Positions 1-57,774 of a stretch of 57,774 nt of DNA are shown one piece after another. Position 1 is the first letter of the stretch. The number at the start of each line of letters is the position of its first letter. The stretch is from Victivallis lenta (GTDB lineage Bacteria; Verrucomicrobiota; Lentisphaeria; Victivallales; Victivallaceae), in assembly GCF_009695545.1 (NCBI RefSeq), contig NZ_VUNS01000032.1, positions 1 through 57,774 on the forward strand, in the 5' to 3' direction. Both the position numbers and the translations under genes were made by a program. The notes beneath the pieces are model-generated. The model ran no database searches. It saw only the letters and a list, made by a program, of their open reading frames with translations, and was not told where the DNA came from.

Positions 1-292
1 CGAACATTTTCGGAGAGCGATGGGCATTGGCGTACGACAAGTTGGATTTGGTTGGAGCGGATTCCACTCCAAGATGATTCAACTTGCCTCCGCAGGTTTT
101 CAAACCTCCGCAAATCTCTCGCAGACTATTGGCCTGCGCCAACTGGCAGAAGATCATCGACACAAAATGTGCCCAACTGTCAAAGGACTGTTTTCGCTTG
201 TCTCCATTGTGTTTCATGACTATTTCTTCAAATTCTCGCTTCGGTATCAAATCCAACACTTGACGAAAAAGACTGACTGATGTATTTTTCAT
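1..292 (-). CDS. IS4-family transposase, N-terminal part cut by window edge
   Basis: An open frame runs from an ATG at 292 down to base 2 without a stop, giving 97 residues. The product starts MKNTSVSLFRQVLDLIPKRE and continues with HNGDKRKQSFDSWAHF and a CQLAQANSLREICGGL stretch. This is the DUF4372-type N-terminus (L-x-P-R-x-F, HxGDKxxR, S-W-x-x-F, SLREI) seen on many IS4-group transposases. The catalytic DDE region would lie left of the window, so intactness cannot be judged. The gene reads away from the AT-rich NTPase, so its upstream IS end should lie between 293 and about 358. Confidence 0.8.
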   Translation of the reverse strand, partial: MKNTSVSLFRQVLDLIPKREFEEIVMKHNGDKRKQSFDSWAHFVSMIFCQLAQANSLREICGGLKTCGGKLNHLGVESAPTKSNLSYANAHRSPKMF

Positions 293-319
293 TACGGAGC
301 CTCCTTGTGGTTTAGGCAA

Positions 320-338
320 CCGTAATATACTATTACGG
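320..338. repeat. Perfect 8-bp inverted repeat upstream of the IS4-type transposase
   Basis: CCGTAATA and TATTACGG face each other across the 3-base spacer TAC. The site is 28 bases upstream of the transposase ATG and about 20 bases beyond the stop codon of the NTPase gene. It could be part of the insertion-sequence end or an operator or terminator for the transposase. The true IS terminus is not determined because its other end is outside the window. Confidence 0.5.
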
Positions 339-358
339 ACAAGTTGGCTCCACTTTTT

Positions 359-3295
359 TCACCCCTTCAAAAGTTTGTTAGGACAGGTGTGTGAAAAAAT
401 ATTATGCCAGTTGCTTTTCATTAAGTTGTTTTTGATAATTGCATTTTTTACCTCATTTTCAGATATTAGATGCAAATCTGCCAGAGGAGTCTTTTGGCAT
501 GATAGGTATAAAATTCTTATCTCAAGAGATATATTAGAGTTATTCAGAATGGTCGTTATAATAGATTGATCATCACTTTGCTTACAATTCCCTAAAATGA
601 CATTATTAAAATATTCAGGCCAATTATTATCGATATAATCAAGTAATTCTGGCAACATTGATTTTTTGACATAGGAATAATTTGCTTCTTGAAAATCTAT
701 AGAGTTAAATTCTTTTCCCATTTTTACTTGCAATACAACTTTTAAGACTTGAGTATTCAATGCATATGCATTGGTTCTATAGATATAATCAAAAACACGC
801 AATGCACTTTGCGTTTCCGGTAAATCAAGGTTTTCAAATTGAATCTCTAATTTTTCAATCGCGTTTATGCAAGCATCTGGATTATTATGAACATCAATAA
901 AACTAAAAACATGATCCATTTGAGTAAAATATGTTTTTAACGAACCGGTTTTATTTAATGCTTGTAACTGGTCATGGCAACCATCAAATAAAATTGCAAG
1001 ATATTTATCTTTTCTTGAGAACGGCAGATCGGCTTGCGCTTCAATAATCTCCCAAAAATCTTGTCGGCTTCTGGTAATTATTCCAAAAAGCTTTTCAGGC
1101 CTGGAGTTAGGGTGATCAATATAGGCATCAATAAATTTCCTGCTTTCCATATCCAGCTTGGCTAACAATTGAATCATGGCATTACGCTTTTCAACCCATT
1201 TATCATTATCTGTAATTAATAATTTTGTTAGCAAATCAAAATTTAAAATGTATGATTTATCAAAGTACTGGATTTGCAATCGATCTATTATATTCTTTGT
1301 GTTTGCCAACTGGTAATTCCATGAAACTGGATTTTTACCAATAACAGACATCACAAATTCATTGTCTACAGAAGTGAGGCTTCCTTCATGAAAAAAAGAA
1401 ATATAAGTATGATAATTTTCATCAATATATCCATTCCCAAGGAGAAAACCAATCAGCGATTTCAGTTTGGAATTCTCTTGCTTCAGTGGAATAGCTTGAT
1501 TCGAAATCAATTCAGCTACCGTTATTGTTTTTAGCTTTGCCTTTTGTTTTTTGAGTTCAACAATCCTATTCTCTATTTCCTTTTTATTTTGCTCGTGAGT
1601 ACGTTCAATTATTTTTTCTCTTTCGGAATATTTTCCATTTTTATCCTCTATTTCAGAAAAAGCAATATTCTCATCTTGATTTCTATAGCGTGAATAAAGA
1701 TGGAGATATAGTGGCTTGGCTGAATATAACTGTTGCCACAAGCTATCTTCAGTACAATTCCAAAGAGGATATCGATTATCTAATGATATCTCAATGCATT
1801 GATCCGCATATTCATTTGCAATAAAAGATAAATAAAGTAATCGCAGTTCAGTTTTATTCTTTATCCATGTTTGTTCTGCTAAAGCAAGTTTATTATTTAG
1901 ATCAGTCAGCTCTTTACTCAAGCATGTATCTTTTTCCTTTATATATGCAGATTTTTCTGAAAGTATACTCGCAAGGATACCTGAATTGTTGTGTAATAAA
2001 ACAAAATCATCAGGGTAGAGATTTTTATAAACAATCATTCCAAAAAGTTTTTCAGGAATTAATTTTCCATCATTTAATACTTTATGGTAAAGAACATACT
2101 CATTACAAATCCCAACCAATAAACGCATTGAATCAATGAAAATCGAAACTTCCGATAAAAAATCCTTTGAAGGAATTGGAGATATTTCTTTATGCCGCAC
2201 AAAAAAATCAATTAACTTATCTCCTGAATTTGAAATATTTACAATAGGAACTACAGGGATCATATAATCAAAAAACTTCGTCCTACTTTCATCTTTAAAA
2301 ACATCATCACGCAATGCATAAATGAAAACGATACGATGTCCGATCTGTCTGGCATTGTTTAAAATCAAATTTATTTCACGCAGTTTTTGAAAGATCAGAA
2401 CACTATCAAACCGATCAAGATCTTCAAAAATAACAGTATCAAACGCACCCGATTCAAAATAATAAATGATTTCATCCATATGCCGATTTAAGATAGAGGA
2501 TGCATCCGCTTGGGATATTTCAAGCTCAACATTCGGAATATTTATTTTGAGCCAGCTCAATCTACTACAAAACCGAACAATCCAACTTATAAAAATAATA
2601 ATTAAAATGAAAGAAATTATTTGAATGGAAAGAACTGGCCAAAGTAAGTTATAGTTGGAGACATATGCACTATATAAATCTGAGTTGATGAAAGATAGCC
2701 CACCCATCAGCACAATACATCCAGCGAGTACATTAAACACAATAGTGCGTTTGGCAATATTCCATATCCGACGAAAGCGAGAATATGGAATTTCGTTTGG
2801 TGGCGTATGGTAAATTAACTGCTGAAGAATACTTAGTTCTAATTGTCTTTGCAAAATATTACTGTTATCTCGATTTTCATTCCCATCCATATCATGTTCA
2901 TTATCGACACAAAATGAAGCAAGCGAAATGTTAACAGTCTTACTTCTGTAGTAAGGGTTCCTCTTCAAAAAAGTTTTTATAATTGAACTTTTTCCAGAAC
3001 CGTATGCACCCGCGATTGCAATGTTTTTCACATTAGGATCGTATAATGCCGATAATAACATTTCTTCATATGGTTCGATTTTTTCATAATAATCCACTGG
3101 AGCCAAATTGTGATATGGTGTTTCATCAATGTTCTGTGAATTCTTCTTCCAGTAACATTTATGCATTAGCCATTGCTGTATTCTATTCTTATATGCTAAT
3201 CGAGAAAATAAATATATAGCAATACTTGCCCCAGTGAAAGTACAGAAAACCAAGAAAGAATTTTCCGTTAAATATTGAATCATATTTCTATACAT
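359..3295 (-). CDS. YobI-like membrane-anchored P-loop NTPase
   Basis: 978 residues. Walker A is GAYGSGKSS at about residues 96-104, preceded by the family-typical region YEKIEPYEEMLLSAL. Walker B is VIFEDLDRFD at about 288-297. Hydrophobic segments lie at about 13-32, 184-204 and 217-241, so the ATPase domain is split by a membrane hairpin as in YobI and KAP-type NTPases. The long C-terminal half is helical, with a charged coiled-coil stretch near 570-620. AAGGA lies 9 bases before the ATG. The gene is strikingly AT-rich compared with the operon at 4527-13914 and sits next to a transposase, suggesting recent acquisition. Members of this broad NTPase class occur in defence islands, but no partner gene is seen here, so a defence role is only a possibility. 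The biochemical function is unknown. Confidence 0.75.
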   Translation of the reverse strand: MYRNMIQYLTENSFLVFCTFTGASIAIYLFSRLAYKNRIQQWLMHKCYWKKNSQNIDETPYHNLAPVDYYEKIEPYEEMLLSALYDPNVKNIAIAGAYGSGKSSIIKTFLKRNPYYRSKTVNISLASFCVDNEHDMDGNENRDNSNILQRQLELSILQQLIYHTPPNEIPYSRFRRIWNIAKRTIVFNVLAGCIVLMGGLSFINSDLYSAYVSNYNLLWPVLSIQIISFILIIIFISWIVRFCSRLSWLKINIPNVELEISQADASSILNRHMDEIIYYFESGAFDTVIFEDLDRFDSVLIFQKLREINLILNNARQIGHRIVFIYALRDDVFKDESRTKFFDYMIPVVPIVNISNSGDKLIDFFVRHKEISPIPSKDFLSEVSIFIDSMRLLVGICNEYVLYHKVLNDGKLIPEKLFGMIVYKNLYPDDFVLLHNNSGILASILSEKSAYIKEKDTCLSKELTDLNNKLALAEQTWIKNKTELRLLYLSFIANEYADQCIEISLDNRYPLWNCTEDSLWQQLYSAKPLYLHLYSRYRNQDENIAFSEIEDKNGKYSEREKIIERTHEQNKKEIENRIVELKKQKAKLKTITVAELISNQAIPLKQENSKLKSLIGFLLGNGYIDENYHTYISFFHEGSLTSVDNEFVMSVIGKNPVSWNYQLANTKNIIDRLQIQYFDKSYILNFDLLTKLLITDNDKWVEKRNAMIQLLAKLDMESRKFIDAYIDHPNSRPEKLFGIITRSRQDFWEIIEAQADLPFSRKDKYLAILFDGCHDQLQALNKTGSLKTYFTQMDHVFSFIDVHNNPDACINAIEKLEIQFENLDLPETQSALRVFDYIYRTNAYALNTQVLKVVLQVKMGKEFNSIDFQEANYSYVKKSMLPELLDYIDNNWPEYFNNVILGNCKQSDDQSIITTILNNSNISLEIRILYLSCQKTPLADLHLISENEVKNAIIKNNLMKSNWHNIFSHTCPNKLLKG

Positions 3296-3316
3296 CTGTT
3301 TTATTCCTTGGAATAT

Positions 3317-3541
3317 TTATCCATGCTGCTTGGTAAAGCTATATACTTGGGCAAATATTACTTTCTGTGGAAGCAGGTACCGTTTTGCGGTTAGTAAATT
3401 GATTGGCAGTCCGATACAATATAATATCAGATTTGTCAATGACTGTAAAATAGCATTATAGAACGATGATTTCAACCCAAATGAGATTTTCAGAAAACTA
3501 ATACTGGATTGATTTTCAGAAAGATCAGAATTGCACCGCAC
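3317..3541 (-). CDS. Possible small hydrophobic protein upstream of the NTPase
   Basis: 74 codons ending 21 bases before the NTPase start and on the same strand. The middle (about residues 28-52, SSFYNAILQSLTNLILYCIG and onward) is hydrophobic enough for one membrane segment. No convincing ribosome-binding site precedes the ATG, and the AT-rich composition makes chance frames likely. I do not recognise it. If real, it would be co-transcribed with the NTPase. Confidence 0.25.
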   Translation of the reverse strand: MRCNSDLSENQSSISFLKISFGLKSSFYNAILQSLTNLILYCIGLPINLLTAKRYLLPQKVIFAQVYSFTKQHG

Positions 3542-3692
3542 GTAATTTTAAAGAAAATTATTTTAAAATCAATTTTTGGGCCATCCGAGAAAATGTGAGT
3601 TTATATTTGAAGGAAAGCACATCTAGCTACCTGAGCTATTTTATCTTTTAAATTAAGGCTTTGCAAATTTTCGGACAGTTCTGCACACGATT

Positions 3693-4526
3693 TTGTGCTC
3701 GGTTGCGAAGAAGTACTTCGACATAGCCTCCTGTGTCAATTCATCAGAAATCATGATGGTTCAGAGAGGGAATCTCTGTTCAACTGCGTGGGAAAGAAGT
3801 ATCGCTACCGTTTCCGTTTCTAAGAACACCGTTGTACTTTCACGGAAGAAACCATCGAAGCGGATATCGTCGGAACATATCGTCAGGCTGAAATTGCGCT
3901 TCAGGAATGATTTTCTGGCATTTATGAAAGCGACTTATCCGGAGATCACCGCCATGACGGCGGTTCGGAAATGCCATTGCAAAAGTTATGTTGCTTACCT
4001 GATCAGTCAAAGATGTCACATTTCAGGCCCAGCGTAACGATGGAATCATCCGCGCCGGTTACAGGCAAGAATACAAACTGGTCGGCAAGACCATTCATGC
4101 GATCTTCCGGGATGACGAACTTTCGGAGTTCTGCCGTCCGCTGTTTCTGGTTGCCGCCGTGACCGATTTAACTGAAGGTGACATCTGTACTTTGAAATGG
4201 GATGAGATTTCATGGGCAACCCGGATGATCTTCCGCAAGCGCCGCAAAACCGGCGTCGATATGGCGATTCCGATTCTGTCGGCTTTGGAGAATTATCTGA
4301 AAACTCTTCCGCGATACGGAGAATATGTATTTCCGGTACATGCCGAAATGTATCTGCACGATGCTTCGCTGGTTTCGTACCGAATCAAGCGTTTTCTGGA
4401 AGGGCTCGGAATCAAAACGACGAAAAAGCCGGAAGGCCGCCGGGCGATCAGCGTCAAGGATCTGCATTCATCACTGCTTTATAATCTATTGGTATATCAT
4501 ACAGGATTGCTTGTGATGATGGCAGG
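3693..4526 (+). pseudogene. Remnant of a tyrosine recombinase (integrase), several frameshifts and lost C-terminus
   Basis: Pieces of one integrase are spread over the three plus frames. An N-terminal piece reads KKYRYRFRF then TFTEETIEADIVGTYRQAEI. A middle piece reads DFLAFMKATYPEITAM. A catalytic-domain piece at 4159-4480 reads DLTEGDICTLKWDEI, RKRRKTG and YVFPVHAEMYL, then VSYRIKRFLEGLGI. The last matches the better-preserved recombinase at 29790-30857 (YVFPEHAEMYL, VSYRVIKFLKGLGI, SVKDHHS). After SVKDLHS at about 4470 the HxxR, GHK and Tyr motifs are missing. The metallophosphoesterase gene ends at 4527, where a junction probably occurred. It is best read as the scar of an older integration. 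Confidence 0.75.
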
Positions 4527-5411
4527 TCAACTGATTTCAATGATCGTGCCGCAGCCATAATACCCTCCGCCCGCCACAAACTGGGGAAGATTCGCAGCAA
4601 GTTCATCCATCTGGTTGCGATGAGCGTGGACGTGTCCCGCCAGTACCGCTTTCAGCAAAGGTTCGCTTTTCAACCGCCGGACAAATTTCAGTGTCACGGC
4701 ATCCGTCGGAGCGTATCTGCAACCGGCACTCGGAAGATTCTCCGGGATGGCGCACAAGCTGAAATCCCTGACGTTTTCCTCATCCCGAAGCATCGCAAGC
4801 ACTCCGGGCGTATAGATCGGAATGTGAATCAGCAGAATCATCGGCAGCCCCCTGGCGGCTTCCGCATTAAAGAAGTCGAATGATTCCTCCGGGAAAAATC
4901 CCGAGCTGTTGTCAATGGCGATAAAGTTGACTCCGCCGATGATTCTGGAAGCAAAATCGAGTCTGTCGGCAAAAATTTTCGGAACTTCCCTGCGTGCTTC
5001 CTCCTGCTCCTCCGGGCTCTCCGGATGCTGGCCGGAATAATTGGTGTATTCGTGATTTCCCGCACACAGGAAACAGTTCACTCCGGCCAGCTCCAGAAGC
5101 CGTTCCGCCGCCTCAAGATTGGCGGGAGAATAGAAATCAATCAGATCCCCGGTATGGAGCAGCAGGAGACCGTTTCGTTTCGCGTAAAGGAGCGCATCCA
5201 GAAAATAAGTGACGTTGCGCCCGACATTGGCGTAAACGTATTCTCCCCAGCGCCGAAGCGCCACATCGTATTTGGCCCGGCAGTCCCGGCCGTCGGAAAA
5301 GAGCAGATGGGTATCCGAAATATGGAGACAGCGCAATCTCTCCTTCAAGCCGACCTGAAGTGTGACGGTGGAATACTCCGGCGAGGCGGCAATTGGAATA
5401 TATGACATCAT
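4527..5411 (-). CDS. Calcineurin-like metallophosphoesterase
   Basis: 294 residues with the full metallophosphatase signature: HISDTHL at about 30-36, HTGDLIDF at about 100, AGNHEY at about 137, HIPIY at about 197 and LAGHVHAH near 258. These supply the Asp, His and Asn ligands of a two-metal centre. No signal peptide is evident. GAAAGGGG precedes the tandem ATG, and the GH36-like gene ends only 9 bases upstream, so it is the last gene of the carbohydrate operon. The substrate is unknown; a sugar-phosphate or cyclic phosphodiester would fit the context, but this is inference. Its 3' end abuts the integrase relic. Confidence 0.88.
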   Translation of the reverse strand: MMSYIPIAASPEYSTVTLQVGLKERLRCLHISDTHLLFSDGRDCRAKYDVALRRWGEYVYANVGRNVTYFLDALLYAKRNGLLLLHTGDLIDFYSPANLEAAERLLELAGVNCFLCAGNHEYTNYSGQHPESPEEQEEARREVPKIFADRLDFASRIIGGVNFIAIDNSSGFFPEESFDFFNAEAARGLPMILLIHIPIYTPGVLAMLRDEENVRDFSLCAIPENLPSAGCRYAPTDAVTLKFVRRLKSEPLLKAVLAGHVHAHRNQMDELAANLPQFVAGGGYYGCGTIIEIS

Positions 5412-5420
5412 TTTCCCCTT

Positions 5421-7217
5421 TCAGCGTTCAGAAATGAAATGCCGGTCGGCGCCGTCCGGCGTGAGCAATGCGTAACCGGTCGAAGGGACGGCGATTTCCC
5501 GTATTCCCGGTGAAAACGTTTCTTCCCGGAGGAGGGACCCGAATATGTCGAAAATCTTCACCGCCACACTGGATTGCACCCGCAGAAAAACACCGTCCCG
5601 CCAGCTTGCATTGACGACGACCACGCACCCGAGGCCGCGCGGCGGCTCGATCACCTGCCCGTCCGCATAAACGGCGATCAGCATTTCATCGCCGAGCGTG
5701 CTCGACACCACAGGATAGCAATGCTCCGGATGCGAAGCGCTTAAACGGCCTTTCAGCAGAAGTTCACGGTATTCCCCCGTAAATTTCAGATAACCGGCCA
5801 GCGCCCGCCGGACTTCCTCCGGCGCGTCGGCGAGCCGGACGGAAATCTGCGGCACGGAGAAAAGCGTATTCAGGAGCTGGCGCAGAATGACCGGAACTTT
5901 TTCCGCGGGATGCCAGGTCATCATATCGGCATGAACCGCCGTCGGAACAGCAGTCAACCGCAGATCGACGGTGCGCATGCGGTTCTGGAATTCATCTCCG
6001 GGGCAGTCCTGCGCCCGAAGAATATTGCAGTGCTGCCGGATGGACGGCCCGCTGTAAAACTGCCGGAACTCGATCAGCACGTCCTTCCGGAGGCTGCACA
6101 ATTCCGAATGGATCTCATCAAGCAACCGGTCAAGCGCCATTTCCAGAGAACGGAAATCCCGTCCGGCGGCATCTTCTTCCCCCATCGGATCTTTCCTGCC
6201 CAGCAGGTGGACCTGATCGATGAAATCCAGTTTCAGGCCCGCCAGCCCGTAATCCGACACCAGCCTCCGGCAGACTCCGACGAGGTGCCGCCGGACTTCC
6301 GGGAAACGCGGATCGAGAATGGCAAACGAATCGTTTTCGAGCAGGTATTTTCCCCGGAATTTCTCGTAAACGGCGGCGCATTTTTTCCCGACGAACGGAA
6401 GCCCGACCCAGAGAAGGCATTCGACGCCATACTCCCCGCAGCGTTCTGAAAAGGCCGCAAGATCGGGAAATTTTGTCTGATCCGGCAGCCATTCCCCCGT
6501 AGAGGACATGTCATCGCCGCCGCCGTTCCCGGCGCATTGCCAGCCGTCGTCGATGATGATGTTTTTCAAACCGGCGGCCGCCGCTTCCGGAAGTTCCTTT
6601 TCCAGTTCGGCCTGAGAAACCTCCTTCTGAAACTGATACCAGGTGGAGTAGACCGGAAGGAAGGCCGATTCCGGGACCGGTGCCGGAGCATACTGCCGGG
6701 TCTGCCACTCTGCCAGATCGGCGAGCACACAATCGTATGCCAGTTTCCGGCGGTCGATTTTCACTTCAAAGGAAAATTCGACAGCCGGGTCGGAAGCGGT
6801 CGTATTGAAGAAAAGTTCACACTCGATATATTCTCCCGACACTCCGCAGGTCGCCAGCACCGTCCGGCAGCATTCGGAACATGCGAACGCCAGGCGGTTC
6901 CGACCGGCTTCGTTCGCAAATACGTAAAGCAGCTGATTGTGGGTGACGGCATACGGAAATTTTCCGCCGTTCCACCAGCCGGGGAAAAAATGGTGGCAGT
7001 CGGTCATATTTCTGCGGGGCATCCACTTGATCTGCATGTCCCGCCACGGGACCCGGAACTCCAGACGGCAGGCGGGAAGCCTGCCGGGCTGAACGTTGCG
7101 GAAGTGGAATCCGGCAATACAGATTTCCTCCGCTTCCCGGCGGCATGTGTAATCGCACGTCCATCCGTCCGCCAGGCCGGTGAGCCGGAAATCAAACCAC
7201 GGTGTCTGAAAGTCCAT
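5421..7217 (-). CDS. GH36-like alpha-galactosidase-type glycoside hydrolase
   Basis: 598 residues from the chosen ATG at 7217, which has GGAGAA about 9 bases upstream and lies 4 bases after the preceding stop. An upstream in-frame ATG at 7319 would overlap that gene by about 100 bases. The TIM barrel shows IIIDDGWQ, then LLWVGLP, then GLKLDFID with the probable Asp nucleophile, and RAQDCPGDEFQNRMR with a probable Asp acid/base, which is the GH36 (melibiase) pattern. The N-terminal third is the usual beta-sandwich. There is no signal peptide, so it is probably cytoplasmic. It would release alpha-galactosyl or a related residue; the exact sugar is not readable. Confidence 0.8.
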   Translation of the reverse strand: MDFQTPWFDFRLTGLADGWTCDYTCRREAEEICIAGFHFRNVQPGRLPACRLEFRVPWRDMQIKWMPRRNMTDCHHFFPGWWNGGKFPYAVTHNQLLYVFANEAGRNRLAFACSECCRTVLATCGVSGEYIECELFFNTTASDPAVEFSFEVKIDRRKLAYDCVLADLAEWQTRQYAPAPVPESAFLPVYSTWYQFQKEVSQAELEKELPEAAAAGLKNIIIDDGWQCAGNGGGDDMSSTGEWLPDQTKFPDLAAFSERCGEYGVECLLWVGLPFVGKKCAAVYEKFRGKYLLENDSFAILDPRFPEVRRHLVGVCRRLVSDYGLAGLKLDFIDQVHLLGRKDPMGEEDAAGRDFRSLEMALDRLLDEIHSELCSLRKDVLIEFRQFYSGPSIRQHCNILRAQDCPGDEFQNRMRTVDLRLTAVPTAVHADMMTWHPAEKVPVILRQLLNTLFSVPQISVRLADAPEEVRRALAGYLKFTGEYRELLLKGRLSASHPEHCYPVVSSTLGDEMLIAVYADGQVIEPPRGLGCVVVVNASWRDGVFLRVQSSVAVKIFDIFGSLLREETFSPGIREIAVPSTGYALLTPDGADRHFISER

Positions 7218-7221
7218 AAGA

Positions 7222-10200
7222 TCATTTCTCCAATGTGACGGCAAGAATGAGCGGAACACCTCCACCCGCGGAAATCGCCTCAATGGATTCCAGCCGGGCG
7301 GTTCCCTGCTGATCGACACCCTGCGCCGTCATGCCTCTGGCCCGGACATTGTTCTCCCAGGCGAAAACATATCCGCCGACTCCTTCGCCCCATTGTCCCG
7401 GAGCCGCAGCTTTAAACAGTCCGCTTGCCAGTGCCGCCGGAAGATATTCCAGAGAATCGCTTCCCGGCTTGGCTTTCCATTCGCCGATTTGCGCACGGTT
7501 GAAAACCTCAATATCCCGCGTCTGCCCATCCGTGAAATGCAGACGGTAGGTCAGCACCCGACCGTTCCGGCTGTAACAGCTTCCGTGCAGGAAGAAGATG
7601 CGGCGGAACGAACCGTCTCCGGGAACCGGAATCCGAACCGACTGCGGCTTCTGCGGTCTCTCATGACCGCGCAGCATGACAAGCCCTTTGGCATTGAACG
7701 TGAAAGGAACTCCGCAGATTTGAACCGGCTTTCCAGCCGCCGGGAATTTCCAGCGGTCCTGCCGCGCATCCGGCAGAGAGTCGTTCAGCGGCTGGTTGAC
7801 CACTTTCGTCAGGTCGACCTGTACGCACCTGCCGACTTTGAACTGCCGTCCCGGTGTTTGAACGGCGGGCTTTCCGGCGGGAGCCGGTGCGGGAGACAGC
7901 GAAACGGTCGGCTGAATCGTTCCGCTGAAAGGAGACGGTTCCGGCAGTTCCGGCAGTTCGATGCGGACGACCGCCGCGCCTTTTGGAATCGGAATAGAAT
8001 AGTCGCATCCCCATGCGCCGGCGGTAAACTTCGCCGGAGTCTGATTGACCGAAACGGCATCCGGCTTCACCTGAGAAACGATCACCAGCGTGTCATCGGT
8101 TTCCGCTCCGAGCTCAATTCGTGCCGTGCGCGTTCCCCGGTCGTAGGAGCCCTGATAGAGCCGCATTCTGCCGAAATCCCCGATCCAGACCGGATCATTC
8201 TGCGCGATGATGTGCGGGAGTGAGTTTACCCGCAGCGGCCAATCCCAGAAGTGACTGCCGCCGTGATATTTTTTCCATGCTTCGGCAGGAACGGAAGACG
8301 GGCCTTCATCGGCGAGATAATCCACGGCGAAGGTACGGTACATCTCCCGCACCTCCTCTTTCGGAGCGCGCAGAAACGCCATGAGCTTCAAAGAGTTGTG
8401 CGCGTTGCAGATGCGTGCTCCGTAGGCGGGCGACACCAGGTAATCCGGCTGGAAGAAGCCGGGCACGCGCCGCTTCTGCTCGTTCAGGATCGCCAGCGTG
8501 CTTTCCGGCAGGAAACGCGTCAGCATGCCGAAGAACGGGTGGTCATAGCTGACGCATCCGGCCAGCTGCCAGGGCGCATTCCACGCATTGGGATTTTCCG
8601 GTTCCCAGTCCAGCGTGAAAATTCCCCGGTTGTCCACTCCGAAATGCCAGCCGCCGTCGCCGTCCGGCCACTCTTTCCCGCCGGTGTTGTGCAGATGCCG
8701 TGCAACAACCGGAATATTGGGATTGAGAAGCGCGGTTGTCGAAGCGGTCTGCTTGGCGGCAAAATAGAGCGCGTTGTCCTCCAGTTCCTCATCTTTCATC
8801 GCCTGCGCCAGACGGTACATGATGGAGTAGCACCGGAATCCGTCCCCGTACATATCGCTGGAGAGGATGATGCCCGTATTCGTACAGTTCATGCCGGGGG
8901 CGCGCCAGGTCTGGCAGAACGGAACGGCGGAGTAATACTCCCGCAGCCGGTTCCAGTGCCGTTCCACCAGGTCCCACCGGCCGAACCACTTGCCCTGCGC
9001 CAGCGGAAACTGCAGCAACTGCATGTTGAATGCCGTCATGTCTCCTTTCATGGGGGAACCGTGACGGAAACCGCGCCAGCCGGCGAGCCATGCGCTTTTC
9101 CCGGTCGCCGGTTCGATATGAAATGTCGGGATCAGCCAGCTTGCGTCGCCGCGGGCCCGGCCGTAGAAGGCTTCTCCTCCCGCAATGCGGTCGAGCTGTC
9201 CCGGAGTCTGAAAGACATTCAGCGTTTTCCGGCTGCGTTCATCCATCAGCAGCCAGCCGTGCATCAGGCCGAGCGCCTGGTCGGAGAGATGGTTTTCCCG
9301 CCACTCGTCGGAGATGGAGCGTTCGCTGATGACGCGGTTGTACTCGGCGATCAGCTCCTCCTCGCCGTCGGGCCGCAGCGGGATGCGATCCAGCAGATCG
9401 GGAGCTTCCAGCCGGTAACTCAGCAGTTTCCCCTTTCGGAAACGGAAAGGTCCGAATTTGGTCATCAGCGGGCTTTTCTCCAGCGGGTCACATCCGGCAA
9501 TCGAACTCTTTCCCGATAAAGCCTGGCTGAAAAGCGGGGGAAAAGGGACATATTCACTTGCCTGCGGAGCCAGTTTCACTGCCGAAATCACACGGTTCCA
9601 GACCGTGATCCGCCCTTCGCGGTCATTGGCATGAAATTCCTCCATTTCAAGCGGAAAATAAGTCAGCAGGGGAACAACTGCGGCAATCTGTCCGGCCACC
9701 TCTCCCGGAACGGCCTGCCAGCTGCCCCATGCGGGGTCCTGCGGAGCCGCGCCGTACAGAGTTGCCGCGGCGAACTTGCCGACGCCGCCTTTCCGCCCGA
9801 TGCGCAGACTTCCATCTGTGACGCGCAGTGAGTGCGGCCGTTTTTCAAATACCAGCAGAACCGGCATCTTGGCTGCCGGATTCTCCCAGCAGAGGACGAG
9901 CCAGTTCGCGCTGAGCCGGGACGGGTCAAAGTGTTCCACAGGAAAAATTCCGATCTTTCCGTCACACTCCGCGATGATCCCGGCCGGAGCGCAAGGATAT
10001 TGAAGCGTGTTGTCGGAGACGGCGACGGTTTCGGAAGGGAAATCATAGAGGACTCCGGGCGCCAGCGCGCTCCAGTATGCGGTAACATCATGTTTCCGGC
10101 TGCCGTCAAGAGCTTTGAACTGAAATTTCCGGACGGAGTGAGTCCATGAGCCGCTCTCCACGCTGCTTTCGGCGGAAGTCATGCCCGGAATGTCGAACGA

Positions 10201-11544
10201 AACACTCCAGCCGTCCTTACTGTCCGTATATGGCTGGAATTCATTGCCGGAATCGGCATAAAGAGAGGTCCCGGTCGTATTGGTGCAAAGAAGCGTGTGC
10301 CAGCTGCCTTCAAAACCGAACACTCCGACCGCATAGGTTCCCGCGCCGGGCCGGACGACAGGCGAACGCCCGTCGCGGATATACACGGCACGCGCGAATT
10401 CCCCGCGCAGTTTCGTCCCTGCAAGGGAATGAAGATAGCACTGATAGAAATTCCCGGCGTTGTAATCATTCCGCCACGTCTCTTTCAGGCGCGTCCAGCG
10501 TTCCTTCAGTTCATCCGTGCTGATGGAACTCCCCTGCGAGTTGCGGAATTCCGCGAGACGCTGAAACGCCTGAAACTCCCGGTCCAGTTCCAGCAGCGAC
10601 GCACCGAGCCGCGCGCGCTCCTCGGCAAGGGCGGTATAATAACCGACCGCCCGTTCGATTTCGACCGGATAAACCGCGGTACCCGTTTTATGCAGCTTCA
10701 GCAGTTTCTGCAATGCCGTGATCTCGCTGTCGGCGGATGAGTGCAAGCCGAATTTTGCAAGTCCCTGCATGTTGGTGCGCCAGTCGGTGAAACGCGCCGC
10801 AAGCTCTTTCGGAAGCCGCTCGATCCGTCCCTTCCGGTCCCAGCCGCAATAATTGGGGCTGAGCGCATTTCCGGCGAATCCCTGATAAAGATTCATCAGG
10901 AAGTCACGGTATTCATCGGCCTTGCCGAGCCGCTTGCGCCAGCTGTCGAGCATCTGCTGAAATTCAAAACTGTTCGGCGAAAACCGGGAAAGCACCACAA
11001 AACCCAGATCGGCCTGCTCGTTTTTGAGGGCCTCCGCGGACTTTTCCGGTACGGCAGGCTTTTCGCCGGGACGTGCGGTATCCACGGTGATTTCCTCAAT
11101 CCACAGTTCACCGGTCACTTCGCGCAGGCCGCAGATCAGCCAGCCGTCAAAGTCGGCGGGAGCATCGAACGAAAACGAAATGGTTTTCCAGTCGAAATCC
11201 CCGCTCAGATCGAACGGCTTGGAGAATTCTTTCCATTGTCCGGAAAAATTTCCCACCAGCATGAGCCGGACTCCCTGCCAGTATGCCTGCGACTTTGAAA
11301 TGCCCTTCCCCCTGATCTTTGCGCTGAACGTATAATGCTTGCCGCGTTTCGCCTTGAAAAAGAGCTGCGCTTTGGGAAACGAGTCTTTCTTTGTGTCCGT
11401 GCCGTTCAGATAAAAGCCGCCGTCGCGGAATTCCGCCTGCTGTTCCAGACGCCATTCCCCCCGCGGCGGGAAAAGGATGTCGGGAACCGCCCCCAGATAC
11501 AGCGGCAACAACACAAGAGCGGAAAAAGTGATATTTTTACGCAT
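7222..11544 (-). CDS. Large secreted protein, probable carbohydrate-active enzyme of unknown family
   Basis: 1440 residues beginning MRKNITFSALVLLPLYLGAV, a signal peptide cut near residue 19. About 20-150 is a jelly-roll-like carbohydrate-binding module. About 250-400 is helical. The centre (about 760-1130) is rich in Trp and Gly-Asp (EWPDGDGGWHFG, FTLDWEPENPNAWNAPW) and could be an alpha/alpha toroid as in glycan lyases and six-hairpin hydrolases. The last 190 residues resemble an NPCBM-like module (FTFNAKGLVMLRG, RIFFLHGSCY). AAAGG lies 9 bases before the ATG. It follows the pseudopilin gene by 18 bases, in the same operon. I do not recognise a named family with confidence. Confidence 0.75.
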   Translation of the reverse strand: MRKNITFSALVLLPLYLGAVPDILFPPRGEWRLEQQAEFRDGGFYLNGTDTKKDSFPKAQLFFKAKRGKHYTFSAKIRGKGISKSQAYWQGVRLMLVGNFSGQWKEFSKPFDLSGDFDWKTISFSFDAPADFDGWLICGLREVTGELWIEEITVDTARPGEKPAVPEKSAEALKNEQADLGFVVLSRFSPNSFEFQQMLDSWRKRLGKADEYRDFLMNLYQGFAGNALSPNYCGWDRKGRIERLPKELAARFTDWRTNMQGLAKFGLHSSADSEITALQKLLKLHKTGTAVYPVEIERAVGYYTALAEERARLGASLLELDREFQAFQRLAEFRNSQGSSISTDELKERWTRLKETWRNDYNAGNFYQCYLHSLAGTKLRGEFARAVYIRDGRSPVVRPGAGTYAVGVFGFEGSWHTLLCTNTTGTSLYADSGNEFQPYTDSKDGWSVSFDIPGMTSAESSVESGSWTHSVRKFQFKALDGSRKHDVTAYWSALAPGVLYDFPSETVAVSDNTLQYPCAPAGIIAECDGKIGIFPVEHFDPSRLSANWLVLCWENPAAKMPVLLVFEKRPHSLRVTDGSLRIGRKGGVGKFAAATLYGAAPQDPAWGSWQAVPGEVAGQIAAVVPLLTYFPLEMEEFHANDREGRITVWNRVISAVKLAPQASEYVPFPPLFSQALSGKSSIAGCDPLEKSPLMTKFGPFRFRKGKLLSYRLEAPDLLDRIPLRPDGEEELIAEYNRVISERSISDEWRENHLSDQALGLMHGWLLMDERSRKTLNVFQTPGQLDRIAGGEAFYGRARGDASWLIPTFHIEPATGKSAWLAGWRGFRHGSPMKGDMTAFNMQLLQFPLAQGKWFGRWDLVERHWNRLREYYSAVPFCQTWRAPGMNCTNTGIILSSDMYGDGFRCYSIMYRLAQAMKDEELEDNALYFAAKQTASTTALLNPNIPVVARHLHNTGGKEWPDGDGGWHFGVDNRGIFTLDWEPENPNAWNAPWQLAGCVSYDHPFFGMLTRFLPESTLAILNEQKRRVPGFFQPDYLVSPAYGARICNAHNSLKLMAFLRAPKEEVREMYRTFAVDYLADEGPSSVPAEAWKKYHGGSHFWDWPLRVNSLPHIIAQNDPVWIGDFGRMRLYQGSYDRGTRTARIELGAETDDTLVIVSQVKPDAVSVNQTPAKFTAGAWGCDYSIPIPKGAAVVRIELPELPEPSPFSGTIQPTVSLSPAPAPAGKPAVQTPGRQFKVGRCVQVDLTKVVNQPLNDSLPDARQDRWKFPAAGKPVQICGVPFTFNAKGLVMLRGHERPQKPQSVRIPVPGDGSFRRIFFLHGSCYSRNGRVLTYRLHFTDGQTRDIEVFNRAQIGEWKAKPGSDSLEYLPAALASGLFKAAAPGQWGEGVGGYVFAWENNVRARGMTAQGVDQQGTARLESIEAISAGGGVPLILAVTLEK

Positions 11545-11562
11545 TGTCCAATGCCTTTTTCA

Positions 11563-12324
11563 TCAGAAACTCAAATCCCGCTGCCACTTCGTCCCGACAC
11601 TCACGGAGTGTACGCTCCCATCCGCCCGGCAGTAGTTGGCCATGCGCGAGGAGCTGTGATTGTATCCCAGCGGACGGGTCTCCCCGATGTCCATCGCGTG
11701 TGTCCGGGTGCAGTCATAGTTTTCCGCGCCGCAAATCGGGGCAGCCGGATAGATTGTACCGTCCGCCTTTCTCTCCATCTCGATGAAGAGAACGCTCCTG
11801 CCCGGCAGTTTGGAGATCCGGTGGTAGGTCACTCCAGCACCGGACTGCGCCCCATTTCCGTTGCACTCCATCCAACCGGACCCGGAGTCGGTCGACTCAC
11901 GGGAGTTCAGCAGCGCCGCGTAACTGCCGGTGTAATACATATTTCCGTCCGCCTTGTGCGGATACACAACATCTGCCGGACAGCGCATCAGGTTGGGCTT
12001 TTCATGGTACATGATTCCCCAGGCCTGTTTGTCCGTTTCGGCCAGTCCCAGATACGGAATCAGATAGAGATCGGGAATTCCTGACCATCCCGACGTATAC
12101 GCGGTCAGTTTGGTGTTGTGATTGTAGGTCGGCAGAAAATCGTCGTTGTCATTGCAGTACATGTACACCCCCTGGCCGATCTGCTTCATCTGGCTGATGC
12201 ACGAGGAAGCCCGCGCCCGGTCCCGCGCCTGATTCAGCGCCGGCAGCAGCATTGCGGCAAGAATCGTGATGATCGCTATCACTACGAGCAGTTCAATAAG
12301 AGTGAAATTCCATCTCTTTCCCAT
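11563..12324 (-). CDS. Pseudopilin-like protein with prepilin N-terminal cleavage motif (H-X-DG type)
   Basis: 253 residues. The N-terminus [18 protein letters not shown] is a type IV prepilin/pseudopilin leader with cleavage before Phe7 and Glu at mature position 5, followed by a hydrophobic helix to about residue 28. The C-terminus carries [14 protein letters not shown], a relative of the H-X9-DG motif with eleven rather than nine intervening residues. The globular part has Cys pairs and no enzyme motif. AAGGAAG precedes the ATG. It lies between the ADP-ribosylglycohydrolase-like gene (36 bases) and the large secreted protein (18 bases). Such proteins are expanded in Lentisphaerota and Planctomycetota; their role is not established. 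Confidence 0.88.
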
Positions 12325-12360
12325 GATTATCTTCCTTTTTCTGTTATGTTAGGAGATTTA

Positions 12361-13914
12361 TTACCGAAACGCTTCATTGTGAAAAGCCTTCGGGATAATC
12401 ATCTCCGGTGATCCCTGGCCGACCGCCATTCCCCAATAGATCTCTTTTTCGCATTTGACGGGTTCCAGTGCGATAATCAGCGTATGGCGGCCGGGACTCA
12501 ATCGAACAAAGCGTTTATACTGGTTCAGCGGCGCGCCGAAAAGGGTCGGGCTGAAGATCAGCATCCGTTCCAGGCAGGCAAACTGCCCGTCTCCGGGCCG
12601 CGGGGCATCGGTCATGGTCCGCTGGCGTCCGAAAAGCATATCGCGGTCATCATGAAGCTCCTGTTGTTCCTGATCGAGATAGACCTGGTTCGAGGTCGGA
12701 GAATTGAACATGATCGTGTATTCGCCTTCCCGTTCGATATTGAAACGGAATCGCAGCACAACCTGACCGCCGTCTCCCCGGTACTCCTCCGGGACTTCCA
12801 GCCTGCCGTTGATCGGCAGAAACTGTCTCGTTTCCCACGACAGTTCGGCGGGACACACGCGGTACCAGGCAAGATTGTGCTGAAACGCCACCTCTCCCGC
12901 AATCCTGTACGCGTCGAAATCCGGCGCTTCCGCCGCGCTCCGCGCCGCCGGTGCGGAAATGCGCCGGCGCAGTTCGCCGATCTGCCCGGAAAATTCCTGG
13001 ATTGTATCGGCGCATGCGATTCCGCTGATCGCGGAGGAGCGCACCACCATTTTATCTCCGACGGGAGCCAGCCATTCGTCTGAAATGCAGTCGGGCTTGA
13101 GCAAACCGAGGAGTGCGCCGGCGGTTGCGGCCGTGCAATCGGTATCCATGCCGCAATTCACCGCGGTGCAGATCGTCCTGCCGAAATCGCCGTTTCCGGC
13201 AAGCAGCGCCAGAACGGTGAACGGCACATTGATGCGTACATCGCTCTTACATTCATTGGCGAACCGCTCGAAAAGCGCATTGCGGGCCGTGACCCAGTCC
13301 CGGGACTGATCCCACAACTCGACGGCCGCGGAAATTCCCTGAGCCAGAATGCTCTCCGCGGGAATATGCTCCAATCCCGCCCGAATCAATACCCGGACAT
13401 CCGATTCGCGGAAAGCCAGCGCTTCCATGACGGCAAAGAAAACTTCCGCCCATACACCGTCGCCGTCGTGATCGATACAGGCGTCTTCATAGGCCCATGC
13501 CGCGGCCCGTTCCGCATCGCCGGGAGCGAGGCAGGCCCAGAGTTCGCTGCGGATCGCCGCTCCCATTCCGCAGGTGAAATGATTGTCGAAGCTGCCGGAA
13601 AACGGGGGGCGGATTCCCAGCGAAAGATTGCGCATCGCCACGGCGTATTCGTCGACATGGAAATTCATATGCTTTTCCCAGATCCCCGCAAGCACTTCCC
13701 GGTCCGCCGCCGGTTTTTCCATTTTCAGGAGGGCGGCGACGTACATCGCCTGAAGCTCAAGGTCGTCGTTGGGCATGGCCTCCTGCGGCACCGGATCGTA
13801 AAAGGTGAGATGATTGATCTGCGGGAATCCCTCATAGGGACCGCCCAGAGTCCCGCCGATATTCTTTCCGTGCCAGCAGGCCATCAATTTTTGTTGATAG
13901 AGTTCTTCGTTCAT
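12361..13914 (-). CDS. ADP-ribosylglycohydrolase-family protein with C-terminal beta domain
   Basis: 517 residues from ATG 13914, with GGAGG 11 bases upstream; an in-frame ATG at 13923 is too close to that site. The helical family fold is marked by GKNIGGTLGGPYEG, NDDLELQ, the DHDGDGVWAE stretch and GMDTDCTAATAGALLG, where Asp residues would bind two Mg ions. About residues 350-500 look like a carbohydrate-binding sandwich (RFNIEREGEYTIMF). There is no signal peptide. It is the first gene of the minus-strand operon, with its own promoter shared divergently with the AraC gene. In this context it may act on a glycoside rather than ADP-ribosyl-protein, but that is inference. Confidence 0.82.
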   Translation of the reverse strand: MNEELYQQKLMACWHGKNIGGTLGGPYEGFPQINHLTFYDPVPQEAMPNDDLELQAMYVAALLKMEKPAADREVLAGIWEKHMNFHVDEYAVAMRNLSLGIRPPFSGSFDNHFTCGMGAAIRSELWACLAPGDAERAAAWAYEDACIDHDGDGVWAEVFFAVMEALAFRESDVRVLIRAGLEHIPAESILAQGISAAVELWDQSRDWVTARNALFERFANECKSDVRINVPFTVLALLAGNGDFGRTICTAVNCGMDTDCTAATAGALLGLLKPDCISDEWLAPVGDKMVVRSSAISGIACADTIQEFSGQIGELRRRISAPAARSAAEAPDFDAYRIAGEVAFQHNLAWYRVCPAELSWETRQFLPINGRLEVPEEYRGDGGQVVLRFRFNIEREGEYTIMFNSPTSNQVYLDQEQQELHDDRDMLFGRQRTMTDAPRPGDGQFACLERMLIFSPTLFGAPLNQYKRFVRLSPGRHTLIIALEPVKCEKEIYWGMAVGQGSPEMIIPKAFHNEAFR

Positions 13915-13947
13915 CGCTTGCATAACCTCCAGATTTGAACCATATTT

Positions 13948-13988
13948 ATTATACCACAGAAGCAATGTGCATCAAATGTCAAATCAAA
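13948..13988 (-). promoter_or_regulatory. Operon promoter with triplicate TTTGA direct repeats in the AraC-divergent region
   Basis: On the minus strand TTGATG (13975-13970) and TATAAT (13953-13948) are separated by 16 bases, driving the 13914-4527 operon. Immediately upstream, three TCAAA words (13972-13976, 13979-13983, 13984-13988; TTTGA on the minus strand) overlap the -35 region and end 7 bases before the AraC ATG. AraC-family proteins often bind direct repeats near -35, so this is a reasonable operator candidate for the adjacent regulator. Confidence 0.5.
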
Positions 13989-13995
13989 GCGAAAT

Positions 13996-14856
13996 ATGGA
14001 AAATAGTATCAAAAAGCGAATTCCGGAATATCCGCAGATTCTAAGTTCCAGCATAGTTTTCGGGCATTTCATAATGAAATCCGACCGAAAATGGAGCAAA
14101 CTTCTGCTTGACCGCCCCGGAATTCTGCTTTCTGTCCGAGGAGAGGGAGAAATCTTCTACCGGAACGACATTCTGGAGATCAATCCCGGCGAGGCGGTCG
14201 TATATTCCGCGCTCCCCAAGCATCTGTTCCATGCGGTCAGCGAGTGGGAGTGCTACTGGTGCCATTTGCCGGAGGAGTTCCTGTCCGAATTAACCTCCTG
14301 CCCGGAGAACACCCATGTGCCCGGAGTATGGCTCGTCCATTTCGGCCAACAGTCCCGCGAAAGGATTCTGGCGGAATTCCGGGAATGTTATCTGCTGTAT
14401 CTGGAGTCGAAGGAACAATTCGCGCCGGGTATTTCCGGGCTGTTGAAGGTCATATTGCGGCGCATGGTAAATGAGCTCAATATTTCGGAAAGGGAAAACG
14501 CGCTGTCACAGGTTTTCGAGCCGCTGCTCCAGGAACTGAATCCGCCCTGGAAAAAATTGAATCTGACTGAACTGGCCCGGATGTGCAAAATGTCCAGAGC
14601 GACTTTTTTCCGGCATTTCAGGGAATTTTACGGCTGCACGCCGATCCAATATCGGGATAATATCCTGATCTTTCATGCGAAACACCTTCTGGTTTATTCC
14701 GCCCTGAGGATCACGGAAATTTCCGATCGGATGGGATTTCCGGATCAATTCTATTTCTGCAAGTTCTTCCGGGCCAAAACCGGATGCTCTCCAAGCCGGT
14801 TCCGGATGCAGATGCGGAATATGAAAACCGCTTTCGGCTGCGACGATGAAGAGTAG
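13996..14856 (+). CDS. AraC-family transcriptional regulator
   Basis: 286 residues. The N-terminal half is a cupin-like sensor (LLSVRGEGEIFYRNDILEIN, then PGEAVVYSALPKHLFHAV). The C-terminus from about 185 has the two helix-turn-helix motifs of AraC proteins: LTELARMCKMSRATFFRHFRE and ITEISDRMGFPDQFYFCKFF, ending with the TGCSPSRFR signature. It is transcribed divergently from the ADP-ribosylglycohydrolase/pseudopilin/GH36 operon with 81 bases between starts, so it most likely activates that operon in response to a sugar. The ribosome-binding site is weak (AAAGCGAAAT). Confidence 0.9.
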   Translation: MENSIKKRIPEYPQILSSSIVFGHFIMKSDRKWSKLLLDRPGILLSVRGEGEIFYRNDILEINPGEAVVYSALPKHLFHAVSEWECYWCHLPEEFLSELTSCPENTHVPGVWLVHFGQQSRERILAEFRECYLLYLESKEQFAPGISGLLKVILRRMVNELNISERENALSQVFEPLLQELNPPWKKLNLTELARMCKMSRATFFRHFREFYGCTPIQYRDNILIFHAKHLLVYSALRITEISDRMGFPDQFYFCKFFRAKTGCSPSRFRMQMRNMKTAFGCDDEE

Positions 14857-15475
14857 AAAAGAGCAGCGCTCCCTTTGAAGTCGCCCGGGGATATGACCGG
14901 AAACGCAACCAACAGCAGAAAAAATTCTAATCACATATGATAAATATCAAAACCATACAATAATAAAGTAATGCAATGAGATTTCATTGATTTCAGGCGT
15001 TTTATTTTCAAAACTCAATCCCTGCATTCCTCCGAAAACTGGCTTGCGCGGTGTCCATCCGGTTAGCCTCAGCGAAGTTCGCGGCAGGGGCCCGGCTGCA
15101 TGCCAGTCGCCTGGCGGAAAACCGATGATAGCGAAATCGGCGAGGAGTTTTCTATAGGAAGTTGCATCTATTTTGCTAACCCCCAAATTCGCTTACTGCA
15201 AAGAGTTGGCCGGCAGGAACCTGCATTCGGCGATGGTAGTCGGTCCTCTATGACACTTGGAAAATTTGCAATGTGGCGAAAAGGTATATTAAGAGTTGGT
15301 AACACAAGGTTTCTTACGTATCCGCCAATCAACAGCCATGCAACTTGTTTTTCCTGTCAATGGAAGTTTTCTCAGAATTAAAATTTTGGCAGAAACAAGC
15401 TCCCCGGAAACGCCACCTTTTGTAATTCCGTTTGCGAACGGGGTATTACGTTTTATTTCCAACTCCTGATTTTCT
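14857..15475. other. Long non-coding stretch at the presumed left edge of the mobile element
   Basis: About 620 bases between the AraC gene and the relaxase-proximal inverted repeat. It is AT-rich at 14915-15005 and 15270-15450, with a GC-rich middle. The frames at 14947-15186 and 15289-15504 are short and lack ribosome-binding sites or recognisable residues. I see no copy of the tRNA 3' end here, so an attachment site is not demonstrated. Confidence 0.4.
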
Positions 15476-15505
15476 GATGAGAAAAACGACGTAGTTTTTC
15501 TCATC
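15476..15505. repeat. Perfect 12-bp inverted repeat upstream of the relaxase, candidate oriT element
   Basis: GATGAGAAAAAC (15476-15487) and GTTTTTCTCATC (15494-15505) flank the loop GACGTA. It lies 94 bases before the relaxase start codon. MobF relaxases recognise an inverted repeat beside the nic site, usually close to their own gene, so position and symmetry fit oriT. No T-run follows, so it is a poor terminator. Confidence 0.45.
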
Positions 15506-15599
15506 GTAAAGTGTTGTTTACTTGAAGTTTAGCTGTGCTTCTCATAGGCTATATGCAGGTTGTTTTCTGATTGGGATAATGGATGAGGAGCATAGGGCT

Positions 15600-18500
15600 A
15601 TGTTCAATATGACGAAGATTCGTGCGACGAATGGTTCTGGCAAGAGTTTCTATGCGAATCATCTGTGTTCAAATGATTATTATTCGGAGCATGAGAAAGT
15701 TCAGGGATATTGGAGGGGAGAGCTTACGGAGGCGTTCGGTTTGCGGGATAAGGTTGTGACGAGTGAGGAGTTCAGTCTGTTTCAACGGAATGTGAATCCG
15801 AAAACGCTGGACAGGCTGACGCAGAAAAATATGCCCGGCGGTCCGCGGTTCTTTGACTTTCAGGTGGCGGCTCCGAAGTCGGTTTCAGTGATGTCGATGT
15901 TCGACGAACGATTGATCGAGGCGCATCGGGAATCGGTTCGGATTGCGATGGCGGAACTGGAACGGCTGGCGGCGGTTCGGGTGCGCGACGGGGAGAACGT
16001 TCGGACCAACAATTATGAAACGACCGGGAAGCTGGTTTACGCGGAGTTCATGCACGATACGAGCCGCGCGCTTGATCCTCAACTGCATACGCACAACGTG
16101 GTCTGCAATGTGACGCGAGCGGGCGACGGCAGGTACAAGGCGCTCGAAACGCTGGAGATGTGCCGGGCGATCCGTTACGCGGGCAAGGTCTATCACAACG
16201 AGATGGCGGCAAGGTGCCGTGAACTGGGTTACGAAACGGTCGAAACGCGGGACCGGAAAGGCAATGTCATCTGGTACGATCTGGCGTGCGTTCCGGCTGA
16301 CGTGATGGAACGTTTTTCCAAGCGGCGGCAGCAGATCGAGAAAGCGGAGGCGGAGTTCATCGCGGAGCATGGCCGAAAGCCGACGTTGAGCGAGAACAAT
16401 TATCTTTCGACTTCGACACGCACGGATAAGATGCTGACTTCGACAAGCGAGAAAGTCCGGGAGTTCCAGATGGGGCAGTTGGGCCATCAGGAAGAGGAGC
16501 AATTGTATGCGGCGGCCAAGCACGCCAAAGAACATGGTTCGGTAACAAGCACACTGGATCGCGAAAGGACCGTGGAAGAAATCCGGAATGTGATCGATGA
16601 ACTGTACGAGCGGGAGAGCGTTCTGAAGCTCGACAAGATACTGGCTGAAGTGCTGAACCGGAACCTCGGCAGGATCAAGTTGCAAGAACTGAAAAAGGCC
16701 GTCAAAGAGATTCCGGAACTGCGGAACCTGGGCGGCAATGCGGCGAATTCGTATTATGCTCCGGAAGTTGTGATTGAGCGCGAACTGTCGGCGATCGGGC
16801 TGGTGGATCAGCAGCGGAATGTTTTCGATGCGATTGCGCCGGAGTTTCAGGCGTTTCCGGGAGATCGGTCGCGGGAGGCGCAGGCGATGCTGATTCACGG
16901 CCTGTTGAGCTCCAAAGACCGGTTCAACCTGTTCCGCGGCGTGGCGGGCGCGGGCAAAACTTCGACCTTGCAGGAGTTCTGCAAGGGGCTGCGTTCAGGA
17001 GGCGTGACGGAGATCCGCCTCGTTGCGCCGACGAATTCGGCGACGGACGTGCTGAAACAGGAGGGCTTCGAACAGTCGCAGACGGTGGCGGGATTCCTGC
17101 TGTCGAAGCAGAAGCCTCCGGCGGGGGCATACGTGATCATCGATGAATCGGGTTTGAATTCGCTGCGCGAAGGCGTGGAGATTCTGAAGCTGGCGCGGAA
17201 GAACAACTACCGGGTGCTGTTCGTGGGCGACGCGCAGCAGCACAGCGCCGTCGAATTGGGCGATTTTTTCCGGCTGCTGGAGGATTACTCGCAGATTCAG
17301 AAGTTTTCGCTGACCGACATCCACCGCCAGCAGAATGCGGAATACCGGCGCGGCATCTTCGAGTGCGCGATGGGGCAGCATGAACAGGCGTTTGAACGGT
17401 TCGACAAACAGCACTTCATCCATGAAGGCAAGCAGAAATACTTGGAGGAAGCCGCCGGGAAGTACATGGAGTACACGGAACAGGGGCGGTATCTGGATCG
17501 GGCGATTCTGGTTGCGCCGACGCATGAGGAGTGCGATAAGCTGACGGCTTCGGTACGCGGCAAGCTGAAGGAAGCGGAGGTGCTTCGAGGTGCAGGACGC
17601 GAAACGGAGGTATTCCGATCGTGGAACAAGCCGAAAGCATGGCTGAAGGACGCTTCGAACTTCCAGCCGGGCATGACCATCGGCTTCATCCGCAACATGA
17701 AAGGCGTCAGCAATGCCGGCGAGGTAACGCGCATTGAAGCCGTAGACAGCAAGCAGTTGGTATTGAGCAACGGCAAGCGGATTTTTGCGAAGAGAGCTTC
17801 GGATTTCATCGATGTCGGAGAACTGCGGAAGATCGAGCTGTGCGAAGGCGATTTGATCCAGTTCCGGGTGAACCTGAAAGCGAACAAGATTTACAACGGG
17901 ACGCTCGCGCGGGTGAGCGCCGATCCCGGCAAGGTCGAAATACTTTATTCGGACGGCAGACCGCGTGAGCTGATCGACATGCCGGAAAACTATGCGGCGT
18001 TCGATTACGGCTGGGTGACGACCTCCCACAAATCGCAGGGACGAACCGCCGAAAACGTCGTGGTGGCGGCCGAGTCGCTGGACCGGAAAGCGTTCTATGT
18101 GGCGCTGAGCCGCGGCCGCCGGGAGATGTCGTTACACTGTCCCGATAAAGAACATCTGAAGCGCGGCCTTGCGTACCGCACCGGCGAACGGGTAAGCATC
18201 CATGACCTGATCCGCGACCGGGAGATTCCGGCAGACGTGATGTTGCCGTTATCAGATAAGACAAGAGAACAAAAAGCGGAACTGCTTCCGGACTTCAGCT
18301 ATAAGGATATGGCGGCTCGCGCTAAAGCTGCGATGCGAAAGGTTAAGGCGATGTTGAGTGATACTGTTGCGCTTCGCCGGATGCGGCAGCACCGGGAACG
18401 GCTTTACAACGAGCATACCCGTTTTGAAGTGGAAGAGCATGCGGTCGGTCTGCTCGGTAAGATTGTGGGCAGGATAACCGGCATGTTCAGGACGCCGGAA

Positions 18501-20399
18501 GCCGTTCCGCAGGAGTCGCCGCAGGCTGAATGGGAGCGGGAACGCGAAGCGGAACGGCAGCAGAATCTGGGGCTGGCCTGCAAACGGGAGCTCGAAGCGC
18601 AATGGAACGTGTTTGAAGGCGCATGGTCCGGTTACGTGGAAAAGCGCAAGCAATATCACGAACTTCACGGCGGCGGCGAGGCATTCGAACTGACCGACCG
18701 GGAGGCCGCGTTTCGGAAGCGGCAGACAACCCGGCAGCGCCGTGGAAAAGCGCCGCAGCCGCTTCCCGCCTGGCTGGAGAAGTGGGAAGATACGGCGCGT
18801 ACAGAAGCCGAAAAGTCGCGCGCCGCTCTGGCGGCGCGGCTGGAGGAGGCGAAGCGCCTGAAAACGGCATGGGAGAAAGCCGATGCCGAATGGGCCGCAC
18901 ACTGCACCGCCCGCAAAGCGTACCACGCGGAACTCGGTTTTAGAGTTCCGTTCCGGCTCTGGGACAAAGAATACCGTTATCATACTGAACAGGAGCTCCG
19001 GCGCCGGAGTGGAGAGTTTCCGCAGCCGATGCCGGAGTCACTGGTCAACTGGAAAGCCTATATGGATGAGCAGAAACAGCAGGAGCTCCGGATGTTCTGG
19101 CGCGAAGCGCAGAAGCAGTGGGAGGAACTGCTCGCTGCCCGCAGGGCTGTTTATGAGAAGCTGCATGTGGAAGCCGGGTTCCGGCTGTGGCCGGAGGAAG
19201 AGGCGTTCGCGGCGGCGCAGCAAAAGCGCCGCGCCGCCGGGCTGGAACCGGAGGCGATTCCGGCGGAATTGTACAACTGGCGGGAGCGAGCGGGGGAAGA
19301 GGTTCAGCAGCTCGTCGAAGTGGCCGCGCGTCAAAGGGCGTATGAAGCGAAAGCGCAATGGAAATGGAAGTGGCAGGACTTCGATGAAAAGTGGGAAGCA
19401 TACGTTAAGAACAGGACAAAACCGTCCAGGCTGGAACCGATATTCCAGGAAGAGATTGAGCTGCGGCGCAGTTCCCATAGAGAACCGCCCTCAATTATAG
19501 AACTTCCGGATTGGATGAAAATCGAAGAAGTGCTGGATGTTCATGAGCGTAACCTGAAAATCGAGGAGATCCGCAGAAAACTCGGCCTCCATCCCAGCGA
19601 TGAGGGACAGCCGGTCGATCCCGACCGGAAGCTGTACTATGAATCGAAACGTGAGGAATTGTTCCGGCGGATTGCCGTCTACGACCAGCGGACGGCTTTT
19701 GAAAAATTGCCGGGCTGGATGAAAGAATGGAATCCGAGTGAGGCTCACAAAGCCAAAGTTCGAAATGCCATTTATATGAAATACGACTGTAACGTTGCGG
19801 ATGAAAAGTTACTGGAGCCTTTGGAATGGCTGGAACTTCAGAACCGCAAGATCAAAGCGAAAGCGGAATACGCCACCTATGAGCATCGACTGGCGGTCGG
19901 CCCGGCCACAGACCGGCAGATGGATGAATTGAAATCGTTTGCAGCAGCTGGACTTCTGAAAGAGTGGCCTGCGGAGCCGGACCGGGAAGACGCTGAAAAA
20001 CTGCTCGAACAATTCCGGGAGCAGGAACGGCAGCAGAAGCTGGCCGAAGAGCGCCGCCGCAACCCGATGGCGGATTGGCAGATGCGCACGCTTCGGGAAC
20101 TTCACGATGAGGGACGGCTTGAAAAAGTTCCGGAGGGAATCAGTTGGCGGGAAGCCTCGGAGCTCATCGACCGGATCACATTCCACGATCCGGCCAGCCA
20201 GATGATGAAGAATGCCGTCCGGCGAAACATTGAAAGCGGACTTCTCCCGAGCTCCGCAGCCCGCAATCTCGACAGCATGACCGTCGGAGAGTTCCGGAAA
20301 CTCCAGAAAGTAATCATGGAAAAGCAACAGGAACTTGATCGGCAACGCGAACAGTGGAGGCGCGAACATCAGCGAGACCGAGGCGGGATCGATCTGTAA
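15600..20399 (+). CDS. MobF-family relaxase-helicase (TrwC/TraI type)
   Basis: 1599 residues from ATG 15600, which has GAGGAG 9 bases upstream; the frame opens earlier at 15522 without such a site. The relaxase domain is N-terminal. The tyrosine pair is at about 27-28 (SNDYYSEHEK), and the three-histidine metal site uses His152 (FMHDTS), His163 and His165 (DPQLHTHNVV). The helicase shows Walker A GVAGAGKTS at about 445, Walker B VIIDESG at about 512 and a late TSHKSQGRTAENVVVA motif at about 806. The C-terminal 600 residues are Trp-, Glu- and Arg-rich helices with a fourfold repeat. It would nick oriT and unwind DNA for conjugative transfer. No coupling protein or type IV secretion genes are in the window, so the element would be mobilizable rather than self-transmissible. 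Confidence 0.93.
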   Translation: MFNMTKIRATNGSGKSFYANHLCSNDYYSEHEKVQGYWRGELTEAFGLRDKVVTSEEFSLFQRNVNPKTLDRLTQKNMPGGPRFFDFQVAAPKSVSVMSMFDERLIEAHRESVRIAMAELERLAAVRVRDGENVRTNNYETTGKLVYAEFMHDTSRALDPQLHTHNVVCNVTRAGDGRYKALETLEMCRAIRYAGKVYHNEMAARCRELGYETVETRDRKGNVIWYDLACVPADVMERFSKRRQQIEKAEAEFIAEHGRKPTLSENNYLSTSTRTDKMLTSTSEKVREFQMGQLGHQEEEQLYAAAKHAKEHGSVTSTLDRERTVEEIRNVIDELYERESVLKLDKILAEVLNRNLGRIKLQELKKAVKEIPELRNLGGNAANSYYAPEVVIERELSAIGLVDQQRNVFDAIAPEFQAFPGDRSREAQAMLIHGLLSSKDRFNLFRGVAGAGKTSTLQEFCKGLRSGGVTEIRLVAPTNSATDVLKQEGFEQSQTVAGFLLSKQKPPAGAYVIIDESGLNSLREGVEILKLARKNNYRVLFVGDAQQHSAVELGDFFRLLEDYSQIQKFSLTDIHRQQNAEYRRGIFECAMGQHEQAFERFDKQHFIHEGKQKYLEEAAGKYMEYTEQGRYLDRAILVAPTHEECDKLTASVRGKLKEAEVLRGAGRETEVFRSWNKPKAWLKDASNFQPGMTIGFIRNMKGVSNAGEVTRIEAVDSKQLVLSNGKRIFAKRASDFIDVGELRKIELCEGDLIQFRVNLKANKIYNGTLARVSADPGKVEILYSDGRPRELIDMPENYAAFDYGWVTTSHKSQGRTAENVVVAAESLDRKAFYVALSRGRREMSLHCPDKEHLKRGLAYRTGERVSIHDLIRDREIPADVMLPLSDKTREQKAELLPDFSYKDMAARAKAAMRKVKAMLSDTVALRRMRQHRERLYNEHTRFEVEEHAVGLLGKIVGRITGMFRTPEAVPQESPQAEWEREREAERQQNLGLACKRELEAQWNVFEGAWSGYVEKRKQYHELHGGGEAFELTDREAAFRKRQTTRQRRGKAPQPLPAWLEKWEDTARTEAEKSRAALAARLEEAKRLKTAWEKADAEWAAHCTARKAYHAELGFRVPFRLWDKEYRYHTEQELRRRSGEFPQPMPESLVNWKAYMDEQKQQELRMFWREAQKQWEELLAARRAVYEKLHVEAGFRLWPEEEAFAAAQQKRRAAGLEPEAIPAELYNWRERAGEEVQQLVEVAARQRAYEAKAQWKWKWQDFDEKWEAYVKNRTKPSRLEPIFQEEIELRRSSHREPPSIIELPDWMKIEEVLDVHERNLKIEEIRRKLGLHPSDEGQPVDPDRKLYYESKREELFRRIAVYDQRTAFEKLPGWMKEWNPSEAHKAKVRNAIYMKYDCNVADEKLLEPLEWLELQNRKIKAKAEYATYEHRLAVGPATDRQMDELKSFAAAGLLKEWPAEPDREDAEKLLEQFREQERQQKLAEERRRNPMADWQMRTLRELHDEGRLEKVPEGISWREASELIDRITFHDPASQMMKNAVRRNIESGLLPSSAARNLDSMTVGEFRKLQKVIMEKQQELDRQREQWRREHQRDRGGIDL
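18598..19520 (+). repeat. Four divergent ~85-residue repeats in the relaxase C-terminal region
   Basis: Units begin near 18601, 18868, 19114 and 19372 (spacing about 250-265 bases). Each reads roughly W-x-x-F/A-x(3)-W-x-x-Y/H-x(3)-R-x-x-Y, then a glycine or phenylalanine patch, an E-x-x-x-R stretch, and a P-x-P-x-x-L-x-x-W closing motif. Examples of closings are PQPLPAWLEKWED, PQPMPESLVNWK, PEAIPAELYNWRE and IIELPDWMK. The repeats are only visible at protein level, so they are old. No family is recognised. Confidence 0.6.
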
Positions 20400-20437
20400 G
20401 TTTATAACAAAAAACAATCGAAAGGAGCATAAAAATT

Positions 20438-20710
20438 ATGAAAAAATGGTTTACTGTAAGTATGGGGGAATCGTTGCTTCCGCGTTTTAAGCTCACCACG
20501 GAGAACAGGAACTATCTGCTCTCCTGGGCGATGGTTACGCATATCGAAGCATCGAAGGATTTTCTGTCACTCCAATTTATCTGTGAGATTGGAATGGTAC
20601 AGCTCTCCTCCGACGAGTCGATGGAGGCGTTGTTCGGCAGCATGGAAGCGGAGCGCGTACACAGCATCCGCGGCGAATTGCTCGCGTGCAGGATTATGCC
20701 GGTGGAATAG
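20438..20710 (+). CDS. Conserved-looking small protein downstream of the relaxase
   Basis: 90 residues starting MKKWFTVSMGESLLPRFKL, with AAAGGAG about 10 bases upstream and 38 bases after the relaxase stop, so probably co-transcribed. It looks like a small mixed alpha/beta protein (SWAMVTHIEASKDFLSLQF, then VQLSSDESMEALFGSMEA). There is no membrane segment, signal peptide or Cys cluster. I do not recognise it. Its position suggests a transfer-associated or regulatory role. Confidence 0.6.
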   Translation: MKKWFTVSMGESLLPRFKLTTENRNYLLSWAMVTHIEASKDFLSLQFICEIGMVQLSSDESMEALFGSMEAERVHSIRGELLACRIMPVE

Positions 20711-20875
20711 CTTGCAAAGAATGAAACCTGGCTTGTTGGAAGAACTGTTTACTGGCCTTAGCTTCATGCCTGATATTCTGCTTCTGGAACAAAAAACGAT
20801 TTGATCGGCTTGTTAGCATTCAAGATATTTTTTCCAGGCAGTATTTCCGATTAAAGTTATAACTGTTTCAATAAA

Positions 20876-20928
20876 ATTGAATATTTTTCAATATTGGTAT
20901 TGCTTTTTTTTGTAAAATGTTGTATAAT
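20876..20928 (+). promoter_or_regulatory. Promoter of the GntR operon with an adjoining palindrome
   Basis: TTGCTT (20900-20905) and TATAAT (20923-20928) have a 17-base spacer and lie 35 bases before the regulator start. Just upstream, ATTGAA (20876-20881) and TTCAAT (20887-20892) form a perfect inverted repeat around TATTT, 7 bases before the -35. This fits an autoregulatory operator for the GntR-type protein. Confidence 0.55.
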
Positions 20929-20962
20929 TAATTTCGCAGGTACAGAAGTACAGGAGATATTC

Positions 20963-21943
20963 ATGAAAAAGATAGCGGCCAAAGAATTTTGCGATTTTAT
21001 TCCTCCGCGGAATGTAGGGTTTCATGTCGAGCTGGCGAGTTATCTGCGCGAAAAGCTTGAATCGAATCAGTTTTCGACCGGAGATTGCTTTCCATCGTTG
21101 CGAGAAATGGCAGCATATTGGAATACGAATCCCTATTCCGTGAAACTTGCGATTAACGAACTGGTTCTTCAAGGGTATCTGACCCGTTCGCAGGGGCATG
21201 GGACATTTGTTGCCCCCAAACGTGGTGACTTTACCCGGATTGGTATTTATATCGATCATTCCATGCGGCAGAATGGCAACATTATGTACACTTACATGTT
21301 TGCTTCGCTGGTTGAACAGAAATTGACTGCCAAAGGTGCTTCCTGCATTGTGTTCAATGATTACCGGGACTTTTCCGAGCAGAAGAGTCCGCCGCAGGAC
21401 TTGGCCGATGCAGTTGCCGCCGGAAGAATTCAAGCTGTTGCGGTTATCAGTTGGCGTGAGTTTTTCGGTAACTTTCCGATTCGGTACTTTTATCCCACTA
21501 TCGATTATCATTTGGAACATGTTGCCGGGTTGGTAAAACAATTTGAAGCCAGGCGGGTTGCTCTGATAGCACCGGAAGACATTTATGAACATTTTCCAGA
21601 GCGCTTTCGGCGCATCGGAATCAAATTGATGCCGAAATATATACGGCAATTCCCCCTCTGCGGTGGCTTTACGCAAAATTGCGGTGCGGCGGTTTATGAC
21701 TTCACAAGGGAATTATTGACTCGCTCGACGCGGCCGGATTTATTGATCGTGATGCCGGATTCCGCTGTGCAAGGTGCGATTCAAGCAGTGTTGGAACTCG
21801 GAATCCGTGTTCCGGAAGATTTGCGGCTGCTTCTGCACCGCAACTTGGGCCTGGAATACTTTTGTTCTCTTCCTGCGGATTACTGGGATATCGACTTGAA
21901 TCAAGTTGCAGATGATTTTGTCCATGACATCATGGGAAAATAA
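20963..21943 (+). CDS. GntR-type transcriptional regulator with LacI-like effector domain
   Basis: 326 residues from ATG 20963, preceded by AGGAG at 6 bases. Residues about 20-90 form a GntR winged helix: FHVELASYLREKLESNQFS, PSLREMAAYWNTNPYSVKLAI and the wing GYLTRSQGHGTFV. About 100-326 resemble a periplasmic-binding-protein-like effector fold (AVAAGRIQAVAVISW, RPDLLIVMPDSAVQGAIQAV). It heads the operon containing the beta-helix/SGNH protein, pseudopilin and rhamnosidase, starting 29 bases before the next gene. It probably senses a sugar released from pectin and controls its own operon. Confidence 0.87.
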   Translation: MKKIAAKEFCDFIPPRNVGFHVELASYLREKLESNQFSTGDCFPSLREMAAYWNTNPYSVKLAINELVLQGYLTRSQGHGTFVAPKRGDFTRIGIYIDHSMRQNGNIMYTYMFASLVEQKLTAKGASCIVFNDYRDFSEQKSPPQDLADAVAAGRIQAVAVISWREFFGNFPIRYFYPTIDYHLEHVAGLVKQFEARRVALIAPEDIYEHFPERFRRIGIKLMPKYIRQFPLCGGFTQNCGAAVYDFTRELLTRSTRPDLLIVMPDSAVQGAIQAVLELGIRVPEDLRLLLHRNLGLEYFCSLPADYWDIDLNQVADDFVHDIMGK

Positions 21944-21972
21944 CCGGAAAGGAATGATAAGGAATGATTTTG

Positions 21973-24900
21973 ATGAAGAAAAGGTTCTTACTGACTGCTT
22001 TTTTCTGTTGTTGCAGTATGATAGCCGTCAGTGCGCAATCCGCTCGTTGTTTTGATCCGGAGGGTTTCCCGGAGGCGCGTGCTGCAGAGCTGCATCGGAA
22101 GTTGCCGGTAGAGCTTGCCGCACAGAGAGAATGGATTGCCGGGTTTCAAACCCGGTTCGGTGAAGCGTTCACTCCGATTCAGCGGAAACGGATTTCCCGG
22201 CGTCTGGAAATGGCAGAGCGGCTTGCCGCTTATATCGAATCCGCTTTCAAATCAGCAGACAAGGATGATATTTTCTTTGCGGAACGTGCTATTTTACATC
22301 TTAAGAATCTCTGCACTTATCTATCGGATGAAGAGAAACTCGCCCGGCTGTTCAGTGAACAGAAGGAGATAGTTCTTTCCATCCGTGATTTCGGTGCCCA
22401 AGGCGATGGTGTTACCGATGATTCCGATGCTTTTCAGACAGCACTTGCAAAGATCGCCGGAATGAACGGCGTTCCGGTGAAACTATTCCTGCCCAAAGGG
22501 CGTTATCTTCTCAATAAGGTTCACCGGGTTGATAATGAGGAGAGCCATCTTGCTTTCCATAATCAGAAAAATATTACTGTTGAAGGTGAAACGCCCGATA
22601 CCACTTTGATTTTTGGTGTGAATGAGAAAAACGGGGTTCGCGTTTTTAAATCGGAAAATATTCAACTGCGAAATCTGGTTCTGTTGAACCGCACCGTTCC
22701 TTTCATGGAAATGGAAGTGGAATCGGTAGACCCGGAAGCACAGACGATAACCGGAAGGCATATCGTTCCCTCCCTGCCGGCAGATGCGCCGCAGGTTGCC
22801 GGGTACGGCGGCCCCAAGTTGTGCTTCAGGAGAGACGGCTCACTGGTTACGGGAGATCTTTGGCTCGTACCTGACAGTCTGGTGACGTTGCCTTCAGGAA
22901 AAATCCGAATGGCAGTTCGGCGCGGCCCGTTTCATAAAGTGCGACCGGGCATGCGTATTGCCTGTCCGGGACGTCGAGGCGGTTCTGTGGTGGTATTTTC
23001 CTGCAGCCGTTTCTGTATGTTGGACCGGATTACGATTCACAATTCCTGGGATCTGGCGCTGGTCAACCATGCTTCACACGCCAGCACCTATTCAAAAGTA
23101 CGAATTGTTCCGTTGCCGGGCTTGAGCTTTACCACCAACGGCGATGGTATCCATGCCGCTAATTCCGGTTTGTACAGCGGAATCGGACCAACTGTAATCG
23201 ACTGCGAATTCCGTGCAATGGGCGACGACCCGATCAACACTTATAACCGGGGCTGGTATGTCGCCGCCGTACAGGATCATCAACTGCTTACACACGGCGG
23301 AGAAGCCTTTGCCGGCGATATCACTTATGTCTATGATTCCGCCACGGGAGAAATCCGGGCCGGCCTCACCGCGACGGAAACGACAGTACGGCGGAACTGG
23401 CGTAAATACAACGTAAGCGCAACCATGGTCAAAGAACAGATTCCAAGTCGAATCAAGTCTTTTGATTCTCTGAACAGCGAACCGCCGGCGGAAGATGAGT
23501 TAAGAGAAATTTACTTCGGAAAGTCCAGGCGGGAAATGCCGGATGTCGCATTCAATCCGTTTCGGGCCGGCGCCTGGGAAGTCATTGCCGACTGCGTGTT
23601 TGCCGACAATCGTAATTGCGGTCCGGTAATTCAGTGTGATAACGCACTGGTGGAAAATGTAACAATTGCCAATATCGAGTCCTTTGCCTCAAAAATCGGT
23701 GCTTTTACGACCTGGCGTGAAGGGCCGCCGCCAATCAACGTTTTGATGCGAAACTGCAAAATCCGCAATTCCGGTGGTCTCCGGACTGAGTTTTATGTTC
23801 TGAATCCAGATAACGAAATCGCCACAGGCCGTCACGTTCGTCATGTAACTTTCGAGAACAATGAATTGGTCAATTGCCATCAGCCTGCATTTACGATTGC
23901 GAGTTCCTCCGGAATTGAGTTTATCAACAACCGGATTGTAAATCCGCAAAAAGAAGCATTTAAAATTACCAATGCCGAAAAGCTGACTTTTCATGGAAAT
24001 ACCGTGAACGGGAAACCGTATACACCGCAGATCGCCGGAAAAACGGTCTGGCCGGTCCGGGCCAGTTTGCAGGGAAAACTGAGCAAGGAAGGAGCTTGGC
24101 GGCATGTCGGCGCGGGCCTTCAGAACTCCGGCGGCGACTTTGAGGCGCTTTATGCAGCTCAGTACTCTGCTTTGAAAAAAGTGAAAATTCAAACTGCTTT
24201 CCGCTTTCTGAAGCCGGAGGGCAAGGCGGGGCTGCGGCTGGTGGAACATGTGGGCGTACCGGATAACGGCTATTATTTTCTACTGGATGGGGCAACAGGT
24301 TTGTTTACCGTTTCCGTCCGAAGGCGGGAGGGGACGGTATGGAAGCCGGAACAGGTTGTCTTCCGGCGACAGCTGGAAACCGCAGCGGTGAACAGTCTGG
24401 AAGTCCTCTCTGAATTCACCTGGGTTGTCGTCAAGGTGAACGGGAAAGAAATTTGGAGAGGAGGCGCACCGCTGCCGACGCTGTTTCGTTCCGGCTTCGT
24501 GGCGTTCGATGCTCCCGTATCGGTAGAAAAACTGGAGATTGCCGGCGGTGGACATCAAGGCGGGATTCTGGCTTTTGGAGATTCAATTACGCATCACTGC
24601 AGATGGCAGGATACAGCAGGGAAATTGGCCGGGCTTGAGATCGGCAACGGCGGAATGGCGTGTGACGACACGATCAACGCCAGAAAACGTCTTGAAAGCG
24701 ATGTAATTGCGCTTCAGCCTGACTTGGTGTTGCTTTTACTGGGGACCAACAATTCTTCTGCGACTCAGGCAATGACTGACCTGAAATATATCATCAGACG
24801 TCTCCGTTCGGCACGAATCAACGTAATCGTTTGCACGATTCTGCCGCGTCCGCAGCCGGAACAAGCCGTGAAGTTGAATCGACTGCTGCGGCAATATTGC

Positions 24901-25089
24901 AGGCAGGAGCAGATTTTACTGCATGACTGGTATGAGGTTATGAATGACGGTAACGGCAATATGAAAAAAGAATATGGAGGTGATGTTCATCCTAACACTC
25001 GTGGTATCGAAGTTATGGCCCGGAGTTTTATTGAGAACCCGGTTGTAAAGAAATTCATTCTCCAATCAACGGAAAGGAAAGACAAATGA
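21973..25089 (+). CDS. Secreted pectate-lyase-superfamily beta-helix protein fused to an SGNH/GDSL esterase
   Basis: 1038 residues from ATG 21973 (AAGGA 9 bases upstream; an ATG at 21964 abuts that site). A signal peptide covers residues 1-22 ([20 protein letters not shown]). About 120-690 is a right-handed beta-helix beginning [20 protein letters not shown], the pectate_lyase_3 signature. About 700-850 is a jelly-roll-like linker. About 860-1030 is an SGNH hydrolase with FGDSITHH (block I Ser), LLLGTNNSS (Asn) and GGDVHPN (Asp-x-x-His). The helix would cleave or bind a pectic polymer while the esterase removes acetyl or methyl groups. The next gene overlaps its stop by 4 bases. Confidence 0.85.
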
Positions 25090-25811
25090 AACTTCATTCC
25101 AGATTCAGTGTTGCAGCTATCGGCAGACAGGAAAACGGCAAGAAATTTACGCTAATAGAGTTGCTTGTGGTTATAGCTATCATTGCTGTTCTGGCAGGCA
25201 TGTTGCTCCCGGCGCTGAACAAGGCGAGGGAAACTGCAAAGAAAACCTCCTGCTCCAGTAAGTTGAATCAGTTGATGAAAGCACAGATTCTGTATGCCGG
25301 CGATTATGAGGGCATTTATTATGTTTGGGATGGCAGATGGATCACCAAGGTACTTAATCTGGATGTGAAAATGGTTTATTGTCCGAAAACAACTCCGCAA
25401 TCCACCAATAACGACGTGAATAATTTCAATGCCACTTTGGGTGTCAATCATCCGGATCAGGCTTACCTGCCGAATAGTTCCACCTGCAACTGGTACGCAA
25501 TGAAGAAAGAAACGTATGGTGATTTTTTTCTTAGAAATTCTCCTTCTTTTTTCGGCATGGTAACCGGACGTATGAAAGCCCCGACAAAAATACCGGTTTT
25601 TGCAGATACGCAGAAAAAAGGGGATGAATCCCGAGGTATCTATTGTTTTGAACCGCGTGTTGATATCGGTGGCGGCCTCGGCCTTGTCCATAATGAAACG
25701 GCAAATCTTGCTTATGCGGACGGTCATGTCGATTCCATGAATCTGCGGGAATTGACGGCTGACGATGTTTCTGTCGCTTTTATCGGCGGTACAAAAGTCG
25801 CAATTCCGTGA
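25086..25811 (+). CDS. Pseudopilin-like protein, H-X9-DG type
   Basis: 241 residues whose ATG overlaps the stop of the beta-helix/SGNH gene (ATGA). The leader is longer than usual, about 20 residues, before [20 protein letters not shown]; the predicted cut is before Phe21 with Glu5 of the mature helix present. Near the C-terminus [17 protein letters not shown] matches H-X9-DG exactly. The globular region has two Cys and many aromatics, and no enzyme motif. It lies between a secreted polymer-acting protein and a rhamnosidase, so translation is tied to the pectin operon. Confidence 0.9.
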
Positions 25812-25825
25812 AGTCTGGAGTTCTC

Positions 25826-28066
25826 ATGCAAAATTGTAATATCAGGCTCGGTTTCTGGATTGCTGCTCCAGGAAAGAAACGTGGATACGAGGTGGATACC
25901 CGGGAAAACGCACCTGTTTTTCGTCGTGAGTTCGAAGTCAGCAATTCGTTTCAAAATGGCCGTATTCTGATCTGCGGTCTCGGTTTTTACGAATTATATC
26001 TCAACGGACACAAGGTTGGAGATCGTGTGCTTGATCCGGTTCCAAGCAACTATCTGACTCGAATTAACTATGCGGTTTATGATGTGACCGCTTATCTGAA
26101 GCCGGGGCGGAATACCGTCGGCGTAATTCTCGGCAACGGTTGGTACAACCCTAACACAAAAGATGAATGGTGCTTTTGGGCGGCTCCATGGCGGGATTGT
26201 CCTAAAATGACCTTGAAGCTGGAGCTGGACGGGCGTGAAGTTCTGTATTCTGATGAGAGTTGGCGTGTCGGCGAGAGTCCGATCACTTTCAATGCTCTGC
26301 GTAATGGTGAGTTCTATGATGCCCGGCTGGAAATGCCCGGCTGGTGTACCAACGGTTTCGACGATACGAAATGGCCGCCGGCAATGCGGATCGCCCCTCC
26401 CGGAGGAGACTTGGAGCAGGAACTGCAGCCTCCATGCAAAGTGCTGGAGACATTCATCGCCCCGCCGACTGAAAAATTCAATGTTTATGATGCCGGACGC
26501 AATCTTGCCGGTTGGGCTCGTATTTTTGTTGAGGGGGAAGCAGGAGCGGAAATTATTCTCCGCTATGCTGAACGGCTGACTCCGGCTGGAGAGCTTTCCG
26601 TGGAATATCAGGATATGTATATCCACTCCGGGGAATTCCAGACCGATCGCTATATCTTGAAAGGCAGCGGGACTGAAATTTGGGAACCGCGTTTCACCTA
26701 TCACGGTTTCCGGTATATTGAGGCGAAAATCCGAGGCAGGGCAAAGATCCACAAAATCGAAGCCCGTGAGGTCGGTACGGCATTCAAGACGGCAGGAGAG
26801 ATTGTCACATCTGATTCAACGCTCAACCGCCTTCAAAGCATGACACTCAATTCCTACCGTTCCAACTATGTTGGAATTCCGACTGACTGTCCCCACCGTG
26901 AAAAAAGCGGGTGGACTTGCGATGTGATGCTGGCTGCCGAAACGGGACTATTCAACTTCGAAGCCGCTTCCGGTTATCGCGGCTGGTTACGGATTCTTGG
27001 CGATCTCCAACGCCGGAGCGGCCAGCTTCCTGCACTCGCGCCGACTGGGGGCTTCGGGTTCAACTGGGGAAGCGGTCCGGCTTGGGACAGTGTACTCTTT
27101 TCCCTGCCGTATGATCTTTATCTTCATACCGGGGATGACGGCGCGATTCGGGAACATTATGACGGAATGAAACGCTATCTTGATTTTTGCGAATCCATGG
27201 CAACCGATCATATACTTTTCTTCGGTCTTGGCGACTGGTGCCCGCCTGACTGGGAGAAAATCTGCCCGGCGCAAATTACTTCGACCGGTTATTATTACAG
27301 AGATGCAAAATATCTGGCGAAGTTCGCCCAACTGCTCGGCAACAAGGCTGACGAGATTCGTTATACGGTTCTCGCGGATTCGATTGCCCAGGCATTTCAT
27401 CGCAGATTTCATCTCGGAGGCGGTCGCTATGGAACCGGCAACGGCATCGGCGAATTCACTGCAACAGGCTGCGCACTTTATCATGGACTGGTGCCGGAAA
27501 AAGAGAAATTTGGTGCACTCGAATTTCTGATTGAATACGCAGAAAAGACGGAGTATGCGTGTGATTTCGGCATTCTCGGCGCAAAGTACATTCCGCGCGT
27601 CCTGGCGGAAAACGGCCGCGCTGATCTTGCGCTCCGTTTTTTCACACGACGCCAATTCCCCGGCTGGGCGCACTGGATTGATCTGGGGATGACTACTCTC
27701 GGAGAAATGTGGAATGGAACTTCATCACGTAACCACATCATGTACGGCGATATCAGTGCTTGGATGTTTCGTTATCTTGGTGGTTTTCGGCACAGTTGGG
27801 AGCAACCCGGCAAACGGTATCTGGAAATACAACCGATGCCGGTCATTTCCGCCTGCCGTTCTGAATATTGCCGCTACCTCTCCGATTGGAGGATAAATGG
27901 CGATGAATTCGAGATCGACATCACGGTTCCTCAAGGTGGTGCGGGATTGCTGGTGATGCCGGATGGTTCCCGTCATATACTCTCCTCCGGTTCAGCCCGA
28001 TTTCGGTGTATCGTCGATTTGACGTTTTCTCCGGTCCTCCGGTCGCATTCGGCACTTCTTACATGA
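25826..28066 (+). CDS. Alpha-L-rhamnosidase, GH78
   Basis: 746 residues from ATG 25826 with TGGAG 5 bases upstream; a GTG at 25808 overlapping the previous stop is less likely. The N-terminal beta domains carry GFYELYLNGHKVGDRVLDP and FTYHGFRYIEA, both typical of GH78. The alpha/alpha-barrel follows, with IPTDCPHREKSGWTCDVML, where the Glu takes the usual catalytic position, and GFNWGSGPAWDSVLF. There is no signal peptide, so it is probably cytoplasmic. It would remove terminal L-rhamnose from rhamnogalacturonan or glycoside fragments. Last gene of the GntR operon. Confidence 0.92.
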   Translation: MQNCNIRLGFWIAAPGKKRGYEVDTRENAPVFRREFEVSNSFQNGRILICGLGFYELYLNGHKVGDRVLDPVPSNYLTRINYAVYDVTAYLKPGRNTVGVILGNGWYNPNTKDEWCFWAAPWRDCPKMTLKLELDGREVLYSDESWRVGESPITFNALRNGEFYDARLEMPGWCTNGFDDTKWPPAMRIAPPGGDLEQELQPPCKVLETFIAPPTEKFNVYDAGRNLAGWARIFVEGEAGAEIILRYAERLTPAGELSVEYQDMYIHSGEFQTDRYILKGSGTEIWEPRFTYHGFRYIEAKIRGRAKIHKIEAREVGTAFKTAGEIVTSDSTLNRLQSMTLNSYRSNYVGIPTDCPHREKSGWTCDVMLAAETGLFNFEAASGYRGWLRILGDLQRRSGQLPALAPTGGFGFNWGSGPAWDSVLFSLPYDLYLHTGDDGAIREHYDGMKRYLDFCESMATDHILFFGLGDWCPPDWEKICPAQITSTGYYYRDAKYLAKFAQLLGNKADEIRYTVLADSIAQAFHRRFHLGGGRYGTGNGIGEFTATGCALYHGLVPEKEKFGALEFLIEYAEKTEYACDFGILGAKYIPRVLAENGRADLALRFFTRRQFPGWAHWIDLGMTTLGEMWNGTSSRNHIMYGDISAWMFRYLGGFRHSWEQPGKRYLEIQPMPVISACRSEYCRYLSDWRINGDEFEIDITVPQGGAGLLVMPDGSRHILSSGSARFRCIVDLTFSPVLRSHSALLT

Positions 28067-28144
28067 CGTTTCATAGAAAAAGCGAAATATCAAAGAGCCA
28101 ACTGGGTTACTTTTCATTCATTTTTTTCAGATTTATCTGCAGGA

Positions 28145-28555
28145 TTACTCTGCGGGAGTAGATTGTAATGAAGTCTGATACGCCCTATGATAATAGCGGA
28201 GCGATGGAGCGGAGAGTCCCGGAAATTCATCGGAGCGGATGAGATCGTCCGCGTTTTGGGGACGCGGATGGGCGGCGATAAAATCCCGGCGGGCGGCGGT
28301 TCGGGCGGTTTTCAGTTTGAGACCTGCCGCGAGATGTTTTTGCAGGTAAGCATCGTATTCCGCTCCCCATTGGATGCTCCGCCGTAATGCTTTCTCGTGT
28401 CGTTTCCGGTGAAATTTGCGAAACTTCTCGGCATCGTCGATGAGCTTCTGAAGGCAGGCGTAAACTGCCGCCTCCGAGTCCTTGCGACATGCGGCAAGTT
28501 CGCGAAGCATTTCCGGGGGGAGATTCAGTTTTTCGGTGGAAATCAAAATATCCAT
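28145..28555 (-). CDS. Hypothetical helical protein of the mobile element
   Basis: 136 residues, strongly helical and basic (KFRKFHRKRHEKALRR, KLKTARTAARRDF), starting MDILISTEKLNLPPEML. It lies 46 bases after the 88-aa helix-turn-helix gene and in the same direction, so it is probably the last gene of the short excisionase operon. The basic helices would suit DNA binding. I do not recognise a family. It is convergent with the rhamnosidase gene. Confidence 0.6.
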   Translation of the reverse strand: MDILISTEKLNLPPEMLRELAACRKDSEAAVYACLQKLIDDAEKFRKFHRKRHEKALRRSIQWGAEYDAYLQKHLAAGLKLKTARTAARRDFIAAHPRPQNADDLIRSDEFPGLSAPSLRYYHRAYQTSLQSTPAE

Positions 28556-28601
28556 GGCAGGATGCGGCGAACGGTCGTACTGCCCGTCCGCCGCCGTATG
28601 T

Positions 28602-28868
28602 TTACTTCATTTTCTGGAATACATGGATCGATCTGCGGTCATCAAGGGAGCGGTGAAACCGGATCAGTTCCAGCATCACCAGATATCGCAACGACTTCGC
28701 CGCCTGACGCGGCGTGATGCCGCATTGGGTCGCAAGTTCTTCCGTGGTCAGAACCAGCGAACCATGCCGTTCAAGCAGAACGGTCATCCGGCCGTAAACG
28801 AGTTTGACGTAGATGGGCAAATCCGTCCGGGACAGGATTTCCGCAGGAATGACGGCACCGGTGTTCAT
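28602..28868 (-). CDS. Small winged-helix DNA-binding protein
   Basis: 88 residues from ATG 28868, with GGAGG 7 bases upstream; the ATG overlaps the stop of the preceding gene (ATGA), so the two are translationally coupled. A helix-turn-helix is visible in LTTEELATQCGITPRQAAKSLRYLVMLELI, followed by a wing-like FHRSLDDRRSIHVF end, resembling replication-initiator or MarR-like small winged helices of mobile elements. It is probably a regulator of excision or transfer. Confidence 0.7.
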   Translation of the reverse strand: MNTGAVIPAEILSRTDLPIYVKLVYGRMTVLLERHGSLVLTTEELATQCGITPRQAAKSLRYLVMLELIRFHRSLDDRRSIHVFQKMK

Positions 28869-29212
28869 CTGGCCGCCTCCTTCCCATGGCATTGCGGAAC
28901 GATGATTTCATCCTCCGGCACGCCATGGTTCAACAGCTCCCGAACGCTTTCGGGATCGATCCGGACCAGCCGCGGACTGATATTGACCGTCTTCAGTTTG
29001 CCGTTTTTGATATAACGGTTCACGCTGTTGACCGACACGCCCAGAAGCTCAGCGCATTCGCGGCGCGTCAGCTTCTTCTGAATGCTGCCCTGAATTTCCG
29101 AATGGCTCAAGGCTGCATGCAACTGCTCGCTTGTAAGGCCGGAATAATACTCCCGCAAGAGATTGACCGCCGTGTTCAATACGATGGCATGAGATTGATT
29201 CTGAATTCTCAT
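28865..29212 (-). CDS. Excisionase-like helix-turn-helix protein
   Basis: 115 residues from ATG 29212 with GGGAG 8 bases upstream. The C-terminal half holds KLTRRECAELLGVSVNSVNRYIKNGKLK, an HTH_17/excisionase-type MerR-like motif, followed by VNISPRLVRIDPESV, the usual strand after such motifs. The N-terminal 50 residues are helical (LLREYYSGLTSEQLHAALSH). Located 200 bases downstream of the integrase operon terminator, it is the natural candidate for the directionality factor of the element. Confidence 0.75.
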   Translation of the reverse strand: MRIQNQSHAIVLNTAVNLLREYYSGLTSEQLHAALSHSEIQGSIQKKLTRRECAELLGVSVNSVNRYIKNGKLKTVNISPRLVRIDPESVRELLNHGVPEDEIIVPQCHGKEAAR

Positions 29213-29363
29213 TGATTTTTCTCCCTGATGTTGTTTTGTCGTTTCGGTTTGCAAACGCGCCTGCATCAGGGAGGCGGATTTTTCCGTTTTCTTCAGGAAA
29301 AATCACGAAATCACGCTCAAAAAGATGTTTTCACATTTCCGGATCGTTTCCGGATTTTAAGAC

Positions 29364-29393
29364 AAAAAAAGACGCCTCAGCAGTAGAAGCGTC
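29364..29393 (-). terminator. Intrinsic terminator of the integrase operon
   Basis: Read on the minus strand, GACGCTTC and GAGGCGTC pair over 8 positions with one G-U wobble around a 7-base loop, followed directly by seven T. It sits 29 bases past the stop of the 123-aa gene and so ends the integrase transcript before the excisionase gene. Confidence 0.8.
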
Positions 29394-29421
29394 ATAAAAC
29401 CATTGAAGAATTATGAGAAAG

Positions 29422-29793
29422 TCAGTGCCGTCGGGCTTTGCGCGACATTTCTTCTTCTGACAAGCCGGGAATATTATTGCGGAGTGCCTGCTTGCTCCTA
29501 ATCTCTCCGATGATCTTATTGGCCCAGGAAGCCAATTCAATCTCATTGAACAAAGCACTGTATCCTTCATAGGGACATCTGCCGTTGTCCCAATTTTGAA
29601 TGGTCCTTCTGGTAAACGAATGTTTTACTTCAAGGTCACTGAGGCGCCGAAAGGCTGTATTGATGATGGCAACTTTTTCTGCAAGCGTCAATAGGCGCTT
29701 CGGTTTCATTGCCTGAATGTCGGCCTTCTGGAGCTCATCCAATCTCTGCAAAATTTCATCGACGGAACGTTTTTCTCGGAGTTCATGCATCAT
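29422..29793 (-). CDS. Hypothetical protein coupled to the integrase
   Basis: 123 residues starting MMHELREKRSVDEILQRL. Its ATG overlaps the recombinase stop by 4 bases, so the two are translationally coupled. The segment LTLAEKVAIINTAFRRLSDLEVKHSFTRRTIQNWDNGRCP reads like a Cro/XRE-type or terminase-like helix-turn-helix region. The C-terminus is acidic then basic. It may modulate integration or expression. No named family is recognised. Confidence 0.65.
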   Translation of the reverse strand: MMHELREKRSVDEILQRLDELQKADIQAMKPKRLLTLAEKVAIINTAFRRLSDLEVKHSFTRRTIQNWDNGRCPYEGYSALFNEIELASWANKIIGEIRSKQALRNNIPGLSEEEMSRKARRH

Positions 29794-30857
29794 CTCTCCG
29801 CGCGTTGTATATCAGGTTTGTAGGAGAAGATCATCCAATTTTTCAGAGAAGAGATCGAACTGAGTAAGTGGAGCCAGCCAGGGCGAACTGCCTTTCCGCG
29901 CAACTTTGATTTCAGACCTATTTTTATTGCTTTCATAAATAATTTTGAGTAAAATAGAACCATAGACTTTCTCCTTCTGACGTTTAGAGTAGGAAGACGC
30001 TGTGCAGCTTCCCGTAGATCATCCAGATCGTTGTGATTGGCGTAGTATTCCGCCATCGCCACCGTTTTATGACCGGCAAGCTTCATTCTGACACTGACCG
30101 GAATTCTGGCTTTATTTGCCAGGATACAATAAGAGTGGCGAAGGCTGTGATGATCTTTGACGCTGGCGACCCGGCGTTCCGGTATCTGTATTGAAGTCGT
30201 GATGCCAAGTCCTTTCAGGAATTTGATTACACGGTACGAAACACAACCGGAATGGCGCAGATACATTTCCGCATGTTCCGGGAAGACATATTGACCGGTT
30301 TGCGGCTGAAACCGAAGCAGTTTTTCTATATCGGGGGTAAAAAACAGAACCATATTCGCTCCGGTTTTGCTGCGGTTACGTATGATGGCCTGCGCTTTCC
30401 TATCGACATTATCCCAGGTCATTGTACAGATATCGATTTCAGGCCAACCGGAAGCTCCGATCAGAAAGAGGGGACGGCAGAAACGGGCGTATTGACACCA
30501 GTGATCAAATTGATCGGATTGGCCTTGATAGACGTTTCGCATTCGCTGCGGATCTTCGGATATCCCTTCGGCGATTCTTGCGATTTCCTCCTGAGTGTAG
30601 ATTCTCCGGGGAGTGCTCTCTTCTTCCGGCAGGATAACTTCGCTCCAGGGACTGACAATCAGCCCGGCATCTTCCATCAGGCGGGTGAAGATTCCTCGGC
30701 AAACGCAGACGATTTCTTTGATCGTCTTGGCCGAAATCCGATAACGGCTGTGATAGCAGACTTCGCGTGACATGTGACCATTTTGAACAGTATACCGGAT
30801 TTCTTTCCGGAAACGTCCGTTATCGGTCAGATATTTGACATAGGCTTCGCAGTGCAA
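29790..30857 (-). CDS. Tyrosine recombinase, catalytic part (frameshifted from its N-terminus)
   Basis: 355 codons from the first ATG, but homology-like sequence continues upstream in this frame to about 30930 (EENWQDFRAYIAHFYPDITE), where it should join the 30902-31291 frame. The catalytic domain shows the box-I region IGASGWPEIDICTMTW, the Lys hairpin NRSKTGANM, then KDHHSLRHSYCILA (His-x-x-Arg), LAGHKTVAMAEYY with the probable Tyr nucleophile. The usual box-I Arg seems replaced by Pro. It is close to the remnant at 3693-4526. The gene reads away from the tRNA 75 bases beyond its N-terminal fragment's upstream flank, which is the normal site for a tRNA-targeting integrase. Confidence 0.8.
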   Translation of the reverse strand: MHCEAYVKYLTDNGRFRKEIRYTVQNGHMSREVCYHSRYRISAKTIKEIVCVCRGIFTRLMEDAGLIVSPWSEVILPEEESTPRRIYTQEEIARIAEGISEDPQRMRNVYQGQSDQFDHWCQYARFCRPLFLIGASGWPEIDICTMTWDNVDRKAQAIIRNRSKTGANMVLFFTPDIEKLLRFQPQTGQYVFPEHAEMYLRHSGCVSYRVIKFLKGLGITTSIQIPERRVASVKDHHSLRHSYCILANKARIPVSVRMKLAGHKTVAMAEYYANHNDLDDLREAAQRLPTLNVRRRKSMVLFYSKLFMKAIKIGLKSKLRGKAVRPGWLHLLSSISSLKNWMIFSYKPDIQRAER

Positions 30858-30901
30858 ACGCCGGATATGGGAAATTTCCGTGATATCGGGATAAAAGTGC
30901 G

Positions 30902-31291
30902 CTATATAGGCACGGAAATCCTGCCAGTTTTCTTCAAGCCGGCATAACTGGATTGGGCGATACGTCTGGATGGTTTCAGAGCGGCCAATTCAAACGCTTC
31001 ATCCAAGAGGACAGGATGACCGCCGGTCAATTCGTACTTGTAGTTTTCGACGAGTGCGACGACCGTTTTGTTGCGGCGGATATCCCGTTCGACCTCTTTC
31101 AGTTCTTCATTTTCGCGACGAATGCGGGCTCGCTCGGATGCCTCAAAGTGTTCTGCGCGCTTTTTGAGAGTGGCAATTTCCCGTGCAGAAGCTCCCGGCG
31201 GAATTTCACAGCCTTTACAGATGCCGGAATAACTGACTCCGGCAACCATGAAACGGTAATGAAACTTCTTGCTTCGGATTTTGATTGACAT
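30902..31291 (-). CDS. N-terminal fragment of the tyrosine recombinase
   Basis: 129 codons starting MSIKIRSKKFHYRFMVAGVS with GGGAGGAG 5 bases before the ATG, so this is the true translation start of the integrase. KKFHYRFMVAGVSYSGICKG is the three-stranded arm-binding domain of phage-type integrases, followed by a charged helix. The frame is lost near 30930 at TTGAAGAAAACTGG, where a -1 shift restores the recombinase. It could be a real mutation, a recoding event or an assembly error in the A-run. Confidence 0.75.
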   Translation of the reverse strand: MSIKIRSKKFHYRFMVAGVSYSGICKGCEIPPGASAREIATLKKRAEHFEASERARIRRENEELKEVERDIRRNKTVVALVENYKYELTGGHPVLLDEAFELAALKPSRRIAQSSYAGLKKTGRISVPI

Positions 31292-31402
31292 GGCAACTCC
31301 TCCCTGATTGGATCATTGCGATCCGTTGTGATTTGACAGGGAGGACTGTCGTTGCTGCTTCTCTCTGGATTTGCACAAATTTTACACAAACTTGTGACTT
31401 TG

Positions 31403-31447
31403 CCATTTTTCAGCTGCTCTCTCGGCATTTCCGAGCTGGAAAAATGG
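31403..31447. repeat. Nested inverted repeat touching the tRNA 3' end, candidate attachment or terminator site
   Basis: The outer arms CCATTTTTCAGCT (31403-31415) and AGCTGGAAAAATGG (31434-31447) match except for one extra base. The inner arms CTCGG and CCGAG (31421-31435) enclose CATTT. The right arm includes the CCA end of the tRNA. It lies between the integrase and its presumed tRNA target. Confidence 0.5.
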
Positions 31448-31519
31448 TAGCGGGGAATGGAATCGAACCATTGACCTTCAGGTTATGAGCCTGACGAGCT
31501 GCCACTGCTCTACCCCGCG
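31445..31519 (-). tRNA. tRNA-Met (CAT), probably the initiator
   Basis: 75 bases including an encoded CCA. The cloverleaf folds: acceptor CGCGGGG against CCCCGCT, D-stem GAGC/GCTC, anticodon stem TCAGG/CCTGA around CTCATAA, T-stem AATGG/CCATT with loop TTCGATT. Position 1 is C and 72 is T, so the first pair is unpaired as in bacterial initiators (which usually have C-A). Only two of the three G-C pairs typical of initiator anticodon stems are present (29-41 is A-T). The 3' end faces the integrase, marking it as the probable insertion target. Confidence 0.93.
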
Positions 31520-31600
31520 CTGTCGATATTACTAATATACCCCCGCAATTCGATTTTTCAAGCATGCAGGGGAGAAAGTTCAGGAAAATTTCATCAAAAA

Positions 31601-31620
31601 TTATTAGATTAAACTAATAA
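31601..31620. promoter_or_regulatory. Candidate DtxR-family operator
   Basis: TTATTAG and CTAATAA form a perfect 7-bp inverted repeat with the 6-base centre ATTAAA. It resembles DtxR-type boxes (TTAG...CTAA) and lies 5 bases before the -35 of the promoter for the iron regulator, as expected for iron-dependent autorepression. Confidence 0.65.
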
Positions 31621-31625
31621 ACAGG

Positions 31626-31653
31626 TTGAAAAACAGTTGCCTCATGATATATT
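31626..31653 (+). promoter_or_regulatory. Promoter of the iron-uptake operon
   Basis: TTGAAA (31626-31631) and TATATT (31648-31653) with a 16-base spacer, 26 bases before the regulator ATG at 31680. It abuts the DtxR-like palindrome. Confidence 0.6.
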
Positions 31654-31679
31654 AAAGAGGATTGAAAGGAATCGTGTCT

Positions 31680-32372
31680 ATGAGCAACAATGTCATTTCC
31701 AGCAGTCTGGAAGATTATCTCGAAGCGATTGCCGAGATCATCGAAAACAAAGGCCATGCCCATACCAAAGACATCGCCGAACGGCTGCGGGTGAAGATGC
31801 CGTCGGTAACAAATGCGCTTCAGGCGCTTTCGGCGCGCGGACTGATCAATTATCAATCGCACAGTCCGGTCGTATTGACCAGCCGGGGAGCGGAAATGGC
31901 CGCGGTGATCCGTCATCGGCATACGGTTTTGAAGGGCTTCTTTTCCGGCCTCCTGAAACTCGATTCAAAGAAGGCCGACGAGACGGCATGCCGGATCGAG
32001 CATGTGATCGGCGAAACCGTGCTTTCGCGCATCGTCCTTCTGGTCGAAGCGATCGCCGAACGCGAGGACTGCGCACCGCTGCGCGAATATCTCGCGACAA
32101 CCATGCCGAAACTCAGCGCCGAGGCCGGAGAAGATGACGGAAATCTGATTCCGCTGAGCGAGCTGCCGGTCGGACAGCCGGCCGTGGTGGTGCGCGTCGA
32201 CGAAAACCTGCGCGGCCTCAAGAAATTTGCGGATCTCGGACTCGTGCCCGGCACACTGCTGCAGCTGGAAGGACATGCGCCGTTCGGCGACCTGCTGCGC
32301 GTCAGAATCATGGGAAGCAGTCTGTCGCTGCGGGCCGGCGATGCCGCGTTCATCAGTGTCAAGCTCACGTAA
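31680..32372 (+). CDS. DtxR/MntR-family metal-dependent regulator with FeoA domain
   Basis: 230 residues from ATG 31680, with AAAGGA 9 bases upstream. N-terminal winged helix: SSLEDYLEAIAEII, HTKDIAERLRVKMPSVTNAL and LINYQSHSPVVLT. The dimerisation and metal-binding domain follows at about 65-140 (RHRHTVLKGFF, CRIEHVIGETVL). From about 155 comes a FeoA/SH3-like domain (LADLGLVPGTLLQLEG, SLSLRAGDAAFI). It lies 62 bases before feoB, and no separate feoA is present. It most likely represses the operon when ferrous iron is plentiful. Confidence 0.9.
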   Translation: MSNNVISSSLEDYLEAIAEIIENKGHAHTKDIAERLRVKMPSVTNALQALSARGLINYQSHSPVVLTSRGAEMAAVIRHRHTVLKGFFSGLLKLDSKKADETACRIEHVIGETVLSRIVLLVEAIAEREDCAPLREYLATTMPKLSAEAGEDDGNLIPLSELPVGQPAVVVRVDENLRGLKKFADLGLVPGTLLQLEGHAPFGDLLRVRIMGSSLSLRAGDAAFISVKLT

Positions 32373-32434
32373 AGCGGGCTTTTTTTATCAGGTTGTTTAG
32401 CTTCTTCTAATTATTGATTAAGGATATCTATTCC

Positions 32435-34645
32435 ATGGAGAGCAAAGTTTTCAGAATCGCTCTTGCCGGTAATCCGAATTGCGGAAAGACCACCATATTC
32501 AACCGCCTGACCGGAACGCGGCAGCATGTCGGCAATTATCCCGGGGTGACGGTCGAGCGCAAGACCGGTTCGTGCCGGATCAATGATTTCCGGGTCGAGA
32601 TCGTCGACCTGCCCGGAATCTACAGTTTATCCTCCTCTTCGCCGGAGGAGAAGGTCGCATTTCAGGAACTGCTCAAAGGCGACATCGACCTGATCCTGAA
32701 CATCATCGATGCGGGAAACGCCCAGCGGAACATGTATCTGACCACGCAGCTGACCGAACTCGATATTCCGATGCTGCTGGCGTTCAACATGATCGACGAT
32801 GCGGAAAAACAGGGGCTCGTCTTCGATTTCCAGAAGCTGGAGGGCTTTTTCGGTTCTCCGATCGTTCCCACGGTCGGCTCGACCGGGACCGGCCTCGAAG
32901 AACTGCGCCGGAAGATTTACGAGATCGGCCGGGACCCCTCCCCGCAGCGGCCGGTCAAACCGAAATACGGCCCGAAAACCGATGAGGCGATCCGGGCTCT
33001 GACCGCCGGAATCGAAGCGCTGAACCTGCCGGAGACAAAGCGGATTCCGGCCCGCTATTTCGCAATCAAGGTGCTTGAAGATGATCCCGAAATCTGCCTC
33101 CGCCCCGAATTCGCCGCGTTCTGCAGCGAGGCGGCGGAGTGGCGCAAACAGATTTCCGCCCGGAACGGCATGAACAGCCGCACGCTGATGGCCGACTTCC
33201 GGTACGGCGTCATCGCGGGCGCCTGCCGGGAGGCGATTACGATCAGCAACGACCGCCGCCGCCAGCTTTCGGATGTGATCGACAAATATGTCACGAACCG
33301 CTTTCTCGGCGTGCCGATTTTTCTGCTGATGATGTATCTCGTGTTCCAGTTCACCTTCGCTGTCGGACAGTACCCGATGGATTGGCTGGAAGCGTTCTTC
33401 GGCTGGCTCGGCAGAACGGTGAACGAGGTCTGGCCGGTCGGACAGGCCGAGTTCCTCCAGCGGCTGCTGGTCGAGGGGATCATCGGCGGCGTCGGCGGCG
33501 TACTGGTTTTCCTGCCGAACATTCTGCTGCTCTTCCTGTCCATCGCGATACTCGAAGGAACCGGCTACATGGCGCGGGCGGCCTTCATCATGGACGGCTT
33601 CATGCATAAGTTCGGGCTGCATGGGAAGAGCTTCATTCCGATGCTGCTCGGCTTCGGCTGCTCGGTTCCGGCCGTGATGGCGACGCGGACGATCGACAAC
33701 GAGAGCGACCGCAAGACGACGATCATGGTCGTTCCCTTCATGAGCTGCGGTGCGCGGCTGCCGATCTACGCGATGCTGATTCCGGCCTTTTTCCCGGAGA
33801 AGTTTCAGGCGCTGACCATGTGGATCATCTACCTGATCGGCATTGTGGTCGCGCTCGGCTGCGCGCTCCTGCTGAAATCGACGATCTTCAAAGGCGAAGG
33901 GGAAGTGTTCGTCATGGAATTGCCGCCCTACCGCTGGCCGACGCTGCGCAGCATCCTGATCCTGATGTGGGAGAAAACGTCGATGTACCTGCACAAAGCC
34001 GGTACGCTGATTCTGCTTGCATCAATCCTTCTCTTCGTCATCAACACCTTTCCCGAGAAAAAAAGCTTCTCGGTTGATTATCCGGCAGAAATTGCGAAAG
34101 TCGAGCATTCCGTCGCTTCGGAAGAGGAGAAAGCCGGAGAACTCTCCCGGCTGAATGCCGAACAGAAAGGCGAGCTGCTTGAATATTCGATTGCCGGCCG
34201 CATCGGGAAAGGGCTCGAAGTGGTGATGAAGCCGCTCGGGTTCGACTGGAAGGTCAGCTCGGCATTGATCGGCGCATTCGCGGCGAAGGAGCTGTTCGTC
34301 GCCCAGCTCGGCATCCTCTACTCGGTCGAGGATGCCGAAAGCGAGGAGTCGACGCTGCAAAGCGCCCTGCAGAAAAATTACACGCCGCTGCAGGGTTTCT
34401 GCATCATGCTCTTCTGCCTGCTGACCGTGCCGTGCATTGCGACGATGGCGGTCGTGAGGCGCGAGGCGAATTCCTGGAAATTCATGTTCGCGCAGATTGC
34501 GCTGTATACCGTCATCGCCTATGTGGTCACGCTGGTGGTTTTCCAGGCCGGTTCAGTGCTCGATATCGGCACGAAACCGTTCCTGCCGCCGGTCCGGGAA
34601 ACGGCGATCGTCCGGCAGGCCATGCCGGACGGAGGAATGCGATGA
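32435..34645 (+). CDS. feoB: Ferrous iron transport protein B
   Basis: 736 residues from ATG 32435 (AAGGA about 10 bases upstream). The cytoplasmic G domain has GNPNCGKTTIFN (G1), YPGVTVE (G2), VDLPGIYSLSS (G3) and the NMID stretch (G4). The membrane part has two Gate repeats: GVGGVLVFLPNILLLF, then LLGFGCSVPAVMATRTI with the conserved Cys, and MSCGARLPIYAML with the second. The periplasmic loop and a C-terminal AKELFVAQLG segment follow. It imports Fe(II) across the inner membrane under control of the DtxR-type gene upstream. Its stop overlaps the next start. Confidence 0.97.
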   Translation: MESKVFRIALAGNPNCGKTTIFNRLTGTRQHVGNYPGVTVERKTGSCRINDFRVEIVDLPGIYSLSSSSPEEKVAFQELLKGDIDLILNIIDAGNAQRNMYLTTQLTELDIPMLLAFNMIDDAEKQGLVFDFQKLEGFFGSPIVPTVGSTGTGLEELRRKIYEIGRDPSPQRPVKPKYGPKTDEAIRALTAGIEALNLPETKRIPARYFAIKVLEDDPEICLRPEFAAFCSEAAEWRKQISARNGMNSRTLMADFRYGVIAGACREAITISNDRRRQLSDVIDKYVTNRFLGVPIFLLMMYLVFQFTFAVGQYPMDWLEAFFGWLGRTVNEVWPVGQAEFLQRLLVEGIIGGVGGVLVFLPNILLLFLSIAILEGTGYMARAAFIMDGFMHKFGLHGKSFIPMLLGFGCSVPAVMATRTIDNESDRKTTIMVVPFMSCGARLPIYAMLIPAFFPEKFQALTMWIIYLIGIVVALGCALLLKSTIFKGEGEVFVMELPPYRWPTLRSILILMWEKTSMYLHKAGTLILLASILLFVINTFPEKKSFSVDYPAEIAKVEHSVASEEEKAGELSRLNAEQKGELLEYSIAGRIGKGLEVVMKPLGFDWKVSSALIGAFAAKELFVAQLGILYSVEDAESEESTLQSALQKNYTPLQGFCIMLFCLLTVPCIATMAVVRREANSWKFMFAQIALYTVIAYVVTLVVFQAGSVLDIGTKPFLPPVRETAIVRQAMPDGGMR

Positions 34646-35313
34646 CCGGCGAACGATTCGAGGAGAAGTTCTCCGAGGTCGCCGCGCAGGTCCGGAGCAA
34701 GCTCGATTCGGCCAGCGGCTGCCACGATTACGATCATACGCGGCGGGTGCTGGCCAACGCGGTCCGGCTGGCGGAGCAGTTGCCGGAGGCGGATCTCCGG
34801 ATCGTGCGGCTCGCCGCGCTTCTGCACGACGTGGCGCGCCCGGAGGAGATGGCGGCGGAAGGGAAGTTATGCCACGCCGAGCTCGGAGCGAAGCAGGTGA
34901 TTCCGATCCTGGAAAAGGCCGGGTTCGAGCCGGAGCTGATCCGGCACGTCTCCGGCGCGGTGCTGACGCACCGGTTCCGGGCGAAACGGATTCCGGCGAC
35001 GCTCGAAGCGAAGATCGTTTATGACGCCGACAAACTCGATTCCCTCGGTGCGGTCGGAGTCGGCCGGGCATTCCTCTTTGCCGGACGTGTGCATGCGCGA
35101 CTGCACAACACGGAAAGAGAAGCGGTCAACTCCCCCGCTTACAGCCGGGAGGACACCGCCTACCGCGAATATCTCGTCAAGCTCCGGCATCTGCCGGACG
35201 GCATGCTGACGGAGCCGGGACGGACGATCGCCCGGGAGCGTGCTGCGTTCATGGCCGAATTCTTCCGACGGATGAATGCGGAAACCGGGCTTGACGCCAA
35301 TATGCCTTCTTAG
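34642..35313 (+). CDS. HD-domain phosphohydrolase
   Basis: 223 residues; the ATG overlaps the feoB stop (ATGA) with GGAGG upstream, so translation is coupled. The metal ligands are visible: His in CHDYDHTRRV, His-Asp in AALLHDVARPEEM, His in THRFRAKRIP and Asp in VYDADKLDSLGAVGVGRAF. This is the YedJ/YfbR-like uncharacterised HD class rather than a GGDEF- or PAS-linked form. The likely activity is on a nucleotide or phosphomonoester. Why it is coupled to feoB is not clear; the HD metal centre could be iron-loaded. Confidence 0.88.
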   Translation: MTGERFEEKFSEVAAQVRSKLDSASGCHDYDHTRRVLANAVRLAEQLPEADLRIVRLAALLHDVARPEEMAAEGKLCHAELGAKQVIPILEKAGFEPELIRHVSGAVLTHRFRAKRIPATLEAKIVYDADKLDSLGAVGVGRAFLFAGRVHARLHNTEREAVNSPAYSREDTAYREYLVKLRHLPDGMLTEPGRTIARERAAFMAEFFRRMNAETGLDANMPS

Positions 35314-35434
35314 AGCTTATTCAGGGATAAGTTCTTAGCATTTATCTGCGGATGAAGCTCTCTCCGTCTGCGGAGAAAGAATGTTCGGGATTCTTCTCCG
35401 AAACGGAGCGCCTGCGTTATGCGGGAAATGCCCG

Positions 35435-35914
35435 TCAACGTTTCCGTGAAGTGTTTCCCGCTGTTTTTCTGGCTCCGCTTTTGACGGATCTTGCGCCGCT
35501 CTTCACTTTGGACTTCACCGCGGAGGCGGCTTTCTTCACCTTGCCTTTCACGGCTTTCATATCCGAACGGGCTTTTTTGTCGGCACGCCTGATATCTTTC
35601 TTGACTTCGGCCGTGTCAGGCGTTTTTTTTTCCGCCGATTTCACTTCGCCGTTTTTCCCGTCTTCGTCTTCTTCGGCGCCGTCTTCTTCCCCGCCGCCGT
35701 CGTCTTCTTCGTTGTCTTCGTCGCCCTCCTCTTCCTCGTCATCGTCCTCTTCTTCGCCCTCCCCTTCCTCCCCGTCTCCGTCGACGCCCCCTTTCCAGCC
35801 TTTCTTAAGCTCGTAGCCGGCGCTGCCGATGTATCTGGCGATTACCGGAATACGCTTGTAGCCGAAAAACAGAATCAACAGGATCACGGTCAGCAATAAT
35901 GTAAAAGCGGTCAT
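35435..35914 (-). CDS. TatA-like membrane protein with polyacidic linker and lysine-rich tail
   Basis: 159 residues from ATG 35914, which is 6 bases past GGAGGAGGAT. Residues 1-18 are one hydrophobic helix. FFGYKRIPVIARYIGSAGYE at 16-35 looks like the TatA hinge (Phe-Gly) and amphipathic helix. Residues about 44-88 are almost only Glu, Asp and Gly. About 95-159 are Lys/Ala/Ser-rich (KVKKAASAVKSKVKSGAR) like histone H1 or polyhydroxyalkanoate-associated tails. No tatC is near. True Tat function is doubtful because the tail is unlike that of ordinary TatA. It is the last gene of the amylase-proximal cluster. Confidence 0.7.
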   Translation of the reverse strand: MTAFTLLLTVILLILFFGYKRIPVIARYIGSAGYELKKGWKGGVDGDGEEGEGEEEDDDEEEEGDEDNEEDDGGGEEDGAEEDEDGKNGEVKSAEKKTPDTAEVKKDIRRADKKARSDMKAVKGKVKKAASAVKSKVKSGARSVKSGARKTAGNTSRKR

Positions 35915-36038
35915 AATCATATCCTCCTCCCGATATTTATGAATGATCCCGCACAGCCGGGAATGACGCCGCCGGGCCGGGCGCATTTCACAGCGGCCCG
36001 GCCCGGCGCCGCAGGCGATCACCTGCGGCCCCGAAACC

Positions 36039-36662
36039 TTACTTCACAACAACACGCTTGAAAGCAACGACTTCCTTGTCGCTGTCGCCGAAGACGGTCG
36101 CAGGCATGTTCTGAAGCACATCCTCCCAGGCTTCGCCGGTGGCGGTAAAGACCGCAACGCCGTCCTCGTCTTCGATCTCCTCGTCGAAGGTGGTGAAAGT
36201 CATCACCGGCGGCAGTTTCCTGTCTTTGAGGGCCTTGCCGAGATCCGGAGACGGATAGCGCAGTTGCAGCGTATCGCCGTGGAATTCGACTTTCGCCAGT
36301 GCATGGACCGGGAAGAGCATCAGCGCGGCAATACTCTTTTCCAGCCTGGAATCCGGCATCTCCTTCAGGATCGCGTCGACATACACGCCGTCGCCGACAC
36401 GGAAGAACTGCACGGCAAGCTTCGCCGTCTGGACCTGCTCGCGGCCGTCCACTTTGCGGGTTTCCCGCACAAGCACGGTTCCGTCCTTGTCGATCTGCAG
36501 ATTGACCGCCTCGTCGAGACCGCCCTGCGGCTCGGCATACCACTGGCCGACCAGCTGCGCCGGCACATCGATCTTGTTCTTGCCGGTGTAGAACGGTTTG
36601 GCGAAATAAGTCCGCGAACAGCCCGTCATTGCCACCGCCGCAAACGCACACATCAGCAACAT
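36039..36662 (-). CDS. Lipoprotein of unknown function
   Basis: 207 residues from ATG 36662. MLLMCAFAAVAMTGCSRTYF is a lipoprotein signal with Cys15. The mature part is beta-rich: LVGQWYAEPQGG, VNLQIDKDGTVLVRET, VGDGVYVDAIL and a C-terminal EVVAFKRVVVK. LVGQWY followed by a repeated strand pattern recalls lipocalin-like proteins measuring small lipids, but this is weak. No ribosome-binding site lies close to the ATG; GAGGAG is about 23 bases upstream, so a non-ATG start a few codons earlier is possible. Part of the six-gene cluster. Confidence 0.72.
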   Translation of the reverse strand: MLLMCAFAAVAMTGCSRTYFAKPFYTGKNKIDVPAQLVGQWYAEPQGGLDEAVNLQIDKDGTVLVRETRKVDGREQVQTAKLAVQFFRVGDGVYVDAILKEMPDSRLEKSIAALMLFPVHALAKVEFHGDTLQLRYPSPDLGKALKDRKLPPVMTFTTFDEEIEDEDGVAVFTATGEAWEDVLQNMPATVFGDSDKEVVAFKRVVVK

Positions 36663-36788
36663 TGTGATTTTTCCCGTCTTTGTTTCTCCTCTTTTGTATT
36701 TCGATGGTCTTCTCCTCAGGAAAAACGCCCGGATGTCGCGGGCCCCTTCCCCCATACACTTCCCCGGCGCCTGAACCGGGGCGAAAAG

Positions 36789-36956
36789 CTACTCTTCCGC
36801 CAACTCCTGCCGCAGCAGGGCGCTCCTGCTCAAGCGGCATGACGCAATGCGGCGCGCCGCTCCGGAAGAACCGTGTTCCGGCCTGTTTCCGGCCGGCCGA
36901 TGCGGTCTTTTTCCGTAAGGAGCTTTTTCGACGTAATCCTTATATGTCTTACCCAT
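36789..36956 (-). CDS. Small basic protein
   Basis: 55 residues from ATG 36956, with GGAG 8 bases upstream. MGKTYKDYVEKAPYGKRPHR begins the chain, which is Arg-, Ala- and His-rich with no hydrophobic segment. The strong ribosome-binding site and its place between two genes of the cluster argue that it is real. I do not recognise it. Confidence 0.5.
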   Translation of the reverse strand: MGKTYKDYVEKAPYGKRPHRPAGNRPEHGSSGAARRIASCRLSRSALLRQELAEE

Positions 36957-36999
36957 TTTCTGCTCTCCTTGCCTGAATGGAATCATTGACTTTATGCAG

Positions 37000-37356
37000 T
37001 TACCGCAGCAGCACGGCGGCGGCCGTCGCAGCCGGCGCGGCGCTCCCCGAACTGAACAGCGCAATGCCGAACAGCAGGCCGAGCAGGAAAGTTATGATAA
37101 AGGCCAGCACGTAGGCAAGCAGAACCGTCAGAATGGCGCTGCCCCACGACATTTTCCCCCAGTAGACCAGCAGAAACAGCACGACGATCAGGCCGATCAG
37201 AAAGCCCACCGCGGGAATCGCCGAGCAGATCGAGCCGATCAGCGCGATCACGAACAGCGTTCCGTAGGAGGTTTTGTTGCCGGTAATCCGGGTCGCAAGG
37301 TAGAAAAACAACGCCTGAACGGCAAGCGCGACGACAAACGACAGTAAAGAAATCAT
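37000..37356 (-). CDS. Four-helix inner-membrane protein
   Basis: 118 residues with GAGG about 8 bases before the ATG. Four hydrophobic segments at about 2-20, 32-50, 54-68 and 76-100 (LLSFVVALAVQALFFYLA, GTLFVIALIGSICSAIPAV, FLIGLIVVLFLLVYWG, AILTVLLAYVLAFIITFLL). There is no charged pore motif or catalytic residue. It resembles generic DUF-type small membrane proteins. It lies 14 bases after the CBM48 gene in the same transcript. Confidence 0.75.
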   Translation of the reverse strand: MISLLSFVVALAVQALFFYLATRITGNKTSYGTLFVIALIGSICSAIPAVGFLIGLIVVLFLLVYWGKMSWGSAILTVLLAYVLAFIITFLLGLLFGIALFSSGSAAPAATAAAVLLR

Positions 37357-37369
37357 AACGACAGCCTCC

Positions 37370-37666
37370 TCAGTTTTCCGTTTCTTCCACTTTAAGCACG
37401 TTGTTCAGCGTGCCCATTCCGTTGACGGTGATGTCCGAATTGTCCAGGTCGAGCATCCAGTTGCCGTTGACGATGAACTTATACTGGTAGACGCCCGGTT
37501 CCAGCTCGACTTCAGCTTCGAAATTTCCGTTCCCGTCATCCTTCAGCGGAATTTCCCTTTCCCGCCAGCCGGTGAAGCAGCCGGCAAGATAAACCTCGCT
37601 GCCGGGAGCGGCCTGAACGGTGAACTTTCTCTTGAGTCCTGAATGTTTCTTTGCGGCGACAGACAT
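37370..37666 (-). CDS. Stand-alone CBM48 / AMPK-type glycogen-binding domain protein
   Basis: 98 residues from ATG 37666, with GGAGG 8 bases upstream. The sequence RKFTVQAAPGSEVYLAGCFT followed by GWREREIPLKDDGNGNFEAE and then GVYQYKFIVNGNWMLD is a complete glycogen-binding beta-sandwich, with the Trp and Lys/Asn of the sugar site. Nothing else is attached, whereas CBM48 normally precedes a GH13 enzyme. The downstream transcript has an alpha-amylase upstream of it (38199-39644), which supports an alpha-glucan function. Likely cytoplasmic. Confidence 0.88.
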   Translation of the reverse strand: MSVAAKKHSGLKRKFTVQAAPGSEVYLAGCFTGWREREIPLKDDGNGNFEAEVELEPGVYQYKFIVNGNWMLDLDNSDITVNGMGTLNNVLKVEETEN

Positions 37667-37690
37667 ATTTGTTTCCTCCTCTTCCAATGG

Positions 37691-38059
37691 TTATTTGACA
37701 CGGCCGATTTCGGTATTGTCGGCTTTCCGGTCCTGAAGGGCCGGAACCGGATTCTCCGCCTCCTCCGAGCGATAATCCCTGCCGTTCTTCCCGATATACT
37801 GCCAGTTGACCTGCTTTTGCTGTTCCTGTTCGTTGCGGCGGACTTCCGCCAGGTCGCGGCGAAGGTCGTTATTGCCGCAGTTGCGATGGAAATTGTGCTG
37901 GAACATCACGGATTCCACCTCAATGCCGTTCATCAGGATGATCCGGCATTTCGTGTGCGGGTCCACGGTGTTCTTGTCGTACGGCGCGGCGTACAGCGTT
38001 TTCCAGTCCATCGGATAATTCTTGATGCTCTTCGGTTTCTCTTCAAACGGATTCATCAT
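37691..38059 (-). CDS. Hypothetical soluble protein of the amylase-proximal cluster
   Basis: 122 residues with GGAGG 6 bases before a tandem ATG. The N-terminal half is beta-rich (YAAPYDKNTVDPHTKCRIILMNGIEVE) with FQHNFHRNC next to it. The C-terminal half is charged and helical (LRRDLAEVRRNEQEQQKQV). Two Cys and three His lie close together in the middle, which could bind a metal. No family is recognised. It is the first gene of the six-gene cluster, 25 bases from the CBM48 gene. Confidence 0.65.
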   Translation of the reverse strand: MMNPFEEKPKSIKNYPMDWKTLYAAPYDKNTVDPHTKCRIILMNGIEVESVMFQHNFHRNCGNNDLRRDLAEVRRNEQEQQKQVNWQYIGKNGRDYRSEEAENPVPALQDRKADNTEIGRVK

Positions 38060-38198
38060 TCTGCACCTCCTCTATTGTGCATGAATACAAATTTACCCTT
38101 TCCTCAACAGGATAAATTTCTCTCTTGAAAGCAGTGGGGGTCCGGTTGGAAGCAGTCAGTCACCGGAGAATCTCCCCGTCACCCCGGCGGAAACGGAT

Positions 38199-39644
38199 TT
38201 ACTGCCTGACCCAGACCGACACCGAGCCGCCGTTGCAGCGGAATTCGGCGCTGCCGTCGTCATCGATGACGACGGTCTCTTCCCGGTTGCCGGTGATGTC
38301 GCGGAAAGTCGCTCCCCGGAACTTCTCCCCGACATACATGCGCTTGCTTCCTTCTCCGCCGTTGGTCATGACGCAGGCGAGGCCGGAATTTTCATGCCAG
38401 TCGTCGCCCTCGCGCGTCCAGCCGATCGTATTCGCGTGGTCGAAGTAATCGTTCTGCCTGCCGTACGCGCAGCGTCTCCGGGCTTCAAGCAGCGGGAGCA
38501 GCCCGGGGCGCATATCCGGAATTTCATCGTGGGGAATTCCATACCAGTCGCCGTAGAAAACACACGGATACCCCTCCTGACGCAGCAGGATCAGCGCATA
38601 CGCAAGCTGGCGGAACCAGCCCTGCACCCACGATTCGAGCGACTGCCCGGGCTGGCTGTCATGATTATCCACGAAAGTGACGGACTTGGCCGGATTGTCT
38701 TTCGTCAGCGTATTGTCGAAGATGGTCCGCATATCGAACTTGTTTCCCTCGTTCGAAGCCTTCAGGAAATTGTAATGCAGCGGCACATCGAACAGCGACA
38801 GCGCGCCGACCGTGGTATCGAGGTAATGCTTCAGCGCATCCAGATCCGGACTCCAGTACTCCCCGACCGTGAACAGCTCTTCGCGTTCCTTTCGGCGCAA
38901 TGCATCGAGCCAGTCGTGATAGAAGGTAAATTCCATATGCTTGACCGCGTCGAGACGGAAACCGTCTACATCGGTCTTCTCAAGAAACCATTTTCCCCAG
39001 CGGGTCAGCTCTTCGATGACCTCCGGGTTATTCAGGTCCACATCCGCGCCCATCAGGTAATCGTAGTTGCCGTTCTCGCGGTCGACGTTCTCCTGCCACT
39101 CCTTGCCGCGGAATTTGAAAACGCCGTTGTCGTCGTGCTTCGCATCATGGTCGACCGCGATGAAATGGTTCCAGTGCCATTCGAAATCGGAATATTTTTT
39201 GTTGCGGCCCGGAAACATGAAGTGCGTGTACGCTTCGATCTTCCTGCTCCGCTCCCCGAGCTGCTCTTCGCGATTGTCGGGCTTGTACTCTTTGGCCATC
39301 GCCTCTTCGGCTTCGTCCCCGCCCATCCGGTGATCCAGGACGATATCGGCGTAGACCTGCAGGCCGCTCTCGTGGCAGGCCCGGATTGCGGCAAGCAGCT
39401 CTTTCAGGGTTCCGTACCTGGTCGGGACGGAGCCTTTCTGGTCGAATTCGCCGAGGTCATACAGATCATAAACCGCATAACCGACGTCCTCCGCTCCGGA
39501 ATTTCCCTTGTAACAGGGCGGAATCCAGACGCCCGTAATTCCCGCCGAAGCCAGCTCCGGCGCCTCCTTCTCCAGTTGCTTCCACAGCATTCCGGACGGC
39601 AGATACCATTCGAAATACTGCATCATCGTACCGTTTCCGCTCAT
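38199..39644 (-). CDS. Cytoplasmic alpha-amylase, GH13
   Basis: 481 residues from ATG 39644 with AGGAGG 5 bases upstream. GH13 regions: ADIVLDHRMG (I), DGFRLDAVKH (II, Asp nucleophile), FTVGEYW (III, Glu acid/base) and FVDNHDSQPGQ (IV). MMQYFEWYLPSG at the start and FYGDWYGIP are typical of the GH13_5 liquefying or cytosolic amylases. There is no signal peptide. It degrades starch or glycogen inside the cell. The next gene on this strand starts 140 bases downstream, so a shared transcript with the six-gene cluster is possible but not proven. Confidence 0.94.
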   Translation of the reverse strand: MSGNGTMMQYFEWYLPSGMLWKQLEKEAPELASAGITGVWIPPCYKGNSGAEDVGYAVYDLYDLGEFDQKGSVPTRYGTLKELLAAIRACHESGLQVYADIVLDHRMGGDEAEEAMAKEYKPDNREEQLGERSRKIEAYTHFMFPGRNKKYSDFEWHWNHFIAVDHDAKHDDNGVFKFRGKEWQENVDRENGNYDYLMGADVDLNNPEVIEELTRWGKWFLEKTDVDGFRLDAVKHMEFTFYHDWLDALRRKEREELFTVGEYWSPDLDALKHYLDTTVGALSLFDVPLHYNFLKASNEGNKFDMRTIFDNTLTKDNPAKSVTFVDNHDSQPGQSLESWVQGWFRQLAYALILLRQEGYPCVFYGDWYGIPHDEIPDMRPGLLPLLEARRRCAYGRQNDYFDHANTIGWTREGDDWHENSGLACVMTNGGEGSKRMYVGEKFRGATFRDITGNREETVVIDDDGSAEFRCNGGSVSVWVRQ

Positions 39645-39725
39645 GTTCTCCTCCTCATGGCGTTCTCTGAACCGGACGCTCTCCACTTCATCCGGATCAG
39701 GTGGCTGCAAGTATTTGCATTAATT

Positions 39726-39754
39726 ATTATACACAAGGAAACAAAACAATTCAA
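39726..39754 (-). promoter_or_regulatory. Promoter of the alpha-amylase gene
   Basis: On the minus strand TTGAAT (39754-39749) and TATAAT (39731-39726) are 17 bases apart. The start codon is about 80 bases downstream, leaving a leader of some 70 bases in which I see no riboswitch-like structure. Confidence 0.55.
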
Positions 39755-40231
39755 ACGTGTTTTTATCAAAAACAAGACAAAATATCATAATCAGTTGATT
39801 ATAAACACAAAAAAATCAAACCTTAAACTAAAAAAGAGTTTTCCGGGCGGAATATCCTCTTATTTTTCGCCAAAGAAGCAAATAGTTATTTTTATCATAT
39901 ATATCCCGACACTGCCGCCGGCTCCGGCCCTTCCATGTTTCCGGCGCCGTGATGATTACAGGTGCAGACAGCCGCCGGCGCCTGCCGCGGGGAGCTTTCA
40001 GAACGGAAGGAAAATCGACTTTCCCGCCGGATTCCACGGTTGCGGCAAAAGCGGGGATGTTGTTGAAATGGGGCGGAGAGTATGGAGCGGCCGACGGGCG
40101 GCGGCTCAGAATAAGGCGGATTCCCGGTGCCGTATTTGACAATAGTGCAAACTCCGCCTGCTGTCGCGCTCCGTCCGGTCCGGCGATCACCTGTGCCGAG
40201 GTTCGGACGGCGGCATTCCTGTTCCGCGGCG
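39755..40231. other. Intergenic stretch without a supported gene
   Basis: About 480 bases between the amylase promoter and the AraC stop. The first 150 bases are AT-rich; the rest is GC-rich. The frame at 39828-40457 overlaps the AraC gene on the same strand and has no family features. I see nothing else I can support. Confidence 0.4.
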
Positions 40232-41179
40232 TCATATGTCGCCGATTTCCTCCAGGGTCTGCATGCCGTGAATGACCTGCCGGGGGCCGTGCGCCTGAGC
40301 ACGGTAGTTTTTCGGGGAAACACCGACCTGCCTGCGGAATTGCCGCGAAAAATAGAGCGAGTCGGAAAAGCCGGTCGCCGCCGCGATTTCGCCGATGTTC
40401 ATATCGGAACGGATCAGGAACTCCATCGCCTTGCGAATCCGCAGATTGAGCAGCCATTGCATCGGAGAGGTTTTCATCTCCTCGCGGAACTTCCGGAAAA
40501 ACGAACTTTCCGACAAATTGGCCAGCCGCGCCAGCCTGGGCAGGCTGATCTCCTCCTGATAATTGCGGCGCATGAACGCAACCGCAATTCCGATGTCGCT
40601 GTTGAAACGCTCCCTCTCCACATAGCTGCAGGATTTGCGCAGCACCAGCACCAGCAGATTCAGCAGATGCGAGATCAGCAGAAGCTCCGCGCCGACACTC
40701 CGCTGCCGGCTTTCCATCGCCATCGCGTGCAGCAGGATATCGAGTTCCGCGAGCGTGGCGGAGTCCACGCAGAGTTCACGGCGTTCCTCCGCCGGACAAA
40801 AGAGCAGCGGGTAGCCGGCCAGTCCGCTCAGGGATTTCCGGTAGGGGCGCAGAATCTGCGAGTCGAACATGAAATTCATCAGCGTCAGCGGCTCGGAATA
40901 CTCATAGGCATGGCTTTCGCCCGGATGAAGCAGAAAAACGCTGCCGGGGCGCAGCGGCAGTTTCTGGCTGTCGGTCAGGTGGGTCCCGGCGCCGCGCAGA
41001 ACGACCGCAAGCTCATAAAAGTTATGCTTGTGATACTGCGTGTGGGACAGTTCCTTTTCCCAGTCGTTCATAAAATGAACCGATTTCAGCGCCGTGGCGT
41101 GATAGCCTCCGGAATAAGCCTTGAGCTTCAGACAGTAAATCGACGGGGCGCGCTTTCCGGTTTTGCCAGGAAAATCCAT
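40232..41179 (-). CDS. AraC-family transcriptional regulator with cupin sensor
   Basis: 315 residues. About 35-120 form an AraC-type cupin (HTQYHKHNFYELAVVLRGAG, LRPGSVFLLHPGESHAYEY). About 205-300 hold two helix-turn-helix motifs: LPRLARLANLSESSFFRKFR and IGEIAAATGFSDSLYFSRQF, then VGVSPKNYR. The ATG lacks a good ribosome-binding site, so the start is uncertain. It is divergent from the symporter gene (146 bases between starts), which leads the large rhamnoside locus, and would control it. Confidence 0.9.
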   Translation of the reverse strand: MDFPGKTGKRAPSIYCLKLKAYSGGYHATALKSVHFMNDWEKELSHTQYHKHNFYELAVVLRGAGTHLTDSQKLPLRPGSVFLLHPGESHAYEYSEPLTLMNFMFDSQILRPYRKSLSGLAGYPLLFCPAEERRELCVDSATLAELDILLHAMAMESRQRSVGAELLLISHLLNLLVLVLRKSCSYVERERFNSDIGIAVAFMRRNYQEEISLPRLARLANLSESSFFRKFREEMKTSPMQWLLNLRIRKAMEFLIRSDMNIGEIAAATGFSDSLYFSRQFRRQVGVSPKNYRAQAHGPRQVIHGMQTLEEIGDI

Positions 41180-41198
41180 GTTTTTAAGAGTATCGTGT

Positions 41199-41227
41199 TT
41201 GTGTTTCTTCTGGTCTCACGGTACAAT
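41199..41227 (+). promoter_or_regulatory. Promoter of the symporter gene
   Basis: TTGTGT (41199-41204) and TACAAT (41222-41227) are spaced by 17 bases, about 100 bases before the symporter ATG and inside the divergent region shared with the AraC gene. Confidence 0.5.
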
Positions 41228-41325
41228 ATAGCCCGTAATCAAACCAATTGCAAACAGTTTCACGAACACGTCATCCGGCCGGAAGACCGGAACGGCGGAA
41301 AACCAAATCGGAAAGGAGCCCCTCC

Positions 41326-43398
41326 ATGCAACTGCTCGACTGGGGAATTGTCGGAGCTTTGCTGCTCATACTGACGGCCACACTGATCATCAGCCGGCGC
41401 CAGGTCAAAAGCACGGCGGATTTTCTTGCCGCCAACCGCTGCGCGGGCCGGTATCTGCTGGCCGTCACAGACGGCATCGCCGGCATCGGCGCGATTTCGA
41501 TCATCGCGACATTCGAACAGTATTATATCGCGGGATTCTCCCCGGTCTGGTGGGGATTTCTTTCCGGGCCGATCGCCCTGCTCATGTCGATCTGCGGCTG
41601 GGTTTATTACCGCTTCAGGGAGACGCGCTGCTTTACGATGGCGCAATTTTTCGAGGTGCGCTACAGCCGCCGCTTCCGGGTGTTCAGCGGAATGCTGGGA
41701 TGGCTCTCCGGCGTGCTGAACTACGGGATATTCCCGTCGGTTTCGGTCAAATTCTTCATGTTTTTCTGCAGGCTGCCCGACAGCTTCCAGATCGCCGGGA
41801 TTCCCTTTGTTTTCAGTACCTATGTGTGTTTGCTCCTTTTCGTCATCTCGCTCGGCGTCACGTTCGCCATCTGCGGCGGACAGCTTGCGATCATGCTGAC
41901 CGACTTCATCCAGGGAACGTTCTGCAACCTCGTCTTCCTGGTCCTGATGATCTTCATGGTCATGCAGTTCAACTGGGAGACGATTTTCGAGACGCTGACC
42001 GTGCATGCGGCGGAGAATCCGGGGCAGTCGCTTTTCAACCCCTTCGACACGACCGGAATCCGGGATTTCAACATCTGGTTCTTCCTGATGGGCATTGTGC
42101 TGGTGGTGCTGACCAGCGGCACCTGGCAGGGACAGTCGGGCTATGCGGCCGCCGCCAAAAGCGCGCACGAAGCGAAAATGGCGCGTTTTCTCGGAGTGTG
42201 GCGGCAGCTGGTGCAGTGGGCTTTGCTGCTTTTCATCCCGATTTGCGCCTTCACTTTCTTCAACAGCCCGCAATACGCCGACAGCGCGCAGACGGTTGCG
42301 GAAACACTCGGAACGCTTCACGGACAGGAGGCCAGCCAGGCGCGCGTGCCGCTGTTCCTCTCCCATATCCTGCCGCCCGGACTGCTCGGGCTGTTTGCGG
42401 CGCTGATGCTGGCGGCGATGCTGTCGACCGACGACTCCTATATGCACAGCTGGGGCTCCATCTTCGTGCAGGATGTGATCATGCCCTTCCGCAAGAAACC
42501 GTTCACTGAAAAACAGCATATCCTGCTGCTGCGGCTGTCGATCGTCTTCGTCGGAATCTTCGCTTTCTTCTTCAGCTGGCTCTTCAAGCAGACCGAATAC
42601 ATTCTGCTTTTTTTCCAGATCACCGGCGCGATTTTCACGGGCGGCGCGGGCGCGGTGCTGATCGGCGGCCTGTACAGCCGGAGCGGTTCGACGCTCGGCG
42701 CCTGGGTGGCGATGATCCTCGGCTCGGGGCTGGCGCTCGGCAGCATCGCGCTGCAGCAGTGCTGGCCGGCCCTCGCTCCGGCAGTGGCCGAATATGTGCC
42801 GGACTCCGCTGCACAGTGGCTGCTTGCCCGCCGGGAACGCTTCCCGGTCAACAGCCAGATCCTCGCATTTGCGATCACCCTGACCGGATTCGCAAGCTAT
42901 TTCATCGTTTCGTATATCGACCGCAAGGTGCACGGCACGAAATATTTCAATCTTGAGAAGATGCTCCACCGCGGCAAGTACGACCTCTCCGGCGAACACC
43001 GGGAGGTATGGTCCGCCGGCAGGATCTGGAAGATTTTCGGGCTGACCGACGAATTCACCCGTTTCGACCGCCTGCTCTTCTTCGCGTCGCTCCTGTGGAC
43101 TTTGCTCTGGACGGCCGCTTTTGTCGCCGGAACGCTCGGCCACTTCGTTTTCGGCTGGCAGCCGCTGCACTGGCTGCGGCTGTGGCGGGGATATGTGATG
43201 CTGGGCTTCGGGCTCGGAATCGGCACAACCATATGGTTCCTGATCGGAGGTTCCGCCGATGTGGTGAAGCTGTTCCGCGCGCTGCGCACCCGGAAGCGCA
43301 ACGACGCGGACGACGGACGGGTCGTCGACGGCCGCAACGCCGGAGAGGAAATTTCCGCCGGCGGCACGGAAACGGCAACGGGTTCCTCCGGTGATTGA
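41326..43398 (+). CDS. Sodium/solute symporter (SSF family), probable sugar importer
   Basis: 690 residues from ATG 41326, with AAAGGAG 7 bases upstream. Some 13-14 hydrophobic helices. SSF features include the first helix MQLLDWGIVGALLLILTATL, ISIIATFEQYYIAG, the GTWQGQSGYAAAAKSAHEAK region and LAAMLSTDDSYMHSWGSIFVQD, with Ser/Thr residues of the sodium site. A long cytoplasmic tail follows. The family carries Na+ with sugars, acids or amino acids. Neighbouring rhamnosidases suggest a rhamnose-containing oligosaccharide or rhamnose, but the substrate is not readable. Confidence 0.9.
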   Translation: MQLLDWGIVGALLLILTATLIISRRQVKSTADFLAANRCAGRYLLAVTDGIAGIGAISIIATFEQYYIAGFSPVWWGFLSGPIALLMSICGWVYYRFRETRCFTMAQFFEVRYSRRFRVFSGMLGWLSGVLNYGIFPSVSVKFFMFFCRLPDSFQIAGIPFVFSTYVCLLLFVISLGVTFAICGGQLAIMLTDFIQGTFCNLVFLVLMIFMVMQFNWETIFETLTVHAAENPGQSLFNPFDTTGIRDFNIWFFLMGIVLVVLTSGTWQGQSGYAAAAKSAHEAKMARFLGVWRQLVQWALLLFIPICAFTFFNSPQYADSAQTVAETLGTLHGQEASQARVPLFLSHILPPGLLGLFAALMLAAMLSTDDSYMHSWGSIFVQDVIMPFRKKPFTEKQHILLLRLSIVFVGIFAFFFSWLFKQTEYILLFFQITGAIFTGGAGAVLIGGLYSRSGSTLGAWVAMILGSGLALGSIALQQCWPALAPAVAEYVPDSAAQWLLARRERFPVNSQILAFAITLTGFASYFIVSYIDRKVHGTKYFNLEKMLHRGKYDLSGEHREVWSAGRIWKIFGLTDEFTRFDRLLFFASLLWTLLWTAAFVAGTLGHFVFGWQPLHWLRLWRGYVMLGFGLGIGTTIWFLIGGSADVVKLFRALRTRKRNDADDGRVVDGRNAGEEISAGGTETATGSSGD

Positions 43399-43403
43399 AC
43401 GTC

Positions 43404-43429
43404 CCGGGCCGGCAAACCTGCCGGCCCGG
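43404..43429 (+). terminator. Strong GC hairpin after the symporter gene, without T-run
   Basis: CCGGGCCGGCA and TGCCGGCCCGG form a perfect 11-bp stem with loop AACC, 6 bases after the symporter stop. No U-tract follows, so it may slow or process the transcript rather than end it alone. A new promoter follows at 43482. Confidence 0.5.
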
Positions 43430-43481
43430 AGCAGAACATTTCCAATTGGCAGAAAAATCCATATTTATGAAAGGATAACAC

Positions 43482-43510
43482 TTGTTGTCAGATTGATCTC
43501 ATAGTATAAT
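43482..43510 (+). promoter_or_regulatory. Promoter of the pseudopilin-led rhamnoside operon
   Basis: TTGTTG (43482-43487) and TATAAT (43505-43510) have a 17-base spacer, about 70 bases before the pseudopilin ATG. With the hairpin at 43404 it separates the symporter transcript from the enzyme operon. Confidence 0.6.
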
Positions 43511-43579
43511 ATGATTGTCGTGCAATTGATCCGTCAAGTCTATCGACTCTTTGATAAAAGTCAGAAAGGAACATCCACC

Positions 43580-44422
43580 ATGAAAACAAAACCGATCGCA
43601 AATCAACTCCATGAGGAGCATAATTTTTTCCCGCGTGCCGTCCCGGCGGCCGCCGCCCGCCGATTCACCCTCATCGAACTGCTCGTGGTAATCGCGATCA
43701 TCACGATTCTGGCGGCCATGCTGATGCCGGCCCTGAACCATGCGCGCAGCACAGCAAAGGGAGCCAGCTGCAAAAACAACCTCAAGCAGTGCATGCTCGC
43801 CACCGCGCTTTACGCAGACGACAGCAATGGCGTCGTCATCCTGAAGAAATGGGGCGCCGGGTTTCAGACTCTGCTCGGCAGCATGGTGCTCGGCAATTAC
43901 ATCGAGGACTGGCAGATCAATGCTTTTCCCCGGCGCCTGCCGTCGTTCAAGGTGGCCGCCTGTCCGGCGGTTCCGGCCGATTTCGACCTCGCCGATCCGG
44001 CCTCGATGGAAAATGAAGGCAGGAATTTCACAGCCCTTTACGGAGTTCCCGCCAGCGCGGAAGGCGGCGACGAGAACAGCCGGTATTACACGCCGAGCTA
44101 CGCCGACAATCCGGAAGCCTTTGTCAGGCGGCCGTCGGATTGGAACGGAGAAGGGACGATCGTCTCTTTCACGAAAATCAAAAATGCGTCCAGTTTCCTG
44201 ATCTATGCCGATACCTGGAACAGCAGCAACAAGCAGACCGGCTGGTTCTTCTTCGGGGGGGAAGGCGACAATATCGATCTGCGCCACAGCCAGAAAGCCA
44301 ATGCCGGCTGGGCCGACGGCCACGTGGACGGAATCCGGAAGGGCGATATCGGCGAATGGGCGTCGGCGGGAAAAGTTTACGGCTGCTACTACCGGCTGAA
44401 CGGCGCTTCCCTCAAATTCTGA
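43580..44422 (+). CDS. Pseudopilin-like protein, H-X9-DG type
   Basis: 280 residues from ATG 43580, with AAGGA 9 bases upstream. The leader is unusually long, about 28 residues, before [20 protein letters not shown]; mature Glu5 is conserved. The C-terminal [17 protein letters not shown] is an exact H-X9-DG motif, and a Gly-rich [15 protein letters not shown] stretch precedes it. It is first in the operon for the large secreted protein, GH78, GH106-like and GH1 enzymes, 28 bases before the next gene. Confidence 0.9.
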
Positions 44423-44450
44423 CCATTCACGCCGCAGAAAGGATATCATC

Positions 44451-47400
44451 GTGTTGATCATACTGAAAAAAGTTACGATTTCCGCCTTGGGACTGGCCGC
44501 ATTGCTGCCGCTGGCCGGAGCGGAGTGGCGGGTGGAATCCCCCCTCCCCGGCATTCTGGAGCTGGCCAACGACGGCAATCAATGGGGCGGCCTGAATCCC
44601 TTCGACGTTCTGCCCTGCAACGGCTCCGGCTGTATTGCGAAAAAGGAATTCCCGCTGGATAAACTGCCGGCCGGAAGTCTCGAAAAGGCGGACAAGGTCT
44701 ATCTGAAGCTGCATATCGGCGTATTCGACCAGAGCACGGAGCTCAATCCGAATGCGCCGAACGGCCTCACCGAGCGCTTCCGGATCAGTTTTGACGGCGG
44801 CGGCGACCTGGTGCTCAGCACCTCCGATCCGCGGCTGCCGGCCCGCAGCGCGACTTCCGGCAGACTCAACGACTGGGTCGAGATTCCGATCGACAAGTCG
44901 CTGCTGCTCAACCGCGACAGGATCGCCATATCGGTCGCCAAGGTCGATGACGGAGACGATTTCATCTACCCCAGCGTCGACCGGAGCGTGGAGAATACCG
45001 CCAGCTCCGTCAGCCGCGACGGCGGAAAAAACTGGAGCCGCGACTGGAACCGTGAACAGAACCAGCCGTGCGGCGAATTCATGATGCGGCTCAAGCTTGC
45101 CGACACGGAGGAGCAGACGGCCTCCTGGCGGGTGGACTCCCCGCGGCCCGGCGTGCTTGAGCTGGCCAACGACAACAACAGCTGGGGCGGGCTGAACCCC
45201 TTCGACGTCCTGCCCTGCAACGGTCCCGGCAGCATTGCCGCGAAAGTGTTCCCGCTGACGAAGCTCCCCGCCGGAAGTCTCGAAAAGGCGGAAAAGGTCT
45301 ATCTGAAGCTGCATATCGGCGTATTCGATTACAGTACGGAGCTCGACAGGGAAGCGCCGAACGGCCTCACCGAGCGCTTCCGGATCAGCTTCGGCGGCGG
45401 CGGAGAGCTGGTGCTCAACACCTCCGATCCGCGGCTGCCGGCCCGCAGCGCGACTTCCAACAGACTCAATGACTGGGTCGAGATTCCGATTGACAAGTCG
45501 CTGCTGCTGAATCGCGAGGAGATTTCGATTTCGATAGCCAAAGTCGATGACGGAGACGATTTCATCTATCCCGGCATCGACCGGAGCGTGAAGAATACCG
45601 CCAGCTCCGTCAGCCGCGACGGCGGGAAAAGCTGGAGCAGCGACTGGAACCGTGAACAGAATCAGCACTGCGGCGAATTCATGATGCGGCTCAAGCTCTC
45701 CAGCGTCGGCGAACAGGGAACCGCTGAATGGACGGCCGGGAACGGCATCGTCGGGGACCCCGAACAACTGTTCGCGTATGCGGCGGACGAAGGGGAGCTC
45801 TTCCGTCTGGAATTGCGGCGGCACTGGGATGAATCACGGCCGCTGACCCTTGCGTTTACCACGGAGCCGGATGCCGAATTCTCCGCGGTTGACGAAAAGG
45901 GCGCCGCGGTCGCTTTCACCCGCAGCGGCAATACGCTGAGCTTCAACACGGGAGTTCCGTTCGCCGTCGAGTGCCGCAACGGCAGGGTGCGGTCGGTGAA
46001 GGCGTCGTTCGCTCCCGCCCGGGAGTGGCCCGCCGCCCGTCCCGATATGACGCCCGAAGTGAACGCCCCCGCCGGCGCGCGTACCGGCGTCGCCCCCTCA
46101 TGCCGGATCGACAATTCGACCGCCATCCTTGAAAATGAGGCGATTCGGGCGGAATTCCAGCTTGCTCCCGCACTGGCGCTCAAGAGCCTGTTCTGTGCGG
46201 AAGTCAATAAAAACATCCTGAAAGCCGCAGATGAAACCCGGATTTTCCGCATCCATGCCGGCGGCAGGACCTACGACGCCCGGGACGGAAAAGTGACGTC
46301 GGTCAAGCCGCTGTCGAACGGTTTTCAGGCGGTCGTTCTTCTGGAAGAACCCGGACTGGAATGCACGGTTTCGGTCATCGCGGAACGGGACGAGCTGCGT
46401 TTCAAGCTCGACGTCGTCAACCGCGGGGAGTCCGGCGCCGACTTTGCACTGGCCTTTCCGCATCTGGACGGGATCACGCTTTCCGCGAAGCCGGAAGACG
46501 ATTTCTATCTCTTTCCCTTCGGCGGCGGCATCATCGGCGGCGAAAACTGCCATTTCCGCAGCGCCTACGGCCAGAACGACGCATGGTGGCAGATGGTCGA
46601 TCTCTTTTCGCGCACTTCCGGCGGCGGCGTCTATCTGCGCGGCGACGACCCGGACGCCTCCTACAAGTTTCTGAACCTGCGCAAGGGAAAAGGGGTGAAG
46701 CACCCCGACCTGTACCGCCTCTGCACCGGCACCACGCCCGGATTTTTCGAGTCGGAGCATCACTGGCCGCACGCCCTTTCCGAAGGCGATTATGCGGGCA
46801 TGGCGATCGACTATGCCGAACGCCCCTGCGCCCCCGGCGTGAAAGTCACCCTGCCGGACGCCGTGATCGGCACCCATGCGGGCGGCTGGAAAGCGGCGAT
46901 GCAGCGTTACGCCGACTGGGCGGCCGGTGTCTGGCCCCGGCAGGCCTTCCCCGGCAAGCTTACCGGCCAGTGGAACTACCGCGCCGGCATGGGGCTCGGC
47001 TCCCCGCTCTGGAAAGACGGCAAATACGACACCTCCTATCAGGGGAAACACCACAAACGCCCCGCCGACATCTGGGAGCTGTGCAGCTGGTGGACTCTCT
47101 CCAGATCGCTCTACTGGAAGCTGCCGTTCGAGGAAATCGGCAGATTCGCCAAAGACCCGTGGGTGGAAAAGGTCCTGGTCTGGCGCGATCCGGCCACCGG
47201 TGAAAAAGTGCTTTCGTATGCGCTCGGCGATTATGACGGCTACAATCCGCAATGGGGCGGGCTCCCCGCTTTCCGGCAGCATATCCGGGACCTCAAAAAG
47301 GCCGATCAGGTGGCGCTGCTCTACTATGACGCGGTGCTGATGGACGCTTCCGCGAAAAATGCGAAGATGGTTCCCGAATTCGCGGTCATCAACCATCAGT

Positions 47401-48461
47401 ACAAATGCGCTCCGGCGCACGATGTCGCCAATCCGACCACGCCTCCGGGAATCGTCGCCAAATTTCACCAGTACGCCATGTGCGTCAATGCCGAAAAGTT
47501 CGCCGATTACACGATCGACGACGTAGTCCGGGTCGTCGAGGAAACCGGGGTCGACGGCGTGCGCCTCGACGAATTCGGCGGCGGCGGCCATCTCTGTTTC
47601 AGCACCATGCACAAGCACATCTTCTCCAACGAAGGCTGGGGCAACCCGGTGCTTCAGGCGGTCGCCTGCATCACGCGCGGCATCCGGGAGAAGCTCGGCC
47701 GCTCCGGCAGAGAGGTGCTGCTGCTGACCGAGTTTCCCGGCCACGACATGCTGGTTTCCACGCTTGACGGCGCCCTGTGTTATGACGGCATCAGCCGCCG
47801 GAGCTTCGCCCGTCCGGCCCAGATCAATCTGCTGCGCTTCTATTTCAGGAACTGCAAACTCTTTGAAATCATCGAGGATGCGGGCGACCACAAACCCGCC
47901 CCGTGGGATCTGTGGCTGTGGAACGCGGTCGGCGTCTACAATTCCGGCGAATACCCCGATCACATCCGCTCGCTGCTGCTCGACAACAACGACGCCTTTG
48001 ACCTCGGCGAACTGGAACCGCTGGTCGATACCGTCTGCGACGGCGTCTACGCCAACCGGTTCACCTCCGGCCGGAAGCGGATATGGACGCTTTTCAACGC
48101 GACCGGACATACCGTCGACCGGCCGCTCCTGAAGCCGGAAGGCAGCGGCGACGTCCACTATGTCGAGCTGACGACCGGCCGGGAACTCGCGTTGCGGGAC
48201 GGGCAGCTTTCCTGCCGGATGCGCCCGCAGAGCACCATCGCCATTGCGGAATATCCCCGGCTTCTTTCCCTGAAAGACGGAAAGCTTCAGGTGAAGGAGA
48301 TGCCCGCCGGAGCGAAGCTCGTCGCCTCGGACGCCGATGGCCGGAAAAGCGTGGAGCTGACTTCCGGAGCCCCCCTGCCCGACCTTGCCGGAACCGACCG
48401 GATCAAGCTCGTCGGAGCCGACGGAATCGTGCTGGACATCCGTCACCGGGATTCTCTGTGA
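44451..48461 (+). CDS. Secreted multidomain glycoside-hydrolase-like protein with duplicated N-terminal domain
   Basis: 1336 residues from GTG 44451 (AAAGGA 7 bases upstream). The signal peptide MLIILKKVTISALGLAALLP is cut near residue 24. Residues 26-225 and 226-425 are near-identical copies of a domain beginning SWRVDSPRPG and closing CGEFMMRLKL. A beta-sandwich follows (about 480-770). A TIM-barrel-like part at about 790-1200 has YYDAVLMDAS, GVDGVRLDEFGGGG, LLLTEFPGHDML, like the DUF6259 or GH36/GH31-type barrels. A final beta domain ends the chain. Probable catalytic Asp is in RLDEF. The substrate is unknown; the operon suggests a rhamnose-rich polymer. Confidence 0.75.
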   Translation: MLIILKKVTISALGLAALLPLAGAEWRVESPLPGILELANDGNQWGGLNPFDVLPCNGSGCIAKKEFPLDKLPAGSLEKADKVYLKLHIGVFDQSTELNPNAPNGLTERFRISFDGGGDLVLSTSDPRLPARSATSGRLNDWVEIPIDKSLLLNRDRIAISVAKVDDGDDFIYPSVDRSVENTASSVSRDGGKNWSRDWNREQNQPCGEFMMRLKLADTEEQTASWRVDSPRPGVLELANDNNSWGGLNPFDVLPCNGPGSIAAKVFPLTKLPAGSLEKAEKVYLKLHIGVFDYSTELDREAPNGLTERFRISFGGGGELVLNTSDPRLPARSATSNRLNDWVEIPIDKSLLLNREEISISIAKVDDGDDFIYPGIDRSVKNTASSVSRDGGKSWSSDWNREQNQHCGEFMMRLKLSSVGEQGTAEWTAGNGIVGDPEQLFAYAADEGELFRLELRRHWDESRPLTLAFTTEPDAEFSAVDEKGAAVAFTRSGNTLSFNTGVPFAVECRNGRVRSVKASFAPAREWPAARPDMTPEVNAPAGARTGVAPSCRIDNSTAILENEAIRAEFQLAPALALKSLFCAEVNKNILKAADETRIFRIHAGGRTYDARDGKVTSVKPLSNGFQAVVLLEEPGLECTVSVIAERDELRFKLDVVNRGESGADFALAFPHLDGITLSAKPEDDFYLFPFGGGIIGGENCHFRSAYGQNDAWWQMVDLFSRTSGGGVYLRGDDPDASYKFLNLRKGKGVKHPDLYRLCTGTTPGFFESEHHWPHALSEGDYAGMAIDYAERPCAPGVKVTLPDAVIGTHAGGWKAAMQRYADWAAGVWPRQAFPGKLTGQWNYRAGMGLGSPLWKDGKYDTSYQGKHHKRPADIWELCSWWTLSRSLYWKLPFEEIGRFAKDPWVEKVLVWRDPATGEKVLSYALGDYDGYNPQWGGLPAFRQHIRDLKKADQVALLYYDAVLMDASAKNAKMVPEFAVINHQYKCAPAHDVANPTTPPGIVAKFHQYAMCVNAEKFADYTIDDVVRVVEETGVDGVRLDEFGGGGHLCFSTMHKHIFSNEGWGNPVLQAVACITRGIREKLGRSGREVLLLTEFPGHDMLVSTLDGALCYDGISRRSFARPAQINLLRFYFRNCKLFEIIEDAGDHKPAPWDLWLWNAVGVYNSGEYPDHIRSLLLDNNDAFDLGELEPLVDTVCDGVYANRFTSGRKRIWTLFNATGHTVDRPLLKPEGSGDVHYVELTTGRELALRDGQLSCRMRPQSTIAIAEYPRLLSLKDGKLQVKEMPAGAKLVASDADGRKSVELTSGAPLPDLAGTDRIKLVGADGIVLDIRHRDSL
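44526..45725 (+). repeat. Tandem duplication of a 600-bp unit in the secreted protein gene
   Basis: Unit 1 begins with TGGCGGGTGGA at 44526 and unit 2 with the same word at 45126, exactly 600 bases (200 codons) later. Long blocks such as the GGAAGTCTCGAAAAGGCGG region recur nearly unchanged. The period keeps the reading frame, and differences are mostly third-position changes, so both copies are selected as protein. Confidence 0.9.
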
Positions 48462-48475
48462 AGTAAAAAGACCCC

Positions 48476-51028
48476 ATGAGTATTCTGGCTGTAACCGGGG
48501 TGCAGGTCAACGACCGCGACTGCACCGGGGAGCTTCTTTTCGTCGCGTCGCCGCAGGTGGAGTTCTCCTGGCGCATCGAAACGGATTCTCCCGGCTCCCG
48601 GCAATGCGGTTATCAGATCGTGGCCACCGACGCGGACGGACGGTTGCTCTGGGACTCCGGACGGGTCGCCGGGAACGCCTGCCGGGGAGTTCCGTGGCGG
48701 GGCGCCGGGCTGAAAGCCGGCGACCGGGTCAGCTTCCGCATCCGCGTTTTCGACCGGACCGGCAACCCGTCGCCCTTTTCCGTGGAGAATGCGTTTGCGG
48801 TCGCACTCCAGTCGCCTGCCGACTGGAACGGCGCGCGCTGGGTCCGGTTTGCCGGGAATCGCTGTGCGGCGGCGGCTCCGGCCCCGCACTTCCGGCGCGA
48901 GTTCACCGTCGGCGACGGTTTGCGCCGGGCGGTGCTCTCGATCACGGCGCGCGGGGTTTTCGAGCCGTCTCTGGACGGAACCCGGATCGGCGGCGATCTT
49001 CTCGCCCCCGGCTGGACCGATTTCAGGAAACAGATTCAGTTTCTTTCCTGCGATCTGACCGACCGCCTGCCGCCGGGCAGACACGCGCTCGGGGTGATCC
49101 TGGCGGAAGGCTGGTGCTGCGGCAACCTCACCGTGCTGCGGATGCGCAACGTCTATCATCCGCACCCGGAGCTGCTTGCGCATCTGGAGCTGGTCTACCG
49201 GGACGGACGGCGCGAATCCGTGGTCACCGATTCCGGCTGGAAAACGGCGACCGGACCGATTCTCGGCTCCGATCTCTATGACGGAGAAGATTACGACGCC
49301 CGGCTGGAAATGCCCGGCTGGAATACTCCCGGCTTCGACGACGGCGCGTGGGAGGCCGCCCGCGAAAGCGGCGGAGTCGCGGAGACGCCCCGGCTCGTTC
49401 AGAAAAGCGCCCCGCCGGTCCGGTATATGCGGGAGCTGAAGCCGGTCCGGCTGCTGCGTCCGAAAAAAGACGTCTGCATCTGGGATTTCGGCCAGAACTT
49501 TTCCGGCACATTCCGGGTGTGTCCGCGCGGGATTCCCGGCAGGCGGTATACCTTTGCGACCGCCGAAATTCTGGAGCCGGACGGGTCGCTCTACACGCTG
49601 AATTACCGGGGAGCCCGTTCGCAGGACAGCTACATCTGCGCAGGTCCCGTGGAACAGGCCGCGGAATATGTGCCGAAGTTCACCTTCCACGGGTTCCGCT
49701 ATCTGCAGATAGACGGCTGGCAGTTCGACCGGATTCCGCCGGAGGAGCTGGACGTTACCGCGCTGGTCATGTACAGCGCGATGCCGGATCGGTGCCGCTT
49801 TTCATGCGGCGACTCCGGCGTCAACCGGCTGTGGCTCAATGCTCTCTGGGGACAGCGCAGCAACTTTCTGGAGATTCCGACCGACTGCCCGCAGCGCGAT
49901 GAACGGCTCGGCTGGACCGGAGACGCCCAGATTTTCGCTCCCGCGGCGATGCTGAATATGGACTGTCTGGCCTTTTTCCGGAAATATCTCCGCGATATCC
50001 GGGACGGTTTCACGCCGGAAGGCGCCGCCCCCTCGATCGCCCCGGCGGTGCTGCACATCAACGACGGCGCCGCGGGCTGGGGGGACGCCGTAACCCTGCT
50101 CCCCTGCGCCCTTTACCGCCACTACGGTTCGACGGCGGTGCTGACGGAGAATTATGAGGCGATGAAACGCGCTCTGAATTATCAGCTTTCCCGCTCGGAA
50201 GAGTTCATCATCGGCGGCGAAGGGCAGTTCGGCGACTGGCTCGCGCCGGAGGCAACTCCGCCGGACCTGGTGGCGACCGCTTATTTCGCCCATTGTGCGG
50301 AAACCGTCGCCGAGGCGGCCGGAATTCTGCGGATTCCCGGCGACCGCGATCATTTCCTGAAACTTGCCGAAAATGCGGGACGGGCGTTCCGGCAGAAGTT
50401 CACCGACGGCGCCGGCCTGGTCCGCCCGGCGACCCAGACCGCGCTGGTGCTGGCGCTGGCATTCGGGCTGGTCGCCCCCGGCACCGTTTCCGAAAATCTG
50501 GACCTGCTCGAGCAGCGGATTCGCGGCAACGGCACGAAACTTTCGACCGGATTTCTCGGCACCGCCCTGATCCTGCCGACACTGGCGCGCTTCGGCCGCA
50601 CCCGGTGCGCCTGCGACCTGCTGCTGCAGGAGGAGTGCCCGTCATGGCTTTTTCAGGTCAGGCAGGGAGCGACGACGTTCTGGGAACGGTGGGACGGCTT
50701 TTCGCAGGAAAAAGGGTTCGGCGACGTCTCAATGAACAGTTTCAATCACTATGCCTACGGCGCGGTTTCCGAATTTCTGGTAAGCTGGCTGGCCGGAATC
50801 CATTACCGTCATGACGGTCTGGTTTTCGAAATCATTCCGGACCGCCGTTTCTCGCCGGTGAAAGCGGTGTTCGACTCCCCCTTCGGGCGCATCGCCAGTT
50901 CCTGGAGCTTGACGCCGGGGGGCGGACTGCACTGGGAAGCGGAAGTTCCTCCCGGACTCCCTGCTTCGGCCCGGCTGCCCGGCGGCCGCGAACTGCCGCT
51001 TGCCCCTGGCAGGCACACCTTAAGTTGA
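48476..51028 (+). CDS. Alpha-L-rhamnosidase, GH78
   Basis: 850 residues starting MSILAVTGVQVNDRDCTG. An N-terminal fibronectin-like domain (FSWRIETDSPGSRQCGYQI) is followed by the rhamnosidase beta domain (LEMPGWNTPGFDDGAWE, DFGQNFSGTFRV, FTFHGFRYLQI). The catalytic barrel has IPTDCPQRDERLGWTGDAQI with the canonical Asp/Glu pair. It is about 100 residues longer than the GH78 at 25826, with different N-terminal domains, so they are not recent copies. There is no signal peptide. It follows the preceding gene by 14 bases and has a weak ribosome-binding site. Removes terminal L-rhamnose. Confidence 0.94.
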   Translation: MSILAVTGVQVNDRDCTGELLFVASPQVEFSWRIETDSPGSRQCGYQIVATDADGRLLWDSGRVAGNACRGVPWRGAGLKAGDRVSFRIRVFDRTGNPSPFSVENAFAVALQSPADWNGARWVRFAGNRCAAAAPAPHFRREFTVGDGLRRAVLSITARGVFEPSLDGTRIGGDLLAPGWTDFRKQIQFLSCDLTDRLPPGRHALGVILAEGWCCGNLTVLRMRNVYHPHPELLAHLELVYRDGRRESVVTDSGWKTATGPILGSDLYDGEDYDARLEMPGWNTPGFDDGAWEAARESGGVAETPRLVQKSAPPVRYMRELKPVRLLRPKKDVCIWDFGQNFSGTFRVCPRGIPGRRYTFATAEILEPDGSLYTLNYRGARSQDSYICAGPVEQAAEYVPKFTFHGFRYLQIDGWQFDRIPPEELDVTALVMYSAMPDRCRFSCGDSGVNRLWLNALWGQRSNFLEIPTDCPQRDERLGWTGDAQIFAPAAMLNMDCLAFFRKYLRDIRDGFTPEGAAPSIAPAVLHINDGAAGWGDAVTLLPCALYRHYGSTAVLTENYEAMKRALNYQLSRSEEFIIGGEGQFGDWLAPEATPPDLVATAYFAHCAETVAEAAGILRIPGDRDHFLKLAENAGRAFRQKFTDGAGLVRPATQTALVLALAFGLVAPGTVSENLDLLEQRIRGNGTKLSTGFLGTALILPTLARFGRTRCACDLLLQEECPSWLFQVRQGATTFWERWDGFSQEKGFGDVSMNSFNHYAYGAVSEFLVSWLAGIHYRHDGLVFEIIPDRRFSPVKAVFDSPFGRIASSWSLTPGGGLHWEAEVPPGLPASARLPGGRELPLAPGRHTLS

Positions 51029-51100
51029 TTTACGATCCGCAAGAAGATGGTATGTCAATACCATCGAAATATTAACGATTCCTTTCTCGTAGGAGATGGT

Positions 51101-53779
51101 ATGATTTCTCAAAAAATTTCGGAATGTCTGTCAGACCGGACCGGCAGCTATCTGATCCCGCTGCTCTGGTATGCGGGGGAGAATGCGGAGCAGGTCAGGA
51201 AGGAGATGGATGCGATCCGCCGCGCGGGTATTTCGGAGTTCATCTTCGAAAATCGCGGCGGCGACTGGTTCTGCACAGAACCGTGGATGCGGCTTTTCGA
51301 GGAGGTCCTGCAATATGCCGCCGCCTGCCGGATGCGCGTCTGGCTGCTCGACGACTCGCATGTGAACACCGGCAGCGCGAACGACTCCCTGAAACGCCCG
51401 GAAAATGCGCCGTTCCGCCAGCAATGCCTGCGGATCGAACTGATGGATGTCGTCGGGCCGGTCTCCGCCGGAGCCGTTTTCCTGCCGGAACATACCACCG
51501 CCGAAACCATCCTCGCAATAGCGGCTTATCGCCGCGACGAGCGGAGCGGCGAGTGCATCGGCGCCCCTGTCGACCTGAGCGGCAACATCAAAGACGGCCT
51601 CTGCATGCTCGATCTGCCGGCCGGCATCTGGCGCATCTATTTCGTGATGACCGCCGATCCCGCCCGGCAGGGGATGTTCGCCAACTATATCACAATGGTC
51701 TCGGCAAGCTCCTGCCGACACCTGATCGACGAGGTGCACGAAAAAATCCATGACCGTTTTTCCGCTTATTTCGGCACGGTCTTCGCCGGATTTTTCTCCG
51801 ACGAACCGGCGTTCGGCAACTGCGACGGCCAATATGGAGACGATTATGCCGAACACCGGATGGGCCAGCTCCGGCGGCTTTATCCGTGGAACGCCGACGT
51901 GGCCCGGCTCCTCGCGGCCAGGTGCCGGATGACCGAAAACGAGCTGGTGCTCCGGCTGCCCGCATTGTGGGACGCGGTATCCCCCGGCGACACCGCACTG
52001 CGGCTCGCCTATATGGACCTGATCACCGGCCTCTGGCGTGAAAATTACAGCTGCCGGCTGGGCGACTGGTGCGAGCAGCACGGCGTCGAATATATCGGGC
52101 ATGTCCTCGAAGACGAGGGCGCACATATGCGCACCGGCTGGGGATGCGGACACTTCTTCCGGGCGATGGCCGGGCAGCACATGGCCGGCATCGACACCGT
52201 GCTCGGCCAGACGATTCCGGGAATCACCTCGGCGCCCCACGCGCTGAATCAGGGGACCCTGCTCAAGAATACACTCTTCTATCAGTACACCATGCCGAAG
52301 CTGGCGGTTTCGCTCGCCCGGCATAATCCGAGGATGCGCGGACGGTCGATCTGCGAGATTTTCGGAGCCTACGGCTGGAATGCCGGGTTGTCGTTCATGC
52401 GCGCGATCCTGAATTTTCACCTTGCTTCCGGGGTGAATCACTATATTCCGCACGCCTATTCGATGTGTCTGCCGGAGGTGTTCCGGGGGAATGCGGACGA
52501 ACACAGGAACGGTGGCGGTTTCACGCCGCCGGGCTATTGCATGAGCTACCTCGCCCCGGCGTTTTACGCCGGCGGTTTCAATCCGCAATACGGGATTTTC
52601 TGCAAGCTGATGCGTTATGCCCAGCGGGTCTGCCATCTGCTCGCCGGCGGCGAACACCTGGCCGATGTCGCAATCTATTACAATGCGGAGGGCGACTGGG
52701 TCAATCAGGGGGCCGTGACATCCCTGGACGAGGTATGCGCGGCGCTGACGCGGGGAGGATTCGATTACGATATCCTCCCCGCCGACACGCTGCTGCGCGA
52801 CGCCGAAGCGGAAAATTCCCGGCTGCGGGTCGGCCCGGCAAGTTACGGCGCGCTGATCGTTCCCGGCTCGACGGTCCTGCCGGAAAAGCTGCTGGAACGG
52901 TTTGAGGTTCTGGCGGCGCAAGGCGTTCCCCTGCTGTTCGCCGGAATACTGCCGGAACGTACCGAAGAGCCGGATTCCGCAGCAATAGCTTCCCTGCCCG
53001 GCAAACTGCGCGCCGTGCCGGTTCCGGCCCTGGCGGAACGGCTCGGCGGCATCAGCCCCGGACGGTTGCGGATCTCCCCGGCGATACCGGAACTGCGTTA
53101 CTTCGGCATGCGCGGCGAAGACGGCGCAATTTATTATTTCTTCTGCAACGAAGGCCGGACTGACGCCCGGTTTCAGGTTGCCGCGACGCAGAACGCCGTT
53201 CTCTACGACCCGTGGGGAAACCGGCTTTTCCGGTTGACTGCGGGACCGGACGGCCTCCGGCTCACGGTGCGGCCGCAGGAACTGCTCGTCGTCGTTTTCA
53301 ACCGGGACGAGCCCGGACTGCCGCTTTTCCTGCCCGGGGAAAAAGCGATGCGCGAACTGCCGCTGCGTTACCGAATCTCCCTGCGCGAAGCCGGAAATGC
53401 CGGGACGTTCCGGGTCATCCGCGAAAATTCAGAGGCGGTCAACCTCACCGTCGCGGAGAACCTGACTCGCTTCTGCGGAGAAATCCGTTATGAAGCCGAA
53501 TTCGACTGGACCGGCGCTTCCGCGGAAACACTGGTGATTCCCGAATGCGGCGATTGCGCGGAACTCTGGCTGAACGGCAGCTATTGCGGCGCCGAAATCG
53601 GGCCGCAGTGCCGTTTTGAGATCGGCGGGAAGCTGAAACCGGGCCGCAATACGCTGCTGATCCGGACGGCGGACAATCCGGCCTATGCCGACCGGCCGAC
53701 GGACGGCTCCGGTGTGCCGTGCGGCCGGGCGCTGCCCCTCTGCAAACACGGATTCACCGGAAACGTTTTCATTATATAA
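51101..53779 (+). CDS. GH106-like glycoside hydrolase with C-terminal jelly-roll domain
   Basis: 892 residues from ATG 51101 with AGGAG 5 bases upstream. The N-terminal barrel contains RAGISEFIFENRGGDWF, MRVWLLDDSHVNTG, GFFSDEPAF (Glu-Pro motif) and GVEYIGHVLEDEGAH. The FSDEP element and this order occur in GH106-like rhamnosidases and related unclassified hydrolases. The last 130 residues form a sugar-binding jelly roll (CAELWLNGSYCGAEIGPQCR, LKPGRNTLLIRTADNP). No signal peptide. Probably acts after the GH78 on branched or doubly linked rhamnosides. Family placement is only moderately sure. Confidence 0.7.
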   Translation: MISQKISECLSDRTGSYLIPLLWYAGENAEQVRKEMDAIRRAGISEFIFENRGGDWFCTEPWMRLFEEVLQYAAACRMRVWLLDDSHVNTGSANDSLKRPENAPFRQQCLRIELMDVVGPVSAGAVFLPEHTTAETILAIAAYRRDERSGECIGAPVDLSGNIKDGLCMLDLPAGIWRIYFVMTADPARQGMFANYITMVSASSCRHLIDEVHEKIHDRFSAYFGTVFAGFFSDEPAFGNCDGQYGDDYAEHRMGQLRRLYPWNADVARLLAARCRMTENELVLRLPALWDAVSPGDTALRLAYMDLITGLWRENYSCRLGDWCEQHGVEYIGHVLEDEGAHMRTGWGCGHFFRAMAGQHMAGIDTVLGQTIPGITSAPHALNQGTLLKNTLFYQYTMPKLAVSLARHNPRMRGRSICEIFGAYGWNAGLSFMRAILNFHLASGVNHYIPHAYSMCLPEVFRGNADEHRNGGGFTPPGYCMSYLAPAFYAGGFNPQYGIFCKLMRYAQRVCHLLAGGEHLADVAIYYNAEGDWVNQGAVTSLDEVCAALTRGGFDYDILPADTLLRDAEAENSRLRVGPASYGALIVPGSTVLPEKLLERFEVLAAQGVPLLFAGILPERTEEPDSAAIASLPGKLRAVPVPALAERLGGISPGRLRISPAIPELRYFGMRGEDGAIYYFFCNEGRTDARFQVAATQNAVLYDPWGNRLFRLTAGPDGLRLTVRPQELLVVVFNRDEPGLPLFLPGEKAMRELPLRYRISLREAGNAGTFRVIRENSEAVNLTVAENLTRFCGEIRYEAEFDWTGASAETLVIPECGDCAELWLNGSYCGAEIGPQCRFEIGGKLKPGRNTLLIRTADNPAYADRPTDGSGVPCGRALPLCKHGFTGNVFII

Positions 53780-53806
53780 CAGGTTTATCAGCAAAGGAAT
53801 CATACC

Positions 53807-55072
53807 ATGTACGATGTGTTCAGCCTGCCGGACTTCAGCTTTCCGGAAGGATTTCTGTGGGGCAGCGCCTCCGCGGGCCATCAGGTCGAAGGCGACAATA
53901 TCCACAGCGACGCCTGGCATCAGGAACAGAAGGATAACAGGGAAGAACCCTCCGGGAAAGCCTGCGACAACTGGCGGCTTTTCCGCGAAGATGCGCGGCT
54001 GGTCGCTTCGCTGGGGCATCGGGCCTATCGCTACTCCGTCGAATGGAGCCGGGTGGAACCGGAAGAAGGCCGCTTCGACCAATCGGCGCTCGATCATTAC
54101 AAGGAGATGAGCGAGCTGTTCAAGCAGTTCGGCGTCAAAACGTTCGTTACGCTGAACCACTTCACCGTTCCGCAATGGTTCGCGGCGAAGGGCGGCTTCT
54201 GGAAGCGCGAGAACCTTCCGTATTTTCTGCGCTATGCGGAAAAGGTCGTGAAAACCTTGACGGGGCTGGTCGACTTCTATCTGGTCATCAATGAATCCAC
54301 CCATACCAGAATCGACACGCAGCTGGGTTTCAACCATCTGGTCGCCCACGCCCGGACCTACCGCCTGATCAAATCGCTGTGCAATGTGCCGGTCAGCTCG
54401 GCGCATATGGCGACACAGACCTTCCCATACCGCTATTATGACGAGCTGGACCGGGTCATGGCGGCGTACCGGGATTTTCAGTATAACGGCTGCTTCCTGC
54501 ACGCGATCGCCACCGGCGAACTGATTTCGCCGTTCGGTGAAGCGGAGGAGTGTCCGGAACTCAAGGGAGCGGCGGACTATTGGGCAGTCAACCTTTATAC
54601 GCGGGAACTCATCGATTCCCGCCGGAAAGATCTGTCCGCTTCCCGTTTCCCGCACAAGAAACTGCGGATGATCGACAAGGATTTCTATCTGGAGGAGATG
54701 TATCCCGAAGGCATGACCGCCATGCTGGAACGCTTTCGCGACAAGCCGATTTACATTACGGAGAACGGCTGCAGCTGCAACGACGACCGCTTCCGCATCG
54801 TCTACCTGGCTCTTTACCTTTCAGCGGTGCATGACGCGCTCAAGCGGGGCATGGATGTGCGCGGCTATCTCTACTGGTCGCTGATGGACAACTACGAATG
54901 GAGTTCCTTCCTGCCCCGCTTCGGTCTCGTGAATGTGGACTTCAAGACCTTTGAACGGACTCCGAAGCCGAGTGCCGCATTTTACCGCGAAATCATTGAA
55001 AACAACGGCTTTTCGCAGGAGATACTGAGAAAATACCTGCATGAGCTCCCGACACTGGAAATAACCTGCTGA
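53807..55072 (+). CDS. GH1-family glycosidase (beta-glucosidase type)
   Basis: 421 residues with AAAGGA 8 bases before the ATG. The N-terminus reads FSFPEGFLWGSASAGHQVEG as in GH1. YSVEWSRVEPEEG is also present. The acid/base Glu is in LVINESTHTR, where the usual Asn-Glu-Pro has become Asn-Glu-Ser. The nucleophile is in PIYITENGC. DNYEWSSFLPRFGLVNVDF and the ending are typical. At 421 residues it is shorter than the family's usual 440-480. There is no signal peptide. It would cleave a beta-linked sugar from the imported fragment. Last gene of the operon. Confidence 0.92.
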   Translation: MYDVFSLPDFSFPEGFLWGSASAGHQVEGDNIHSDAWHQEQKDNREEPSGKACDNWRLFREDARLVASLGHRAYRYSVEWSRVEPEEGRFDQSALDHYKEMSELFKQFGVKTFVTLNHFTVPQWFAAKGGFWKRENLPYFLRYAEKVVKTLTGLVDFYLVINESTHTRIDTQLGFNHLVAHARTYRLIKSLCNVPVSSAHMATQTFPYRYYDELDRVMAAYRDFQYNGCFLHAIATGELISPFGEAEECPELKGAADYWAVNLYTRELIDSRRKDLSASRFPHKKLRMIDKDFYLEEMYPEGMTAMLERFRDKPIYITENGCSCNDDRFRIVYLALYLSAVHDALKRGMDVRGYLYWSLMDNYEWSSFLPRFGLVNVDFKTFERTPKPSAAFYREIIENNGFSQEILRKYLHELPTLEITC

Positions 55073-55203
55073 GAATATACGTCCGCCGCTCCCGGTTCAT
55101 GACCCGACTCTCCGGAGCAGCAGGCAAGGAGCCGCTTCGGGTTACCAGCCCGGAGAAAAGAAGCTTCTGAAAATCCGGAACAGAAATTTTACATCTAAAA
55201 TAC
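55073..55203. other. Gap between the GH1 gene and the insertion sequence
   Basis: About 130 bases; no gene seen. GC-rich at the left, AT-rich near 55180-55203. It probably carried the end of the rhamnoside transcript before the insertion. Confidence 0.4.
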
Positions 55204-55204
55204 G

Positions 55205-55251
55205 AAAAGGGGCTGTTGCAAAACCTCATAAGGTATGCGACAGCCCTTTTT
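55205..55251 (+). terminator. Terminator-like hairpin in the left IS end
   Basis: GGGCTGT (55210-55216) pairs with ACAGCCC (55240-55246), flanked by AAAAG and TTTTT. Transcripts entering the element from the rhamnoside operon would probably stop here before the transposase gene. Confidence 0.65.
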
Positions 55252-55304
55252 CTTTTGAATCTCGGTAAAATTGTGTATAATAAGGCTATGATCAGGAGAT
55301 GACC

Positions 55305-56978
55305 ATGGCCTATTTTACAAATTTTCAGGACTATTTGTTTCTTTGCTCAGATCTATCATCTGAGGAAAAGCAGAAACTCGATAATTATCTCTGGATTTTA
55401 GAGTACTCGGGCGTAAGTCGAATAATAGCAGAAACAGTAACGAAAAGCATCGAAAAAGGCGGAAGACCATCTCATAATCCGTTTCGTTTATTTTCCGCCA
55501 TGTTATTTGCATTTTCTAAACATTCGGGAAGTCTTCGGCGCATTGAAGACAGCATTCGATTTGACACACGTTTTATGTATTTGATGGAACAAAAGGTTCC
55601 GTCATATTCCACAATTTCCAGGTTTTACAACAACATAGTTGTTGCAAGACAGCGAGAAATATTCTCATGTATCATGAAAGAGATTGTTCGGAAATATAAC
55701 ATTGACATATCTGAAGTCTTTATCGACGGAACAAAGCTTGAAGCCAATGCCAATAAATATAAATTCGTCTGGAAGCCTAGAAAAAAGCATGATAAGCTAA
55801 ACGAAGGCCTCAGATCAATTATTTCTGCCTATTTTCATTTGCCGCCAGGGAAAAAAGAATTTATATCGAAAGAAGTAGCTCAATTTCTCTCTATGCTCAA
55901 GCAGAAAATTACAGATAGAAACATTTCTGTTGTAAGTGGTTCAGGGCATCGACAGACGCAGATTGTCAAAGATTATCATTCATTGGAGAAAATGTTATTG
56001 AAAACATTGCAATATGAAGAAATTGAAGCGATTTGCGGCACTGAACGGAATTCTTATTACAAAACAGACAAAGATGCAACAGCAATGTGCTTGAAAACGG
56101 ATTATTATTCAGGTCTCGGAAGTAACATGCATGCCGCGTATTCTCTTCAAATTGTAGTTTCGAAAGGACTAATCCTGGATTATCTTGTGTCCCAAGATAG
56201 ATCCGACAGTAAGACTTTTATACCTCTACTTAACAACTATCATGCAGACTATGGTTCTTTCCCGGAAAAGTTGTGCGCAGATAGTGGATATGGTTCGTTG
56301 GATAACTACAGATATATGGCTGCTGAGGGCATAGAAAACTATGTCAAACCGCAGATTTGGCAGAAGATGGTTCGCGGAGAATATATCGATCTATACAGTT
56401 TCGATGAAGAACAAAACCTGATTTGTTTGAACGGCAGAAAGGCAGTTAAACTTGATAGTTATGGAACTCATTCCAGAGGGAAAGGAACCAAGTTTTATCA
56501 TATTGAGAATTGCAACGAATGTAAATTTAAACCGTATTGTATGAGATGTGTTGCTGATAAAGAACGCCAAGATAGAGTTTTTGAGGTATGTTACGAACTG
56601 TATGAATTCAAGAAACAAGCGGTACAAAATCTACTTTCGCCGAAAGGAATTGAAATGCGTATCAATCGTTCATCCCAAGTAGAAGGAACTTTCGGCGTTA
56701 TAAAGCAGGATATGGATTATGAAAGGGTCAGCCGAAAAGGTCTCGATAATGTCAGTGCTGAGTGTATGCTCGTTTGTCTGGGATATAACATCCGCAAGTT
56801 ATTTTCTTTTTTTGAAGGAAAAGGAAAAACAGATTACTGGATTGCACCAGCAGATCTTGAGCCAGAAGTTCCAAAGAAAGCTAATCTGAAAAGACTCATG
56901 AAGAAGCAATTAATGGGGCAAAATGAAATGCTGAGAGAGTCTTATAAATATGGAAAAAGGGCGGCTGCAAAACCATGA
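55305..56978 (+). CDS. IS1182-family transposase
   Basis: 557 residues from ATG 55305 (AGGAG 6 bases upstream; an ATG at 55299 abuts that site). The order is a helix-turn-helix region (GRPSHNPFRLFSAMLFAFSK), DDE residues in SEVFIDGTKLEANANKYKFV, ADSGYGSLDNY and INRSSQVEGTFGVIKQD, with a Cys cluster CNECKFKPYCMRC between the second and third. This is the standard IS1182 layout and length. The C-terminal five codons lie within the right terminal repeat. A TATAAT at 55276-55281 is likely its promoter. Confidence 0.95.
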   Translation: MAYFTNFQDYLFLCSDLSSEEKQKLDNYLWILEYSGVSRIIAETVTKSIEKGGRPSHNPFRLFSAMLFAFSKHSGSLRRIEDSIRFDTRFMYLMEQKVPSYSTISRFYNNIVVARQREIFSCIMKEIVRKYNIDISEVFIDGTKLEANANKYKFVWKPRKKHDKLNEGLRSIISAYFHLPPGKKEFISKEVAQFLSMLKQKITDRNISVVSGSGHRQTQIVKDYHSLEKMLLKTLQYEEIEAICGTERNSYYKTDKDATAMCLKTDYYSGLGSNMHAAYSLQIVVSKGLILDYLVSQDRSDSKTFIPLLNNYHADYGSFPEKLCADSGYGSLDNYRYMAAEGIENYVKPQIWQKMVRGEYIDLYSFDEEQNLICLNGRKAVKLDSYGTHSRGKGTKFYHIENCNECKFKPYCMRCVADKERQDRVFEVCYELYEFKKQAVQNLLSPKGIEMRINRSSQVEGTFGVIKQDMDYERVSRKGLDNVSAECMLVCLGYNIRKLFSFFEGKGKTDYWIAPADLEPEVPKKANLKRLMKKQLMGQNEMLRESYKYGKRAAAKP

Positions 56979-57000
56979 GGTTTTGCAACAGCCCCTTTTC
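56959..57000 (+). terminator. Terminator-like hairpin in the right IS end
   Basis: GGGCGGCTGCAAAACC and GGTTTTGCAACAGCCC pair at 14 of 16 positions around ATGA, followed by CTTTTC. It overlaps the transposase stop codon and the right terminal repeat. Confidence 0.6.
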
Positions 57001-57025
57001 ATATTTCCCGTCAGGAAGCCAATCG

Positions 57026-57229
57026 TTATTTCTTGACATTCTCGGAGAGATTATCAAGCGCTTTGGAACCTTCCTTGGCGACATCGCCGACGCCGTCCTG
57101 AACAGCCTTCACTCCGTTTTCGACGGCGTCACCGGCTTTCTCGGCAGTCGTTTTTTCTCCACAGCCGCAGAACACGGCAAGGACGGCAACCGCCATGACC
57201 GGCAAGACCAATTTACGCAACATACCCAT
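57026..57229 (-). CDS. Small lipoprotein with amphipathic helix
   Basis: 67 residues from ATG 57229, with GGAGG 6 bases upstream. MGMLRKLVLPVMAVAVLAVF then CGCGEK gives a lipoprotein signal ending at the Cys of FCGC. The mature part, AEKAGDAVENGVKAVQDGVG and onward, is one regular amphipathic Ala/Gly/Asp/Lys helix, like entericidin-type small lipoproteins. Its 3' end is 25 bases from the right IS end, so its terminator region may have been replaced by the IS hairpin. Function unknown; envelope stress roles are known for entericidin relatives only. Confidence 0.78.
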   Translation of the reverse strand: MGMLRKLVLPVMAVAVLAVFCGCGEKTTAEKAGDAVENGVKAVQDGVGDVAKEGSKALDNLSENVKK

Positions 57230-57774
57230 CTTCCACCTCCTCATGTTGATTATTCGGCCGGAATCGGCCTTTGGATTTAAAATAATCCACCTTTGCCGAA
57301 AGTCAACTGAATCTTCCGGAAAATGATTGCAGGATTTATATCATCATATAAAAAATTTCCTGTAAAAAAAACGCACAGAGGGGAAGTCGCTTTTTCGTAG
57401 CCTCCGTTTCCACTCCAGTTCGGCCGGGGAACGGACCGGCCATTCCGGCCGAGTCGCATTTCATCCGTCCAGGCCTCCCGAAGCCGGCACCGTACTTCAG
57501 GCAACCCGAAAAGCCATCCCACTCCTTTCGGCATTGACAGAATACGAAATATCATTCATGCGAATCAGTTGACAAACATGAAATTCTAAAAAACGGACAA
57601 AAATCGAATATTATACTCTTGATTATTGCAAAAATTGTTTTATTATATGGGTCTTCACGGGAATTTGTGGGTAAATCAGCGTGAGATACATCAGAACCCG
57701 TCGTCAGTCAAGCGGCAATCCGGCATAACCGCTCCCGTTGGTCGCTTTTATTCCGTTTGCCGTTTGACAGCCGC
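57230..57774. other. Unassigned end region of the window
   Basis: About 545 bases. A minus-strand frame at 57277-57555 lacks a ribosome-binding site and recognisable residues. 57540-57660 is AT-rich and likely holds promoters for the lipoprotein or an outside gene. I see no RNA gene or repeat that I can support. Confidence 0.35.

Follow-up and report, generated by a model that had tools for sequence, protein, structure and literature searches.

The window analysed here, a 57,774-nucleotide stretch of one contig of the gut bacterium Victivallis lenta, carries on its minus strand a gene at 35435-35914 whose product (159 aa, followed by a stop codon) joins a TatA-like N-terminus to an acidic and then a basic tract. 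The frame has two in-frame ATGs, at 35920 (161 aa) and 35914 (159 aa), both of which are kept in Victivallis vadensis. Because an AGGAGG box lies 8 nt before the ATG at 35914 and 2 nt before that at 35920, the former is the more probable start. Residue numbers given throughout start at the ATG at 35920. The features of the locus are as follows.

35435..35914, minus strand: whole coding sequence; frame conserved in V. vadensis
35786..35920, minus strand: TatA-like region, residues 1-45, with one transmembrane helix, an FGYKRIP hinge and a short amphipathic helix; matches PF02416 and TIGR01411 below their curated cut-offs; 45/45 residues identical in V. vadensis
35648..35791, minus strand: acidic linker, residues 44-91, with 30 Asp/Glu (net -29) and no predicted structure
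35438..35647, minus strand: basic tail (net +18), residues 92-161; amphipathic pattern repeating every 11 residues, helix predicted at 103-159
35923..35928, minus strand: AGGAGG ribosome-binding site, conserved in V. vadensis
35971..36029, minus strand: two hairpins between the lipoprotein-like gene and the TatA-like gene, present in V. vadensis too
36039..36755, minus strand: lipoprotein-like gene upstream of the TatA-like gene, syntenic in V. vadensis

The gene and its neighbourhood

An earlier note on this DNA had described an acidic tract followed by a basic one, and this order holds: the acidic block of the window copy spans 48 residues, 30 of them Asp or Glu (net -29), and the basic block spans 70 residues with 25 Lys/Arg and 7 Asp/Glu (net +18). 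The whole protein is near neutral, with a net charge of -6 in the window copy and -4 in V. vadensis. The window holds 142 open reading frames that encode 100 aa or more. In none of the others are acidic residues packed as densely over 40 positions: this protein reaches 29/40 and the runner-up 17/40. At the DNA level TRF finds no repeat units in the charged tracts beyond short or imperfect ones (68-90% matches), and the codons there are mixed, so the acidic tract is no simple DNA repeat. A repeat or assembly artefact, which the earlier note had kept in view as an explanation of the tracts, is ruled out: V. vadensis, which was sequenced separately, has the gene and both tracts, with scattered synonymous changes. 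The TatA-like charged-tail gene is thus a real, conserved gene.

A long Ser/Pro-rich frame on the opposite strand (35352-35816, plus strand) overlaps the charged tracts and is partly open in V. vadensis also. We rejected it as a true gene, given that the first 45 codons of the minus-strand frame show 13 synonymous and 0 non-synonymous changes between the two species; it is a by-product of GAA/GAC-rich codons.

Upstream of the TatA-like gene, the same strand carries the genes for the lipoprotein-like protein and a small membrane protein, then those for a glycogen-binding protein of the CBM48/AMPK type and an amylase; V. vadensis keeps this order. On the downstream side, which in the window holds an HD protein and FeoB, no match was found within the 10 kb examined in V. 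vadensis. Both the lipoprotein and the CBM48 protein have paralogues in the genus, and in five regions (first 150 residues per open reading frame) no similar charged protein was seen adjoining the lipoprotein paralogues; the neighbours therefore give no function. In four Victivallis loci (L050, L052, L053 and L054), the lipoprotein paralogues adjoin sensor-like genes and electron-transport genes, the latter of which we take to be Rnf-like. The small CBM48/AMPK1_CBM protein sits between the small membrane protein and the alpha-amylase within 37000-39710 and is matched at two other places in the genome. Elsewhere in the window, a phage-integrase family gene (29790-30857) and a tRNA-Met gene (31445-31519) are about 0.6 kb apart and possibly mark an island boundary.

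The intergenic gap upstream of the TatA-like gene is structured in both species. The gap as a whole folds with z scores of -3.2 and -3.7, and 0 of 200 shuffles fold equally well in either species. The stem of the second hairpin differs in V. vadensis yet stays paired, and the hairpins are not followed by a T run. Allowing up to 2 mismatches, the first hairpin occurs only once in the window.

Descent from TatA and the residues lost

The N-terminal 59 residues match PF02416 with an E-value of 3.2e-4 (20.3 bits, against 16.8 for the whole protein and a curated cut-off of 21) and TIGR01411 with an E-value of 1.2e-5 (24.8 bits, curated cut-off 53.9). The V. vadensis copy scores 21.7 bits against PF02416, just above the cut-off. 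TatB was rejected as an identity, as its model, TIGR01410, falls below the TatA model TIGR01411 in score. Among solved structures the best sequence match is TatA, albeit weakly (E 0.015), and one TatA encoded in the V. lenta genome shares 49% identity with the protein over 37 residues. The TatA-like N-terminus claimed in the earlier note is therefore supported by these family matches, which lie at Pfam's cut-off, and by the paralogue in the genome, and from its sequence we judge the protein to be a diverged TatA paralogue by descent.

Like TatA and TatE, the protein has a single N-terminal membrane helix, an FG-x-K-R-I-P hinge, an amphipathic helix with G and E, and a charged tail. It differs from them in lacking three near-invariant residues, in its more hydrophobic membrane helix and in a gene that lies apart from tatC. 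We compared it with 57 ordinary TatA cores, a non-random sample that was collected by pattern, made unique and drawn mostly from the better matches of our searches, and in which F, G and P are invariant by construction, these residues being part of the collecting pattern. In the membrane helix, 12 residues ahead of the FG Phe, Thr replaces the E, Q or D found in 56/57 cores; after the Pro the protein has Val where 57/57 have Glu or Asp; and at the FK-motif position (E. coli F39) it has Leu where 57/57 have Phe or Tyr. The FG hinge, Pro, Gly, Glu and the amphipathic helix are retained. The Thr at the polar position is still small and polar and can hydrogen-bond, and E. coli TatB is not known to carry a Phe at the FK position. 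On a hydrophobicity scale, the best 19-residue window of the protein scores -4.9 and is more hydrophobic than those of the three TatAs of the same genome (+0.9, -1.7 and -2.1). In E. coli, loss of the polar residue of the membrane helix is reported to abolish or severely compromise Tat transport (PMC5201420), a Q8A strain with TatE present to be largely active (PMC10092561), and F39A to give inactive TatA assemblies (PMC10092561, PMC13186574). A review describes the polar residue as capping the hydrophobic run at 12 residues and as important for membrane weakening, and notes that a PG motif replaces it in Bacillus subtilis TatAd (PMC13186574). Because three near-invariant TatA marks are lost, the protein is probably not a working Tat subunit and its role probably lies outside export.

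The tail is about four times the length of the ordinary TatA median (31 aa after the core), and its charge is segregated. Charge order in ordinary TatA tails was read for those longer than 60 aa, which are 2 of the 57. An ordinary TatA of a different family in the same order (L108:1480-1902) has an acidic and then a Lys-rich tail, shorter than that of Victivallis, behind normal TatA residues. The acidic-then-basic order is therefore not unique to the Victivallis protein, and the earlier description of the domain order as unusual is mostly right. Among the matches listed in searches of open-licence PMC papers there was no TatA with a histone-like or acidic tail, an 11-mer repeat or polyampholyte character.

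The only full-length relative found is that of V. vadensis DSM 14823 (L042), at 78% identity, so that the gene occurs in 2/9 genomes of the genus and 2/78 of the family. Another 59 family genomes match at E<=1, and those inspected are ordinary TatA. The gene is present in 2/197 genomes of the class (E<=1e-7), and full-length matches occur in 2/387 sampled genomes of the phylum; in 52 further phylum genomes only the TatA-like part and a portion of the acidic linker are matched, never past residue 99. No viral relatives were found by phage tblastn with the N-terminus or among viral contigs. A wider family of the tail was rejected, the two weak matches in genus g2 (E about 0.003) lying in frames that are interrupted by a stop and show no TatA features.

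Between the two Victivallis species, the first 45 codons carry 13 synonymous and no non-synonymous differences (dN 0, dS 0.60), leaving 45/45 residues identical, while the dN/dS is 0.22 for the acidic part and 0.20 for the basic tail, all of these estimates resting on the one pair of sequences known. As a control, the cores of ordinary TatA orthologues from the same two species are identical at 41-42 of 44 residues. By this comparison, the N-terminus is constrained at least as much as that of a working TatA. The earlier note had proposed asking whether the tracts vary in length but persist among relatives, and here they do: the acidic block shrinks from 48 residues in the window copy to 40 in V. 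vadensis, with 30 acidic residues and a net charge of -29 in each, and the basic block is 70 residues long in both, with a net charge of +18 and +20, respectively.

These data bear on the possibility, which we consider unlikely but the strongest of the alternatives, that the protein is an auxiliary, TatE-like TatA subunit acting in trans with a TatC and that its tail is an enlarged, dispensable charged region. The genome encodes two TatC proteins and three ordinary TatAs, on contigs C16 and C10 and none of them on this contig, and has two tatA-tatC loci. The earlier statement that no tatC lies nearby is accurate for this contig (C32), where we found no TatC match, but misleading for the genome, where two strong matches lie elsewhere. 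TatE-type genes need not sit in the tatC gene cluster. An auxiliary subunit would also fit the retained hinge, Pro, Gly, Glu and amphipathic helix, an N-terminal constraint equal to that of true TatA, and descriptions of TatA tails as normally charged, unstructured and unconserved (PMC5601993, PMC13186574). However, the membrane-helix acid or amide, the post-Pro acid and the FK Phe are all gone, the gene does not adjoin tatC and is found in only two of the nine genus genomes, and the charge and periodicity of the tail are constrained, unlike those of a dispensable tail.

Periodicity of the basic tail

When the basic tail is written in rows of 11, its hydrophobic residues align. Hydrophobic autocorrelation peaks at lag 11 in both tails (0/10,000 shuffles in the window copy and P 0.0008 in V. 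vadensis), with weaker signals at lags 4 and 7. Near 100 degrees, the helical moment of a 45-residue stretch is reached by 2/5000 and 30/5000 shuffles in the two species; the excess is less clear over the first 36 tail residues (165/5000 and 357/5000). AlphaFold predicts helices at residues 2-31 and 103-159 with no structure between them (mean pLDDT 59.5, the best block of the basic helix reaching 82). In this model the hinge of TatA and its surface helix run together as a single helix, a part predicted with low confidence. Foldseek returned no match of this model to the PDB.

Exchangeable lipid-binding amphipathic helices show this 11-residue pattern, and the periodicity points to an amphipathic helix of this 11-mer type. 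The tail resembles apolipoproteins, synuclein, group-3 LEA proteins and perilipins in its 11-residue periodicity of small hydrophobic residues, its Lys-rich polar face and its long predicted helix, but differs from them in that it is strongly basic, is attached through an acidic linker to a membrane anchor, and has no significant family match. The best Pfam match of the window tail alone is Apolipoprotein (PF01442), a weak one (E 0.022, 14.9 bits against a cut-off of 90), which was not found in Pfam for the V. vadensis tail. The source reference for 11-mer repeats is an entry in the reference list of a review (PMC6164224).

The tail had previously been called histone-H1-like. It shares with the H1-like proteins Hc1 and Hc2 a basic composition rich in Lys, Ala and Ser, but differs in being Pro-poor, amphipathic with an 11-mer pattern and predicted to be membrane-anchored. 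We rejected an H1-like tail because of the lack of any H1, Hc1 or Hc2 match in Pfam at E<=10, the single Pro and the 11-residue hydrophobic periodicity. This weighs on the bridge from the membrane to DNA or a polyanion suggested in the earlier note. A bridge to some polyanion is possible; in the form considered here, the basic tail would bind DNA or RNA and tether nucleic acid or ribosomes to the membrane. A net charge of +18 to +20 and a tail placed in the cytosol by the positive-inside rule would suit such a tether. We regard this tether as unlikely, however: beyond the missing H1, Hc1 and Hc2 matches and the scarcity of Pro, DNA binding needs no hydrophobic stripe every 11 residues, and a linker of net charge -29 next to the tail would be expected to keep nucleic acid away.

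A possible latched membrane anchor

We tentatively favour, with a confidence that falls short of calling it probable, a stand-alone, diverged TatA paralogue that has left export and serves as a membrane anchor, with a basic helix that docks on a polyanion and an acidic linker that acts as a latch. The TatA-type membrane helix and surface helix would anchor the protein in the inner membrane and leave the remainder in the cytosol; we infer a cytosolic tail because Lys/Arg residues follow the membrane helix. The unstructured linker, with about 30 Asp/Glu, would keep the basic helix near the membrane surface, and this amphipathic helix of roughly 57 residues, built on the 11-residue repeat, may dock reversibly on an anionic surface. 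That surface would most likely be the anionic inner leaflet, or otherwise RNA, DNA or another polyanion. Alternatively the basic helix may fold back onto the acidic linker, which would be competitor, electrostatic latch and spacer.

The near-neutral protein with its segregated charge blocks could also be a self-associating polyampholyte, in which the acidic and basic tracts of neighbouring protomers pair to form a condensed membrane patch, and the polar residue is reported to be dispensable for TatA oligomer formation (PMC5201420), but a similar proposal for TatA, the 'charge zipper', found no support in vivo (PMC5601993) and we consider this improbable.

Returning to the latched anchor, a more speculative and rather unlikely extension is that a TatA gene duplication in one Victivallis lineage, followed by loss of the TatC-dependent export marks, gave rise to an 11-mer anchor, held by the latch, that senses or coats anionic membrane; the protein would then be a bacterial counterpart of the exchangeable lipid-binding proteins, derived from part of a protein translocase. 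The ability of the TatA module to weaken membranes is central to models of Tat transport. If the anchor reading is true, the TatA module can be freed from TatC and reused as an anchor. The protein would also amount to a natural experiment that separates the TatA residues linked to export from the rest: the polar residue and the FK Phe are lost, while FG, Pro, Gly and Glu are kept in an N-terminus that is identical at 45/45 residues in the two Victivallis species.
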